Shown one piece after another: positions 1 through 64,000 of a DNA stretch of 64,000 bases (the first letter of the stretch is position 1; each line of letters opens with the position of its first letter). The notes under the pieces were generated by a model. That model was not told the origin of the DNA. It did no database searches and worked only from the letters and a program-made list of their open reading frames with translations. A program made the position numbers and the translations under genes. Source of the DNA: Sulfurimonas sp. (GTDB lineage Bacteria; Campylobacterota; Campylobacteria; Campylobacterales; Sulfurimonadaceae); assembly GCF_019429335.1 (NCBI RefSeq), contig NZ_JAHYJB010000001.1, positions 1 through 64,000 of the forward strand. The letters run 5' to 3'.

Positions 1-11
1 ATTAAACTTAA

Positions 12-123
12 GTGTCGGTTTTTACTCCAAAGTGTCCGAATCATTTCCGACACCACTGTCCGATTAGAACCGACATCACTGTCCGAACTCAACCGACATT
101 AGTGTCCGATTTGAACCGTTTTT
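12..123. repeat. Four degenerate ~23-bp tandem repeats (RGTGTCCGA..N..ACCGACAT), possibly the terminal multi-repeat end of an insertion sequence
   Basis: agtgtccgaatcatttccgacacc / actgtccgattagaaccgacatc / actgtccgaactcaaccgacatt / agtgtccgatttgaaccgttttt read directly at 31-123, preceded by gtgtcggttttta. Multiple short end repeats are known in IS21-type elements; family assignment is inference. Confidence 0.5.
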
Positions 124-239
124 TGCAGATAACGCTGTTTTTATCGGAACTGAGCCTTGTCATGATATATATGACCCATTTTGCGAAATTTTAGATGAGC
201 TTCAGAGTCTAGACAGGGTGACAAGTTAGATTTTTAAAC

Positions 240-794
240 CTAATACCAGTAGAGAGGATAGTGCCTTTTACTGTTCTCTGACATGTTATTTATAATTAGT
301 GCTACAAGAAGCATCATTATCGCACCAAGTCCGATTGGAGTCAGGGGATAGATCCAGCCAAGTGATTGAATCTGCTCGCTTCCGATAACGTATATTAGTG
401 CAGTTGCTCCGCCTGGAGGGTGCATTGTAAGTGTAAGGTGCATAACCAAAACAGAGAGTGAAACGCTAAGTGCACACAACAACTCTAAATCTAACATATT
501 GCCAAAACTCTTAACTAAGAGAACTGATACAAGTGCGGATAGAACATGTCCGCCAACTAAATTTCTAGGCTGTGAAAAGGGTGCTTCAGGGGCTCCGTAG
601 ATTAAAACTGCGGATGCTCCAAAAGAGCCAAGTAGAAAGAAGCTATCATGTGTGGAAAATGAGCTGCTGAAAATTGACATCATATAAATCCCTATAAACG
701 CGCCGACTACAGACCACAATATCTTACTTGTTGACTTTCTTGCAGGTCTTACATCTTTTGATCTCATTCTCTGGAAATATCTTCTTAATCGCAT
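240..794 (-). CDS. HPP family integral membrane protein
   Basis: 184 aa, multiple TM segments, motif LTLTMHPPGGATALIYV typical of HPP family. Confidence 0.85.
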   Translation of the reverse strand: MRLRRYFQRMRSKDVRPARKSTSKILWSVVGAFIGIYMMSIFSSSFSTHDSFFLLGSFGASAVLIYGAPEAPFSQPRNLVGGHVLSALVSVLLVKSFGNMLDLELLCALSVSLSVLVMHLTLTMHPPGGATALIYVIGSEQIQSLGWIYPLTPIGLGAIMMLLVALIINNMSENSKRHYPLYWY

Positions 795-888
795 ATCTTC
801 TCTTGTTTAAAATATGTCGAATAATAAGTCTTTTTTTAATAATATCTATTGATACGTATCAACAATCCCAAATAAAATAATTAACTCT

Positions 889-1464
889 TTAATTGCTAAT
901 ATTATCTAATATCTCTTTTGTTATATCATCTATGTTTTTTGTTGCATCTATCGTAATGAGCTCTATATTTAGGAGGTTTGCAGCAGTTGTGAGTGCTTCT
1001 TGTATTTTTAAAAGATACTCTTCACCCCTTAGCTCAATGCCGTCTAGTTTTTTTTGAGAGAGCCTAAAGGAGAGCTCCTCTTTTGTAAGAGATAGTAAAA
1101 AAACTTTTTGCGGATAGATGCCGCCTGTTGCAAATCTGTTTAGGTGGAGAATGGCTGTTTCGCTGATTTCGCCCTGTACAAGCGCATACGCAACGCCGCT
1201 TACAACGCTTCTGTCTGAGATTATCATCTTCTCTAGATTTGGTTCAATTACCTCTTTCATATGCTCTGCGCGGTCAGCCAAAAAGAGCAAAAACTCAGCC
1301 TTTTTACTCTTTGTTTTTGCGCTTAAAACTATCTCTCTTATCTCTTTTCCAGCCTCTGTTCCGCCTGGCTCTTTTGTGATGATAGCTTCAGAAAAATGTG
1401 CACGCAGTCGCTCTATTTGTGTGCTTTTTCCTGCTGTATCAATTCCCTCTACTGCAATGTACAT
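889..1464 (-). CDS. tmk: Thymidylate kinase
   Basis: MYIAVEGIDTAGKSTQIERL P-loop and downstream DRSVVSGVAYALVQG. Confidence 0.93.
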   Translation of the reverse strand: MYIAVEGIDTAGKSTQIERLRAHFSEAIITKEPGGTEAGKEIREIVLSAKTKSKKAEFLLFLADRAEHMKEVIEPNLEKMIISDRSVVSGVAYALVQGEISETAILHLNRFATGGIYPQKVFLLSLTKEELSFRLSQKKLDGIELRGEEYLLKIQEALTTAANLLNIELITIDATKNIDDITKEILDNISN

Positions 1465-1949
1465 GATTTCATGTTTCCTATAATTTCTTGAACCTCTTTT
1501 GGAACCAGATGTTCAGTTTTTGCGTTAAATTTAAGAAGATTTCTAACTATTGACGAGCTGATAAACGCATGTTGAAGTTTTGGCATAAGATAGACGGTTT
1601 CAATCGTGTCATCTAGCGAGTTATTTAGATATCCAAGTTGGAGTTCATACTCAAAGTCGCTCACCGCTCGCAGTCCGCGAATCAAAACCGTAGCTTTATA
1701 CGTGCTGGCAAGTTGAACCGTAAGATTATCAAAGCCTACAACTATAACATTGTCAATACCCTCAACTGCTTTTTTTACCATATTTATGCGCTCATCAAGT
1801 GTAAACATTGGTTTTTTGTCATTTGATATCGCAACTGCTATTATCAGTTTGTCAAAAAGTGTCAAAGTTCTCTCTATGATGTCAAAATGTCCGTTTGTGA
1901 TGGGATCAAATGTCCCGGGGTATATTGCTATTTTTTTCATTCTTCCCAT
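1449..1949 (-). CDS. coaD: Pantetheine-phosphate adenylyltransferase
   Basis: AIYPGTFDPITNGHFDIIER and ISSSIVRNLLKFNAKTEHLVP; an internal Met may be the true start. Confidence 0.94.
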   Translation of the reverse strand: MGRMKKIAIYPGTFDPITNGHFDIIERTLTLFDKLIIAVAISNDKKPMFTLDERINMVKKAVEGIDNVIVVGFDNLTVQLASTYKATVLIRGLRAVSDFEYELQLGYLNNSLDDTIETVYLMPKLQHAFISSSIVRNLLKFNAKTEHLVPKEVQEIIGNMKSCTLQ

Positions 1950-2467
1950 CGCTTATAAAGATTATTTTCGATTCCAAGCATATCAAACCACTTTCCTATG
2001 AGAAAATTTTCCATCTCATCCAATGTCTGCTGCTCTGAGTAATACGCCATGACCGGCGGAGCTATGATAACTCCAAGAGCCGCAAGTTTATGCATGTTTT
2101 CAAGAGCTATTGCAGAAAAGGGCATCTCACGCGGGGCAAGAATAAGCTTTTTATGCTCTTTTATCATAACGCTCGCACATCTTGTAACCAAGTTGTCTGC
2201 AATTCCGCATGCTATCTTTGCCAGAGTGTTCATGCTGCAAGGCGCGATTATCATAGCGTCAACTCCAAATGAACCCGATGAGATGCCAGCAGCAATATTC
2301 TCGCTGTCATGAATTGTCACACCCATCTCTTTGTCTAGAACAACTTCGGAGTTTTTAGTCATTATGAAATATTTTTCTATCTCTTTTGGAAGAAGTTTGA
2401 GTATTTTTACGCCTAAGTTAACGCCGCTTGCACCGCTAGTTGCAACTACGATTTTACGATTTTTCAC
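1937..2467 (-). CDS. ubiX: UbiX-family flavin prenyltransferase
   Basis: VVATSGASGVNLGVKIL; APCSMNTLAKIACGIADNLVTR; LAPREMPFSAIALENM. Confidence 0.92.
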   Translation of the reverse strand: MKNRKIVVATSGASGVNLGVKILKLLPKEIEKYFIMTKNSEVVLDKEMGVTIHDSENIAAGISSGSFGVDAMIIAPCSMNTLAKIACGIADNLVTRCASVMIKEHKKLILAPREMPFSAIALENMHKLAALGVIIAPPVMAYYSEQQTLDEMENFLIGKWFDMLGIENNLYKRWEE

Positions 2468-3339
2468 TCTATCTCCGCTGTGCTTGAGCCTGTAACTCTT
2501 GCTTTTAAAATTTTTCCGCTGCTATTTTGAACATTTATTATATCATTTACTTTGCCATCTTGAAGAGCTTTTGCGCTAAAAGTTATTGCAATAGCATCTT
2601 TGTTCAGGCTTACGTTTATCGAAGCGTCTCTCTTTACGACGTCAAGCTCTTCAACGTCTCTTGAGGTTAATATCATGCCCTTTGGTATATGACGCTTTGC
2701 CTGAAATGATTTTTTATCTATATTTTGAAGCGGTTTTGCTCTGAAGCTCTCTAGCGGAATGTTTTTTCTTATGCAATTTGAGTGAGAAATGCGCATCTCT
2801 TTTTTTATTGTGTCTCTGCTTGTATATACCGGCAGGTTTGCTGTTATATAATAGTCAAAAAAAAGTTTTTTATTCTGCGGAGTTTTTATATTTACAATTC
2901 CGCTGCTTGACAAAAAATCGTTATTTCTAATGTTTACTACGAAATCTTGGGGTATGGATGTGATATATCCTCTTGGTTTTACTGAAATGCTTTTTATATC
3001 TATCTCCTCATACTCTTTTTTGTAGTAATCTTGTATCTTCTGCTCTATGTAAGAGGTGTCAATCGGGCTTTTTAAAATAAAATTTGTATAGTTGCTCTTT
3101 GAGGTCAGATTTTTATATCCATGCTCGCTTAGTATTTTTATTAAATCTTTTGTTTTGATTTTTAGAGAGTATCTGCTCTCTTCAATTCTAAGGATTTGAT
3201 AGTCATCTTTTGCTTCTGGAATTATTGAGGAGATATTTATATCTTTTGAATTTACGTAATAGATATCTTTTAGAGTATCGGAGGCATGCAGGTTTAGCAG
3301 TGCTAATAATAAAAAAAGAATTTTTACAAACATGTACAT
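2464..3339 (-). CDS. flgA: Flagellar basal body P-ring formation chaperone FlgA
   Basis: C-terminal SAF-like region: RHIPKGMILTSRDVEELDVVKR ... AKALQDGKVNDIINVQNSSGKILKARVTG. Confidence 0.85.
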   Translation of the reverse strand: MYMFVKILFLLLALLNLHASDTLKDIYYVNSKDINISSIIPEAKDDYQILRIEESRYSLKIKTKDLIKILSEHGYKNLTSKSNYTNFILKSPIDTSYIEQKIQDYYKKEYEEIDIKSISVKPRGYITSIPQDFVVNIRNNDFLSSSGIVNIKTPQNKKLFFDYYITANLPVYTSRDTIKKEMRISHSNCIRKNIPLESFRAKPLQNIDKKSFQAKRHIPKGMILTSRDVEELDVVKRDASINVSLNKDAIAITFSAKALQDGKVNDIINVQNSSGKILKARVTGSSTAEIE

Positions 3340-3413
3340 TGCCTAAGCTAGAAGATTTATGTATTTTATCATATAAAAGTAATGCGGTTTGATAAGTATG
3401 AAAAATCTATGTG

Positions 3414-3497
3414 TGGTACCTGCGGGCGGACTCGAACCGCCACAACTTGCGTTAGCGGATTTTGAATCCGCCGTGTCTACCATTTCACCACGCAGGC
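3414..3497 (-). tRNA. tRNA-Leu (CAA), CCA encoded
   Basis: Reverse complement GCCTGCGTGGTGAAATGGTAGACACGGCGGATTCAAAATCCGCCG...GTGGCGGTTCGAGTCCGCCCGCAGGTACCA; acceptor GCCTGCG/CGCAGGT, anticodon stem GCGGA/TCCGC, loop TTCAAAA. Confidence 0.95.
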
Positions 3498-3648
3498 TTG
3501 AAGATTGAAATAATAGTGGTTTATAGCTTAAAAGATTGTGAAATAAAAAGTAAATCACTTTTAGCCGATATTGTTGCATATGGAACTTATGTTGCTTAAT
3601 AGAGTAAAATTCCTAAGAAAAATTGAATAAAGAGAGTGGAGGTGCATT

Positions 3649-5745
3649 GTGAGAGTTACAACCAGCATGTATTATAAAAACATATATGGCGAGAGCAATG
3701 CGCTGCTTAGTAAAAACCTTTTTGACGTGAATAAGCAGATAGCCTCTGGATTAAATATTCAATATGCCCAAGATAACTTAAGAACATTTGCTGAAACAAT
3801 GAGACTTGACAATGAGATAGCAACTCTAGGGCAGATAAAGCAGAGCGTTCAAAGTGCATTTAAAGTCTCAGATCAGACGGATGCCGTACTAGGCGAGTTT
3901 TCGACATCTATGAACCGTGCCAGAACACTTCTTTTAAATGCCGCAAACGGAACCAATAGTGAAGCTTCTCTTGATGCAATTTCGCAAGAGCTAAGATCAA
4001 TCGAGGATCATTTTAAAAATTTGGCAAATACATCTATAAATGGACAGTACTTATTCTCAGGCTCAGCAGTAGATGTTAGACCAATTGCGGATGATGGTTC
4101 ATATATGGGCAATGACGGGTTATTAAAAGCCTTTACAGGCTCTAAAACTTCACAGCAATATAACATAAGCGGCGATGAGCTTTTCCTTGGAGAGAAGAAA
4201 CTTGTAAAAAGAGAGGTGACAACAAACGTTGTTCAAGCAAATCTGAGTGCAAAATATCCTGATTTTACAGATGCTACTGTTGCAGGAAACAGTGCTCTAA
4301 TATCAAGCAGTAGCACAATTCGTGATTTGATGGGCGATGGCGATAACATAGTTGACGTCGGGGTTTTAAAACACTTTTTTTATGTAAGCGGCACTAAAAG
4401 TGACGGAACCTCATTTAAAGAAAAAATATCGATGAGCGATGATGACAAAGTTAGCGACCTTTTGAGTAAAATCGGTGGTATATACGGAAATACGCCTGAG
4501 GTGAATGTTGTAAATGTCAGCATGAATTCAAACGGTCAAATAGTAATAGAAGATAAAATCAAAGGCTCAAGCAAGATAGATTTTCATATAGTAGGAGCGA
4601 CCGACCTGAGCGGCGGAGCTGCGGCCGATGTTGTTAATATTGACGATTTGGGTGATGGGGAGAGCAACTTTGACAAAATTATGCTTGGCACTTCAACCGC
4701 TACAAATCAAAACTTACATGTAAAAGAGTTTATAAAGTCTTCTTTGAGTGCTGCGGACAGTGTTTTGGCGACAAACAGTATCGAGGGGACTCTGTATGAT
4801 AGAACAGAGTTTAGTAAAGAGGGTGCTAGAGTCTCTTCGGCATCTCCGCAGATAATAAGAGGAACAAACGCATTTGCAACACCAAGCACAAAGCTGTCTG
4901 ATGTGGCAGACCTCTCGCAGGGAACAGCCGGTACGCTTGATGGCACTTCATTTATATTGGAAGGTACAGATGTAAACGGAGTGGCATATAGTGCACAGAT
5001 TGATTTGGCAACAGCGGGTTCGACTTTTACGGTCGGCGGTAATACGTATGATATTTTTAATGTAGCTACTCCAAGAACTGCCGTAGATGCAGATGAGATG
5101 AGATATAAACAGCTGATGGATGTTATGAACATGGTTGTTACAGGCAATCTTCCTGCAGCGGCTCCTGGAACTTCTGCTCAGTACGATAGTGCAATTGCAT
5201 CAGCCGACCTTAGAGGAAGAGTATTTTTAACTCATGATGGAAAGATAGAGTTTGAAGAGATAAACACTGGCGTTACCAAGGCAGCAATCGCAATTTACGA
5301 CGCAAATAGCGGTAACTTTGCGGCCGACGCTTCTGTTATGACATTTAATACAAATAATGCAATAACTGTGCGTGATCCAAAGACTGATTTTTTCAAAACA
5401 CTTGATGAGATAATTAAGTCGGTAGAAAACTACAAGCTCTATCCCGACAGCAATTCCGGTGATATAAGAAATGTTGGTATTGAAAATGCGATAGCAATGA
5501 TGGACGACCTCCAAGATCACGTTTATAGAGCCCATTCTCAAGTCGGTGCTCAGTCAAATGCGCTAGATACTTCATTGCAAAGAACCGAAATGCTGGAGAT
5601 AAGTTCAAAAAGTTTAAGATCTTCGGTTGTAGATACGGATTTGGCACAAGCTTCTTTAACTCTGGCACAGTTAAATACAAACTATCAGGCAATGCTCTCG
5701 ATAGTTGGAAAAATTTCCCAGCTGAGTCTGGTTAATTATTTATAA
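3649..5745 (+). CDS. flgL: Flagellar hook-associated protein 3 (FlgL)
   Basis: N-terminal MRVTTSMYYKNIYGESNALLSKNLFDVNKQIASGLNIQYAQDN, C-terminal LAQASLTLAQLNTNYQAMLSIVGKISQLSLVNYL; GTG start. Confidence 0.92.
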   Translation: MRVTTSMYYKNIYGESNALLSKNLFDVNKQIASGLNIQYAQDNLRTFAETMRLDNEIATLGQIKQSVQSAFKVSDQTDAVLGEFSTSMNRARTLLLNAANGTNSEASLDAISQELRSIEDHFKNLANTSINGQYLFSGSAVDVRPIADDGSYMGNDGLLKAFTGSKTSQQYNISGDELFLGEKKLVKREVTTNVVQANLSAKYPDFTDATVAGNSALISSSSTIRDLMGDGDNIVDVGVLKHFFYVSGTKSDGTSFKEKISMSDDDKVSDLLSKIGGIYGNTPEVNVVNVSMNSNGQIVIEDKIKGSSKIDFHIVGATDLSGGAAADVVNIDDLGDGESNFDKIMLGTSTATNQNLHVKEFIKSSLSAADSVLATNSIEGTLYDRTEFSKEGARVSSASPQIIRGTNAFATPSTKLSDVADLSQGTAGTLDGTSFILEGTDVNGVAYSAQIDLATAGSTFTVGGNTYDIFNVATPRTAVDADEMRYKQLMDVMNMVVTGNLPAAAPGTSAQYDSAIASADLRGRVFLTHDGKIEFEEINTGVTKAAIAIYDANSGNFAADASVMTFNTNNAITVRDPKTDFFKTLDEIIKSVENYKLYPDSNSGDIRNVGIENAIAMMDDLQDHVYRAHSQVGAQSNALDTSLQRTEMLEISSKSLRSSVVDTDLAQASLTLAQLNTNYQAMLSIVGKISQLSLVNYL

Positions 5746-5816
5746 TAGCCTTTATGGAACAGTTTTAGCTATACTTTCTTTTTTATTTCATTAGTGACAA
5801 AAAAGGAAGTTTTAGT

Positions 5817-8012
5817 TTGAAAGATACGATATTTATTATAAGCTTTGGTTTACTAATCTATCTGGGATTTGCTACTATCTTTGGCGATACTGCTCTTATG
5901 GGCAGTTATGGGGCTGTTTTTGCATCATATAATCATAAATATTTCGGTTATATATCTTACGCGTACATTTTTGCTTCTTTAATCCCGCTCTATATTTTTT
6001 ATAAAAAAACCACTTTTGACATCAGGACTTTAGAGCTCAGTGTAGCTTCGTTTTTGATTCTGTTTTCATTTTTATTGGCGCAAGCAATGCTCTTTGCAGG
6101 GGAATTTAGAGGAGATATCGGTGGCGGATTTGTGGACTTCTTATCTCCGTTTATAGGCTCGTTTGGACTTTGGATGTTTTGGCTTATGATTACGCTGCTC
6201 TCAACGGTTATCATCTTTGACAAAAGCGCACATGAGATGGTTGATATTTTATATAAAAACTTAAAAGAGATGAGTGCAGGCAAAGAGGATTTTACACCTA
6301 AAAAAAGTATTGAAACTAAGAGCAAAAGCACAACCGTTTCAAATCTACATGTAGATAAAGAGAAAGAAAAAGAAAAAGAGAGCATAGAAATGCCGTCTCT
6401 ATTGGAAAAAGAAGAGTTTGAGAGTGAAATAGACAAGCCTGCATATCTTAGAAAAGATGATTCAAAAAAAACTGCAGAGCTTCAAACTCCAAAACAGCAT
6501 AATATTGTAGAGCTTGTAAATGAGCTAAAAGAGCAAAAAAATGCAATTATCGTAGATGAGCTTGAAGAGAATGCAAAGCTTTTAGAGTCAATAGAGAGAG
6601 GCGAGGTTGAAAAACCAAAGAACTTTAAACTTCCATCTGTTGAATTTTTACAAAAACCAAACAACAAGGCTCACAGTGTAGATGAGAGCGAACTTGACGG
6701 AAAGATAAAGTTTCTTATAGAAAAGCTAGCTCATTTTAAAATTGAGGGCGATGTTGTGAGAACTTATGCAGGTCCAGTTGTCTCAACTTTTGAGTTTAAG
6801 CCTGCCGCAAATGTAAAAGTCTCACGCATTTTAAACCTTCAAGATGATTTGGCAATGGCGCTAAGTGCCGAGAGCATCCGTATTCAGGCTCCAATTCCCG
6901 GAAAAGATGTTGTAGGTATCGAGATACCAAACGCAACCGTAGATACCATATACTTAAGAGAGTTGCTTGATAGCAAACTTTTTAAAGAGTCATCTTCACC
7001 TCTGACTATTGTTTTGGGCAAAGATATAGTTGGCAAACCTTTTATTACAGACCTTAAAAAGCTTCCGCATCTCCTCATAGCAGGAACAACGGGAAGCGGA
7101 AAAAGTGTCGGTATAAATGCCATGATACTCTCGCTTTTATATAAAAACTCGCCAGACCAGCTAAGACTTCTTATGATTGACCCAAAAATGCTTGAGTTCT
7201 CTATCTATAATGATATCCCGCATCTCCTGACTCCTGTAATTACCAAGGCTAAGCAGGCGATTGTAGCGCTTAATAACATGGTTTATGAGATGGAGAGGCG
7301 CTACTCCCTTATGAGCGAAAACAGAACGAAAAATATAGAGAGTTATAATGAAAAGGTTAAAAAAGAGGGCGGTGAACATCTTCCGTATATCGTTGTAATC
7401 ATAGATGAGCTTGCCGACTTGATGATGACGAGCGGAAAAGATGTCGAGTACTCTATTGCAAGACTGGCTCAAATGGCAAGAGCTTCCGGAATCCACCTTG
7501 TAGTAGCGACTCAAAGACCTTCTGTTGATGTTGTAACTGGGCTTATTAAAGCAAACCTGCCTTCACGCATATCATACAGAGTAGGGCAGAAGGTTGATAG
7601 CAAAATCATACTAGACCAGCAAGGTGCAGAATCACTCCTTGGCAAGGGCGACATGCTCTTTACACCTCCAGGCTCAACTGGTCTGGTGCGTCTTCATGCA
7701 CCTTGGAGCACAGAAGAAGAGATAGAGAAGATAGTTGACTTTATCAAGTCTCAAAGAGCTCCAAATTACGACAAAAGTTTCCTTGTTGAAGAGAGTGAAA
7801 ATAGCTACTCTTCAAACGACTCTTATGAAGAGCTTGACCCTATGTTTGATGAAGCAAAAAATGTTGTCTTAAGCGATAGAAAAACCTCTATCTCATATCT
7901 CCAGAGAAAGCTTCAAATCGGATATAACAAATCTGCAAGACTCATTGAACAGCTTGAAAACGAGGGAATCTTGTCGGCTCCAAACTCTAAAGGGATCCGT
8001 GATATCCTCTAA
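5817..8012 (+). CDS. ftsK: DNA translocase FtsK
   Basis: LLIAGTTGSGKSVGINAMILSLLYK, VVIIDELADLMM, ATQRPSVDVVTGLIKANLPSRISYRV, C-terminal gamma domain; TTG start. Confidence 0.95.
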   Translation: MKDTIFIISFGLLIYLGFATIFGDTALMGSYGAVFASYNHKYFGYISYAYIFASLIPLYIFYKKTTFDIRTLELSVASFLILFSFLLAQAMLFAGEFRGDIGGGFVDFLSPFIGSFGLWMFWLMITLLSTVIIFDKSAHEMVDILYKNLKEMSAGKEDFTPKKSIETKSKSTTVSNLHVDKEKEKEKESIEMPSLLEKEEFESEIDKPAYLRKDDSKKTAELQTPKQHNIVELVNELKEQKNAIIVDELEENAKLLESIERGEVEKPKNFKLPSVEFLQKPNNKAHSVDESELDGKIKFLIEKLAHFKIEGDVVRTYAGPVVSTFEFKPAANVKVSRILNLQDDLAMALSAESIRIQAPIPGKDVVGIEIPNATVDTIYLRELLDSKLFKESSSPLTIVLGKDIVGKPFITDLKKLPHLLIAGTTGSGKSVGINAMILSLLYKNSPDQLRLLMIDPKMLEFSIYNDIPHLLTPVITKAKQAIVALNNMVYEMERRYSLMSENRTKNIESYNEKVKKEGGEHLPYIVVIIDELADLMMTSGKDVEYSIARLAQMARASGIHLVVATQRPSVDVVTGLIKANLPSRISYRVGQKVDSKIILDQQGAESLLGKGDMLFTPPGSTGLVRLHAPWSTEEEIEKIVDFIKSQRAPNYDKSFLVEESENSYSSNDSYEELDPMFDEAKNVVLSDRKTSISYLQRKLQIGYNKSARLIEQLENEGILSAPNSKGIRDIL

Positions 8013-8404
8013 TGAGCAAGCCGCACTTTCTCTTTACAAAATTTGCAAACTCAATAAGTGTACATGTTAAAAATTTAGAGCAGCTCTCAGTCGCCCAGAT
8101 ACAGAATATTGAAGCCTTTGTTAAGGCAAGAAAAGGCATTTTTGATTTTAACTCATATACCTTTACAATCCAAAAAAGATTAGAATTTAACGAATTTATT
8201 TCGCTTCTGCAAAGCAGTTCACTAGACGCTGCATGTGAAGAAAAAATCATAAACATACAGCAAAGAGAGAGAGTTGAGTTTGGAAAATACAAAGGAATGC
8301 TATATTGTGACCTTCCAGATGCATATCTTTTGTGGCTAAAAAGTAACTACATGGGAAAAGATAGAGATATTGTTGAGGCGGAGTTGAAATTCAGGTCCAT
8401 GTAA
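8012..8404 (+). CDS. Hypothetical protein with a C-terminal DUF3820-like domain
   Basis: VEFGKYKGMLYCDLPDAYLLWLKSNYMGKDRDIVEAEL resembles the FGKYKG...LPDxYLxWL signature. Confidence 0.65.
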   Translation: MSKPHFLFTKFANSISVHVKNLEQLSVAQIQNIEAFVKARKGIFDFNSYTFTIQKRLEFNEFISLLQSSSLDAACEEKIINIQQRERVEFGKYKGMLYCDLPDAYLLWLKSNYMGKDRDIVEAELKFRSM

Positions 8405-8525
8405 TGTTACAAAAATATACACTTTTAAAATAAAATAGATAGCTTTTGTTTCTAATAGTAACATTCTATTTTTTGCGTTTCTTTATTTGGTTATAATCAC
8501 TTAAATTTTAAACACAGGAATAATA

Positions 8526-11075
8526 ATGGCATTTATAGAAGATTATAAAGCGCATACGCTAGAGAGAGAGGCACTTGGTGTTCCACCGCTGCCGCTAAAT
8601 GCTGAGCAAGCTGTTGCATTGGTTGAGATGATAAAAGCAGGTGAGGGCGACATGGCTCAAAATGTCAATCTTCTTACAAATTGTGTATCTCCTGGTGTTG
8701 ACGATGCTGCGTACGTAAAAGCTGCATTTTTAAATGATGTCGCAAGTGAGAAAATCAGTGTGGCTTCAATTGCACCTGAAAATGCAGTTTCAATGATGGG
8801 AATGATGCTTGGCGGATACAATGTAAAACCGATGGTTGACGCTCTTGCTTCTAAAAATCCTAAAGTAGTTGATGCCGCTAAAGAGGCTCTAAAGCACACA
8901 CTTCTTGTATATGATGCGTTTAATGATGTAGAGGAGCTTCACAGAGCTGGCAATGCGCATGCGACAGAAGTTATCACATCATGGGCAAATGCAGAGTGGT
9001 TTACTCACAAACCTGCGCTTGCAGATAAGATTACCGTAACGGTATTTAAAGTTCCGGGCGAGACAAATACGGATGACCTTTCACCGGCTTCTGAAGCATT
9101 TACTCGCTCAGATATCCCTCTTCATGCTAACTCAATGCTTGTTGCAAAAATGGCTGACCCGATTAATACAATTAAAAAGCTAAAAGAAAAAGGCAATCCT
9201 ATTGCTTACGTAGGTGACGTTGTAGGGACAGGAAGCTCAAGAAAATCAGGCGTTAACTCCGTTCAGTGGCACATAGGCGAAGATATCCCGGGTGTTCCTA
9301 ATAAGCGTACGGGCGGTGTTGTTCTTGGCGGAATTATCGCTCCTATTTTCTTTGCCACATGTGAAGATTCAGGCGCACTTCCGCTAGAACTTGATGTTAC
9401 TCAGATGGAGAGCGGTGACGTTATTACTATTTATCCATATAAGGGTGAAGCCTATAAAGAGGGCAAATGTATCGCTACATTCAAACTAAACCCAAACACA
9501 ATTACAGACGAAGTTAGAGCAGGCGGACGAATACCACTGATTATCGGCCGCGGTTTAACGGCTAAAGCACGCGGTCTTCTTGGACTTGGAGCTTCTGATG
9601 CTTTCTTGACCGCCGAGCAGCCTGCTGATACCGGCAAGGGCTATACTCTTGCTCAGAAGATGGTAGGTCGTGCTTGCGGAATGGCGGGCGTACGTCCTGG
9701 TATGTATGTTGAGCCTGTAACTTCAACTGTTGGAAGCCAAGATACAACTGGACCAATGACAAGAGATGAAGTTGTAGAGCTTGCTGCCCTTGGTTTTAGT
9801 GCTGATTTGGTCATGCAGTCATTTTGTCACACTGCAGCTTATCCAAAGCCTTCAGATGTCGTAATGCACCATACGCTTCCTGATTTTATATCTAAGCGTT
9901 CAGGTGTTGCTCTTCGTCCGGGTGACGGTGTTATCCACTCTTGGTTAAATAGAATGGTTCTGCCGGACACAGTTGGAACAGGTGCAGACAGCCATACACG
10001 TTTTCCAATCGGTATATCCTTCCCAGGCGGTTCAGGTATCGTTGCATTTGCAGCTGTTACGGGCTCTATGCCTTTAACTATGCCAGAGTCGGTACTTGTT
10101 AGATTTAGCGGAGAGTTGCAACCTGGTATCACACTTCGTGACCTTGTTAATGCGATTCCGCACCAAGCTATCAAAGAGGGACATTTAACTGTTGCTAAAA
10201 AAGATAAGAAAAACATCTTCAACGGCCGTATTTTAGAGATTGAAGGTCTGCCAAACATGAAGTGCGAGCAGGCGTTTGAACTTTCAGATGCGTCAGCTGA
10301 GAGAAGTGCAGCCGCATGTACTGTTCTTTTAAATGAAGAGCCTGTAATCGAGTATCTTAAATCAAACGTTGTTCTTTTAGAAGCTATGATTCAAGCCGGT
10401 TATGAAGACAAGCGTACACTTCAGCGCCGTATTGATAAGATGAATGAGTGGTTGGCTAGCCCATCACTTATGAAGCCTGATGCAGATGCAGAGTATGCAG
10501 CGATAATCGAGATTGATTTAAATAAGATTACCGAGCCAATTTTAGCTTGTCCAAACGATCCTGATGATGTTGCAACTCTAAGCGAAGTATTGGCAAGTGA
10601 ACGTCCTACAAAGATAGATGAAGTATTTGTCGGTTCATGTATGACAAATATCGGTCACTACCGCGCACTTGGAGAAGTTTTAAGAGGCGAGGGTGCCGTT
10701 CCGACGAGATTATGGGTTTGCCCTCCTACGAAAATGGATGAAAAACAGCTTATAGAAGAGGGTTACTATGCTATATTTGGCGGCTCTGGTGCGAGAACTG
10801 AAATTCCTGGATGCTCACTCTGTATGGGCAACCAAGCACGTGTTGCTGATGGTGCAGTTGTTTTTTCAACATCTACGCGTAACTTCGACAACCGTTTAGG
10901 TAAAGGTGCTCAGGTTTATCTAGGTTCTGCTGAACTTGCTGCTGTGTGTGCTATGCTTGGATATTTGCCGACAAAAGAGGAGTATTTAAATATAGTTCCT
11001 AAGAAAATAGGCGGGAAAGAGGATAAGATTTATAAATATCTTAACTTTAACCTTATCAAAAACTATAAACTCTAA
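8526..11075 (+). CDS. acnB: Aconitate hydratase B
   Basis: 849 aa; [56 protein letters not shown]. Confidence 0.96.
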
Positions 11076-11082
11076 AAAAAAG

Positions 11083-11106
11083 CAGTGCAGAAAAATTTTT
11101 GCACTG
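11083..11106 (+). terminator. Hairpin downstream of acnB
   Basis: CAGTGC ... GCACTG stem with palindromic AAAAATTTTT interior. Confidence 0.6.
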
Positions 11107-11199
11107 TCTCCAAAAATCCCATCTTATGTTAAAACGGCAATAGCTATTTTATTTTCTTATGCTAGAATATCTAAAATTTAGTAATCAGGTTAGATATTA

Positions 11200-13575
11200 A
11201 TGCAAAAAATATACAAATTAGCCGTATTGGTTCTGCTTTTAATCGGCGGGGCACTATTTTTATTTAACAACTTTGTTGCAAACTATAATAATCAGATAGA
11301 AAAAACAGAATATAAAATCAGCGGAGTAGAATTCGCGCAAAAGATTCAAAAATTTATACTGAAAATCCAGAAATTAAGAGGTTACAGCCAGTTTGACGAA
11401 ATCTCGATGGGTCAATCAAATTACGGCAGTATAAAAAACAGCGTCGAATTTATAAGAGTAGACGTTAATAAAGAGATGGCTATTATAAGAGATATCAAAA
11501 TACTATATCCGACTCTTTACGACAACGACTACAACCACATTGCTAATGAAATTGAGAGTCTGCTTAAAAACACAGATGATGATAAAACACTTCTGTATCA
11601 AAAATATACATATATTATTGAACAATTAAAGGATAAGATGTACTATTTGGGATTTAAATCCAAACTTCTGCTTGAGTCCGATAGTGAGAAATATTTTTTG
11701 ATAGAAATTATGCTAAAACACCTTCCAAATCTCATAGAAATTACCGGAAAAATCAGAGCAAAAACAACAAAAGCTATTTCGGACAACTTATCTGACGCAG
11801 AGTTTAGGTATTCAGTCCAAAACAGCTGGCTATTATATGAAGAGTATGCAAAACAGATACGCAGAACCATCAATGAAATAGAAGATGACGTAGAAAAAAC
11901 AAGATTGCTCTCTATGTTTGATAACATTAATAGTGAAGCAAAAAAGATGCAAGAGTATGTTAAGAAAACAGTTATCTCTGACAATATAGATATCGACGCG
12001 CTGGAATTTTTTACAATATCTACCAATATAATAGATGAAATGTTTGAGCTATACAGCACCAACGCTGAATTTTTAAATCAAAAATTAAACAGAAAACTGC
12101 TTGAGGTGAAAAAGACGAAGATGTACGGGATAGTTGTCGGTGCCTTTGTTGTTCTATTTATATTTGTGACCATCATTTCAATGGTTAGAAGCTATATGCT
12201 TTATATGAAGAGTGAAAAAAAGATAAAAAATAATCTGACCTCTATTATAAAACTTAAAAACGATTTGGAAAAGTGCAAGACAACAGGGGAGATATCTTCA
12301 TCCGCACTCTACTTCTTTGCAAATAAATTCAATATTGTTCAAGGTGCCATATATCTCTTTAACGAAGAGAACAACAAACTCTATCTGGCATCGTCATACG
12401 CAACAAACGAGATGAAGCCGATTGTAGAGCTGGGAGAGGGGATGATTGGGGAGGTTGCAGTCCAAAAGCAGTATATATATACAGAGATTAGTGATGAGAA
12501 AAAAAGACGCTTCACTATCGAGTCTATTACAATTGAGCCGACAAATATATGCACAATTCCGCTTATAAGCTATGAGAAACTTTTTGGCGTCCTGCAGCTT
12601 GGATTTATCAAAAAAAACGAGATAATCCATAATGAGGATTTTACATATTTTATTGATATGATTATCGGCTTTTTGCGTGATGCAAAATATCTTGATACCA
12701 ATAAAAAATATATAGAGCTGATAGATAAGTATGTAATCACATCAAAAACAAATACGAAAGGAATTATTACCGACGTAAGCGATGCTTTTACAAAGATATC
12801 TGGATATTCAAAAAAAGAGGTTATCGGAAAATCGCACTCTATTGTTTCGCATCCTGACACCTCAAAAGAGCTCTATAAAAATTTATGGGAGACTATATTA
12901 GCCGGAAAAATATTTAAAGGTGAGCTTAAAAACCTTAACAAGAGCGGTGAAGAGTACTGGGTAGAAATAACCGTGACGCCTCAGACTGATAAATATAACA
13001 ATATTTTGGGCTTTTCTGCCATACTGCACGATATTACGGATAAGAAAAAAATAGAGGAGTACTCCATCACCGATGCTTTGACCGGTCTTTATAACAGACG
13101 CTTTTTTGATTTAAATTTTGCAAAAGAGCATAAAATTTCAAAGCGTGAAAATAAAAATCTGGTTCTTCTTATCATAGATATCGACTACTTTAAACAGTAC
13201 AATGACCGCTATGGACATCAAAAGGGTGATGAAGCGCTTAAGGCTATCTCGCTGGAGATGAAATCATTTTTCAAGCGCGCGAATGATTATGTTTACAGAC
13301 TTGGAGGAGAGGAGTTTGCTATATCGTTTTATTCAAACAGCAACAAGATTGCATTTGAGCGGGCAGAGGTTATGAGAAAAAATATAGAGGAGCTGAGGAT
13401 AGAGCATAAAGAGAGCAATGTCTCAAAATTTGTATCAATTTCAATAGGATTATCTTTTATTCCAAAAGAGTGCGATATGGGGATAGACGAGATATATAAA
13501 ATAACGGATCAAGCTCTCTATAGAGCTAAGCACGGCGGAAGAAACAGGGTTGAAATAGCCGTACTCAATCCCTGA
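11200..13575 (+). CDS. Membrane-anchored PAS/GAF diguanylate cyclase
   Basis: N-terminal TM, GAF-like region, PAS motif ITDVSDAFTKISGYSKKEVIGKSHSIVSHPD, GGDEF domain with YRLGGEEFAISF. Confidence 0.9.
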   Translation: MQKIYKLAVLVLLLIGGALFLFNNFVANYNNQIEKTEYKISGVEFAQKIQKFILKIQKLRGYSQFDEISMGQSNYGSIKNSVEFIRVDVNKEMAIIRDIKILYPTLYDNDYNHIANEIESLLKNTDDDKTLLYQKYTYIIEQLKDKMYYLGFKSKLLLESDSEKYFLIEIMLKHLPNLIEITGKIRAKTTKAISDNLSDAEFRYSVQNSWLLYEEYAKQIRRTINEIEDDVEKTRLLSMFDNINSEAKKMQEYVKKTVISDNIDIDALEFFTISTNIIDEMFELYSTNAEFLNQKLNRKLLEVKKTKMYGIVVGAFVVLFIFVTIISMVRSYMLYMKSEKKIKNNLTSIIKLKNDLEKCKTTGEISSSALYFFANKFNIVQGAIYLFNEENNKLYLASSYATNEMKPIVELGEGMIGEVAVQKQYIYTEISDEKKRRFTIESITIEPTNICTIPLISYEKLFGVLQLGFIKKNEIIHNEDFTYFIDMIIGFLRDAKYLDTNKKYIELIDKYVITSKTNTKGIITDVSDAFTKISGYSKKEVIGKSHSIVSHPDTSKELYKNLWETILAGKIFKGELKNLNKSGEEYWVEITVTPQTDKYNNILGFSAILHDITDKKKIEEYSITDALTGLYNRRFFDLNFAKEHKISKRENKNLVLLIIDIDYFKQYNDRYGHQKGDEALKAISLEMKSFFKRANDYVYRLGGEEFAISFYSNSNKIAFERAEVMRKNIEELRIEHKESNVSKFVSISIGLSFIPKECDMGIDEIYKITDQALYRAKHGGRNRVEIAVLNP

Positions 13576-14080
13576 TAATGTCAAATTCCGCTGAGAAAGA
13601 GGGCTTGAAAATAGCTTTATTTATGCTCTGATTTTGCTTTTGGTTTTTAAAAACTATTTTAACGCTATTCTCAAACTCATCTAAATATGAGATTGATTCT
13701 ATGAGTCTGCCTTTTATGACTATCGTAAACTTTGACTCTCTGTAGTATGCAACATATCTGTTTGTTTCTATTTCTTTGGCATTGCTTATCATCTTAAAGA
13801 AGTCAAAATTCGACTCTATTTTTCTTATTATCACCTGCTCAATATCAGGCTCGACAATCGTTACCTCAAAATCATTTATATAAACCTCTTTTTTAACCGG
13901 TTTTATATAACTCCATCTTGCATTTTGCGGTTTTGAAGCTACTATGTGACCGTAATAGTTTATAGTTTTGTTTTTTTCGTCAGTTATGCTTTGCGTAAAG
14001 TCAGCTTCAAAGGATACTATATCTTCGAGGGAGGCGAAAAGTTCCACGGTTATTAAAATCGCTAAAAAAATATATCTCAC
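13565..14080 (-). CDS. lolA: Outer membrane lipoprotein carrier protein LolA
   Basis: FEADFTQSITDEKNKTINYYGHIVASKPQNARWSYIKPVKKEVYINDFEVTIVEPD. Confidence 0.85.
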   Translation of the reverse strand: MRYIFLAILITVELFASLEDIVSFEADFTQSITDEKNKTINYYGHIVASKPQNARWSYIKPVKKEVYINDFEVTIVEPDIEQVIIRKIESNFDFFKMISNAKEIETNRYVAYYRESKFTIVIKGRLIESISYLDEFENSVKIVFKNQKQNQSINKAIFKPSFSAEFDIIRD

Positions 14081-14254
14081 TTTTATCCTTGTTTTTGAAA
14101 ATTATATCCAAGCGGTTGTTTACATATTACTTAGTATTAATAGTAAAAAAAAATCATTTTAGAATATATGCGAATTATTATTATATGTATGATAAAATAA
14201 AAAGAATTTCAGTGGCAGGCTCATAAAGAGGAGCTGTCTATAATAAGGTTGCGG

Positions 14255-16828
14255 ATGCTGCAGGCATTAATTGGTAAGATTTTTGGTACTACAAATGATC
14301 GTGAATTAAAGAGATATTTTAGTACTGTAGAGAAGATAAATAATTTAGAGAGTAAATATAAATCATTAAATGATGATGAGTTGAAGAGTGCTTTTTTTGA
14401 GCTAAAAGAGAGTGTTTTATCAGGTAAAAAAACGCTAGAGGATGTTTTGGTTGACTCTTTTGCAATTACGAGAGAAGCTAGCGTGAGAACGCTAAACATG
14501 AGACACTTCGACGTTCAGCTTATAGGCGGGGTAGTTCTGCATGAGGGCAGAATTGCAGAGATGAAGACGGGAGAGGGTAAGACGCTTGTTGCTACTTTGC
14601 CAATAGTTCTTAATGCAATTACGGGCAAAGGTGTACATCTTGTAACCGTGAACGACTACCTAGCTTCTAGAGACGGCAATGAGATGCGTCCTCTGTATGA
14701 ATTTTTAGGCTTTAGTGTAGGTGTTATTCTAGAAAATATGAATGACCCGGTGGCTAAAAGAGAAGTCTACAACGCCGACATAACTTATGGAACAAATAAT
14801 GAGTTTGGATTTGATTACCTAAGAGACAATATGAGTTACTCTCGCGCTAATATGGTTCAAAGAGGGCACAATTTTGTTATTGTTGATGAAGTTGACAGTA
14901 TTTTAATAGATGAGGCAAGAACTCCTCTAATCATCTCAGGACCGACAAATAGAACACTTAGAGATTTTAAAGATGCAAACAGTATAGCTCTCTTGCTTGT
15001 AAAAGATAAGCACTTTAGTGTAGATGAAAAAGACAAGACAGTTTTGCTTACAGAAGAGGGCATTACAAGAGCAGAGGAGCTTTTTAAAGTTGAAAATCTT
15101 TACAGCCCTGAGAATGCTTCACTCTCGCATATCCTTGACCAAGCACTTAAGGCAAACTATCTTTTTGAAAAAGATGTTGATTACGTTGTGAACAGCGGTG
15201 AGGTTGTAATTGTTGATGAGTTTACAGGACGCCTTAGCGAGGGACGTCGTTTCTCGGAGGGTCTGCATCAAGCCCTTGAGGCTAAAGAGGGCGTTGAGAT
15301 AAAAGAGGAGACGCAAACATTAGCAGATATCACGTTCCAAAACTATTTTAGAATGTATAACAAACTGGCTGGTATGACGGGAACTGCGCAGACTGAAGCA
15401 TCTGAATTCGCACAAATCTACTCACTTGACGTTATCTCTATTCCCACAAACATACCTATTCAAAGAAAAGATTTAAACGACCTGATTTACAAAACAGAGA
15501 AAGAGAAGTTTGAAGCCGTAATAAATACGATAAAAAAACTCTCAACAACAGGTCAGCCCGTGCTAATTGGAACAGCCTCAATAGAGAAGTCGGAGATACT
15601 TCATGAAGTGCTTAAAAAAGAGAAGATACCGCATACAGTTTTAAATGCAAAAAATCACGCGCAAGAGGGCGAGATTATTAAAAATGCCGGTGCAAAAGGC
15701 GCAGTTACAATTGCCACAAATATGGCAGGACGCGGTGTTGACATCAAGGTTGATGATGAAGTAAGAGATCTTGGCGGATTGTACATCGTGGGTACAGAGA
15801 GACACGAGAACCGTCGCATCGATAATCAGCTTCGCGGAAGAAGCGGACGCCAAGGTGACCCTGGAACTACACAATTTTATCTCTCGCTTGAAGATAGTCT
15901 TCTTAGAATTTTCGGAAGCGACAAGATTAAGAGCATAATGGAGAGACTAGGCGTTGAAGACGGCGAGTATATAGAGTCAAAAATGGTTACGCGCGCAGTT
16001 GAAAAGGCTCAGAAAAAAGTCGAAAATATGCACTATGATGGCAGAAAGCATATTGTTGAGTATGATGATGTTGCAAACGAGCAGAGAAAAATAGTTTACA
16101 GATTTAGAAATCAACTGCTTGACCCTGAGTTTGATATCTCATCAAAAATCAATGAAATTAGGGCAGAATATATCCAGCATGTACTAAACAATGCAGCTAT
16201 TTTTAACGGCGGAGCAAGAGAGGACTTTAATTTAGAAAAAGTCTTTAAGACACTGCATGAGGAGATTAGCCTCGAGCTAAGTGCTGAAAATTTCTTATCT
16301 TACGAGTATGAAGAGCTGCTTGAGACTATTGTAGAGAATGTAAAAGGTGTTTACGACAGCAAAATGAGCGTGCTTGACGAGGGTGTGCGAAGTGAAATAG
16401 AGAGGGAGCTATACCTAAAAGAGCTTGACAATGCTTGGAGAGAGCATCTTTATGCAATGGATAATATGAAAACAGGTATCAGACTAAGAGCTTATAACCA
16501 AAAAGATCCGCTTGTAGAGTATAAAAAAGAGAGCTTTAGCCTCTTTACCGAGCTTGTCGGAGATATCAAGTTTAACACTATAAAAACTCTTCAGATTATC
16601 CAGTTTAGGGTTCAAGATTCAGAGGAGGAAGCGAGACGTGTTGCAGAGCAGCTGGATATACAGAGAAAAATCAACGAAGCGGCGATTCAGTTTAACCTCT
16701 ATCAAAATGAACAGGAAAATTCTGCAAAGAAAATCTCAAGAAATGATACATGTCCATGCGGCAGCGGCAAAAAATATAAACAGTGCTGCGGTAAAAGCGG
16801 TCCTAAAAAAGGTGTTTTTGCTTCTTGA
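14255..16828 (+). CDS. secA: Preprotein translocase subunit SecA
   Basis: [49 protein letters not shown]-terminal [15 protein letters not shown]; start set to the ATG 6 nt inside the provided ORF. Confidence 0.96.
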
Positions 16829-18027
16829 AAACATCAATTGTTCCATATTTAGTAAAAAGATTTTTACGTTTTGATAACGAGCAACCGTTTATATTCCTAT
16901 CCGCTCTTTTAGCGTTTATGGGGATATCGCTTGGGGTAATGGTTCTTTTGATTGCCATGGCGCTTATGAACGGCTTTGACAACGAGTTTCGAAAAAAATT
17001 GACAATCATGAACTATCCTATGACAATTCTTCCGAAATTTTACGGAGCCGTCAATGAAGATTTACTGCTTACTCTGGAATCACAGTTTCCAAATCTAAGT
17101 TTCAGCCCGTATGTGCAATCTGCGATTATGGCAAGAAGCGGCTCTAAGCTTGAAGGCGGATATATTTTCGGTGTTGATTTTCAGAGTGAAGCCAAAGTAA
17201 ACAGCGTTTTAAGCGAGGCGATAGCAAAAAACGAGTTTGATAGATTTGACGTTTTAATTGGTAAGACGTTAAGGGATGAGTTTTTGCTTCAAGATGGCGA
17301 TAAACTGATGTATATTTTTACGCATGTTGAACCGGGTGGCATGAGCGTTACTCCCAAAATAAAAAGATTCAGTGTCAAGGGAGTGTTTGATTCTGGTCTC
17401 TCAGCTTATGATAAGGCTTATAACTACACAACCCTCTCATCGCTTCAATCAATGCTGAATCTGCCTAGCAATCAATACAGCGGGATACATATCTACTCCA
17501 CAAATTCTCAAGAGGATATATTGAAAATAAAAGCACTCCTGCCTAAGAGTGTCATTATAAAAGGTTGGTGGGAAGATAATGTTAACTTTTTTGCGGCTCT
17601 TGAACTTGAAAAGGTCTCTCTGTTTATCGTGCTGATGCTTATAATCCTTATTGCTGCGATAAACATTATATCTTCGCTTCTGATGACCGTTATGAACAGA
17701 AGAAGCGAGATTGCGCTGCTTCTATCTCTTGGAGCTACTCCAGCGGAGATAAAAAAGGTCTTTTTGTATCTTGGTATGGTTATAGGAACGGGCGGTATTT
17801 TGGCAGGAATAGTTCTTGGAATGAGCGGATTATGGGTTCTTAGCACATTTGACATAGTGAATCTGCCAAAAGATGTCTATCCGACATCGACTCTGCCTCT
17901 TGATTTGAGCGTTAAAGATTTTATCTCAATTGTAGTCGGGGCATTTGTGATAGTTATAATCTCATCTTTTTATCCGGCAAAAAAGGCGAGCGAGGTAGAT
18001 ATTTTAACCGTTCTTAGAAACGAGTAG
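16825..18027 (+). CDS. LolC/LolE-type lipoprotein-releasing ABC permease
   Basis: Four TM topology, [51 protein letters not shown]. Confidence 0.88.
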
Positions 18028-18029
18028 CT

Positions 18030-21000
18030 CTACTTGTTCTCTTTATCTTTAAAGAGTTCAAACGGAAGCATAAGCGTTCTTTTTATTATGTTAAAAGGAG
18101 CGACCGCTATATCTTTTGCTATTTGTGTGTCAATGTCGGGGTCATCAAGCGCACCAGTTACTTTTAGAGTTGTAGATATATTCTCTTTTCCCATTAAGAT
18201 ATGTCCAAGAAGCGGTATCTTTGAAAATGAGCTCCCAAGGCTTGTTCTTAAGTTCAAGTCTAAATTTATGCTGTTTTTCTCCGTACTAGCTTCGCCAAAT
18301 CCAACAATTTCAATCTCTTTTGATTTGAGGTAGATGTCGCTGATGTTGTACACATCATCTTTAAATTTAAAATTAACATAAGCATTTTTTGCAGCTATTC
18401 CGTTTTTATTGTACCCGGGAAGAGAGAAGGTTACAAGGGAGGGAACGGTGTTCACAAAGGCAAGAATATTGTTTAAAATCTTATAATCAAGAATAGTGGT
18501 ATCTTTTACGTAAATCATTCCCTCATACTCATCAATAGGGCCGTTGATATAGAACTCCAAGGAGCCGCCTTTGAATTTTGAGAGATAAAAGAGCCTTCCC
18601 ATAAACTCATCGTTGAAATTCTCTCCGTATAGGTGAAATACGCTATCTTTTAGATTAAAAACCGCTCTGCCTTGCTTATGTGAAAGCTCACCATGCGCCA
18701 CTTTATTAAGAAACCTAAAATTGATAGTGTCAGAAATTACATGTCGATTTTTGCTGACAAAAATAAAGCAGTTTTGTGTGTCGACAAAAACCTTAGGTGT
18801 ACTGTTTTTATCACTGCTGCTGTTTCTGTCGTTAAAAAAGGTTGCTATTTCGTGCAGGTTTATTCCAATATTTTCCGCTTTTACAATGATGTCATCTTTT
18901 ATCTCTACATCAACCGCATCATTTATTTTTAAAAATATATCTTTTGTTTTAGTATCGACTTCACCATTTATAAAATAGCTCTCTATCAGTCCCTCTTTTG
19001 TTGCAAGAAATCTGTACTGGTAGTCTGTTTTTAGTGAAAATTTTGCATTTTTTTCATCTTTTGTTTTGCTGATCTCAAAACTGCCGTTTGTTAAATTATA
19101 GTCTGTCAGTATTTTAGAGTGTAGAGCTATTTTATCTATGGAGTTTACGCTAAGCTTCCACTCTTTATCCCAAAATGCGTACTCAAAATCATGACTCTTT
19201 GAGTTGATAAAAACTTTATTCTCTTTGCTTTGAAGCAGAAGCTCAATATCATCTTCATTTTTAAATATTTCGCCAAGGCTTGCGTCAATGTATTTCAAAT
19301 CATGGATTTTCACAAACCCCACTGAGTTTTTGAGGTTATACTCTGAGTTGATTTTTGCACTCAGGTTCTTTTCATACTTTAGAGCTAAATTATTTACTTT
19401 GAGTATATCCTGCTTTATATCTGCAGCTAGGTTATTGATAGTAAATTTGCTTGTGTCGGTTTTTAGTTTTACTAAATTTTTTGAAGATATATAAAGCCTC
19501 TTTTTGTCGTAGAGAAGATTTAAGAGTGGCTTTGATTTGTCAAGCTCGATTCCCATAAGGCTTAGAGACAAAAGATTTATTCCAATATTTGCTTTTTTTT
19601 CTTTAAAAAGAAGCTCACCAAAAAATATTGCCGAGAGAGTTTTTTCCGATCTTATCTTTGTTGGAGGAATTTTTGCGCTTATGCTGTCTATGTCAAATGG
19701 TATTTTCATTGCATCTATAAGTAGATTTTCACCTTTATAACTCCACCGGGATTTTTCAATCTCTAGGTAATCCTGCTCATTAGAGATAGTATAGAGTGCA
19801 ACAAGAGGTGTTTTGTCGTTAAGAAGCATCAAGGAGTTGTCTGTTGAGTTAATGCTCTCAAACCTAAAGGAGAGCTCTCCCTTTGACTCTTTTGCTCTAA
19901 AATCCAAATCTACATATGCTGAGGCGATATCGCCATATTTTGCACCCATATTCTCTACTTTGACGTTAGAGTTGTTTATAGTTATATGTGCGTCAAATAT
20001 ATCTATATCGAGTCCAAGATAGTTTATTTGCGCCTCTTTTGCGTAAAAGTCACCTATGGCTGCAACATCTGCAGATATAAGATTGATATCAAGTTTTAGG
20101 TTTGCATCCATCTCTCCATTTGTCTGAATAAACGGAAGATTAATGCCGTATCTATCCAGAAGATGCAGCAAATCTTTGTTTGCCTGACCTTTAAAGAGAA
20201 GATAGAGCGTCAAAAGCTCCTCTTTTTTTGTAAAATCAATCTTCAGCCAGCTTTTGTCAAGAAAAAACCCGTACGAATACGCATCTTGGGGTCTTATGCA
20301 TAACACACCGTCTTTAAACTCCAACTCCGTGCTCTTTGTACGAACAGAGTCCACTTTTTTGTCATAAACATATGTTAAATCATGTGCCGTAGCTTTTACA
20401 TGTAGATTTAGGTATGCCTCATCGATGTTTTTATAATCAATCCATCCATAGAATCTATTTATCGAGAGCCCTGATGCAGTTATTGCGTCATACATCCAAT
20501 ATTTGGCTCTTGGATCAATGTTAAAGAGATCAACTATCTCTCTTGTATCTTTGATATCTTTGTCAGATTCTATTTTATATAGGAGTTTATCCCTGTTTCC
20601 GCTTGCGTATAGTTTAAGCTTTGTCTCATCGCCTATATAAATAGAGAGCGCGGCTGTGAGCTCCAAGCCGTTATAAAGGCTAAAGATTGCATCTCCGTTA
20701 ATTTTCGTATTTTTGTTTGTAAGCAAAAAATCCTCAATATCTAGGTGAAGCAGACCATTTTGTGAGAGTAGCGTAGCGTTTATGGAAAAATCGTTCGAAG
20801 AGAGATTTACAAAGCCGCTCTCATTTTCAATATAGTGTAGAGTTACTGCTATATCGCGGTAAGCTGCTCTCTCAAGCGTTATCTCTTTAAACCAGTTTAA
20901 ATATGGAAGATTTTCTTTGATTGTTTTGATATTTTTTTCATAATCATCTTGTGAATCTGTTTTGCTTTTTTTCTCGCTAATTTCAATCTCTTTGGCGATG

Positions 21001-21191
21001 AGGCTTATTTTTTCATCCCATTTAATGTATAATTTCTTAATTTTAACGTTCTGGAATGATGTATCTTCTAAATATATTCCATTTTGTAAAAACACAAAAA
21101 CAGTAAAGAGTATCAAAAATATGAATGATAAAGCGCTGACAATAACGAAGTGGATTTTTGAAATTGTGCTAATAATTATGTTGTCGTTCAT
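18030..21191 (-). CDS. AsmA-like / YhdP-type large membrane-anchored protein
   Basis: 1053 aa, N-terminal TM, repetitive beta-rich body, C-terminal SKIPLLGHILMGKENISTTLKVTGALDDPDIDTQIAKDI typical of AsmA C-terminal domains. Confidence 0.8.
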   Translation of the reverse strand: MNDNIIISTISKIHFVIVSALSFIFLILFTVFVFLQNGIYLEDTSFQNVKIKKLYIKWDEKISLIAKEIEISEKKSKTDSQDDYEKNIKTIKENLPYLNWFKEITLERAAYRDIAVTLHYIENESGFVNLSSNDFSINATLLSQNGLLHLDIEDFLLTNKNTKINGDAIFSLYNGLELTAALSIYIGDETKLKLYASGNRDKLLYKIESDKDIKDTREIVDLFNIDPRAKYWMYDAITASGLSINRFYGWIDYKNIDEAYLNLHVKATAHDLTYVYDKKVDSVRTKSTELEFKDGVLCIRPQDAYSYGFFLDKSWLKIDFTKKEELLTLYLLFKGQANKDLLHLLDRYGINLPFIQTNGEMDANLKLDINLISADVAAIGDFYAKEAQINYLGLDIDIFDAHITINNSNVKVENMGAKYGDIASAYVDLDFRAKESKGELSFRFESINSTDNSLMLLNDKTPLVALYTISNEQDYLEIEKSRWSYKGENLLIDAMKIPFDIDSISAKIPPTKIRSEKTLSAIFFGELLFKEKKANIGINLLSLSLMGIELDKSKPLLNLLYDKKRLYISSKNLVKLKTDTSKFTINNLAADIKQDILKVNNLALKYEKNLSAKINSEYNLKNSVGFVKIHDLKYIDASLGEIFKNEDDIELLLQSKENKVFINSKSHDFEYAFWDKEWKLSVNSIDKIALHSKILTDYNLTNGSFEISKTKDEKNAKFSLKTDYQYRFLATKEGLIESYFINGEVDTKTKDIFLKINDAVDVEIKDDIIVKAENIGINLHEIATFFNDRNSSSDKNSTPKVFVDTQNCFIFVSKNRHVISDTINFRFLNKVAHGELSHKQGRAVFNLKDSVFHLYGENFNDEFMGRLFYLSKFKGGSLEFYINGPIDEYEGMIYVKDTTILDYKILNNILAFVNTVPSLVTFSLPGYNKNGIAAKNAYVNFKFKDDVYNISDIYLKSKEIEIVGFGEASTEKNSINLDLNLRTSLGSSFSKIPLLGHILMGKENISTTLKVTGALDDPDIDTQIAKDIAVAPFNIIKRTLMLPFELFKDKENK

Positions 21192-22065
21192 TTATTACCT
21201 AAATCAGCCTGTAAATTCCCCTAAAGTAATATACATTCCTGAAGGTTCGATAAGCAAGATTATAACACAAATGTGTAATAAAAATTATAATGTAAGCAAA
21301 CTTGACACACTCTTGCTAAGAGTTATAGGCTCCCCTCAAAGCGGGTGGATAAATATAGGAACAACACACAACAGCAGAGCAGATTTTCTATATAAGCTGA
21401 CAACAGCAAAAGCCGCACTGCAAAATATTATGTTGATTCCGGGCGAGACAACATATATCTTTTTAGATCAGCTGGGAGAAGAGCTAAAGCTAGACAGAGA
21501 GCTTTTGCAAAAAGAGTATGAGATGCAATCAGGCTGGGCAGAGGGAGCATTTGTTCCAAATACATATAGCCTGCCAATAGGAATAACTGAAAAGATGGTT
21601 ATTAGGATTTTGCTAAACGAGTCTTCATCTCAGATGCAAAAGCTCTCTAAAAAGATATTTGGCACATATAATGAGAAGAAATGGTTACATTTCGTAACAG
21701 TTGCCTCTATAATTCAAAAAGAGTCTGCCTCAATAGAGGAGATGCCTCTGGTAAGTTCCGTCATATACAACAGAATCAAAAAAGGGATGAAACTGCAGAT
21801 GGATGGAACTCTGAATTATGGAAAATATTCACATGTAAAAGTTACTCCAAGCAGGATACAAGAGGACAGGTCTATATACAATACCTACCTATACAGCGGT
21901 CTTCCATCGGTTCCTGTGTGCAACGTGAGCGTAGATGCAATTAGAGCGGCAATCTTTCCTGCTGATACCAATTATCTCTACTTTATGAAATCAAAAAACG
22001 GAACACATGATTTTAGTAGTAACTATTCTACACATTTGACCAATATAAAGCGTGCTACCAAATGA
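21121..22065 (+). CDS. mltG: Endolytic murein transglycosylase MltG
   Basis: LIPGETTYIFLDQLGEEL, ASIIQKESASIEEMPLVSSVIYNRIKKGMKLQMDGTLNYG; start inferred at ATG 21121 (or 21178). Confidence 0.88.
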   Translation: MNDKALTITKWIFEIVLIIMLSFIYYLNQPVNSPKVIYIPEGSISKIITQMCNKNYNVSKLDTLLLRVIGSPQSGWINIGTTHNSRADFLYKLTTAKAALQNIMLIPGETTYIFLDQLGEELKLDRELLQKEYEMQSGWAEGAFVPNTYSLPIGITEKMVIRILLNESSSQMQKLSKKIFGTYNEKKWLHFVTVASIIQKESASIEEMPLVSSVIYNRIKKGMKLQMDGTLNYGKYSHVKVTPSRIQEDRSIYNTYLYSGLPSVPVCNVSVDAIRAAIFPADTNYLYFMKSKNGTHDFSSNYSTHLTNIKRATK

Positions 22066-22205
22066 AACATATCTAAAATAAAAGTGAATAGTTAGACGTT
22101 GTAGTCCTATATTGTTTAATCTTAGTGGTAATATACATTTTATAAGTTTTCGCTCTAAGTGTTACCTTATTGCAAAAATATAAAATATTAACCAAGGACA
22201 AAAAA

Positions 22206-24401
22206 ATGTCAAAAATTATCTGGTCAAAAATAGATGAAGCACCAGCTTTAGCAACTTATTCACTTTTACCAATCGTAAAAGCTTTTGTAAAGAATGCGGG
22301 CGTAGATGTAGAGTTGAGTGATATTTCGCTCTCAGGAAGAGTTATTGCTACATTTTCTAGTGTATTAAAACCAGAGCAAAAACAGACAGATGCTCTTGGT
22401 GTGCTTGGTGAATTTGTTCAGCAGCCGGATTGTAACATTATAAAGCTACCAAATATTTCGGCTTCAGTTCCACAGCTAAAAGAGTGTATAGCTGAGCTTC
22501 AGTCACAAGGGTACGATTTACCTCAATATCCTGAAGATGCTAAAACTGCCGAAGAGATAGCCATAAAAGAGAAGTATTCTGCTTGTCTGGGAAGCGCAGT
22601 AAATCCTGTTCTTCGCGAAGGAAACTCTGACAGACGTGCAGCGATAGCTGTTAAAAACTTTGCAAAGAAAAACCCTCATAAATTAAGAGCGTTCTCTGAA
22701 AATTCAAAAGCTTACGTAGCTCATATGACAAACAATGATTTCTATGAAAATGAGCAATCAGTTATAAAGTCTGGCAACGGAACAGTTACAATTAACCTAA
22801 ACGGAAAGTGTTTAAAAGATATTAAAGCGGTTGAGGGTGAAATATTAGACGGTACTTTTATGTCTGCAAAAGCATTGAGAGCCTTCTATCAAGAGACTTT
22901 AGCAGAAGCAAAAGCTAAAGACGTACTTTGGTCACTACACCTAAAAGCAACTATGATGAAAATCTCCGACCCTATTATGTTTGGTCATGCTGTTGAAGTC
23001 TTCTTCAAAGATCTGTTTGCTAAGTATGCAGATGAGTTTAAAGCTCTCGGTATAAACCCGAATATGGGTCTTGGAGATTTATACAAAAAGCTTGAAAAAT
23101 CATCTAAAAAAGCTGAAATAGAGGCAGCTATCATGGCTACTTACAAAACTCAGCCAAACATGGCGATGGTTGATTCTGAAAAAGGAATCACAAACCTTCA
23201 CGCTTCAAATGATATTATCATCGATGCTTCTATGCCTGTTGTTGTGCGTGACGGCGGTAAAATGTGGAACGCTGAGGGTAAAGTTCAAGAGTGCGTTTCT
23301 GTTATTCCAGATAGAACTTATGCAACTTTCTATAAAGAGATAGTTGATGACTGTGTTAAAAACGGTCAATTTGATGTAACAACGATGGGAAATGTTGCAA
23401 ACGTTGGTCTAATGGCACAAAAAGCTGAAGAGTACGGTTCTCACCCTACAACTTTCGAAATCAGCGAAGACGGTGTTGTTGAAGTTAAAGATGAAAACGG
23501 TGCAGTGTTAATGAGCCATAATGTTGAAAAAGGCGATATCTGGAGAATGAGCAGAACAAAAGATGCCGCTATCAAAGACTGGATTAGACTTTCTCATGAG
23601 AGAGGCGTTTTAACTGGAAATCCTGTTGTTTTCTGGCTAGATTCATTCAGACCGCATGATGCAAACCTAATCAAAAAACTTATGACCAGCTTGCCGGCTT
23701 ATTTAGCTAAGACTCCAATCGAGTATGAAATTTTAGCTCCAAAACAGGCTATGAAATACTCTTTAAGAAGAGTTAGGGCAGGGCTTGATACTATTTCATC
23801 TACAGGAAATGTCTTAAGAGATTATTTAACAGACCTTTTCCCAATTTTAGAGCTTGGAACATCTGCAAAAATGCTTTCAATTGTTCCTCTTCTTTCGGGC
23901 GGCGGTGTATTTGAGACTGGTGCAGGCGGATCAGCTCCAAAGCACGTTGAACAATTTATTAAAGAGGGGCATTTAAGATGGGATTCTCTTGGTGAGTTCT
24001 TGGCGCTTGCTGAATCACTTAGGTTTGTAGCTCAGAAAAATAACTCAATAGAGTTAGAGGCTATTACAGAAGCCCTTGACATTGCAAACGCCGGTTATTT
24101 AGATAACAATAATTCACCTGGAAGAAACGCAGGAGAGCCTGATAATAAAGCTTCTCACTTCTTTGTTGCAAAGTATTGGGCAGAAGCTTTAGCGTCTCAG
24201 ACAAAAGCCCCATCTATTGCAGCTAAGTTTGCTCCAGTGGCAAAAGCGCTTAAGGATAATGAAGCTAAAATTATGGAAGAATTGATGTCAGTCGAGGGTA
24301 AAGCTCAAGATATCGGCGGTTACTACCACCCAAATGATGCTAAAACTGAAGCTGCTATGAGACCGTCTAAAACTCTAAATGCCATAATCGACAGCATCTA
24401 G
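22206..24401 (+). CDS. icd: NADP-dependent isocitrate dehydrogenase, monomeric type
   Basis: ~730 aa, MSKIIWSKIDEAPALATYSLLPIV; NSDRRAAIAVKNFAKKNPH; VFETGAGGSAPKHVEQF. Confidence 0.95.
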   Translation: MSKIIWSKIDEAPALATYSLLPIVKAFVKNAGVDVELSDISLSGRVIATFSSVLKPEQKQTDALGVLGEFVQQPDCNIIKLPNISASVPQLKECIAELQSQGYDLPQYPEDAKTAEEIAIKEKYSACLGSAVNPVLREGNSDRRAAIAVKNFAKKNPHKLRAFSENSKAYVAHMTNNDFYENEQSVIKSGNGTVTINLNGKCLKDIKAVEGEILDGTFMSAKALRAFYQETLAEAKAKDVLWSLHLKATMMKISDPIMFGHAVEVFFKDLFAKYADEFKALGINPNMGLGDLYKKLEKSSKKAEIEAAIMATYKTQPNMAMVDSEKGITNLHASNDIIIDASMPVVVRDGGKMWNAEGKVQECVSVIPDRTYATFYKEIVDDCVKNGQFDVTTMGNVANVGLMAQKAEEYGSHPTTFEISEDGVVEVKDENGAVLMSHNVEKGDIWRMSRTKDAAIKDWIRLSHERGVLTGNPVVFWLDSFRPHDANLIKKLMTSLPAYLAKTPIEYEILAPKQAMKYSLRRVRAGLDTISSTGNVLRDYLTDLFPILELGTSAKMLSIVPLLSGGGVFETGAGGSAPKHVEQFIKEGHLRWDSLGEFLALAESLRFVAQKNNSIELEAITEALDIANAGYLDNNNSPGRNAGEPDNKASHFFVAKYWAEALASQTKAPSIAAKFAPVAKALKDNEAKIMEELMSVEGKAQDIGGYYHPNDAKTEAAMRPSKTLNAIIDSI

Positions 24402-24482
24402 TTATATTTAAATGTCTTTAATGTAATGTTTTGGGAAAATATATTTCACTAAAACTTTATAATTTTATTTCAAGGAGTGTGT

Positions 24483-25439
24483 ATGAATCAAGGTAAAAGA
24501 GTAGGAATAGTTGGTGCCGGAAATGTCGGTGCAACAGTAGCATACTCTCTGGCAATGCTTGGTTCTTGTCATGAAATAATTCTTCGTGATAACAAGATAG
24601 ATGTTGCTAAAGGTAAAGCGCTTGATATGAGTCAGGCTGCTGCAGCTGTTAGAAGTCATACCATAGTTAGCGTTGCTGAGGATATGTCGGATTTGTCAAA
24701 CTGTGACGTCGTAGTAGTAACAGCGGGTAGTCCAAGACTTCCTGGTATGAGCCGTGACGACCTGCTTATGATTAACGCAAGAATTACAAAAGAGGTTATA
24801 GAGGGAGTTGCAAAATACTCTCCGGATGCAATAATAATAATGGTCTCAAATCCACTGGATGTTATGACTTATGTTGCATTAAGAGAGAGCGGATTTGAGA
24901 GAAGCCGTATTATTGGAATGGCCGGAATACTTGATAGTGCCAGAATGGCTAGTTTTATTCAGGAAAAACTTGGATATGGCGGCGGACAGATTCGTGCTTC
25001 AGTTATGGGCGGTCACGGTGATGACATGGTTCCGCTTCCTCGCTACTCAACGGTTGCGGGTGTTCCTCTTGGTAACCTTTTGACTGACACAGAAATTAAC
25101 GAAATCGTTACGCGCACCCGCAACGGTGGTGCGGAGATAGTAGGGCATCTTAAAACAGGTTCAGCATATTATGCACCTGCAAGATCTACAACCATCATGG
25201 TTGAAGCAATTTTAAAAGATACAAAACAGATTCATCCGTGTGCAGTTTTCTTGGAGGGTGAGTACGGCTACTCTGGCGTAGTTTCTGGCGTACCCGTTAT
25301 GCTTGGCGCAAATGGAGCAGAGAAGATTATAGAAGTAACGCTTGATGAGTCTGAAAAAAAGATGTTTGAAGGCTCTTGCAACTCTGTTAGAAGTTTGATT
25401 GACACACTAAATAAAAATAATTTTTTTGAAGGAGAATGA
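24483..25439 (+). CDS. mdh: Malate dehydrogenase
   Basis: [61 protein letters not shown]. Confidence 0.95.
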
Positions 25440-25442
25440 TTT

Positions 25443-26834
25443 ATGAGTAGTCGTATCGAAAAAGACACAATGGGTGAAATAAAAGTTCCAATAGATGCTT
25501 ATTGGGCAGCACAAACTCAAAGATCAATAGAAAATTTTGCTATTGGCGAAGAGACTATGCCGTATGAGATAACTAGAGCTTTTTCTTATCTTAAAAAAGC
25601 CGTAGCGCTCGTAAATAAAGATTTGGGCAAACTAGATGCTAGAAAAGCAGAAGCAATAGCACAGGCTTGCGATGACATGTTGGCTGGAAAACTTGACGGA
25701 AATTATCCGCTTGTTGTATGGCAAACGGGCTCAGGCACGCAGTCAAACATGAACAATAATGAGGTTCTTGCTTCTCGTGCAACTGAGATTTTAGGCGGAG
25801 ATTTTAGAGTTGAAAAGCTTGTTCATCCAAACGATGACGTAAACAAATCTCAAAGCTCAAACGACACTTATCCTACAGCTCTACATGTAGCTTCCGTAAT
25901 TGCCGTTGAGACTCGTGTTCTTCCTGCAATAGCGAAGCTAAAGGCGACATTAATTGAAAAGTCGGCCAAATTTGATTCTATTGTTAAAATAGGACGTACA
26001 CACCTTCAAGATGCAACTCCTTTAACGCTTGGTCAAGAGATTAGCGGCTGGGTAGAGATGCTAAACAAGTGTGAAAAAATGATTAAAGTTTCACTTGAGA
26101 GCGTCCGTGAGTTAGCACTTGGCGGAACAGCAGTAGGAACAGGGCTTAATGCTCATCCTGAACTTGGCGAGAGAGTAGCTCGTAAACTAACAGAGCTTAC
26201 AGGGCACAATTTTATCACTGCACCAAATAAGTTTCATGCACTAACATCGCATGACGCTTTGGTTTTCTCTCATGGAGCTCTAAAAGCACTATCTGCGGAT
26301 ATGATGAAAATCGCGAATGATGTTCGCTGGCTTGCTTCAGGTCCTAGATGCGGAATAGGGGAGATTACTATCCCAGAAAATGAGCCTGGTTCTTCTATTA
26401 TGCCTGGTAAAGTCAACCCAACTCAGAGCGAAGCAGTAACAATGGTTACATGTCAGGTCATGGGAAATGATGCGGCTATCGGTTTTGCGGCAAGTCAGGG
26501 AAATTTCCAGCTAAACGTATTTAAACCCGTAATTGCATACAACTTCTTGCAGTCATGCCGCCTGCTAGGTGATTCGATAGTCTCGTTTAATGATCACTGT
26601 GCGGTTGGAATTGAGCCAGTTGCAGAGAAGATAGATTTCTATCTTCAAAACTCTCTAATGCTTGTTACGGCGCTTAACCCTTATATCGGTTATGAAAATG
26701 CAGCAAAAATAGCAAAAACGGCACATAAAAACAACTCTACTCTAAAGGCAACCGCTATTGAGCTAGGGCTTTTAACTGCCGAAGAGTTCGACAAGTACGT
26801 AATCCCAGAAGATATGATATCGCCAAAAGCGTAA
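25443..26834 (+). CDS. fumC: Fumarate hydratase class II
   Basis: [45 protein letters not shown]. Confidence 0.96.
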
Positions 26835-26908
26835 TCAAAAACCCTATAATTCTCAAAAAACAGAGTTTTTTCTAAAGAAACTTCGTTTTGTAACTTTATG
26901 GGGTTACA

Positions 26909-26950
26909 AGGGACAAATTGTCCCTGTCACTAAAACGAACATGTTCGTTT
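26909..26950. repeat. Two adjacent palindromes in the fumC-sucC intergenic region
   Basis: AGGGACAAATTGTCCCT (26909-26925) and perfect palindrome AAACGAACATGTTCGTTT (26933-26950). Confidence 0.75.
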
Positions 26951-26990
26951 AAATGCGTAAAATGACAAAATTAAAAAAAGGAAAAATTTA

Positions 26991-28166
26991 ATGAATATAC
27001 ATGAATATCAAGCTAAACAAATTTTTGCTAAATATGATGTACCTACACCCAAAGGTTTAATGGCCGAGAGCGTAGAGCAGGCGGTTGAAAATGCAAAGGT
27101 TCTAGGCGGACCTGTTTGGGTTGTTAAAGCTCAAATACATGCTGGCGGTCGCGGACTTGGCGGCGGGGTAAAGCTTGCTCGTTCAATTGAGGAGGTAGAA
27201 AAACTATCTCGCGAGATTTTAGGAATGACCCTTATTACTCACCAAACAGGACCCGAGGGAAAACTTGTTCAAAAGCTTTACATTGAAGAGGGTGCAGATA
27301 TAAAAGATGAGTTATACCTTGGCGTTGTTCTTGACCGTGCACGTGAAATGCCTGTTATTATGGCTTCAACTGAGGGCGGTATGGCGATAGAAGACGTAGC
27401 ACATGACAATCCTGAAAAAATCATCAAAGTTGCGGTTGACCCTGCTATCGGTTTTCAAGGTTTTCACGGAAGAGAGCTTGTTTTTGGTCTAGGAATTACT
27501 AATCCGGATGAGCAGAAGAAATTTATAAGCTTTGCCTCAAAACTCTATAAACTTTACATTGAAAATGATGCAGAGATGATAGAGATAAATCCTTTAGTTA
27601 AAACTGGTAACGGTGACTTTTTGGCACTTGACGGCAAGATGGGATTTGATGATTCTGCTCTTGGGCGTCATCCTGATATCGAAGCGATGAGAGATATCTC
27701 TGAAGAAGATGCTGATGAGCGTGAAGCTACACAGTACGGTCTTTCATATATCTCGCTAGATGGTGAAATCGGTTGTATGGTTAATGGAGCAGGGCTTGCA
27801 ATGGGTACCATGGATACAATAAATTATATGGGCGGAACACCTGCAAACTTCCTTGACGTTGGCGGAAAAGCTAATGCAGAGACTGTTGCGAAGGGATTTG
27901 AGATTATTCTTAAAAATCCTAAGGTTAAAGCTATATTTGTAAATATTTTCGGCGGTATCGTTAGATGTGACCGTATTGCAAACGGTATCTTGGAAGCTAC
28001 AAAACTTGTAGATGTACATGTTCCTGTAATCGTACGTCTTGATGGTACAAATGCACCTGAAGCCGCAGAGATTTTAAGAAACGCAAATATTGCAAACGTT
28101 ATAGCAGCTACGGACTTGGCTGATGGCGCCGCAAAAGCAGTAGCAGCCGCAAAACAAGCAAAGTAA
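26991..28166 (+). CDS. sucC: Succinyl-CoA ligase [ADP-forming] subunit beta
   Basis: [41 protein letters not shown]. Confidence 0.96.
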
Positions 28167-28183
28167 GAGAGGGGAGGATTTAT

Positions 28184-29059
28184 ATGAGCATATTGGTAAA
28201 CAAAGAGACAAAAGTAATCGTTCAGGGTTTTACAGGGAAAGAGGGTTCTTTCCACGCTGAGCAGTGTATGGCGTACGGAACAAAGATAGTTGGCGGTGTT
28301 ACGCCAAATAAAGGCGGAACTGAGCATTTAGGCCAGCCTGTATTTAACACGGTAAAAGAGGCTGTTGCGTCTACGGGCGCTACTGTTTCTATGATTTTTG
28401 TTCCGCCTGCATTCGTTTCTGATGCGGTAATGGAAGCTGCAGATGCAGGAATCGAACTAGCTGTTATCATAACGGAAGGTGCACCGGTTAGAGATATGCA
28501 AGCTGCTAAAGCTTATGCCCTTAAGCACAGCATGAAAACTATCGGGCCAAATTGTCCTGGAATTATTACGGCAGAAGAGTGTAAAATTGGAATTATGCCT
28601 GGTATGATTTTCAAAAAAGGAAATGTAGGGTTAATCTCAAAATCAGGCACTCTGACTTATGAGGGTGCAAACCAAGTTTGCAGAGAGGGTTTTGGAATAT
28701 CTACAGCAGTTGGTATCGGAGGAGACCCGATTATTGGTCTTTCATACAAGCAGCTTCTTCCGATGTTTGAAGCAGACCCAGAGACTCATGCAATCGTTAT
28801 GATTGGTGAAATCGGCGGAGATCTTGAGATTCAGGCAGCAGCATATATAAAAGAACATATTACAAAACCTGTTGTTGCTTTTATAGCAGGTCAAACTGCA
28901 CCTAAAGGCAAAAGGATGGGTCACGCTGGCGCAATCGTAAGCGGAGGCGCAGGTACAGCGGCCGAGAAAATGGCGGCACTTGACGCAGCAGGCGTAAAAG
29001 TTGTTGTTTCACCTGCGGATATCGGAAAAGCTGTAGCGGAAGTTTTAGCTAAGAGATAA
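28184..29059 (+). CDS. sucD: Succinyl-CoA ligase subunit alpha
   Basis: [52 protein letters not shown]. Confidence 0.96.
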
Positions 29060-29249
29060 AAAAAACGGCCTTGGTGCGAGCCCCATTAGGTAACATCCAG
29101 TGTTATTCAAGAGGCGTTATTAGCACAATTCAGGGTCATATTAATTAAACTTAGTTAATCTGTTTGTGAAAATTTAATTGGCGTTAATTTAACAATTAAT
29201 GTTAAAATAGTACAAGCTTGCTTCGTGCTTTAAAAAAAGAGGAGAATAA

Positions 29250-29585
29250 ATGGGAACTTTTAAGACTGAAAACCCAGGCAATCAACCTGTATGGGTAAAT
29301 ACAAATAACTGTAAAGCATGTGATATTTGTGTTTCTGTATGTCCAGCTGGCGTACTCGGAATGAGATATGATAACAAGTCAACCCTTGGTGCGATGATAT
29401 CCATTGAACATCCAGAGTCTTGCATTGGTTGTATGGAGTGTGAATTATCATGTCCAGACTTTGCTATATATGTAGCTGATAAAAAAGAGTATAAATTTGC
29501 AAAATTAACTGATGACTCAAAAAATAGACAAGTAGCTGTTATTGCAAATAATTATATGTCACTTAGCGAACAAGGAGTTAAATAA
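29250..29585 (+). CDS. oorD: 2-oxoglutarate:acceptor oxidoreductase, delta (ferredoxin) subunit
   Basis: Two CxxCxxCxxxC clusters: CKACDICVSVCPAG, CIGCMECELSCPD; followed by A, B and C subunits. Confidence 0.93.
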   Translation: MGTFKTENPGNQPVWVNTNNCKACDICVSVCPAGVLGMRYDNKSTLGAMISIEHPESCIGCMECELSCPDFAIYVADKKEYKFAKLTDDSKNRQVAVIANNYMSLSEQGVK

Positions 29586-30739
29586 TGGCAAGAGAAGAAA
29601 TCTCAACAGGTAATGAACTATGTTCAATGGCAGCAATTGACGCCGGCGCTAGATTTTTTAGCGGATACCCAATCACTCCTTCATCTGAAGTAATGCACGT
29701 GGCATCTGATTTATTACCGAAAGTCGGTGGAAAATTTATTCAGATGGAAGATGAAATTGCCGGTATTTGTGCTGCTTTAGGCGCATCTATGACAGGTGTA
29801 AAATCTTATACTGCGACTTCAGGTCCCGGTATTTCACTTAAAGCTGAACAAATCGGTCTTGGTTTTATCGCAGAAATCCCATTGGTTATAGTAAACGTTA
29901 TGCGTGGTGGTCCATCAACTGGTCTTCCAACTCGTGTATCTCAAGCAGATATAGGTCAAGCACAATATCCGACTCATGGGGATTATGCTTCAATTACTCT
30001 ATGCGCAGGCAGTTTGACTGAGTGCTATACTCAAACCGTACGTGCGTTTAACTTGGCTGAAAAATATATGACTCCGGTATTTATCCTTCTAGATGAGACA
30101 ATCGGTCACATGCACGGAAAGGCTGTAATCCCTGATTTAGCAGAAGTTGAGGCCAGTGTTGTTAATCGTGCAACGTTTAGTGGCTCTCCTACAGAGTATA
30201 AACCGTATGATGTTCCTATGAACAAGCCTGCAGTTCTTAACCCTATGTTTAAAGGGTACAAGTACCATATTACAGGTCTTCACCACGGACATGAAGGTTT
30301 CCCTACTGAAGACGCAACCCAGTGTGAATTCAATATAGAGCGTCTAGTCGGTAAAATCAACACAGTTGCAGCTGAGAATGACGGTCTTGACGATCAGCCT
30401 GATTATGAAGAGTATATGATGGATGATGCAGAAGTTTGTATCATTGCTTATGGCTCAATTGGTCTTGGCGCTTATGAAGCAGTCAACAAGCTTCGTGAAC
30501 AGGGAATTAAGGCCGGCATGTTCAGACCAATCTTGTTGTGGCCTTCTCCAGCTAAAAAAATTGCCCAAATCGGTGCAAGATTTAAAGATAAGATTTTTAT
30601 TACAGAGCTTAATATGGGTCAATACTCTAAAGAAATCGAAAGAGTTATCAAAAGAGATGATTTTACTACACTGTTTAAAGCAAATGGTCGCCCAATAGCG
30701 CCGTCTGAAATGGTAGCAAAAGTTAAGGAGATGATGTAA
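29585..30739 (+). CDS. oorA: 2-oxoglutarate:acceptor oxidoreductase, alpha subunit
   Basis: GNELCSMAAIDAGARFFSGYPITPSSEVMH; TATSGPGISLKAEQIGL. Confidence 0.94.
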   Translation: MAREEISTGNELCSMAAIDAGARFFSGYPITPSSEVMHVASDLLPKVGGKFIQMEDEIAGICAALGASMTGVKSYTATSGPGISLKAEQIGLGFIAEIPLVIVNVMRGGPSTGLPTRVSQADIGQAQYPTHGDYASITLCAGSLTECYTQTVRAFNLAEKYMTPVFILLDETIGHMHGKAVIPDLAEVEASVVNRATFSGSPTEYKPYDVPMNKPAVLNPMFKGYKYHITGLHHGHEGFPTEDATQCEFNIERLVGKINTVAAENDGLDDQPDYEEYMMDDAEVCIIAYGSIGLGAYEAVNKLREQGIKAGMFRPILLWPSPAKKIAQIGARFKDKIFITELNMGQYSKEIERVIKRDDFTTLFKANGRPIAPSEMVAKVKEMM

Positions 30740-31596
30740 TGGCATTTAATTATGATAAATATTTACGTGTAAATAAAATGCCGACACTTTGGTGTTGGGG
30801 TTGTGGTGATGGTGTTATTTTGAAAGCTACTATCCGTGCTATAGAAAAAATGGGCTGGGATATGAATACTGAAGTATGTGTTGTTTCAGGTATCGGATGT
30901 TCTGGACGCTTTAGCTCATACATAGATTGTAATACGGTTCACACGACTCATGGTCGTACGATCGCTTATGCAACTGGTATAAAGCTTGCCAACCCTAAAA
31001 TAAATGTAATCGTTGTTGCCGGTGACGGTGATGGTCTTGCAATCGGTGGTAACCATACAATTCACGGTTGTCGTCGCAATATTGACCTTAACTTTATTCT
31101 AATTAATAACTTTATTTATGGTCTTACAAATTCACAGATTTCTCCAACTACTCCTCGGGGTATGTGGTGTGTATCTGCACAAAACGGTAATATTGACCCG
31201 ACTTTTAATGTTGCAAATCTGGCTATGGGAGCAGGTGCTACATTTGTTGCTCGTGAATCTATGATTGACTCTAAGAAATTAGAGAAAATTTTAGTTAAAG
31301 GTTTTGAGCACAAAGGTTTTAGTTTTATAGAAGTTCTATCTAACTGCCATATCAACCTTGGCCGTAAAAACAAGATGGCTAACGCTATGGAAAACTTAAA
31401 CTGGATTGACAGCATAACAGTTCCTAAGAGAAAATGGGATGAATTAAGTGAAGAAGAGCAGATGAATAAGCTTGCAACCGGAGTTTTAAGAGAAATCAAA
31501 CAACCCGAATACACTGACATGTACGAAGAAGTAATCAAAGCTGCTCAAGGCAAGCGTGGTAAAATCACTCAAGACGATTTTGCGAAAAAGATATAG
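30739..31596 (+). CDS. oorB: 2-oxoglutarate:acceptor oxidoreductase, beta (TPP-binding) subunit
   Basis: PTLWCWGCGDGVILKA, SGIGCSGRFSSY, VAGDGDGLAIGGNH. Confidence 0.95.
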   Translation: MAFNYDKYLRVNKMPTLWCWGCGDGVILKATIRAIEKMGWDMNTEVCVVSGIGCSGRFSSYIDCNTVHTTHGRTIAYATGIKLANPKINVIVVAGDGDGLAIGGNHTIHGCRRNIDLNFILINNFIYGLTNSQISPTTPRGMWCVSAQNGNIDPTFNVANLAMGAGATFVARESMIDSKKLEKILVKGFEHKGFSFIEVLSNCHINLGRKNKMANAMENLNWIDSITVPKRKWDELSEEEQMNKLATGVLREIKQPEYTDMYEEVIKAAQGKRGKITQDDFAKKI

Positions 31597-31605
31597 GGAG
31601 CTGGC

Positions 31606-32160
31606 ATGAGAAATTCTTTAAGATTTACGGGTGTTGGTGGTCAAGGTGTTTTATTAGCTGGTGAAATTATGGCGGCTTGTAAAATTAAAGATGGTGGATA
31701 CGGTTTAAAAACTGCCACCTATACATCTCAGGTTCGTGGTGGTCCAACAGTTGTTGACATCACGCTTGATGACAATGAGATTCGCTACCCATATGCAAAT
31801 GAGGGCGAGATTGATTTCATGCTTTCAGTTGCAAACGTATCTTATCAGCAGTTCAAAAATGGTGTTAAGCCTGGCGGAATAATAGTCGTAGATCCTAACT
31901 TGGTTTCTCCGACTGCTGAAGATCGCAAAAAATGGATTATCCATGAGATTCCAATTATTACTATTGCAAAAGAAGAGGTTGGTAACGTTATTACTCAATC
32001 TGTTGTTGCGCTAGCAATTACAAATACAATGACAAATGTGCTTCCTAAGCAGTCATTGATTGATACAATGCTTTCTAAAGTACCGGCCAAAGTTCATGCG
32101 GCAAATAAGCTAGCATATGAACTTGGCGAGAAATACGCTAAAGAAGCAATGACTAACTAA
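31606..32160 (+). CDS. oorC: 2-oxoglutarate:acceptor oxidoreductase, gamma subunit
   Basis: LRFTGVGGQGVLLAGEIMAAC, TSQVRGGPTVVDI. Confidence 0.94.
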   Translation: MRNSLRFTGVGGQGVLLAGEIMAACKIKDGGYGLKTATYTSQVRGGPTVVDITLDDNEIRYPYANEGEIDFMLSVANVSYQQFKNGVKPGGIIVVDPNLVSPTAEDRKKWIIHEIPIITIAKEEVGNVITQSVVALAITNTMTNVLPKQSLIDTMLSKVPAKVHAANKLAYELGEKYAKEAMTN

Positions 32161-32178
32161 GCTACTTATTGCGTTATC

Positions 32179-32205
32179 AGACAGCCAAATGGCTGTCTTT
32201 TTTTT
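32179..32205 (+). terminator. Rho-independent terminator downstream of oorC
   Basis: AGACAGCC aaat GGCTGTCT followed by T-run. Confidence 0.9.
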
Positions 32206-32264
32206 ATTTCTATGCTTAATATTAAACAATATCTACTGCTTTTCTCTCTTTTTTAATTAAAATA

Positions 32265-32882
32265 TTACACCCTGATACTATCCCAGAAAAACTCTACATG
32301 CTTCTCAAACTGTGTTGATAGACTATTGGTGGAGCTGCTGTCAAATCGCAGAAGTGTTATCTGAAGCCTTATGTAGAATAGAGTGGATAGAAACTCATAT
32401 GAGACCATCATTGGATCGGCAGAACGTATAAGTGAGTTTTGCATCATAATAAAGAAAGCTTCTGAGAGCACTTTTATATTTTCATTGTGAAATTCGTTCA
32501 TAAACTGCTCTCTAAGCTCTCTGTTTTGAAATAGCTCTATCATAAGCAGCCTGAACATGTTTTCGTTGTTTTTATCAAAAGTAAGAAGCTTGTACTGCAT
32601 TGCAAATTTTTGTAAAAAAGCCTTTCCTTTTAATGCCGACTCTTTTATATCACTGTTTTTTTCAGCAAAAGGGGAGGTAAATATCTCTTTTGCAACACAC
32701 AAAAATATCTCCTCTTTATTTTTAAAGTGATTATACAGAGCACTCTCTCTTATACCAACTTCTGAAGCTATTTTTCGCACACTTGTAGCCTTAAATCCAT
32801 ACTCTGAGAAGAGGGATGATGATACTTTCAGTATCTTTTGCTTTGTATTTGATTTCTTCTGAACTACCGTATTTTTCGACAT
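32265..32882 (-). CDS. TetR/AcrR-family transcriptional regulator
   Basis: KQKILKVSSSLFSEYGFKATSVRKIASEVGIRESALYNHFKNKEEIF N-terminal HTH. Confidence 0.92.
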   Translation of the reverse strand: MSKNTVVQKKSNTKQKILKVSSSLFSEYGFKATSVRKIASEVGIRESALYNHFKNKEEIFLCVAKEIFTSPFAEKNSDIKESALKGKAFLQKFAMQYKLLTFDKNNENMFRLLMIELFQNRELREQFMNEFHNENIKVLSEAFFIMMQNSLIRSADPMMVSYEFLSTLFYIRLQITLLRFDSSSTNSLSTQFEKHVEFFWDSIRV

Positions 32883-32902
32883 TCTACAACCTTTTTACAT
32901 AT

Positions 32903-33012
32903 AAGAACACTTGTTAATTTAAAAAGAATTATATATGAACAACTGTTAATTTATTCTTATGCGAAATGAACAAACGTTCATATAATAAAATAATCAAGTG
33001 AACGATTGTTCA
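32903..33012. promoter_or_regulatory. Cluster of TetR operator-like inverted repeats
   Basis: TGAACAAACGTTCA (32967-32980) and TGAACGATTGTTCA (32999-33012), plus imperfect AGAACACTTGTTAA and TGAACAACTGTTAA, between tetR and rnpB. Confidence 0.7.
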
Positions 33013-33057
33013 TACTGAAAAAAAGAGATATAAAGGAATATTTTTGTACTATTTCGC

Positions 33058-33422
33058 AGGTACAACAGATAGTGACTTGATTAACCTCAAGAGGAAAGTC
33101 CGAGCTGCTATAAGACAGTGTTCCATTTAACTAATGGCCGTAGTAATGCGAGGGAAAGTGCAACAGAGAGCAGACTTCCATTTTTTAGTTTACTAAAAGT
33201 GGTAAAGGTGAAAGGGTGGGGTAAGAGCCCACCAGTCTCTATAGCAATATAGAGAGCTTGTAAACCCAACATGGCAGCAAGAAACAGGTGGTCAGCGTCT
33301 TAATGGCAAGGTTGCGGCGTTAAAACCGTTGCTGAGCTTATGCTACTGTTTCGCTAGAGTTACTATGTAAATAGTAAAGTAGATTAATGCTATCAAAACA
33401 AAACTCGGCTTACGTTGTACCT
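33058..33422 (+). ncRNA. rnpB: RNase P RNA (class A)
   Basis: GAGGAAAGTCCGAGCT, caacagagagcagac, GGTGAAAGGGTGGGGTAAGAGCCCACC, AAACTCGGCTTACG; terminal helix GGTACAAC/GTTGTACC closes the molecule. Confidence 0.95.
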
Positions 33423-33510
33423 AATTACATAAAATAATTGCCTATTTTTCAATCTACACACAAGCTGTATGATACCGTGTACATGTTCATACTAAAAAAT
33501 ATCAACTAAA

Positions 33511-33537
33511 AATATCAATTTTTCTTAAATTGATATT
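33511..33537 (+). terminator. AT-rich hairpin downstream of rnpB
   Basis: AATATCAATTT ttctt AAATTGATATT; no T-run, so the terminator role is tentative. Confidence 0.45.
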
Positions 33538-33755
33538 AGATACAATCATGTTTTTAATCGAATAGAGAGAAAAGCATATTCAAGAGAATTTACATTATTT
33601 AATATTACACGAAATAAGGGCTTTTTTAGGGTTTTTAATAAATAGTATGTTATTTTTTGTTTTAGTGGCGAGAAAATAGAGTAGTTTTTTCGCTTAAGGT
33701 TAGGCTTAAGAAAAAGAGTATAAAATACCACTGTTAACATTTTAGGACCTTCTTT

Positions 33756-33792
33756 CTGTAACTGTAACTGTAACTGTAACTGTAACTGTAAC
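33756..33792. repeat. Hexanucleotide tandem repeat (CTGTAA)x6
   Basis: Six consecutive perfect CTGTAA units read directly. Confidence 0.95.
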
Positions 33793-34009
33793 GAGGCGAA
33801 TGAATGTTTTTTTCTGCTATTTTAAAAAGAGATGAAGGCATAACGAAATTTGGCGATTGAGTTGACATCTTCATCCTTTTTATTTTTTTTTAAAAGTCTC
33901 TCATTAATTTTATCGTATTTTTGATACAATTCTCTAAAAAAATAAAGAGATTACAATCTTACAATCTTAAAGCTTAAAGTTGTCAAAAAAGATAAAAAAG
34001 AAGATAAAA

Positions 34010-34333
34010 ATGCGAAAAAGAAAAATAACAACAAAGACTGCTAAAAAATATAGAGAAAAGAGAGCAGATCCTGTTGGCAAAATTGTTAGAAGACACTTAG
34101 AAACAATTATTCAAACTTCCGGCTTATCAGAAGATGAAATAATGGATAGACTAAAAAAATATGGCAAAAATTATTCAAAAGTTGAAGCATTAAAACTGAT
34201 GGTTTATAGATCTACGTTAAATTTAAGAAGTTTTGTTAGATTATTGCTCGCGCTGAACATAACTACTTATACTTTAGATATTAATGAAATTGAGGCTGAG
34301 GAAGTTAAGGAATATGAAAAGCTCATGAAGTGA
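34010..34333 (+). CDS. Hypothetical small basic protein upstream of the recombinase
   Basis: Provided ORF begins at TTG 33980; ATG at 34010 ([18 protein letters not shown]). Stop overlaps the recombinase start. Confidence 0.6.
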
Positions 34334-35253
34334 TGATTGACGATTCCCTTAAAATATCTAACATTCATTTCATTCTAAAAGAATATAAGATTTATCTACA
34401 AGTCCTTAAAAATTATGCAACGAATACTGTCAACATATATATCTCTTGTGTTGATGAGTTTGTATATTTTTTACAGGATAGCGATTATTATCATTTTTCG
34501 CAAATTGATAAAAATACTTTTTACAAATATATTAGTTTTGTAAAAAATAGGGCAAAAACTAAAAAATTGATTTCCAATAGAACGGTTAATTTTAAAATTG
34601 CTGCAATCAACAATTTCTCTGAATTCTTATGTAAAAAATATTATTCGTGCGAATTGCGCAAAGTAAAACAATTAAAGTATATCTCTGAAATACCAAATAT
34701 AATAGATGAGCAGGACATGCTAATTCTTCTAAAAACAAAAAATCCAATTTTTGATAGAAAAGCGAGCTGGGTTTCCTGCCGTGATTTTGCACTTACTGTG
34801 TTAATTTATTCTTCGGGAGCAAGAATATCAGAAATACTAAATACAACTTCCATAGACATGGACGATAAATGGATTAGGCTGGAGGGAACAAAGAATAAAA
34901 CAACAAGATATGTCCCAGTTAATATTCATGTACACATTGCGATCAACAACTATAAGGAGCAATGCCCCCTTTGTTTATTTAAGTGTTTGTGGATATGTAA
35001 AAGAGGAAAAAAACTTACAATACATGCTGCCTCAGCAGCAATAAAAAGAATGTTTGGATATTCTCCTCACTATTTTAGGCATGCTTTTGCGACACACCTT
35101 ATTTTAAATGGGTGTGACTTAAGAACTGTTCAGGAATTTTTAGGTCACAGTAGTTTGGTTACTACGAGCATATACACACACATCAAGCCAAAACATCTCA
35201 AAAAAACTATTGAGAAGTGTCACCCTCTATCTCCGAATCTTGAGTCTTCTTAA
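34330..35253 (+). CDS. Tyrosine recombinase (XerC/D-like integrase)
   Basis: [17 protein letters not shown] (Arg I), [39 protein letters not shown] (HxxR..GH..Y). Confidence 0.93.
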
Positions 35254-35695
35254 TTTTATTTAATTCTCTTCTTATAATTTGCATTTCTTTTTTTATTTTA
35301 ATCATGTTGCTGCGCATAATTAAAAGTTCAGCTCGTTTGTAAGCACTTTCGCTAATATCAACCATGATTAAAGTTATGTCTCCAAGAACAACACTTTGCA
35401 ATTCATTTTTACTTATCATCCTGTTTATTTCTGCTTTGTTTGTGTCATTATATAAGGCATAGTAATCAATTGGAATATACATATGCTCACTTAAATCTGT
35501 ATGTTGTTTAGCTTTATAGACTGTATTAATCGCTTCTTGCGCATCGTCTAAATGCACTTTGAAATATTCATTGAGTGCATCCGTCATAATTTGTCGCATT
35601 GTGGTATTGTTTGCTTTTTTCAGCAAATCAATTTTGTTTGAAGTTTCAATATCTAAGCGAAAAGTTTTAACAATACCTCCGTTCTTGTTTTCCAT
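35207..35695 (-). CDS. Hypothetical protein with ribbon-helix-helix-like N-terminus
   Basis: [37 protein letters not shown]. 3' end overlaps the recombinase 3' end. Confidence 0.55.
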
Positions 35696-35734
35696 AAATT
35701 TTAACCTTTTTTTAAAACTGATAATACAATTTTA

Positions 35735-37180
35735 TCATAACTTTTCAATTAATTTTACTTTACTAAAACTTCTGCCTGTCTTAACAAGAGCATTGCCATA
35801 GCCATGTTGAGTATATTCAAGCATTGCCTTGTCTATGCCAAAAGATTTTCTAACAGAATCAAAGTCTGCTATGCCTGTATTCAAAATAACTTGTGCATCG
35901 AAATTTTTTAAAAATTCTGCCGGAAAGTGTTCTGCCGATTGAGCTGCAACTATCAAGCCCATTCCGAAACCTCTCGCCTCAGTTGCCGTTCGGTTTAGAT
36001 AACTAAACGGATCGTTCTTGTCTCTTGAAGTACCTGCGATAAGTTTTGACTCATCAACTATTACATAGGTGTCGCACTTTTCACCTCTTGTTTTATTTGG
36101 ACGCTCAGCATAAGTACCTCTAATCTTACACGATTTAAAAACTTTCCCGATCCATACATCAACTATAAACCTTTGAATCGCTACATCTAGCCCACTTATA
36201 TTAACAATATTTAAGCCGCTTTTCACTGGTGGTCTTGTTGAGTGAAACACTCCCGAATCAACCAAGGCATTGATGTAAGAAGCCATTTTATCTATAGTTC
36301 TTAAAGCATCTTTCGTCATGTATTTTTCAACATTTATACCTCTTGCTTCAAACCACTCTTTATTGGGAGAAACATTCTTTTTGGTATAGTTATTTTTACC
36401 ATATTCAATGTATTCGCCTACTTCTGTTTCAATTTTTTCTTTTAGCTCCTTAATTACTTTCTCAACTTCATCTTTATCTTCTTCCTCAAGTCTCGCCTCT
36501 AAGCTTTTAAGCCCGACTATATGGTTTTGCATGTTCATTATAAAATCGCTGCTCTGCTCATCTATAACAGTACCGTTGTAGTTGTTGCTGTATGACTTAA
36601 TTCTAGTTACAAGCTCTAGCGTGTCCTCTAGGCTTGGTAATTCATTTAACCAAGTTGTTATATCATCATATTTAAAATCTTTGCAGAGATATGTATCTGA
36701 AAATAGATACATGAGGATGTCTTTTTGATTTGTTCCCATGTTTGGCAAAAAGTTCTTTTTGATAATTTCAATAATTCTTTCTACCTGTACTTTTGGACCT
36801 GAGTTTTGAACTTTAAATCTCTGCCCATCATTCATATTCCCTGTGGAGATCATCTCTTTCAGCTCTTCTTCCGGTACGCCTGTGTCAAACTCAAACGGAT
36901 TAATACCATACTTACTATTCCATGCAGTAAATTCTATATAATTTCCGATTACCTCTCCATTATCGTTTTTTACAACCATATCGCCCTTTAAATCAAAGAT
37001 AAAGATATGTTTATTTGACATAGCAAGGTATTCTGCTATTCTCAATAATAACGTAGTCTTACCCGCCCCAGAACCTCCACATATCAACATGTGGGGATTG
37101 AGAGAGTTTCTTGAATCGGGATTCCAAACAATTGGAGGTAATTCTGGTCTATTTGCTAGTTTTCCGAATATATAATCCAT
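35735..37180 (-). CDS. HerA/VirB4/TraD-superfamily ATPase
   Basis: Walker A CGGSGAGKTTLLLRIAEYL; IFIFDLKGDMV; Walker B CDTYVIVDESKLI; GFGMGLIVAAQSAEHFP. Confidence 0.8.
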   Translation of the reverse strand: MDYIFGKLANRPELPPIVWNPDSRNSLNPHMLICGGSGAGKTTLLLRIAEYLAMSNKHIFIFDLKGDMVVKNDNGEVIGNYIEFTAWNSKYGINPFEFDTGVPEEELKEMISTGNMNDGQRFKVQNSGPKVQVERIIEIIKKNFLPNMGTNQKDILMYLFSDTYLCKDFKYDDITTWLNELPSLEDTLELVTRIKSYSNNYNGTVIDEQSSDFIMNMQNHIVGLKSLEARLEEEDKDEVEKVIKELKEKIETEVGEYIEYGKNNYTKKNVSPNKEWFEARGINVEKYMTKDALRTIDKMASYINALVDSGVFHSTRPPVKSGLNIVNISGLDVAIQRFIVDVWIGKVFKSCKIRGTYAERPNKTRGEKCDTYVIVDESKLIAGTSRDKNDPFSYLNRTATEARGFGMGLIVAAQSAEHFPAEFLKNFDAQVILNTGIADFDSVRKSFGIDKAMLEYTQHGYGNALVKTGRSFSKVKLIEKL

Positions 37181-37189
37181 TAAGTCCTC

Positions 37190-39145
37190 TTACTTTTTAT
37201 TTACGAAAGCAAGGGTAAAACCCCATTTTTCTTGTTGTGTTTTTCTATCTTTATAAGATTCAATAAGAACCTTTGCGTCGTACGGCTTTTGATTTTTTGC
37301 TATAAAATCGTTAAAAAGATAACCTCTTTTTTTTGAGAGTATTTTTTTAAGTGCGTCTGCTCTCTCTTCAACACTGTGAAATTCCATCGCTTTATCTGAG
37401 AAGAATTTATACACGTAGTTATCCCACATCGAAAAAGTACATCCACCATTTTTTTTAAAATTCTCGCACGCAAAGTAGTGACTAACTTCGCCGCTTTCTC
37501 TGTTGATAAATTCTTTTTGATAGATTAGGGCATTGCAATTCGGACATGAACCAACTTTTATAGGCTCCGGCATATTATATTGAGCCAACAACATGTCTAT
37601 TTTTATGTTGCTGTCAAAAACAGCATTGTCAAGTTTTAAATTATATTTTTGTGCGATTGCTTTTATAAGATTGATTTTACTTTGACTTGGCTTACCGTCT
37701 TTTTCAATATAGCCACTCATTTTAAATGCAGTTTCAATTATTCTTTTTAACTCTTCAAGTAAAGAATTGAGTGTTATTTTTCCGACTTCAACCATTTTTA
37801 TTTTTTCTTCAAATTCAGTTAAATATTCCAAATCTACAAAAGAGGGGAGGTGCTGTGTTAGCCATTGAATTAAAATTATTGCGCTTTCTTGTGGATGAAG
37901 CATTGACTTTACTTGATTTACGGCTCTTGAGTCTATAAGCTCATTAATTATTTTGTCGTGTTCCTTGTTGCTTCCAATATTATTTTTTTCTAATATTTGT
38001 GTAACGAATCGACCAACTCCAAATCTAGGCGGTCTCTTGCTCTGATATGAATATGGGTAAATGTCGATAGGTTTTAAAATTTCACCGGGTTGAATCTCTG
38101 GCAAGACAACTATATTTCCACTAAAGGAACCATCATTATTAGAAATCCTTTTTATTAATTCACCCGTTAAAATTTCCCAATTTTCTTGCCCATCTATTAT
38201 AGCGTTAGCTTGTTCATATAATTTTTTATTTCCCACTACTATTTCAATTTTTGAAGTGTCGTAAACGCTATTTTTTAATTGTGTCGAAAGTGTTATATAG
38301 AAAATAAACTCATAAAGCTTTTGAACATCTACCGACAATTGTTCGTCTTCAAAAAAAATTGAATTAAATTCTAACGAGGAAGAAACTACCTTTGGAAAAT
38401 ATTTGGAAGAAATATGAATAGGGCGAATACACTCTTTTTGAGTTCTATCAACTATTTTGTCGGTATATCTTCTTTTGTATTGTAAAACAATATCTTCACT
38501 AAATGTCTGATTTAAAATTGTTATCATCTCCTCAGCAAAAGCATCATCAATATTCCATCCATTAGTTTCTGGTTCAGTTATTAAGTTTGCTTGATGTAAT
38601 TTTTGTGCAAGAACTGTTACGTAATTTGGTTCAAAACCAAAAAGATAAAATGCACTATATTTTAATTCGGCGGTAGTCAGTGGTTTGTGTGGGCTCCTCT
38701 CTGTATCTTTTTTTGGAATGTAATTATCAACAATATGCGATTGTTTGTTTTCTTTTAAATAATCTATACAGTCCTCCATCTCTTTTTGTAAGGAATGGTT
38801 ATAGTGTGCTGGATAATAAGCACTAAATTCAATACCATCATAAGAATAGTCTGTTTTAATTCTTATAATTTCTTCGGAAGAAAATTCTCTGATTTTCAAT
38901 TCTCTTTCTACAAGCGGTACGAGTGCATATACTGTTCTGAATGATAAAAAAAATTTAGAAATCTTTTCAAACCAAATCTTATAACTATTTTCTAGCATTT
39001 CTTTTTTGTTACTGCTATTTTTATATTCAGAAGTTTTCTTGAGAGCTTCTTTTTGCTTTTCAACTATAATTTTTCTAATTGCAGAAAATAATTTTTCATG
39101 CAAAAGTTTATTTATTTCTGATTCTATTTTTTCTTTAGTTAGCAT
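37190..39145 (-). CDS. Topoisomerase IA-like protein lacking TOPRIM and catalytic Tyr
   Basis: Segments colinear with TopA: SFRTVYALVPLVEREL, PLTTAELKYSAFYLFGFEPNYVTVLAQKLHQANLIT, ECIRPIHIS, VQKLYEFIFYITLSTQL, RPPRFGVGRFVTQILEKNNIGSNKEHDKII, FVDLEYLTEFEEKI, then CPNC...C...C zinc finger. Confidence 0.7.
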   Translation of the reverse strand: MLTKEKIESEINKLLHEKLFSAIRKIIVEKQKEALKKTSEYKNSSNKKEMLENSYKIWFEKISKFFLSFRTVYALVPLVERELKIREFSSEEIIRIKTDYSYDGIEFSAYYPAHYNHSLQKEMEDCIDYLKENKQSHIVDNYIPKKDTERSPHKPLTTAELKYSAFYLFGFEPNYVTVLAQKLHQANLITEPETNGWNIDDAFAEEMITILNQTFSEDIVLQYKRRYTDKIVDRTQKECIRPIHISSKYFPKVVSSSLEFNSIFFEDEQLSVDVQKLYEFIFYITLSTQLKNSVYDTSKIEIVVGNKKLYEQANAIIDGQENWEILTGELIKRISNNDGSFSGNIVVLPEIQPGEILKPIDIYPYSYQSKRPPRFGVGRFVTQILEKNNIGSNKEHDKIINELIDSRAVNQVKSMLHPQESAIILIQWLTQHLPSFVDLEYLTEFEEKIKMVEVGKITLNSLLEELKRIIETAFKMSGYIEKDGKPSQSKINLIKAIAQKYNLKLDNAVFDSNIKIDMLLAQYNMPEPIKVGSCPNCNALIYQKEFINRESGEVSHYFACENFKKNGGCTFSMWDNYVYKFFSDKAMEFHSVEERADALKKILSKKRGYLFNDFIAKNQKPYDAKVLIESYKDRKTQQEKWGFTLAFVNKK

Positions 39146-39341
39146 TTTTTAAATCCTCTATCAAATGTTTTTCTTTTGGGAAAAAATAATTCATCACAAT
39201 TTGTATAATTTTTTTATCTCCAAGGTAATTGTGTTCAACAGCAAGAAATTCAATCGCCTCCTGCCAGTCACTAGAATTTTCGCAAATATCTTGAATTTCT
39301 TTCATACATGCATCCTGTAAAATATCATCTTCGTTCATCAT
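39135..39341 (-). CDS. Hypothetical protein
   Basis: 68 aa ORF, overlaps the upstream end of the topoisomerase-like gene. Confidence 0.5.
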   Translation of the reverse strand: MMNEDDILQDACMKEIQDICENSSDWQEAIEFLAVEHNYLGDKKIIQIVMNYFFPKEKHLIEDLKNAN

Positions 39342-39351
39342 TTTTTATCTC

Positions 39352-40980
39352 CTAAAATATTTTCTCATCTCTCGGTAATCTAAAAAAAGTATCATGTGAA
39401 TATTTGATATCTGTTTGTGTAATTTTTAGGGCAGCCTTATTAAAAGCTTTTACAGAGATACTCCCATCAATTTCTTTTTTTAGCATAGCATATGCGTTTC
39501 TTATGTCTTCATCTTTATCTAGTAAATCTTCAAGAGCTTCTACGCTGACATTAATAATTTTTGTAGCAATTGTTTTACCCGAAAACTCATAAACAATATC
39601 AAAAATAAAAACGTTGAGTGTTGGATGAAAAAAATTAGTTGTTTTATTTATATTTTCAAAAAAAAGATTAACATTACCATCTTTAATTTTTTTACCATCA
39701 AAAATAAAATTAAAAAAACTTTCTCTATCTTCTCTTTTTATTGAGCTGTAAATCAAAATTAAAAAATAATAAACATCCACAGAAACAAAGCGAATAACTT
39801 TTCCGCTTTTTAATTCACTGCTTCCAATAAAGACAAATGGTATTCCGTCATCACTGACTGCAAATTCTTTTTTAAACAACATCGCAATAAAATATAAATA
39901 AAACTTTTCATCCTCGAAAAAACTTTTTGTCTGAAAATCTTTAGGCGTAAAATTTTTAAATGCAAAAATATTTTCATCATAAAACTTCAATGCCCTGTCT
40001 TTAAAAATTCTTTTTTCTTTATTTGCCTCTTCATGTAAATCTAGTTCACCAAATCTAGCAATATACTCTTGCACAAATGTGTCATTGGCTTGTTCTAAAA
40101 TTTGTGTGAGATGCTCCTCTTTATGATTTGTTTTTTTCACGTTTTTTTGTTCTGCTTCTTGTCGTTGTTCTAATGTTTGGACACTGTAAAAAACATAATC
40201 ATCTTTCTCGATTAATGTACCATTTTTCATTGTCAATTTCACTCTACCGTTTTCATTAATTTTTTCTATTTTTTCAATTGGACTATCCCGCTCAGGCTCG
40301 TCTAAATTCTCAGGACGATAAGTATTGTTGAGAACAATATTGTTGATAGCGTAGTCATTTTGTACAATTTGATTTATATCTTCAACAATCTTCACAACTA
40401 CATCTTTGTAATTAGATTCATGAATTGCAGACTTAATTTTGAAAACTACATCAGAATCATCTTCGTTCATATAGAGTCCAAACTTTTTTGCATTGCGCAT
40501 CATATAGAGAACGTCACTTAACTCAATTTTATTTTGGGAGTTGGTCATGTCGATTCTATTTTCAACTGATTTAACATAAGTAATAAATTTCATCGGATCG
40601 TGATAAATTTCTTTAGAGAAAGCTTTTGCGGTTTGGATACTGATAACTAATTCGCCTTGCTCGTTTACTAAAACAGAATCTGAAAAAAGCTCTACAATTA
40701 AAATTGCTTCAACCGCATTAACGCTAATTTTTTCTTTAGACTCATTCAAAAGAATTATGAGATTTTCAATTCGCTCTTTGTAGATTTTTGTATCTGTGTT
40801 TTTGATAGAAATGCCGAGATGAATTTGTTCATCAGATTGAACCAATCTTGGATCTACTTTTTTATTTTTTTTATCTTGTTTTATTTTATACAAGTTAGAA
40901 AAAAACAAGGTGAAATAGGGTATAATCATTACCAAAACAATAACCCACCAGTACTCCAAAAACATCTCCACTAATCCCAT
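39352..40980 (-). CDS. Hypothetical protein with N-terminal TM segment
   Basis: 542 aa; YWWVIVLVMIIPYFTLFFSNLY then a soluble region. Confidence 0.6.
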   Translation of the reverse strand: MGLVEMFLEYWWVIVLVMIIPYFTLFFSNLYKIKQDKKNKKVDPRLVQSDEQIHLGISIKNTDTKIYKERIENLIILLNESKEKISVNAVEAILIVELFSDSVLVNEQGELVISIQTAKAFSKEIYHDPMKFITYVKSVENRIDMTNSQNKIELSDVLYMMRNAKKFGLYMNEDDSDVVFKIKSAIHESNYKDVVVKIVEDINQIVQNDYAINNIVLNNTYRPENLDEPERDSPIEKIEKINENGRVKLTMKNGTLIEKDDYVFYSVQTLEQRQEAEQKNVKKTNHKEEHLTQILEQANDTFVQEYIARFGELDLHEEANKEKRIFKDRALKFYDENIFAFKNFTPKDFQTKSFFEDEKFYLYFIAMLFKKEFAVSDDGIPFVFIGSSELKSGKVIRFVSVDVYYFLILIYSSIKREDRESFFNFIFDGKKIKDGNVNLFFENINKTTNFFHPTLNVFIFDIVYEFSGKTIATKIINVSVEALEDLLDKDEDIRNAYAMLKKEIDGSISVKAFNKAALKITQTDIKYSHDTFFRLPRDEKIF

Positions 40981-41078
40981 TTTTTATCCTTTTCATTCAA
41001 AATCATTTTAAAATAGCTAGAACGCATCAAAAACACTCAACCCTTACCTGACTATTAATTTAATGTTAAAATGCCCAG

Positions 41079-41110
41079 AAAGTGCCTTAAATTGATTTTT
41101 AAGGCACTTT
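41079..41110. terminator. 13-bp perfect inverted repeat
   Basis: AAAGTGCCTTAAA ttgatt TTTAAGGCACTTT. Confidence 0.65.
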
Positions 41111-41337
41111 ATAGTTTTAAATTTGAGTGTATTTTCGCTTTTTATCATTTTTTTATTCCTCGTTTAAGCTTGATCTCTGGAATCTCACAAAAAAGTGTGT
41201 GTCTATAGCCAAGAAGCCTACAGCTATATAAATAAAATAGACACCCATAAAAAGCTATTTCCCTAAGAGACATCAGTCACTTTAAATAAATATATATAGA
41301 CCGTCTTAAAAATCCTATTTTTGAAAACTACCTCTAC

Positions 41338-41421
41338 AACTCTACAGAGTTGCTAAATATATATATATTAGAGCATCAATAAAATTGATATTTTTTTTAT
41401 GCTCTATAACTCTACAGAGTT
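41338..41421. repeat. Two copies of AACTCTACAGAGTT, 70 bp apart, each followed by an (AT)n tract
   Basis: 41338-41351 and 41408-41421; each is a 6-bp inverted repeat with 2-nt spacer. Confidence 0.7.
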
Positions 41422-41446
41422 AATATATATATAAATAGGGCACTAC

Positions 41447-42346
41447 TTAATAATCCACATCATCAGACATCTCTTTATTCTCACTTCCACCTTTTTCTTT
41501 CGGTTCAAAATCATAATATTGCCCATCATTTTGGTCTCGATTTTTTTCGATATTTTTAATGTCAAAATAGCTACAAACTTGAACTATTTTTCCATCAATC
41601 TCAAATTCGTCATCGTCAGTTATACTCATTTTTTTATAACCAAGTTTTTGTAACTCTCCGCTCATTTCTCTCAACAAATTCATTTGACTATTTGAGTAAT
41701 AGTTTGCAAGAGTAGATCTAAAAAAAGAAGTTGCTGCAAATAACATATTTGTATTTTTCTTCTCATCAAAAACAAGTATATTTTTAACAGTTACAGCCTT
41801 GTTTCTATAATTATAATTTGGTATAAAAGTGTGTTTGCCTAAAATATTGTTAAGCAAAATTTGCATCAAATCAAATCTAAAATTCTTGTGTGTTCTGTTC
41901 GTAGTCAGCCATCCGGAAAATGAATAATCAAATAAAACTCTCTCTTTGGTGGAGCACTCAATTTTCAAATCTCTCTTTTGATTGTAGACAACATTTTTCT
42001 CTTCACCACTCTCTTTATCTGTTTTTTTATAGGCTATCTTTTTGTACTTACTGTACTCATAAACTGTTCTATCTTCACAAGAATAATATTCAATCCATTC
42101 AGCTAAAACTAACACAAAAAAGTTATAGTTCAAATCAACAAGCGGATATTTGTCGCTATCATTTTTTAACACATGCGCACAAACATTTTCGCCTTTTTTT
42201 CTTCGCTTATACTCTTCGTTCAACCTACTAAAAAGATATTTGAAAAATTCTTTTGTCTGCTCGTTTGTCTGAAAAAAATTAAACAAACTTCTTGAATAGT
42301 GATAAGTAATATCTAATGGGTATAATCCCTCTGGAAATTTATACAT
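41447..42346 (-). CDS. Hypothetical protein
   Basis: 299 aa ORF, no family recognised. Confidence 0.55.
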   Translation of the reverse strand: MYKFPEGLYPLDITYHYSRSLFNFFQTNEQTKEFFKYLFSRLNEEYKRRKKGENVCAHVLKNDSDKYPLVDLNYNFFVLVLAEWIEYYSCEDRTVYEYSKYKKIAYKKTDKESGEEKNVVYNQKRDLKIECSTKERVLFDYSFSGWLTTNRTHKNFRFDLMQILLNNILGKHTFIPNYNYRNKAVTVKNILVFDEKKNTNMLFAATSFFRSTLANYYSNSQMNLLREMSGELQKLGYKKMSITDDDEFEIDGKIVQVCSYFDIKNIEKNRDQNDGQYYDFEPKEKGGSENKEMSDDVDY

Positions 42347-42608
42347 TTGTTGTCATCCTATCTTCACTTTTGTTCTCACTTTCTCTCTCGCTTTCTTCAA
42401 GTAACCCAATCTTTTTAGCAGAATATTCTAAGCTTTCTTTTGTACATTTATCCTCTAAAAACTCAATACATTTTTTGCCAAGTTCAGCAAACTTTTTCTC
42501 TTCCAAATCTTTAGCTTGCTGCATCAAAACTGCTTGTTTTTTTCTAGCTTCTACCATTATGTTTTTAGCTTCTTCTAACAAATCTTTTGGCGTTTTTTTC
42601 TTTGCCAT
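42339..42608 (-). CDS. Small coiled-coil hypothetical protein
   Basis: 89 aa charged helical sequence, overlaps the next gene start. Confidence 0.5.
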   Translation of the reverse strand: MAKKKTPKDLLEEAKNIMVEARKKQAVLMQQAKDLEEKKFAELGKKCIEFLEDKCTKESLEYSAKKIGLLEESERESENKSEDRMTTNV

Positions 42609-42631
42609 GTTCTACATCCTTTTTTAAAAAT

Positions 42632-42967
42632 TTATAATCCTAATTCACTTAAGGCTTTATCAACCTCACCATAATTCCCATTCCTAAAATGAAACGCAAT
42701 AAATCTTATATACTTATGACATGCTTCTAATTGAATCTCTTTTTCGGACAGCACATCCCTTGAATAAAAAATCTCTTCCTGAGCATTTCTTGCAAAAGCA
42801 ACATCATCTTGAATTCTCTTAACTTTATTTTCAATCTCCTCTCCTCTTTTACTATTGCGTTCACATTTTTTCATAATAGAATAAAGTTTTATTGAAACCC
42901 ATTCGCATATAGAACCAAATAAAAAAAGACTAATATTTTTAGCTGATTTATTTTTTAACAACTTCAC
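42632..42967 (-). CDS. Hypothetical protein
   Basis: 111 aa ORF, first gene of the leftward block divergent from parAB. Confidence 0.5.
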   Translation of the reverse strand: MKLLKNKSAKNISLFLFGSICEWVSIKLYSIMKKCERNSKRGEEIENKVKRIQDDVAFARNAQEEIFYSRDVLSEKEIQLEACHKYIRFIAFHFRNGNYGEVDKALSELGL

Positions 42968-43106
42968 TTTATTCCTTTTAATTAAAATAAAATTATCATA
43001 TAATATACTTAATATAATATTAAAGTAATATTTATTTTAGTAAAGATATGCTTTTTTGACGATGTTCTATTTAGTATAATATGTTTTTAAGTATAAGGAC
43101 ATTAAA

Positions 43107-43121
43107 ATTTGTAATACAAAT
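43107..43121. promoter_or_regulatory. Operator-like palindrome upstream of parA
   Basis: ATTTGTAaTACAAAT, flanked by AAGGACATT and AAGGACAATG direct repeats. Confidence 0.4.
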
Positions 43122-43138
43122 ACATTAAGGACAATGTA

Positions 43139-44023
43139 ATGATAAATAATGCTACAAAAGTAATAGCAATAGCCAACCAAAAAGGTGGCGTTGGCAAGAC
43201 AAAAACTACAGACATTATAGCTAGAGATTTGGCATCGAACGGCTACAGTGTTTTAGTTATAGATTGGGATCCGCAAAAAACTCTCACGGCTCAATTTGGC
43301 ATTAACTCCAATGATATAAAAAATACTCCACACGATAGCTCATCTGTTTTTTCAGATGGTATATTCCCTCAACCCAAAAGAGTAACAATACATGAAAGCG
43401 GAGATATTTTTTTAGATATGCTATTTGCTAGTTCTTCTTTAATGGAATACGCACAATCCGGAATGAGTGCCAGAGAAGTAAAACTCAGAAACTACATTAA
43501 AAAAATCTCAAAAGAAAAAATCTACGACTACATAATCTTAGATACACCCGGCTCTCTTGGAGTTCTATTTACAAACGCAATGCTAAGTGCAGATATAGTT
43601 GTGCTGCCTATACAAACTGCAAAAGCTGCAACTGATGCTACCGAACCATTCTTTAAAGAATTAATAGCACTCGAAGAACAATTTGAAAACAAATTAGAAA
43701 AAATTATTGCATTCGGAAATATGTATAACAAGGTTGCAACACACGACAAAGAGCAATTGGAAATTATTCAAAAGGATATACCACTTTATATAGAGAAACA
43801 AAAAAAACTTGGAAATTTTGAGGGTATGGAATTCCTTGTATCAAAAGAAATTCCAACTAGAACCGTAATTAAAGATGCAACAGGAAATGGAATTTATTTA
43901 AGGGAGTATATAAGGCTCTACTCAAACACAAAAAGCAATAAAGAACTTCTTGAAGCATATAATGAAATCTTTAATCTTATCACAGGTGTAAAATTTAATA
44001 ATCAAAAAATACGAGGGAAATAA
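43139..44023 (+). CDS. parA: ParA-family ATPase
   Basis: VIAIANQKGGVGKTKTTDIIARDLASNGYSVLVIDWDPQ; YIILDTPGSLGVL. Confidence 0.93.
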   Translation: MINNATKVIAIANQKGGVGKTKTTDIIARDLASNGYSVLVIDWDPQKTLTAQFGINSNDIKNTPHDSSSVFSDGIFPQPKRVTIHESGDIFLDMLFASSSLMEYAQSGMSAREVKLRNYIKKISKEKIYDYIILDTPGSLGVLFTNAMLSADIVVLPIQTAKAATDATEPFFKELIALEEQFENKLEKIIAFGNMYNKVATHDKEQLEIIQKDIPLYIEKQKKLGNFEGMEFLVSKEIPTRTVIKDATGNGIYLREYIRLYSNTKSNKELLEAYNEIFNLITGVKFNNQKIRGK

Positions 44024-44024
44024 A

Positions 44025-44942
44025 ATGAAAAAAAGACCACAACCGAAATCAGCTTTTCAGGAAGCAACAAACGAATTAGATTTAGTAAAAAACATGATTG
44101 AATCGCAAAATAATATTGCCGAAATTCCTTTGTCTTTAATTCTTTCTCCAAAGACACATGATAGAAAATGTTTTGATGAAAATGAAATTGTGGAACTCGC
44201 AAAGAGCATAAAAACATCTGGACTTTTACAACCAATCATTGTTAGAAAAATAGGAAATCAATTTGAGCGCCTCATTGGATTTAAAAGAGTAATGGCTACA
44301 AAACTAAATAATGAGACAACAATTAAAGCAATCGTTTTAAGCGGCATTACAGATGAACAAGCCTCACTTATTACAATTTCGGAAAACCTCTTTAGAAGTG
44401 ATCCTAATGCGTATGACCAAACACTTGCATTTCTTGACTATGCATCAATTGTTTTAAAAACACAAAGCTCTGAAGTAATTAAATTGTTAAATAAATTTAA
44501 AGCGGGTAAAGAAAAAAATGAAGCAGAGGAGCGAAATATTGAACTGCTAGAAAATATAGTTGCCAAAAATCTCTCCATTAACCTAAGAACCTTATCGGAT
44601 AAAATAAAAGTCTTGGGCATTAATCCATTATTGATAGAAGCAATACAAAAAAGAAAAATCACTTATCAAGAAGCGATTGCTATCAATAAACTTAACGATG
44701 ATATAAAAATTACAGCGCTACTCAAACAAATTGACGAAAAAGAATTAACCCTCAAAGAGATTAAAGATTTAGTTCTTGGGATGCAAGACGAGAAACCAAA
44801 AGAAGAGAATAGCAAAACATATTCAAAGTTCCTTTCAAAAAGTTTTCTAAAAAACCTCTCCAAGATACCGGGGAAAAAACTACAACGGATAGAAGAGTAC
44901 CTTAAAAAGATAGAAGAAGTGTTGTCTCAAAAAGAGATGTAA
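44025..44942 (+). CDS. parB: ParB-like partition protein
   Basis: IPLSLILSPKTHDRKCFDENEIVELAKSIKTSGLLQPIIVRKIGNQFERLIGFKRVMATKL. Confidence 0.9.
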   Translation: MKKRPQPKSAFQEATNELDLVKNMIESQNNIAEIPLSLILSPKTHDRKCFDENEIVELAKSIKTSGLLQPIIVRKIGNQFERLIGFKRVMATKLNNETTIKAIVLSGITDEQASLITISENLFRSDPNAYDQTLAFLDYASIVLKTQSSEVIKLLNKFKAGKEKNEAEERNIELLENIVAKNLSINLRTLSDKIKVLGINPLLIEAIQKRKITYQEAIAINKLNDDIKITALLKQIDEKELTLKEIKDLVLGMQDEKPKEENSKTYSKFLSKSFLKNLSKIPGKKLQRIEEYLKKIEEVLSQKEM

Positions 44943-44990
44943 TAAAAGAGTTCCGGAAAGAATATTTTAATCACGAGGAGGCATGATAGT

Positions 44991-45329
44991 ATGAAAAACT
45001 TAATAATTGAAAGAGAGGGGAGGCTTCCCTTATTTATTAGTAAACACATGGAAAAAAGATTAAAAGAACGCAAAGGACTAAACAGGAAGGCAATAAAGAG
45101 ATATGTTGTTCAAGCTATTGAGCTTGGGGAGACGATTCAAAAAAATATCGAAAGAGGAGCAATAAAAGCAGTTAATTTGTTTAAAGGTGACAGCATAATT
45201 TTTTATATAGAAAGAGAGACGATCTACATTGCAACCATATTAACGAGGAAGTCTATCGCAGAAGAGGTTACTTATGTAAAAGGTGCCAGAAGGAAAAGAG
45301 AGTTTAAATACATGAGGGGGAGTTTTTAA
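44991..45329 (+). CDS. Hypothetical protein, weakly DUF4258/RelE-like
   Basis: HMEKRLKERKGLNRKAIKRYVVQAIELGE...FKGDSIIFYIERETIYIATILTR. Confidence 0.45.
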   Translation: MKNLIIEREGRLPLFISKHMEKRLKERKGLNRKAIKRYVVQAIELGETIQKNIERGAIKAVNLFKGDSIIFYIERETIYIATILTRKSIAEEVTYVKGARRKREFKYMRGSF

Positions 45330-45742
45330 TGATTAAGAAAAACAAGATACTCTATTGGAGGGCGGTTCTATCATTTGTTTTTGCGATATTCGTAAATATT
45401 TTTTTAAATGAAGGCTTTAAATATGTACCATTATTGGCAATAATAGGTTTTTTGACATCTTATGTTTTATTTCAGCACAAGCATATAGAGCAGGCGGCAG
45501 ATTGCATGCTTGATAGTAAATTTGATAACATAATGGGTTTTTTTTATAAATGTCTAATTATTAACATCAGTATAAGTATATTTGCAACACTCATTGTTTT
45601 GGTGGTGTATTATAACAACAAACCGGAATATCCAATAGCAAATATTTTCTACAGCTTCTTCGCCTTTTTTTGGGTCTTGTTGTTTGTGGCGAAAAAACTA
45701 TCCATAAAAATACCATTTTGTGACAAGAAAGAAAAAAAATGA
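45329..45742 (+). CDS. Hypothetical membrane protein
   Basis: 137 aa, about four hydrophobic segments; overlaps the preceding stop. Confidence 0.6.
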   Translation: MIKKNKILYWRAVLSFVFAIFVNIFLNEGFKYVPLLAIIGFLTSYVLFQHKHIEQAADCMLDSKFDNIMGFFYKCLIINISISIFATLIVLVVYYNNKPEYPIANIFYSFFAFFWVLLFVAKKLSIKIPFCDKKEKK

Positions 45743-45787
45743 GTAGTACGGTTTTACTTATAAAAAACTTTAAAAAAAGTAGAAACA

Positions 45788-45967
45788 ATGGCAGCAAAAA
45801 GTAAATTGGAAAAATACAGATACGAGATACAAGACTTAATAGATAAAGGTGTATCAATTAGGTCAACATGGAAAATTATTAACTCTTACTTATCGGAAGA
45901 TGCAAAAATGAGCTATTCATCTTTTTATCATTTTGCAAAACAACATATTGAGCAAAGCAAGGATTAA
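45788..45967 (+). CDS. TraK-like small conjugation-associated protein
   Basis: 59 aa MAAKSKLEKYRYEIQDLIDKGVSIRSTWKIINSYLSEDAKMSYSSFYHFAKQHIEQSKD, missing from the ORF track because of length; directly precedes the TraD-like gene. Confidence 0.7.
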   Translation: MAAKSKLEKYRYEIQDLIDKGVSIRSTWKIINSYLSEDAKMSYSSFYHFAKQHIEQSKD

Positions 45968-45969
45968 CT

Positions 45970-47856
45970 ATGGCAAAAGAAAAAAAAACAGACTTTGAAA
46001 TTTTAATTGACTTAAAGTTGCAGATGAAATCTTTTCTAAAAAAAGAAGAGAATGTCCGTAGAAAAATTGATAAAACACCGGATGAAAAAGAGTTCAAAAG
46101 GCTTCAAAAAGAATTAGATCTGCATATTTCCGGATTTAATGCTTTAGAGACTGCCCTTGTCGCTGCTGAAAAAAAAATGATAAACCTAGACCGTGGTTTG
46201 TATAAAGGTATTGGCATTGATGTGAGAGATAAACAATATGCAAAAATGCCAATTTATTTAAAATTTGCAAACCTAAATAATCATGTTGGCTATACGGGAA
46301 CCACTAGGGTAGGTAAAACAAAGAATATGATAAGCGATGCGAAACAACTTATCCAAAAAGGGTGGGATGTAATTATTGTTGATCCAAAAGGAGGGGAGGG
46401 GCAGGAGATATTGACAGAAACAATTCAAGCATCTCTTGAATCAAACAGAGCAGAGGACTTTAAGTTTCTCTCTCCTGCATTTCCGGACGAATCCGAACTT
46501 GTAAATCTTATGTTTGGAATGGGAGACGATGAAGCCGCTTCTATGATTAAAACCTTTGCAGAATCTATTAGTGATGATAACTTCTTCACAGGTGTTGTTT
46601 ATGAAAACACACTTGCTGCGCTAAAGGCGTTGACATTTATTCAAGCGGCAACCGATCCTTTTGGAACATATACTCAAAAATTAGAACAAGAAGAGATTCA
46701 GAGATATATCAAACTCAAAAATTTCAAAAACTTTTCTCAAAATGTCACAATGGATAAATGGAATAGAACATCTAATCCTAACGAGCTTCATATTTCAACA
46801 TTAAAACCCAAAACTTTGAACGAAAATCAAATTTTAAAAAAAGAAGCGTCTGGAACTCTTTATAGCAACAGAAGCATGGTTACTTTTAAGACACTTAGTA
46901 ATTATACAACATACGACAGTCTTGAGAGATTGAAAACAACAATTTCTAAAACAATCGCAATACCACCGGTTGATAGATTAGGGCATGAGCTATATGCACA
47001 TATATCGCATCTTCGGGAAGAAGCCTTGAGCATACTGGATAAAGTTCTCTCTACGGATAAGGCAAATTTTTCAAAGATTGCAAAAACACATTCGGTATTG
47101 CTTTCGCAATTAGTATATGGCGATATCGGCAAGGTTTTCAGTGGAAGCGGAATAAATATAATTTCCAATAGACTTCTCTCTGAGGATAAAGGTTTGATTT
47201 GCGTAATGCAACCGTACCCAATGAGATTTAAGACAGTCTCAAACGTATCGGTAATGGCAATGCTAAAATCGATAGAATCAATGATGGGCTTAGTTGGAAG
47301 TTCAGGACGAGGAAATAAAAGAAGACTAGCCATTATGATAGATGAAGCAGGTGCAGTAATGTATAAAGGGATAGAGGATTTGTTCAATAAGGCAGGGGGA
47401 CTTGGTGTAACTCTTTTTATTTATACGCAGAGTTATGAAGACTACTCTTTGTCTCTTGGACCGACAAATGCGAATGTTATAATGGATAATGTTAATACTC
47501 CTATAACAATGAGAATGAATCATCCGGAGTCTTGTAAAAGAGCTGCTGAATCTCTTGGAACTATAAGAAAAAACCAGAGTATGTATATGTCAAATTCTAC
47601 AGGGGGCAGTAGATTTTCTGTTGGAAGTGAAGATGAGCCGATTGCACTGCCGGAAGATATCTCTGAACTTCCCGTAGGTACTGGATTTATGCGACACGAT
47701 GGTAATACCTATATTGTAGATTTTCCATACATGAAAGGATTAAGCAACTATCCAATAAAGATGCCGACACTTGAGAACGAAAGGGCAAGAAGAAGCATCG
47801 CTGAATACGAAAGTCATTTTTTACAAAATCTTCATGGGCTTTCAATTGATGGATGA
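45970..47856 (+). CDS. TraD/VirD4-like conjugative coupling ATPase
   Basis: GYTGTTRVGKTKNMISDAKQLIQKGWDVIIVDPKGGEGQ; LAIMIDEAGAVMYKGIEDLFNKAGGLGVTLFIYTQSYEDY. Confidence 0.85.
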   Translation: MAKEKKTDFEILIDLKLQMKSFLKKEENVRRKIDKTPDEKEFKRLQKELDLHISGFNALETALVAAEKKMINLDRGLYKGIGIDVRDKQYAKMPIYLKFANLNNHVGYTGTTRVGKTKNMISDAKQLIQKGWDVIIVDPKGGEGQEILTETIQASLESNRAEDFKFLSPAFPDESELVNLMFGMGDDEAASMIKTFAESISDDNFFTGVVYENTLAALKALTFIQAATDPFGTYTQKLEQEEIQRYIKLKNFKNFSQNVTMDKWNRTSNPNELHISTLKPKTLNENQILKKEASGTLYSNRSMVTFKTLSNYTTYDSLERLKTTISKTIAIPPVDRLGHELYAHISHLREEALSILDKVLSTDKANFSKIAKTHSVLLSQLVYGDIGKVFSGSGINIISNRLLSEDKGLICVMQPYPMRFKTVSNVSVMAMLKSIESMMGLVGSSGRGNKRRLAIMIDEAGAVMYKGIEDLFNKAGGLGVTLFIYTQSYEDYSLSLGPTNANVIMDNVNTPITMRMNHPESCKRAAESLGTIRKNQSMYMSNSTGGSRFSVGSEDEPIALPEDISELPVGTGFMRHDGNTYIVDFPYMKGLSNYPIKMPTLENERARRSIAEYESHFLQNLHGLSIDG

Positions 47857-48607
47857 AGAACCGCTCTATAATAAAAAAATTGAAGAGATTGTAAGTGAAA
47901 TACAAGCTCAACATGGATTAGAAAAAAATGATGCCCATAAAATTATAAATGATTCTATAGCAGCGGCGTATCAATCAGGCTATCCCATTGTTCTTGAAGA
48001 AGACGGAATATATGCTGTTTATGATGATAAAAAAGAGGCAGATAAATTAAAATTTGTAAAACTAAAATATTCTAAGCAAAAAAGCAAAGCAATAGTTCAA
48101 GATATTCAAACGAGAGCAAATAGAGTTTTTTTAAATATGCAAAGAGATAAGATAGTGGAATTTCTCAAGACTAAAAAAAACTATCTCCATGCATCTTACC
48201 TGTACACAGATAGTCAAAATAAGATTTATAATCTCTTCTATGACAAAAATTTTAAATATCAGGTCCAGAGGGTTAAAGCAAAAACCCCAAAGGACGATAA
48301 AGTTAAAAAGAGAGTATATATAGATTTTACGACGGCAATTTATCATAAAGAAACTTTATTTTTCAGTGAACTCAAAGAGATTCGAACATTAAGAAACCTC
48401 AAAGAGATGACAAAAGATTTAAGTCGTGAAATATATGAAAAAATAGGGAAAAAAATTTGGATTGAAGTATTGGCAGTAAATATCTTGAAAAATGAGGCTT
48501 ATCTTCATTTGCCATACAAAACTATAGGCGAAATTGTGGAATATATCAAAAAAAGATTTGAAGAAATATTTGGGGTAAAAATTATTTTCATCAAAAAGAA
48601 AAGATGA
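47849..48607 (+). CDS. Hypothetical protein coupled to the TraD-like gene
   Basis: ATG 47849 (MDEEPLYNKKIEEIVSEIQ) overlaps the upstream stop; provided ORF starts earlier at 47771. Confidence 0.6.
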   Translation: MDEEPLYNKKIEEIVSEIQAQHGLEKNDAHKIINDSIAAAYQSGYPIVLEEDGIYAVYDDKKEADKLKFVKLKYSKQKSKAIVQDIQTRANRVFLNMQRDKIVEFLKTKKNYLHASYLYTDSQNKIYNLFYDKNFKYQVQRVKAKTPKDDKVKKRVYIDFTTAIYHKETLFFSELKEIRTLRNLKEMTKDLSREIYEKIGKKIWIEVLAVNILKNEAYLHLPYKTIGEIVEYIKKRFEEIFGVKIIFIKKKR

Positions 48608-48717
48608 AATGGAATTTAGGTAGAGCATCATCATTGAGTTTGAAAGTAGAAAATGGATATAATAATTTACTTAAAAATGGAATAGCATATGACTTGGCAA
48701 GAAAAAATAGAAGATAA
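48604..48717 (+). CDS. Possible 37-aa protein
   Basis: MKWNLGRASSLSLKVENGYNNLLKNGIAYDLARKNRR, ATG overlaps upstream stop. Confidence 0.35.
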   Translation: MKWNLGRASSLSLKVENGYNNLLKNGIAYDLARKNRR

Positions 48718-48852
48718 ATTACAAAATCGAAAAAATAAAGTTGTATGAGCCACTTGCAGATTCCCACAAACAACCAATAATTTAAGCTAATTTAAATTTT
48801 AAAAAGCCTTTTGAAATCTTTAATAAGCATGTTATAAAATTGCCAACAAATG

Positions 48853-48880
48853 ATGATAAAACCCCAGCTTGGGATTTTAT
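48853..48880. other. Strong hairpin in the long non-coding region
   Basis: GATAAAAcCCCA gct TGGGaTTTTATC. Confidence 0.6.
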
Positions 48881-49628
48881 CAAAACCTAGCGTAAAACCA
48901 CCTCTTTTAAGGGGTGGAGTATCAATGGACGCAACCAATTTTATTTTAAATTAAGCATTAAGTAGATAAAGTTTGATAATTTATTTTATATTATTAAAAA
49001 CTAATCTCCCAAAACAAAAGCTTCTTTTGCCTTTGTATTGCATCCCATTGCGGAGTTTGGTTTCAAGAGACTATGTGTATCGCACATTACTCGACCAAAG
49101 GTCAACCCCGTTTGGATGAAACGAAGGACTGTTGACATTAACGGTTAACACTCGGCCGTTATAAAACTTCCCTAATTGCGGGGAAACCTTAAGAGATTTT
49201 TTAGCTACTAACTATCCATGGTAACATAGGGTAGGGCGAACGGTAATGCGTTAGTAGCTATTAAGGTGGGGAACATCAGTGGATACGATAAGACATAAGT
49301 GCTTTTTGTACCATTGTTTCTTCCCCACCTTAGTAGCTACTTTAATCGGCATAGTAAAAAGGCTAAAAAGTACAGCAGTTGTTTAAACTGCTATAAGACA
49401 ATCCGCAGCGAGCTATCTTCATAATCATTTTATTAAAAAATTGCCCTCTTATATAGCAATTTCTTTCATTCTTTGAATTTCAACATAATTACTTTATTGA
49501 AGATAGCCGTTCAGAGACTATCGAAAAGCAACAGAAATGTTGAACCTAGTAGAGTAAGTCACAAGCCCTTATTTAAACTTTTTTACATTATTGATTCCTA
49601 GGAAAATAAAAATACTAAGGAAAATAAA

Positions 49629-50528
49629 ATGGCAGAAGAAAACACTGAAACAACATTAACACTAGAGCAAACCGAACAAAGAAGAGAAAAAAATCGTGTA
49701 AAAAGAGCTAGACAAAGAGCTAGAAAATTGCAAGAAACTCTTCATGATAAGCCTCTGAAAGAAAATCCAGAGCCGGTGAAAGCACCTCAGAAAAAACCGC
49801 AAGAACGAAGAGCGAGACTCTCTAACGAAGAGTATGCGAAACAGCAATTGGAATTCAAATCAAAAAGAATCGAAATGAATCCAAAAGACGCAGTCGTTTC
49901 AATCGCCGAAGCAACTGAAGCAAAAACATTGGCATACAATGTTAGCGAAGTCAACACAATCGCAGAATATGTTCGTAGCAACTTGGGTTCAAGAGTTCCA
50001 ATGGATCTTGGAATTTTATTAATAAATACATTCCAAGAAGGTGTCGCAAAAACAATCGAAGACTATATTAAGTTGGCAAACTCACAAGGAATCGGTTCAA
50101 GAAGAGCATTGGCTCTTTATAAAGAGGTGCAAACGAAAGAGAAAAACAGAGCTGTAGCCCAAGAGCTCTTTAGAGAGAAGACAATTGAAAGTGAAACTCC
50201 GGAAGAGACTAAAGAGCGCGAAGCACAAGAGAAAGCCTTGGAAAAAGCTACGGCGGAGCTAGCAAAAGCTACGGCGGAGCTAGCAAAAGCTAAAGAAGCG
50301 CTAGTAAAAGCAGAAGAGCTAGAAGCAGAAGCTGAAAAAGTTTTGGATGCAGGTTTTGAAAAGAGGCACGCTGATCAAAAAGAGAGAGAAAAAGCAGAAG
50401 CTGCTAAAGCTAGAGAAGCTGCAAAAGCTGCCGCTGAAGAAGTAAAGATTGAAAAAGCTAAAGCTAGAGAAGCTGCAAAAGCTGCCGCTGAAGAAGTAAA
50501 GATTGAAAAAGCGGACGCTGCCGTGTAA
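49629..50528 (+). CDS. Lys/Glu/Ala-rich coiled-coil protein inside the group I-like RNA
   Basis: 299 aa starting MAEENTETTLTLEQTEQRREKNRVKRARQRARKLQ; no LAGLIDADG, GIY-YIG or HNH motif seen; C-terminal tandem duplications. Confidence 0.7.
   Translation: MAEENTETTLTLEQTEQRREKNRVKRARQRARKLQETLHDKPLKENPEPVKAPQKKPQERRARLSNEEYAKQQLEFKSKRIEMNPKDAVVSIAEATEAKTLAYNVSEVNTIAEYVRSNLGSRVPMDLGILLINTFQEGVAKTIEDYIKLANSQGIGSRRALALYKEVQTKEKNRAVAQELFREKTIESETPEETKEREAQEKALEKATAELAKATAELAKAKEALVKAEELEAEAEKVLDAGFEKRHADQKEREKAEAAKAREAAKAAAEEVKIEKAKAREAAKAAAEEVKIEKADAAV
50405..50512 (+). repeat. Two perfect 54-bp tandem repeats within the CDS
   Basis: taaagctagagaagctgcaaaagctgccgctgaagaagtaaagattgaaaaagc x2 (KAREAAKAAAEEVKIEKA). 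Confidence 0.95.
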
Positions 50529-50970
50529 GTAAAATTACGAATACAGCTTAAAAGAAGTTGAATCAATGTGTAGAAATAAATTTAAATAAAAAGTGATTGA
50601 AACGGGAAGCTTTATGTATAACGATAAAAAATCTATGGAATCTAGTGCTCTTTTGGATTTTTGTCGTTAGCATATAATATTATGAAGTGTAAATACATTT
50701 TACTAATATTGTAACATATTGAAAATATAGTCCGCTCCATATAGCGATGTATGGCAGTTTTTATAGGAGATATCTATTATTGCATAGCTATTTTCTATAA
50801 AAACGGTTAATTCTTTGGCAGGAACTAATGAACACAAAGGAATAAAAAGATTTTTTTCATGAAAAATATTGCATCAAAATCAATTTAGCTATTTAGCGGT
50901 TGCGCAGTATTCTTTCTTGCAACTATTTAGTTGTAAAAAGTGAAAAAATGATTTTGTTACAAAAAAAACC

Positions 50971-51025
50971 TAAATTTTTAAGAAAAAAATGAATTCGCAA
51001 GGATTCTCTTAAAAATTCAGGCAAA
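50971..51025. other. Long imperfect hairpin
   Basis: CCTAAATTTTTAAGA ... TCTTAAAAATTCAGG (one mismatch) enclosing GAAT..ATTC. Confidence 0.6.
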
Positions 51026-51120
51026 TTGTTTTGAAATATTGAATGTAAAATAAAGCATTAATTACTTAATTGATAGTGTTTTTACTGAATATACCAATAA
51101 ACAATTTGAATATAAACTCC

Positions 51121-51349
51121 CATAAGGAGATAAGAACTATTTTTTATTTCCTTACAAAGGGAGTATTATGCCTAGTCTCTTGTCTTTTTATGGGAATCTA
51201 TATTCCAATAAAAAATTTAATCTCTCAATCTATCTAACAATCAACACTTCTTTAATATCACTTTGAGTACAGCTTCGGGCTTACCTTGAAAGGCATCGTG
51301 ATTTGAATTGTTGTTTTGATTTAGAGGGGAGATTTACAAGGAGGCTATT
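51121..51349 (+). promoter_or_regulatory. Structured 5' leader, copy 1 (SSB-tail gene)
   Basis: CCCATAA/TTATGGG outer stem, GGAATCTATATTCC hairpin, ATCAC/GTGAT stem enclosing GTACAGCTTCGGGCTTACCTTGAAAGG. Confidence 0.6.
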
Positions 51350-51880
51350 ATGGCAACTCAAACAAAAAGAAGTTACGGAAAAGAGCGCACATTCGGGGAT
51401 ATTATTTATAATCCTAAAACAAAGAGCGTTTTTTGTTCAATCAACTTAGGTTTCTTCGGAAAAACTACCGTTACTCTTGTTAAACGTCAAGATGATGGTG
51501 CTTATGATTTAATGAAAGCTTATACGGATCATAATGGTCAAGAGCAAGTAGTTTGTATAGGTAAAACTTTTCCTTCTAAACGAAAAGATGGTTCTGTCGT
51601 AGATGGTTTAACTCAAGGCACTCTTGGGCTTTTAAAACGCTACGATAGTGAAAAGAAAAAAGAGCTCACTGACTCTTCTGATGCTTTGTTTATCACAACT
51701 CACAAGTTGAAAGAAAACAAGCCTCTTGGCGATAGTGGTCTTGTTAAGGTAGGGTATATCTCTGGTCGTTTCGGTATCGAAGATGATATTACATCAAATA
51801 ATAGTGCTTCTTCGCAAGAAGAAAACTATCAAAACGATGAGCCGCAATATGATGACGATGGAGATGAAGTTCCTTTCTGA
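51350..51880 (+). CDS. Hypothetical protein with SSB-like acidic C-terminal tail
   Basis: C-terminus NDEPQYDDDGDEVPF resembles the SSB tip (DDDIPF); adjacent to recT. Body not recognised. Confidence 0.6.
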   Translation: MATQTKRSYGKERTFGDIIYNPKTKSVFCSINLGFFGKTTVTLVKRQDDGAYDLMKAYTDHNGQEQVVCIGKTFPSKRKDGSVVDGLTQGTLGLLKRYDSEKKKELTDSSDALFITTHKLKENKPLGDSGLVKVGYISGRFGIEDDITSNNSASSQEENYQNDEPQYDDDGDEVPF

Positions 51881-51888
51881 TCGTTAGC

Positions 51889-51966
51889 TTAACTCCTAGT
51901 GGAGTTTTCACGTTTAGACGTGGGATTCCGCAAGGAACTCCTATGTCTTATTTGGCCTGGGAGGAC
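51889..51966 (+). repeat. 78-bp leader repeat, copy A
   Basis: ttaactcctagtggagttttcacgtttagacgtgggattccgcaaggaactcctatgtcttatttggcctgggaggac, identical to 56585-56662. Confidence 0.95.
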
Positions 51967-51972
51967 AAAATA

Positions 51973-52260
51973 ATGGAAACAGTTCTAGCTATTGCTGTAA
52001 GCATATTTTTTTCTATTGCCTTTTTTATAATCTATGAGCTATTCAAACAACTTGGTGTCTTTTTATGGATATATACTCACCCACAATATGATAAATTTAT
52101 CAGAATTTTAGGGGCTACCATCGAAGGAGTTTCTATAAGTATTGTTGGCGCAGCTGTATATCAATGGTTTTTAGACGACAAGGTTGTAATTTATGCCCTT
52201 TGTTGTGGTATAATTTGGATAATGATAGGTGTTATATTAAAAGACTACAATAGAAAATAA
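51973..52260 (+). CDS. Small multi-TM membrane protein (cassette 1)
   Basis: METVLAIAVSIFFSIAFFIIYELFKQLG...; provided ORF begins in the leader at 51943. Confidence 0.6.
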   Translation: METVLAIAVSIFFSIAFFIIYELFKQLGVFLWIYTHPQYDKFIRILGATIEGVSISIVGAAVYQWFLDDKVVIYALCCGIIWIMIGVILKDYNRK

Positions 52261-52270
52261 AGGATAAGAA

Positions 52271-52369
52271 ATGGAAAGTCTAGGTGAAATTGCTTTTGGA
52301 ATATTTACGATTTTTATGCTTATTGTAGCTTTAAAATTAACAACCCAAAAACATAAACATTCCGCATAA
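52271..52369 (+). CDS. 32-aa single-TM microprotein (cassette 1)
   Basis: MESLGEIAFGIFTIFMLIVALKLTTQKHKHSA. Confidence 0.5.
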   Translation: MESLGEIAFGIFTIFMLIVALKLTTQKHKHSA

Positions 52370-52440
52370 GCGGTCTATACAGGCAAAGTATTTTAACCTA
52401 GAGTTAAGAGCTTTGTTTTTTCAACTTACTATAAATTACA

Positions 52441-52671
52441 TTCCCACGAGGGAGTTTTTGACTCCCTCAAAGGGATACTTATGTCAATAAACTTCTTGGT
52501 GGGAATCTATATTCCACAAAAAAACTAATCAATTCTCTCATCTAACAATTCATCTTCACACAAAACACATTATCAGTACAGCTTTAGGCTTTACCTTGAA
52601 AGGGATATTTGTGTCGTGAATTTAAATTGATTTGTGGGGTTTGGTTTATAAGGAGCTTGGCATGAGTAATG
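52441..52671 (+). promoter_or_regulatory. Structured 5' leader, copy 2 (recT)
   Basis: TTCCCAC/GTGGGAA outer stem, GGAATCTATATTCC hairpin, ACACAAA/TTTGTGT stem enclosing GTACAGCTTTAGGCTTTACCTTGAAAGG. Confidence 0.6.
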
Positions 52672-53822
52672 AACAAAATAATGGACGCAGAACTAATTTG
52701 CAGATTTTAGATGATCGCAGAGATGAGCTTGCAAATGGATTAGCTACATATAAACAGTTTCTTGAGGTTATACCTGTAAATAAGCAGGAACAATTCAAAA
52801 GAAACTTCTTGGAGCTATGCACGCAAGATTACCTCTTAAGTATCATTGATACAAAAGAGCTGATAAGATTTGCAACAAATGTGACAAAAACAGGGCTTGA
52901 TATAGCACCCTCTTCAAAAGAGGTATATATCATCCCATTTGATACCTTGGTCAACAAGGTTAAAACAATGCTTCCACAAGCAATCATCCCTTTAAATGGT
53001 ATGCAACAGTTAGCATATCAAAAAGGTTTCTTTCTACAGCTTGATGCTGTATGGAAATTTGATGATGGTACTTGTGAAGCAGAATCGAAGCTATCCCGCC
53101 TACAGCAAAGTCAACTCCAGACGGCTAATGCCAAATGGGTTGATACTCACTTTATCGGGTTTGAGGTTGTTTTAAAGGACATGAAAAACGAGATACCGAC
53201 TCAAACAAAGTTCGTAGATCTAAATTACGTCAAAGAAGCGACTAAGACTATTAAAGATGAGCGTTGGAAACTTCAAACGTGGAGACATAAGGCTGTTCGC
53301 AGAGCTTATGGAGATTTTATGATTCCACGGGATCGTAAAATTGAAGCGTTTGAAGAGATAGAACATCTTAACGACTCTATTCTTGGAGAAGCAGAAGTGC
53401 TTCCTCAAAAATTTCTCACAAAAGAAATTGAGGATGGAGTAAAACAGTTAGGTCTATCGGTTTCAAAAAACGACGGTATAGCAAAAGTAGAGGGTAAGAC
53501 TTTTGGAAAAGATAAAGTATTGGTAAATATGGGTTTTGTGTATGAAAACGGAACTTATGCAATGCAGTATCAGGAACAAGAGTCTCTGCCTAAGCCAGAA
53601 CAATCAAAACAAAAATCTCCTGCATATCGTCTAATGCAATATCTTAAAGATAATGGTTTACATAAAGACGAGATCGGTTCATTTGTAAAAGACGAACTAG
53701 GTTTAAGTAGTGAAGATGTCGAAGGAATTGAAACCGTATTGTTAGATATGGGAACACTGAATGAAAAAATTCAAAGTTTTCTAACTACAAGCGACAATGA
53801 AGTTCCCGAGAGTATGTTTTAA
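52662..53822 (+). CDS. recT: RecT-family ssDNA annealing protein
   Basis: ATKTGLDIAPSSKEVYIIPF...VKTMLPQAIIPLNGMQQLAYQKG..., ERWKLQTWRHKAVRRAYGDFMIPR; ATG at 52662 (MSNEQNNGRR). Confidence 0.82.
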   Translation: MSNEQNNGRRTNLQILDDRRDELANGLATYKQFLEVIPVNKQEQFKRNFLELCTQDYLLSIIDTKELIRFATNVTKTGLDIAPSSKEVYIIPFDTLVNKVKTMLPQAIIPLNGMQQLAYQKGFFLQLDAVWKFDDGTCEAESKLSRLQQSQLQTANAKWVDTHFIGFEVVLKDMKNEIPTQTKFVDLNYVKEATKTIKDERWKLQTWRHKAVRRAYGDFMIPRDRKIEAFEEIEHLNDSILGEAEVLPQKFLTKEIEDGVKQLGLSVSKNDGIAKVEGKTFGKDKVLVNMGFVYENGTYAMQYQEQESLPKPEQSKQKSPAYRLMQYLKDNGLHKDEIGSFVKDELGLSSEDVEGIETVLLDMGTLNEKIQSFLTTSDNEVPESMF

Positions 53823-53914
53823 ACAAAAAAGTTGTAATTTGTATTCTGCCCTCCCTTTGACGAGGTGAGCGGTAAAACTTCTGCTAGAAATAGCTTGAAA
53901 GGAGGTGCGGAATC

Positions 53915-53977
53915 ATGTTAAGGCAAGTTTTGCTTTGGGTAGTACTGCTAATGCTTATTGTTACGAAAGTTCAATAA
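53915..53977 (+). CDS. 20-aa hydrophobic microprotein
   Basis: MLRQVLLWVVLLMLIVTKVQ preceded by GAAAGGAGG. Confidence 0.35.
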   Translation: MLRQVLLWVVLLMLIVTKVQ

Positions 53978-54055
53978 GCTATAAGGCGACTAGATAGTAA
54001 GAGTACCAGCTCTTGCTGTCTTTATCCACAAAACTAAACTTTAACAAAATTATAA

Positions 54056-54378
54056 CTTATAAATTTTTAAAATTCAATAGTGGTTGCATGAAAACTATAA
54101 TTGCTTCGGGTTAAAACGGATAGCATTATGGTTGGATTACTAACAGTGAAATAGTGAACATTAAATTGTTTGCGGGGGATGTTGGACGCAGATTAAGCTT
54201 CCCCCAATCTTTCGACAGGAGGATTTATGAAGCTGTTATTAGTGATAGTCATGTTGATTCTAGTGTATCCTAACCCGATATACCAGCCTGATGCGTGGCA
54301 CCTAGTAGGTTTTCTACAGGCCTGCTAGTTAACATCACTATAACCATTATTATGCCTTATAAATTTTTAAAATTCAAG
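54056..54378 (+). repeat. Direct repeat CTTATAAATTTTTAAAATTCAA, two copies ~300 bp apart
   Basis: Read near 54056 and near 54357. Confidence 0.75.
54227..54328 (+). CDS. 33-aa hydrophobic microprotein
   Basis: MKLLLVIVMLILVYPNPIYQPDAWHLVGFLQAC after ACAGGAGG. Confidence 0.4.
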   Translation: MKLLLVIVMLILVYPNPIYQPDAWHLVGFLQAC

Positions 54379-54429
54379 CACTAGCCAGCTTGTCGTATTA
54401 AAAATCTTCGAGATTGGCTATCTCAATTT

Positions 54430-54631
54430 ATCCTCCATAGGGAGCTTTTATCCCTATGGGGATAATTCCGCTCCTTATATTGGATTATTAAATTCATCCT
54501 CACAATCAATCTAACAAAATCATAGCCCTATAAAACATTCTTTCAACAGCAATTAAGTTGCTTGTCATGAAAGGGATCGAATGTTTTGTTATGTTTTTTG
54601 ATTTTGAAAGTGCGGATATAAGGAGTTTCTT
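54430..54631 (+). promoter_or_regulatory. Structured 5' leader, copy 3
   Basis: CATAGGGA/TCCCTATG hairpin; AAAACATTC (54532-54540)/GAATGTTTT (54579-54587) perfect stem enclosing ACAGCAATTAAGTTGCTTGTCATGAAAGG. Confidence 0.6.
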
Positions 54632-54766
54632 ATGAAAACTTTAATTACAATAATAATGGTATGCACTGCACTATATGCAGGTATCGGTATGATTAAAAAA
54701 GTTGAAACTAGCACTTCCCATTATAATCAAGAGCTTAACAAAGCAATTGCTATGTTGGAGGAGTAA
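54632..54766 (+). CDS. 44-aa single-TM microprotein
   Basis: MKTLITIIMVCTALYAGIGMIKKVETSTSHYNQELNKAIAMLEE after AAGGAG. Confidence 0.5.
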   Translation: MKTLITIIMVCTALYAGIGMIKKVETSTSHYNQELNKAIAMLEE

Positions 54767-54788
54767 TTATGTGCAGACAGGTTTTAAT

Positions 54789-55004
54789 ATGCAGATAAAA
54801 TATTTAAGATATATCGCAGAAGTTAGACATATTATGAAAAATCCACAGAATACTAGAGATATGTTTTTAGGATTGTGGGTTAATGGAATTTATGGAATTT
54901 TAAATGACATTAGTTTAGTGTCAATATTAATTACCGTCACTTCTTTTTATGGTATAATGACTTCAAATAAAATAATTAGAAGGAGCAAACAATGGGTGAA
55001 ATAG
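54789..55004 (+). CDS. Small membrane protein (cassette 2)
   Basis: MQIKYLRYIAEVRHIMKNPQNTRDMFLGLWVNGIYGILNDISLVSILITVTSFYG...; internal ATG of ORF 54702..55004. Confidence 0.5.
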   Translation: MQIKYLRYIAEVRHIMKNPQNTRDMFLGLWVNGIYGILNDISLVSILITVTSFYGIMTSNKIIRRSKQWVK

Positions 55005-55090
55005 TAGTATTCATTATTACAATAAGCCTTGCTTACTGGGTTTACAAATTAGATGAAAAATCTAAGAAAATTCACAAACCTACACACTAA
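54992..55090 (+). CDS. 32-aa single-TM microprotein (cassette 2)
   Basis: MGEIVVFIITISLAYWVYKLDEKSKKIHKPTH; overlaps upstream gene end. Confidence 0.5.
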   Translation: MGEIVVFIITISLAYWVYKLDEKSKKIHKPTH

Positions 55091-55151
55091 ATAAATCCCC
55101 CTAAAACATCTCAATGTTAATTTTTAACACTGATTAAGTTCAGAGGGATTT
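55076..55151 (+). repeat. ~76-bp repeat, copy R1
   Basis: aaacctacacactaaataaatccccctaaaacatctcaatgttaatttttaacactgattaagttcagagggattt; stem AAATCCCCCT/AGAGGGATTT. Confidence 0.95.
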
Positions 55152-55170
55152 TCAATGACAAAAAATAAGT

Positions 55171-55262
55171 AAACTCCACTAGGAGTTCAACCGCATGTTT
55201 AATATGTGTGGCTAGGACTCCGTATGGACTCCTATGCCTAATTTTTAGTTTCGCTAGGAGGA
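55171..55262 (+). promoter_or_regulatory. Structured 5' leader, diverged relative of the 78-bp leader
   Basis: AACTCC-acta-GGAGTT, CGCAT..ATGTG, GGACTCCG/GGACTCCTATGCC then AGGAGGA. Confidence 0.6.
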
Positions 55263-55269
55263 ACTTATT

Positions 55270-56202
55270 ATGAGTAAGCTAGAAACATTTATAAAACAAA
55301 ACCTACCAAAAGTACTGGCTAAAAAAACAGTTAGTTCATTAGGAGACAGAAGCACATATATTGGAGCTTCCGACATAGGCTCTTGTCTGCGAAAATCATA
55401 TCTCTCTAAGATACAAAAAGTTGAGTATGACATTGCGCAGCATATAGTCTTTGAGAGAGGGCATATTGCAGAAGAGATAGTAGCTTTAATGCTACAAGGC
55501 ACTCCATACAAGCAACAAGTTGAAGTAAGCGGCAAGGCTAGTAATGGTTTTGATATTAAAGCTCATTTGGATTTTGTTGTTGATTTTGGAAAAGAGTGTG
55601 TAGTCGTTGAAGCAAAATCCACATCTATCCCGGTAGATGAACCTTATGAGAGTTGGACTTTGCAAGTACAAATGCAGATGGGTCTGTTAGAGTCTCAATG
55701 CAAGGGTAAAAATGTTAGAGGCTATGTAGTTGCGATAGATGTCAACAGTGGTTGGTTTAAAACCTTTGAGGTTTTGCCAAATAAAGCACTGTTTGATGTT
55801 GCAATGGATAATGCCAATATTCTAGCAAATGCTCTTGTAGAGTCTAGCGAGCCAGAAGCGGACGTACAACTGTATTGTTCAAAGTGTGCTTTTAAGGGCA
55901 ATTGTCCGGCAATTACAAATATAACAGCGCAACAGCTTCCAAAGGATGTTCAAGAAGTTGTAGATTTTATAGCGAAAAAATCTTCTATAGAAAAGGAGAT
56001 TAAAGCTGCTAAAAAGCAACTTCAAGAGTTCTTTGAAGCAACTAATACACGCATGGCAAAAGCAGGAGATAAAACAGTCTCTCTTGTTAAAAACAAGGGA
56101 AAAAAGAGTGTTGATCTTGAACTGCTTCAAAGCTTTGCCCCCGATATCTACGCAAATGTTTTGTGTGACGGAGAAGGGTTTTCGTATATAAAGGTTGTGT
56201 AA
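55270..56202 (+). CDS. Cas4/RecB-like PD-(D/E)XK nuclease
   Basis: GSCLRKSYLSK, HLDFVVDFGKECVVVEAKS, QVQMQMGLL, CSKCAFKGNCP (Cas4-type cysteine set). Confidence 0.8.
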   Translation: MSKLETFIKQNLPKVLAKKTVSSLGDRSTYIGASDIGSCLRKSYLSKIQKVEYDIAQHIVFERGHIAEEIVALMLQGTPYKQQVEVSGKASNGFDIKAHLDFVVDFGKECVVVEAKSTSIPVDEPYESWTLQVQMQMGLLESQCKGKNVRGYVVAIDVNSGWFKTFEVLPNKALFDVAMDNANILANALVESSEPEADVQLYCSKCAFKGNCPAITNITAQQLPKDVQEVVDFIAKKSSIEKEIKAAKKQLQEFFEATNTRMAKAGDKTVSLVKNKGKKSVDLELLQSFAPDIYANVLCDGEGFSYIKVV

Positions 56203-56582
56203 TGAGATATTTGAAAAGAAGAGTTAGCTCTCTCGAATGTTCAACATCTGCAACCGTGGTGGCTATTTTGGCATACATATACCGCAAAGAGAACTTGTTG
56301 TCTCAATGTGGCAGATATGCTCAAAATGTCATTGACGGACTTGTAGATTTAGGTTTAATAAAAAAGGTAATCTCTAAAAAAGGCATCTTTTATTTCAAAA
56401 CGGAAAAAGCTCAAAACTTTAAAGCGATAGATTTTGCCAAAGAGTATCTTTGGGCTTTTCATAATGTTTCTGAGAGATTATCCAAACATGGTAAAAAATA
56501 TATTCTTTGCTTTGATAGCTCTTTGCCTAACGGTAAAGATTTGGTTGAGATTGAAGAGGCAATGAAAAAAAATTATATATAA
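56202..56582 (+). CDS. Hypothetical protein
   Basis: 126 aa ORF overlapping the nuclease stop. Confidence 0.6.
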   Translation: MRYLKRRVSSLECSTSATVVAILAYIYRKENLLSQCGRYAQNVIDGLVDLGLIKKVISKKGIFYFKTEKAQNFKAIDFAKEYLWAFHNVSERLSKHGKKYILCFDSSLPNGKDLVEIEEAMKKNYI

Positions 56583-56584
56583 GT

Positions 56585-56662
56585 TTAACTCCTAGTGGAG
56601 TTTTCACGTTTAGACGTGGGATTCCGCAAGGAACTCCTATGTCTTATTTGGCCTGGGAGGAC
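56585..56662 (+). repeat. 78-bp leader repeat, copy B
   Basis: Identical to 51889-51966. Confidence 0.95.
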
Positions 56663-56667
56663 TTGTT

Positions 56668-56811
56668 ATGCTTGAATTAGTTATTGAGCTTGAAAAAGAG
56701 TTTCAAGAAAAAGAAAAAAAAGACAGAGTTGCAGAAGCGGATAAAAACTTTTTTAGCTCTATCGCAAAAAAAGATGTCATGAAGTTTTTAGCCTCATCGC
56801 AAAACAAATAG
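56668..56811 (+). CDS. 47-aa hypothetical protein
   Basis: MLELVIELEKEFQEKEKKDRVAEADKNFFSSIAKKDVMKFLASSQNK after GGGAGGA. Confidence 0.5.
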   Translation: MLELVIELEKEFQEKEKKDRVAEADKNFFSSIAKKDVMKFLASSQNK

Positions 56812-56826
56812 GCAGGAGGCTTAATT

Positions 56827-57177
56827 ATGAAACACATATATATAGTTCTATTTTTAATAGAGCTATTTGCTATTGGATTTATGGTTTATGAACTGGCAAA
56901 GATATTGTCGATAAAAGTAAAGAAAAAGTGGGATAAAGTATTGACAAGATGTGCTAATGACGTAAAGTACAAAAACAGAATTGCTTCTGTTATATTTTTC
57001 TTTTCGGACATGGGTCCTAATGTCTCTTCCTTTTCAATAATTGCACTCTTTATTACTAGCGAGGAAAACGGTTTGATATTGACTGTAATCTTTTTTGCGG
57101 GTATAATGATAAAGGAGATGAGTAGAGAATTTAAAAATATATTCTACTCCGAAATTGAGAAAAGGAGTTCACAATGA
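56827..57177 (+). CDS. Small membrane protein (cassette 3)
   Basis: MKHIYIVLFLIELFAIGFMVYELAKIL..., three hydrophobic segments. Confidence 0.6.
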   Translation: MKHIYIVLFLIELFAIGFMVYELAKILSIKVKKKWDKVLTRCANDVKYKNRIASVIFFFSDMGPNVSSFSIIALFITSEENGLILTVIFFAGIMIKEMSREFKNIFYSEIEKRSSQ

Positions 57178-57290
57178 ACGCTTTTATCGGAACTTTAATA
57201 CTCGGCAGTATAGTGGCATTTATAGCCCTTAGTATATGGGCAATAAAGAGCCTTGAAAAAGACAGACACAACCATAAACCTACACACTAA
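57174..57290 (+). CDS. 38-aa single-TM microprotein (cassette 3)
   Basis: MNAFIGTLILGSIVAFIALSIWAIKSLEKDRHNHKPTH; overlaps upstream stop by 4 nt. Confidence 0.55.
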   Translation: MNAFIGTLILGSIVAFIALSIWAIKSLEKDRHNHKPTH

Positions 57291-57351
57291 ATAAATCCCC
57301 CTAAAACATCTCAATGTTAATTTTTAACACTGATTAAGTTCAGAGGGATTT
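57276..57351 (+). repeat. ~76-bp repeat, copy R2
   Basis: Identical to R1 over the unit. Confidence 0.95.
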
Positions 57352-57370
57352 CTACATTCATTTTTTTGTC

Positions 57371-57403
57371 GCCTATGGCACGAACATTTACTTTGTGCCA
57401 TAG
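57371..57403 (+). other. Long leader hairpin upstream of helicase operon
   Basis: CGCCTATGGCAC gaacatttactt TGTGCCATAGGGCG. Confidence 0.7.
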
Positions 57404-57486
57404 GGCGCATTATGTAAATTTTTTCGTACCTATAGGCTTTCTTAATTAAATAAGCGGACTATTTCCGCATAGCTGAGGAGCTTATT

Positions 57487-57591
57487 ATGAAAAATTTAAA
57501 AATAAAAAAATGCACCAATGGTTCGGCAGAATATATTGCTGAATTATTAGCAGCAGGACTCAAAGTAAAAATTTATCTAGGAGGAAAGTAA
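57487..57591 (+). CDS. 34-aa protein translationally coupled to the helicase
   Basis: MKNLKIKKCTNGSAEYIAELLAAGLKVKIYLGGK; stop overlaps the ATG at 57591 (TAATG). Confidence 0.5.
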   Translation: MKNLKIKKCTNGSAEYIAELLAAGLKVKIYLGGK

Positions 57592-60041
57592 TGATAACTC
57601 AAAAACTAGATGAATTAATAACTTCAAATGCTGAAGTATTCAAGAAAGAGTTAAGAAAGGTTATCAAGCCATCTTTTGATGGTTTAGATAATCCTATAAG
57701 ATACTCCAATATAATAAATAACATTGTCTCTCAATCGAGCAGGGATCTTTTGTTAAGACAATCAAGACTGGTAGCGGCAGGAACAGAGTATATAGAAAAC
57801 AGAAAGAATAAGTCTCTTATAATTTCTGCGGAAATGGGGAGTGGTAAAACCACTATGGCAGTGCAGATGAGCATGAGCCAAAAACTATGTCCGGTGTATT
57901 TTATAGCTTGCCCGCCACACTTGGTTAAAACTTGGCAAGAGGAACTAGAGATCAACTATAAAGACAAATCTGCTTATAAAGCAATAGTTGTTAAAAGATT
58001 TGAAGATCTAGCACCTTACGCTAAGCGCAACTTGTGGAACGATGGAATTAAATACTATTTTATAGTAGCGAGAGAAACATTAAAGCTCTCGTATCCAAAA
58101 GTTCCTGCGGTTAGAATCAAAAGAGAGTATATAACCACAGAAAAGGAGCTTGACGGACAATCATTGTTAGTTAAGCAATTAATCAAAGTAGCAAAGTGTC
58201 CTGATTGTAATGCTACAGTCAAAGAAGGAAGTGAGCACGGAATTGATACTTCTACGGTACCAATGAAGTGTGAATGTGGGTGTGTCTTAAGACAACCTGA
58301 CAGAAGTGTTTCTAAAAAAATGGGAACTCGTGAAGCGATTGCGGATTACGTTTTTAAGAACTTTACAAAAGGTTCTTATAATGTCATACTCGATGAAGTT
58401 CATGAGTACAAAGGTGGAAATACAGGGCAGGGCAACGCTATGGCTAGACTCGTTTCTGGTGCTAAAAAGACAATAGCTCTTACTGGTACTTTGATGAACG
58501 GGTATGCCTCTTCGTTATTTTATCTTCTCTATAGATTAAACCCACACTTGATGAAAGTTAAGTTAGGTTTTGACTATGAACAAGTTCAACAATTCGTAAG
58601 TACCTATGGTGCTCATGAAGAGATAGTTGAAGCTAAAGAGGTAACGTGTGAAGGAGTTGTAACTCGTATGGGCAGAAGAATTAATGTGAGAGAGAGAGCA
58701 AAAATTTCTCCATATCTTTTGTCTGTATTGCTAGATATGACAATCTTCTTAAGACTTGATGAGATTAAAATGCCAAGTGACTTACAGTTGCCTGACTATA
58801 CAGAAATCATTGATCTCGTTCCAATGGAAGAAAAGTTGAAAAGTCCATATATTAGCTATCTTCAAAAGATTACTTTGCAAATACGAAAAGATAAAAGACT
58901 GTTAGGAAACTTAGCTACCGATGCTATTGCAATTCCCGATATGCCTTTTATGGCTAGAAGTGCACAAGACAAGGTGTTTTATGAACCAGAGTTCACAAGA
59001 GAAGAATTTGGTACAACGGCAAAAGAAAATAGACTTGTAGAGAATGTTAGAGCAGAGCTTGATGATGGAAGAAACTGTTTGGTTTACCTTACTTTTACGA
59101 ACCAAGTCGTAGCCACTGACATAACAAAAATTCTACAAGACGAATTTCCAAGCAAAGTTATCAAATTCCTTCCTAGCTCCGTGGCTCCGACAAAAAGGAA
59201 AGAATGGATAGAGAAAAATCCTTGCGATGTTCTTATCGCTAACCCTGAGTTGGTTAAAACGGGATTGACTCTACTACAATTTCCTACAATAATCTTTTAT
59301 GAAACAACTTACAACATCTTTACCTTGAAGCAAGCAAGTCGCCGTAGTTGGAGAATAGGTCAGAAATATCCTGTAAAGGTTATTTTTATGGCTTATGAGA
59401 ATACTCCACAGCATAAAGCTTTAGAGCTTATAGGTGCTAAGGTTGCAGCGGCTAATAGTTTAGAGGGTAGATTAAGCGGAGACGATGATTTGTCGGCGAT
59501 GGGAGAAGATGAGGAGAATATCCAACTCGCTCTTGCAAAGGCAATTCTAAATGACGAATCCGCTTCAAAGGAGATCAAGACGGCTACTATTTCCAATTTT
59601 GGTAATGATAGAGATTTTGATGTTTTTGAGCTTTATTATCAAGCTAAACTCGATGAATATAAAGCAAATCAAGAGGAGGAAGTTGTTGTTTCTGATATTA
59701 AAAAGATCACCACTAAAGAAGAAGCAAAAGCTTCTTTTGTTGATCTAAATATTGATTTTGAAGAGATTTGGAGTCAATATGAAAAGTCACACAATTTTGT
59801 TACCACAAGAGCATTTCAGCTTTGGTGGGATGTGAATAAAACCTCTTTCGAGGAAGACAAAGATGAAAAAATCGTCTTTGATTCTCTTCTTGACTATGAC
59901 GGAGAAATAACATCAAATACATTTTTCTACTACTCTGGCAAAGGAAAAAATCAGAAAAAAATTGAAGTTCAAGCTTCAAATATTGCTGATTATATTCCAG
60001 AAGATGCGCTTAAAAATGGAGTGCAGTTGAGTTTATTTTAG
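57591..60041 (+). CDS. SNF2/SF2-type helicase with zinc-binding insertion
   Basis: SAEMGSGKTTMAVQMS, ILDEVHEYKGG, ALTGTLMNGYASSLFYLLYRL, TLKQASRRSWRIGQKYPV; inserted CPDC...CECGC. Confidence 0.85.
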   Translation: MITQKLDELITSNAEVFKKELRKVIKPSFDGLDNPIRYSNIINNIVSQSSRDLLLRQSRLVAAGTEYIENRKNKSLIISAEMGSGKTTMAVQMSMSQKLCPVYFIACPPHLVKTWQEELEINYKDKSAYKAIVVKRFEDLAPYAKRNLWNDGIKYYFIVARETLKLSYPKVPAVRIKREYITTEKELDGQSLLVKQLIKVAKCPDCNATVKEGSEHGIDTSTVPMKCECGCVLRQPDRSVSKKMGTREAIADYVFKNFTKGSYNVILDEVHEYKGGNTGQGNAMARLVSGAKKTIALTGTLMNGYASSLFYLLYRLNPHLMKVKLGFDYEQVQQFVSTYGAHEEIVEAKEVTCEGVVTRMGRRINVRERAKISPYLLSVLLDMTIFLRLDEIKMPSDLQLPDYTEIIDLVPMEEKLKSPYISYLQKITLQIRKDKRLLGNLATDAIAIPDMPFMARSAQDKVFYEPEFTREEFGTTAKENRLVENVRAELDDGRNCLVYLTFTNQVVATDITKILQDEFPSKVIKFLPSSVAPTKRKEWIEKNPCDVLIANPELVKTGLTLLQFPTIIFYETTYNIFTLKQASRRSWRIGQKYPVKVIFMAYENTPQHKALELIGAKVAAANSLEGRLSGDDDLSAMGEDEENIQLALAKAILNDESASKEIKTATISNFGNDRDFDVFELYYQAKLDEYKANQEEEVVVSDIKKITTKEEAKASFVDLNIDFEEIWSQYEKSHNFVTTRAFQLWWDVNKTSFEEDKDEKIVFDSLLDYDGEITSNTFFYYSGKGKNQKKIEVQASNIADYIPEDALKNGVQLSLF

Positions 60042-60122
60042 TTGCTCATTTTTTGAGCTTACCCACGAGGGAATAGTTTCCCTCTAGGGAATGCTCTCTC
60101 TTTAACTCATTAAGGAGGAAAA

Positions 60123-60359
60123 ATGAATATCTTAGAAATGTTTAAACATATTTCGCTGCTACTCTATATATTTTTCTCTAAATACAAATTAAACACAAAT
60201 GCGATATCAAGTGTTTTTCTCGGTGTCGGTACGGGTGTTGTGGCTAATGTTATGTTTGTCTTAACAACAGATAAAGATTTTGATAGGCTTGGTTTGTCAT
60301 TGTCCTTTTTGTTAGGTATAATATTATTAGCAATTGGTAGCTTAGAGAAAAAGGAGTAG
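60123..60359 (+). CDS. Small membrane protein (cassette 4)
   Basis: MNILEMFKHISLLLYIFFSKYKLNTNAISSVFLGVGTGVVANVMFVLTTDKDFDRLGLSLSFLLGIILLAIGSLEKKE. Confidence 0.6.
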   Translation: MNILEMFKHISLLLYIFFSKYKLNTNAISSVFLGVGTGVVANVMFVLTTDKDFDRLGLSLSFLLGIILLAIGSLEKKE

Positions 60360-60361
60360 CT

Positions 60362-60463
60362 ATGGAAAATTTAATTGGAATGATACCTTTAGCACTTTTT
60401 ACATTAGTTGCTATTATGTATCATGTAGGACACAATGAATACAAAAAAGGAAGAAGAGCTTAA
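60362..60463 (+). CDS. 33-aa single-TM microprotein (cassette 4)
   Basis: MENLIGMIPLALFTLVAIMYHVGHNEYKKGRRA. Confidence 0.5.
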   Translation: MENLIGMIPLALFTLVAIMYHVGHNEYKKGRRA

Positions 60464-60481
60464 TAAGCCTCTTTTCCCTCT

Positions 60482-60560
60482 ACTAAATTAAATCCCCCCC
60501 AAAAAACATCTCAATGTTAATTTTTAACACTGATTAAGTTCAGAGGGATTTCTACATTCA
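60482..60560 (+). repeat. ~76-bp repeat, copy R3
   Basis: Core acatctcaatgttaatttttaacactgattaagttcagagggatttctacattca identical to R2; upstream part diverged. Confidence 0.9.
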
Positions 60561-60665
60561 AAAAAAGTTGCTCATAAGAGCCAATCCCCAAACAGGGGCA
60601 AGACATACCATGTCAAATCCCTGTAGGGATTGGTATGTTCTGATTTTTCTTTTGAAGGAGAAATA

Positions 60666-60989
60666 ATGACAACTTTGCAAGACATTATAAAAACGCATGT
60701 ATGCGGAGAGATTTTCAGCGAATTCCCAACAGATCTAGGACAGCATCCATTTGACTTTTTTATGACATATGGTATTGATGTTGACTTGCCAATTTCACAC
60801 CCTGCTTTAGCGGGATGGGGATTTATGGTTTGTGAGCAATATGAATACGAAACGGTCGAAAGCTTAAGAGGATTGATGGTAAATCAACTAGATTCTATGC
60901 TTGAATTACAAAAAAAAATACAAACTTCATCTAAGGTAATTATTTCTAATGAATTTGTGATATTTGCTACAACAGGAGGCGTACTATGA
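60666..60989 (+). CDS. Hypothetical protein
   Basis: ATG 60666 (MTTLQDIIKTHVCGEIF) after GAAGGAG; provided ORF starts earlier. Confidence 0.6.
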   Translation: MTTLQDIIKTHVCGEIFSEFPTDLGQHPFDFFMTYGIDVDLPISHPALAGWGFMVCEQYEYETVESLRGLMVNQLDSMLELQKKIQTSSKVIISNEFVIFATTGGVL

Positions 60990-61468
60990 AAAAGTTTTTA
61001 GTACCATTCGAGGAACAAGAAACAGTTTGGTGTAAATACCTCATAACAGTTGAAGCAAAATCAGCGCAAGCTGCACTTAACAAAGTAAAAAAGGTAGTTG
61101 CAAGAGGAGACTCTATACAAGTTAACTTTGGTTTTGAAGAGTGTGAGTTTGTTGAGATTACAGAACACATTCATAGTGATTGCGAGTACAACATTGACGA
61201 CTATTCTGTTGATGATGTTGTGGCTTACGATGATCGTATCGCTTGCGAATTAAGTCTCTCGGCTTTTGATATAGCTAGGTATGGGAAAGATGAGCTTTAT
61301 AGAATGGCTGAGGAAAAATTTATGAGAGTAGGTTTGGATTTGGACATTCAAGATATGGATTTAATTCCTATCAAAATTGAAGAGCATTATGTAGCATATA
61401 ATGCAATACCGACTGAATATATCAGAACATTCAGCAATGGTGAAACTGCCAAAAGGATTTTAAAATGA
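60986..61468 (+). CDS. Hypothetical protein
   Basis: 160 aa, ATGA overlap with upstream gene. Confidence 0.65.
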   Translation: MKKFLVPFEEQETVWCKYLITVEAKSAQAALNKVKKVVARGDSIQVNFGFEECEFVEITEHIHSDCEYNIDDYSVDDVVAYDDRIACELSLSAFDIARYGKDELYRMAEEKFMRVGLDLDIQDMDLIPIKIEEHYVAYNAIPTEYIRTFSNGETAKRILK

Positions 61469-61704
61469 GAGAATATGATAAAAAACTACAAACAAAAAAG
61501 TTTACTGTTGAGATTTCAACTGCCGATCAGTATGGCTATTTCGAGCATGATGTTTATGGCGATGAATTAGCCGGCGGACTTTGGTTTGAAAACAATGAGT
61601 TGGTTGATTTTGATGGTGTGTTTGCCTTACCTATACAGGTTGCAGATGCGATAATCGAACTCGGCTTTAAAGTAGATAAAGACATTTTTTGTGAGGAGGT
61701 TTAA
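61465..61704 (+). CDS. Hypothetical protein
   Basis: 79 aa, overlapping tandem gene organisation. Confidence 0.6.
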   Translation: MREYDKKLQTKKFTVEISTADQYGYFEHDVYGDELAGGLWFENNELVDFDGVFALPIQVADAIIELGFKVDKDIFCEEV

Positions 61705-61705
61705 A

Positions 61706-62110
61706 ATGACATACATCATAGAAAAATCTTATAACAAAAAACATAGCGATTACAAAGGTATCTTTGAAAATATTAGAAACGAACTAAGTCTTGCTCATCT
61801 TGTTGGCAAAAGAACACTAATGACTAATGTTAATGGTGTAACAACTTTGTTGCTTGAGGGTGCAGGATTTGAAATCGTGGAGAATTTTAAAAGAAACCTC
61901 GTTCAAAAAAATGGAAAAAAGGCAGTCTTTGTCGGTCTTGATGATTGGTCTCGCCCTGTTTTCAGAATTAGAAATACAAAAACAGGAAGATTGTTTCCTG
62001 CTGTTTTTCTTGAAGAAAATTCAGAGGGGAAGCCAATGCACTCAATGACCGATTGGGATGAGCCAGATTGCCCGTTAGAAGAAGAATACCAAGTGGGGGT
62101 TTTAAGATGA
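61706..62110 (+). CDS. Hypothetical protein
   Basis: ATG 61706 (MTYIIEKSYNKKHSDYKG) after GGAGG. Confidence 0.6.
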   Translation: MTYIIEKSYNKKHSDYKGIFENIRNELSLAHLVGKRTLMTNVNGVTTLLLEGAGFEIVENFKRNLVQKNGKKAVFVGLDDWSRPVFRIRNTKTGRLFPAVFLEENSEGKPMHSMTDWDEPDCPLEEEYQVGVLR

Positions 62111-62325
62111 GCGTCTACTATGAAAGAAACGGTATGAAAATTACTCGACTTAGAGATAGTGGCAGTGAATTTTTTCCTACGCTTGTATTTAAAGTCGAAA
62201 TTGAAGGGCAGAAGCCTAGAATAGACAAAGTTTCTTCTGTTAATGAAATACAAAAATTTATGTATATCGCTACAGAGGCAAAAACAAGAAATATGGCAGA
62301 GGTTTACTACGATATGATTTTATAA
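62107..62325 (+). CDS. Hypothetical protein
   Basis: ATGAGCGTC at 62107 overlaps the upstream stop; MSVYYERNGMKITRLRDSGS. Confidence 0.6.
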   Translation: MSVYYERNGMKITRLRDSGSEFFPTLVFKVEIEGQKPRIDKVSSVNEIQKFMYIATEAKTRNMAEVYYDMIL

Positions 62326-62481
62326 ATCTGCTTGTATAAAACTTCACATTAGGCATTTAGCCGCAAACTTAGAGTTAAATCTATAGTGGCTAATGCCTAC
62401 TATAGTGCTCTTTTTTTTGTGGCTATCAATATTTAATTTAGCAATAAATTTACATTATTTTTTAGCACATAAGGAGAAACT

Positions 62482-64000
62482 ATGGGTGCTTATTTATATT
62501 TTAAAACAACTTCTAATCCAGACGAGGTTAATGATTATTTGGAAACAAATGTTATTCAAAAAAAGTTATCTGAATTGGATGAGCAGGGCATATTTGTTGT
62601 AGATGGAAAACATCTTGAATGGGTAAAAGAAAACAGACCTGATCTTTTGGATTTTGAAGCGCAAAAATTCGGAACTGGAGATTTAAAAACCTCTGGCGGC
62701 ATCTCTTTCAAAGCAGATGAAGCAGGTTATGATGAAGAAAAACTGCTTGAGATGTGGACGCAGATTTTCGAGGAGCTGAACAAGCGATTTGAAATGAAGT
62801 ATTACGCTCACTCTTGCGCTTTTAGTGAAGATGGGCATTATTTCTCTATCGAGCAAATGAAGCGCATTACTCAAGACGGCAAGCTTCTAAGCGGCAAAAC
62901 AAGTTCAAAAGAGCATGTGATCGAACTATATAATAAATACTATTCTCTATTATCTCAACCGGAGGCGGAGACGTTTGATATGTCGATTGTCGAAGAGAAG
63001 GACGAGATAAAAGTAGAGGGAGTATGGTACACCGTTAAAGATAGTTGGAAAGGTCTCTGTATTCAAATAGTGTATAACACTATACCTATTGAAGATATAG
63101 AAGAGATACAAGACTTCAAAAAACATGTACCTAAGATTAGATACAACGGCGCAGTTGCAGACATGGAAGCCTATATATTAGACAATGGCACTTTGCTTTA
63201 TGTAGAATGTGTAGGTCAGGAGTCAATGGTTAAATCTGTTACCTCTGTTTTGATGCAAGGTCGTATGCAAATGAACAACCACACGGTTGATGCAAGTTTT
63301 GGATATTTTTCCATTAACAAAGCCGGAAACAGAAGAAAAATAGTCTCTCTTGAAGATGGTGTTGCTCATGCAATACTTTATCACTCTCCGTCAATACAAG
63401 ATACAAATTTTAGTGTTCTTATAGGTAGAGATAAAGATGAGATAATGGTTTCTTTTTCTACATGGATGGAAAAGAGTCAACCGTTGCCATACCCGAAAGA
63501 ACTAACCTCTCAAATTTTTGTTTCTCTTCAAAACAAAGAAAAACTAATCGAGCTTACAACATTCAATATCGAGGCTGTTAAGATTGATTTGTCTATCCTA
63601 GAAGATGAGTATCATGATTTGCAAGAGGTTATCTTGGAGGTATGTAAAACAAACGGATTGATTGACCCAAATGCAGAACCAATGAAACAAAAAGCTCCTC
63701 TTCCTAAATCTCCGATACTTTCTGAAAAGCAAGTAGAGTTGATTTATGAAACCCTCTCAAAAATGCCAAAGACAAAAGAAACAGAAGATACGGCAATCAA
63801 GCCTATTGGATTAAAGTTATTCACAAGCGGAATGACTTGGTACGTTGTTGAGGCGGATAAGGGTAGTGAGGATGATGAGTTTACAGGTTTGCATCCACAA
63901 GCTTTCGGATATGTTAAAAATGAAGCTGACGAATGGTGTAGTGAATGGGGTTACATAAATATAGAAGATGTTATTTCGGTTGGTGCTGAAATGGATTTGT
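62482..64000 (+). CDS. Large hypothetical protein with DUF2958-like region, truncated by window end
   Basis: Open frame of 506 codons from ATG 62482 after AAGGAG, no stop before 64000; LKLFTSGMTWYVVEADKGSEDDEFTGLHPQAFGYVKNEADEWCSEWGYINIEDVIS resembles DUF2958. Absent from the ORF track because it has no stop in the window. Confidence 0.75.
   Translation, partial: MGAYLYFKTTSNPDEVNDYLETNVIQKKLSELDEQGIFVVDGKHLEWVKENRPDLLDFEAQKFGTGDLKTSGGISFKADEAGYDEEKLLEMWTQIFEELNKRFEMKYYAHSCAFSEDGHYFSIEQMKRITQDGKLLSGKTSSKEHVIELYNKYYSLLSQPEAETFDMSIVEEKDEIKVEGVWYTVKDSWKGLCIQIVYNTIPIEDIEEIQDFKKHVPKIRYNGAVADMEAYILDNGTLLYVECVGQESMVKSVTSVLMQGRMQMNNHTVDASFGYFSINKAGNRRKIVSLEDGVAHAILYHSPSIQDTNFSVLIGRDKDEIMVSFSTWMEKSQPLPYPKELTSQIFVSLQNKEKLIELTTFNIEAVKIDLSILEDEYHDLQEVILEVCKTNGLIDPNAEPMKQKAPLPKSPILSEKQVELIYETLSKMPKTKETEDTAIKPIGLKLFTSGMTWYVVEADKGSEDDEFTGLHPQAFGYVKNEADEWCSEWGYINIEDVISVGAEMDL

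Follow-up and report, generated by a model that had tools for sequence, protein, structure and literature searches.

A group IA intron with a non-homing ORF, a probable resident of Campylobacterota conjugative elements

The locus analyzed here raises the question why a group I ribozyme core should lie in a conjugative element outside any obvious split gene, with an ORF inside it that is not a homing endonuclease. It was found in the window, the whole stretch of 64,000 nt from Sulfurimonas sp. (contig NZ_JAHYJB010000001.1, positions 1 to 64,000). A sequence-only reading had recognized the core as that of a group I intron within an accessory element, had noted that the ORF is not of the homing type and had seen no gene that was obviously split; all three points proved correct. 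The core is confirmed at the sequence level as real and beyond chance. We consider it probable (about 0.72) that it belongs to a group IA self-splicing intron permanently resident in Campylobacterota conjugative elements at the junction of tra and ssb/recT genes.

Identity, parts and extent of the intron

The best estimate for the extent of the predicted group IA intron, with P2-P9.2, P7.1 and P7.2, is 49035-50830 on the plus strand. The region proposed earlier (49060-50790) was the right one, but the intron is longer. Core elements P, Q, R and S were all found in order within a P3-P9 catalytic fold, the limits of Q being approximate, and P7.1 and P7.2 are sited between P7 and the 3' strand of P3, as in subgroup IA. 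The P4, P6, P7 and P3 pairings already proposed were verified. The intron is of the self-splicing type by class, and splicing itself is predicted. The parts and their context in the window are as follows.

34330..35253, plus strand, tyrosine integrase of the integrative conjugative element (context)
45970..47856, plus strand, upstream TraD/TraG-type coupling protein (context)
49030..49034, plus strand, last 5 nt (CCTTT) of the candidate 5' exon; P1 with GAAGG at 49123-49127, terminal U.G; putative 5' splice site after 49034; moderate confidence
49123..49127, plus strand, candidate internal guide sequence GAAGG
49139..49161, plus strand, P2 hairpin TAACGG/CCGTTA (49139-49144/49156-49161); covaries in homologues, folded with p=0.77
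49167..49172, plus strand, P3 5' strand CTTCCC; partner 50604-50609
49172..49254, plus strand, P5 peripheral block; 78% identity to a phage J2-1 intron (blastn)
49174..49188, plus strand, core element P; contains the P4 5' strand 49176-49181
49398..49409, plus strand, core element Q; P4 3' strand 49403-49408
49412..49507, plus strand, P6 helix GCTATCTTC/GAAGATAGC, from sequence and fold
49509..49521, plus strand, core element R; P7 5' strand GACTAT 49516-49521
49529..49542, plus strand, P7.1 hairpin CAACA-gaaa-TGTTG; same position as in V6Aob and cr3_1
49557..49577, plus strand, P7.2 5' strand, AGTCAC (49557-49562) then TTATTTAAA (49569-49577)
49629..50528, plus strand, ORF of 299 aa wholly within the P7.2 loop; rich in Lys/Glu/Ala, predicted helical; no match to a family
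50581..50598, plus strand, P7.2 3' strand, TTTAAATAA (50581-50589) then GTGATT (50593-50598)
50604..50609, plus strand, P3 3' strand GGGAAG
50613..50718, plus strand, P8 domain, TATGT/ACATA and two hairpins; P8 is the weakest helix in the window
50721..50733, plus strand, core element S; P7 3' strand ATAGTC 50727-50732
50737..50754, plus strand, P9 CCATA/TATGG
50757..50804, plus strand, P9.1 hairpin
50807..50830, plus strand, P9.2 hairpin, then the terminal G at 50830; 3' splice site inferred by homology to J2-1
50831, plus strand, inferred start of the 3' exon, AACACAAAGG
51350..51880, plus strand, downstream SSB-tail gene (context)
52632..53822, plus strand, downstream RecT-like gene (context)

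The ORF had been placed between R and S. It does lie inside the intron, but its place is P7.2, ahead of the 3' strand of P3, and not simply P8. J8/7 reads GAAAATATAGTC in the window against GAAGATATAGTC in the Rfam consensus, which is matched in the introns of N. labii, C. upsaliensis and G101. A TTAGTAGCTA-type segment occurs three times in the P5 domain (49201-49341), also as a minus-strand self match, and this inverted repeat lets two long hairpins compete.

The two core halves matched phage group I introns independently in blastn searches (E 5e-8 to 8e-6). The block with P and P5 matched Pseudoalteromonas phage J2-1 (78%, 2e-7), and the R block matched the crAss-like cr3_1 (6e-7), V6Aob (8e-6) and MT837219 (5e-8). 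Rfam Intron_gpI (RF00028) matches were obtained in V6Aob (70.3 bits) and J2-1 (64.2 bits) at or alongside the blocks matching the window. Judged from sequence, the matches to phage introns that Rfam recognizes and the six homologous introns described below settle the identity of the window intron. The phage group IA introns (V6Aob, J2-1, the crAss-like cr3_1 DNA polymerase, and phoH and gp32 in IMG/VR) have the same core, and share with the conjugative-element introns the P7.1/P7.2 register, the gaaac-P3' segment, the P9.2 loop and the terminal G at the 3' junction. They split protein genes, whereas the conjugative-element introns do not. The J2-1 genome (L009, 1729-3450) has three group I introns in a row within 1.8 kb, and its annotation covers only the HNH gene of the third.

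The window itself gave no cmscan match to RF00028, even at E 10, nor did the G145, G328, pCIG1485E and C. upsaliensis homologues. The test suggested earlier, a single Intron_gpI match spanning both halves, thus fails for the window. It is not a fair one, because ORFs split real introns into two matches: the third J2-1 intron, a control bearing an HNH gene, gave 25.8 and 24.4 bits, and the N. labii intron was matched on both sides of its ORF with 42.6 bits (E 4e-8) and 35.1 bits (E 7e-6), both lower than the gathering score of 50 bits. The ORF-less V6Aob control gave one match of 70.3 bits. Rfam therefore misses the window intron because a 1-kb ORF splits the model, and standard Rfam searches will miss other introns interrupted in this way. 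Pattern scans of IMG/VR with P alone returned matches nearly all due to chance. The P7.1-P7.2 pattern was found in one IMG/VR contig and in zero genome contigs, and the 3'-end pattern recovered six introns in 120 IMG/VR stretches.

The intron family and its conserved helices

Six homologous introns were detected besides that of the window, giving seven conjugative elements of Campylobacterota. Their hosts are the genomes G145 and G328 (Arcobacteraceae), Campylobacter iguaniorum pCIG1485E, a Campylobacter upsaliensis plasmid, Nitrosophilus labii pHRV44 (Nautiliales) and the genome G101, which belongs to the same genus as the window. All seven introns are located at a tra/ssb junction, so that one site is held in divergent elements of two orders with covarying helices. 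In pCIG1485E, the C. upsaliensis plasmid, pHRV44 and G101 the intron lies between tra genes and an annotated ssb or SSB-like ORF, with a few non-tra genes separating it from the tra genes in the C. upsaliensis plasmid. The introns of G145 and G328 (72% identical over 1.5 kb) precede homologues of the SSB-like and RecT-like genes of the window. The pCIG1485E plasmid is reported to be similar in gene layout to CampyICE1-like elements of Campylobacter, and the paper describing these does not mention an intron or a ribozyme (PMC8743540). In the plasmid table, a 72-codon gene of pCIG1485E (L118, 30822-31037) is labelled ANT(4')-IIb with 100% identity; it is very short for that enzyme and is probably a spurious call.

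P7.2 was tested in a fixed register, comparing the six bases directly 3' of GAGTA (ATCGTA in G145) with the six directly 5' of GAAA(C/T). Across 0.6-1.0 kb of ORF-bearing loop, 40 of the 42 positions pair in the seven elements. Only one of 5040 partner permutations, the true one, reached 40 pairs (mean 26), and sliding one strand left 9-19 pairs. No position of the helix has fewer than two types of pair. In the phage relatives, P7.2 is a small hairpin with a loop of 3-9 nt in the same frame (GTAGAGTA, P7.2, gaa(a/g)C). For P1, P4, distal P7.2, P8, P9, P9.1 and P9.2, the paired fraction was 0.97-1.00 for the true partners, as against 0.44-0.68 after swapping; these helices were picked by eye beforehand, so that the contrast indicates covariation and not an unbiased probability, P7.2 alone having been tested in a fixed register. 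P2 and P3 did not show the contrast, their strands being alike in most elements.

For folding, GAAA took the place of the ORF loop in the window intron and P7 alone was forced open; the fold was otherwise unguided. The minimum-energy fold contained P2, P3 (pair probability 0.92), P4, both P7.2 segments, P9 and P9.1, and P8 was absent from it (p=0.10). The 5' half of the intron folds at z = -6.6 and the 3' part at z = -3.5.

Splice sites, exons and internal ORFs

The predicted 3' splice site is anchored by the P9.2 hairpin followed by G/AAC (a slash marking the junction). In J2-1 the reading frame LPG/NTTAV fixes the junction after a GTAACGA-loop hairpin and TTG. P9.2 is followed by G/AAC, once by G/ACC, in all seven elements, each intron thus having a terminal G, and this common arrangement places the 3' end of the window intron at 50830. 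The sequence of G145 from 9893 on recurs without the intron in Aliarcobacter plasmids and in G267, so that the intron end is bounded at the predicted base.

The candidate 5' splice site is fairly well placed in five elements, G145 and G328 excepted. In the window, G101, pCIG1485E, pHRV44 and C. upsaliensis, a P1 can be drawn whose guide sequence lies 7-11 nt ahead of P2, and its partners change together (own 27/27 pairs, swapped 47/102). No P1 of such kind could be drawn in G145 or G328. The pair at the splice site is U.G in the window, C. upsaliensis and G101, and is proposed to be C-G in C. iguaniorum and N. labii. The spacing from the candidate 5' exon end to P2 in the window resembles that of the C. 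upsaliensis, C. iguaniorum and N. labii introns. In the window, P1 has only five pairs, with a bulge and an 84-nt loop, and P10 was not seen. To call the ribozyme free-standing, as had been suggested, was too strong: since the 3' splice-site pattern is conserved and the 5' one plausible, the window intron may still splice a leader RNA. The alternative term used there, a repurposed ribozyme, is plausible.

The exons are non-coding or encode a tiny peptide, and no conserved gene is interrupted by the intron. At most, joined exons would encode a tiny in-frame peptide starting with MKF in three plasmids; the other four elements have no such frame. ARAGORN detected no tRNA host gene near the window intron, and a joined-exon pattern taken from an early junction guess (GTTAATTC) matched nothing in 199 relatives.

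In each of the seven introns the P7.2 loop contains an ORF, 141-305 aa long, and a plausible ribosome-binding site stands in the sequence ahead of every start. No homing endonuclease family, as expected of a mobile group I intron, and no transposase family was identified in the ORFs scanned against Pfam, NCBIfam and PHROGs. Homology links the ORFs of C. iguaniorum and N. labii (4e-21), and that of C. upsaliensis joins them (tblastn 2e-4). Those of G145 and G328 are 68% identical, and 80 of their residues align weakly with the C. iguaniorum/N. labii ORFs (P 0.007, profile comparison); apart from the window/G101 pair given below, the other profile comparisons gave nothing. The ORF pair of G145 and G328 is under purifying selection (dN 0.23, dS 1.29, dN/dS ~0.18), with most variation at third codon positions.

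For the window ORF, no homologues were found in 199 relatives or IMG/VR, and with the G101 ORF there was only a weak local match over a short QGxGSxRxLxxY stretch (P 0.04). It is predicted to be all-helical with low confidence (pLDDT 63.5, pTM 0.30, single sequence), a model of insufficient quality for a fold search, and a PDB profile search returned nothing meaningful. The 3' end of the ORF holds a perfect 54-nt tandem duplication (50403-50510) and a 21-nt repeat (50243-50305), which suggest that the Lys/Glu/Ala tail is growing by slippage.

Origin and possible role

The most likely explanation is a ribozyme of conjugative elements that has lost homing and carries an element gene. Using guanosine as cofactor, the ribozyme would cut itself out of a short leader transcript, untranslated or encoding a tiny peptide. 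The leader would be joined upstream of the ssb module, and the message of the ORF would stay in the intron and be expressed from within it. After the loss of homing, the intron may have been kept for the element gene, for splicing-set expression of its neighbors, or for both; the element might gain a helper that binds RNA, a gene that serves when it enters the recipient, or a switch that acts on the ssb module through splicing. More tentatively, the ribozyme may have been domesticated as a tra/ssb cassette in which the P7.2 protein family replaced the homing endonuclease and splicing couples this protein to the ssb and recombination genes needed on transfer.

It seems doubtful that the splicing choice, and not the ORF, is what matters, a domesticated switch controlling the downstream leader and ssb/recT in the manner of the c-di-GMP-controlled group I ribozyme of Clostridium difficile. 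Promoter-like TTGACA/TTGACT boxes do lie just 5' of the intron in G145, G328, pCIG1485E and pHRV44, the 3' exon of G145 and G328 leads into regulatory leaders, and the 5' splice region is itself folded. However, the promoter signal in the window is not above chance, and no riboswitch aptamer known to Rfam was found at six of the loci. An ordinary mobile intron, whose homing endonuclease has decayed or been replaced, with the ORF as passenger and the intron being lost, is an unlikely reading, given the one site kept across two orders with covarying helices, the constant place of the ORF in P7.2 and the selected ORF pair. On the other hand, phage relatives bear HNH, GIY-YIG or other homing genes, and a mobile phage intron is a likely ancestor because gp32-type ssb introns in IMG/VR have the same 3' junction, G/AACATAAAG. 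Six IMG/VR contigs have a T4 gp32-like ssDNA-binding gene, its gp32 identity confirmed, that is split by a group I intron precisely ahead of Asn-Ile-Lys (AACATAAAG), codons with which the conjugative-element 3' exons also begin; the search pattern was derived from the ICE introns, which makes this a lead and not proof. As such a lead, the common junction would explain a phage ancestor of the ICE introns. That these adjoin ssb genes, gp32 being likewise ssDNA-binding, may be coincidence. The gp32-splitting introns (L156, L165, L193, L206, L215 and L222) have a 307-aa homing-type ORF in P5.

The deviating J8/7 of the window and the weak P1/P10 could indicate a degenerate, non-catalytic remnant, its folded RNA kept otherwise or by chance. 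This is quite improbable, as P3-P9 is intact with compensatory changes and J8/7 has the consensus sequence in N. labii, C. upsaliensis and G101. An IStron, i.e., a group I intron fused to an IS605-type transposon, would likewise be an ORF-bearing intron outside a gene, but none of the ORFs scanned matched TnpA/TnpB or another transposase, and this origin is hardly conceivable.

The reading as a resident ribozyme that has lost homing sets these introns apart from known ones. The ORFs of phage introns, where present, are homing endonucleases or HNH/GIY-YIG genes in P5, P6 or P8, P7.2 being a small hairpin. The c-di-GMP riboswitch/group I ribozyme of Clostridium difficile lies in a leader and not inside a protein gene. 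It has been counted among tandem riboswitches (PMC9481103). The window intron is similar in its non-coding setting, but differs in its large internal ORF and in that no riboswitch was found. IStrons likewise combine an intron with an ORF other than a homing endonuclease (PMC4227781), whereas the conjugative-element ORFs are not transposases and their site is fixed in conjugative elements. A review of bacterial group I introns gives homing endonucleases as their ORFs and tRNA, rRNA and protein genes as their hosts (PMC3984707). A persistent non-homing group I intron of conjugative elements with changing P7.2 ORFs was not found in a search of open-access papers. Thus, the catalytic RNA is of a known kind, and what is new is its persistent form in conjugative elements. 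That seven elements have a ribozyme at one fixed non-coding site, always with an unrelated, changing ORF in one loop, points to retention for function and not for homing, and the non-homing gene in place of a homing gene suggests that the element makes use of the ribozyme. This would be an example of ribozyme domestication in bacteria that can be put to the test.

Two leader-like sequences were observed near these loci. A recurrent motif of ~90 nt lies 5' of the SSB-like and RecT-like genes of the window (51117-51210 and 52443-52530), and also at L059 8850-8960 (minus strand), L061 1525-1605 and L062 1480-1555. In alignment, an ACTCCCA..GGAG or CATTCCCA..GGGAG hairpin is followed by GGGA(G/T).. 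and then by TGGGAATCTAttTCC pairing back, which looks like an undescribed cis-regulatory leader common to the element family. A conserved leader of ~135 nt occurs in Arcobacteraceae plasmids and genomes (L058 9893-10030, L097-L101 ~3001-3136, and L102). It has four mutually complementary segments (AACTAGCACA, TGTGCTAGT, TGTGTTAGTT and AACTAACA) and ends at an AAGGAGG site with a small gene next, thereby resembling an attenuator.
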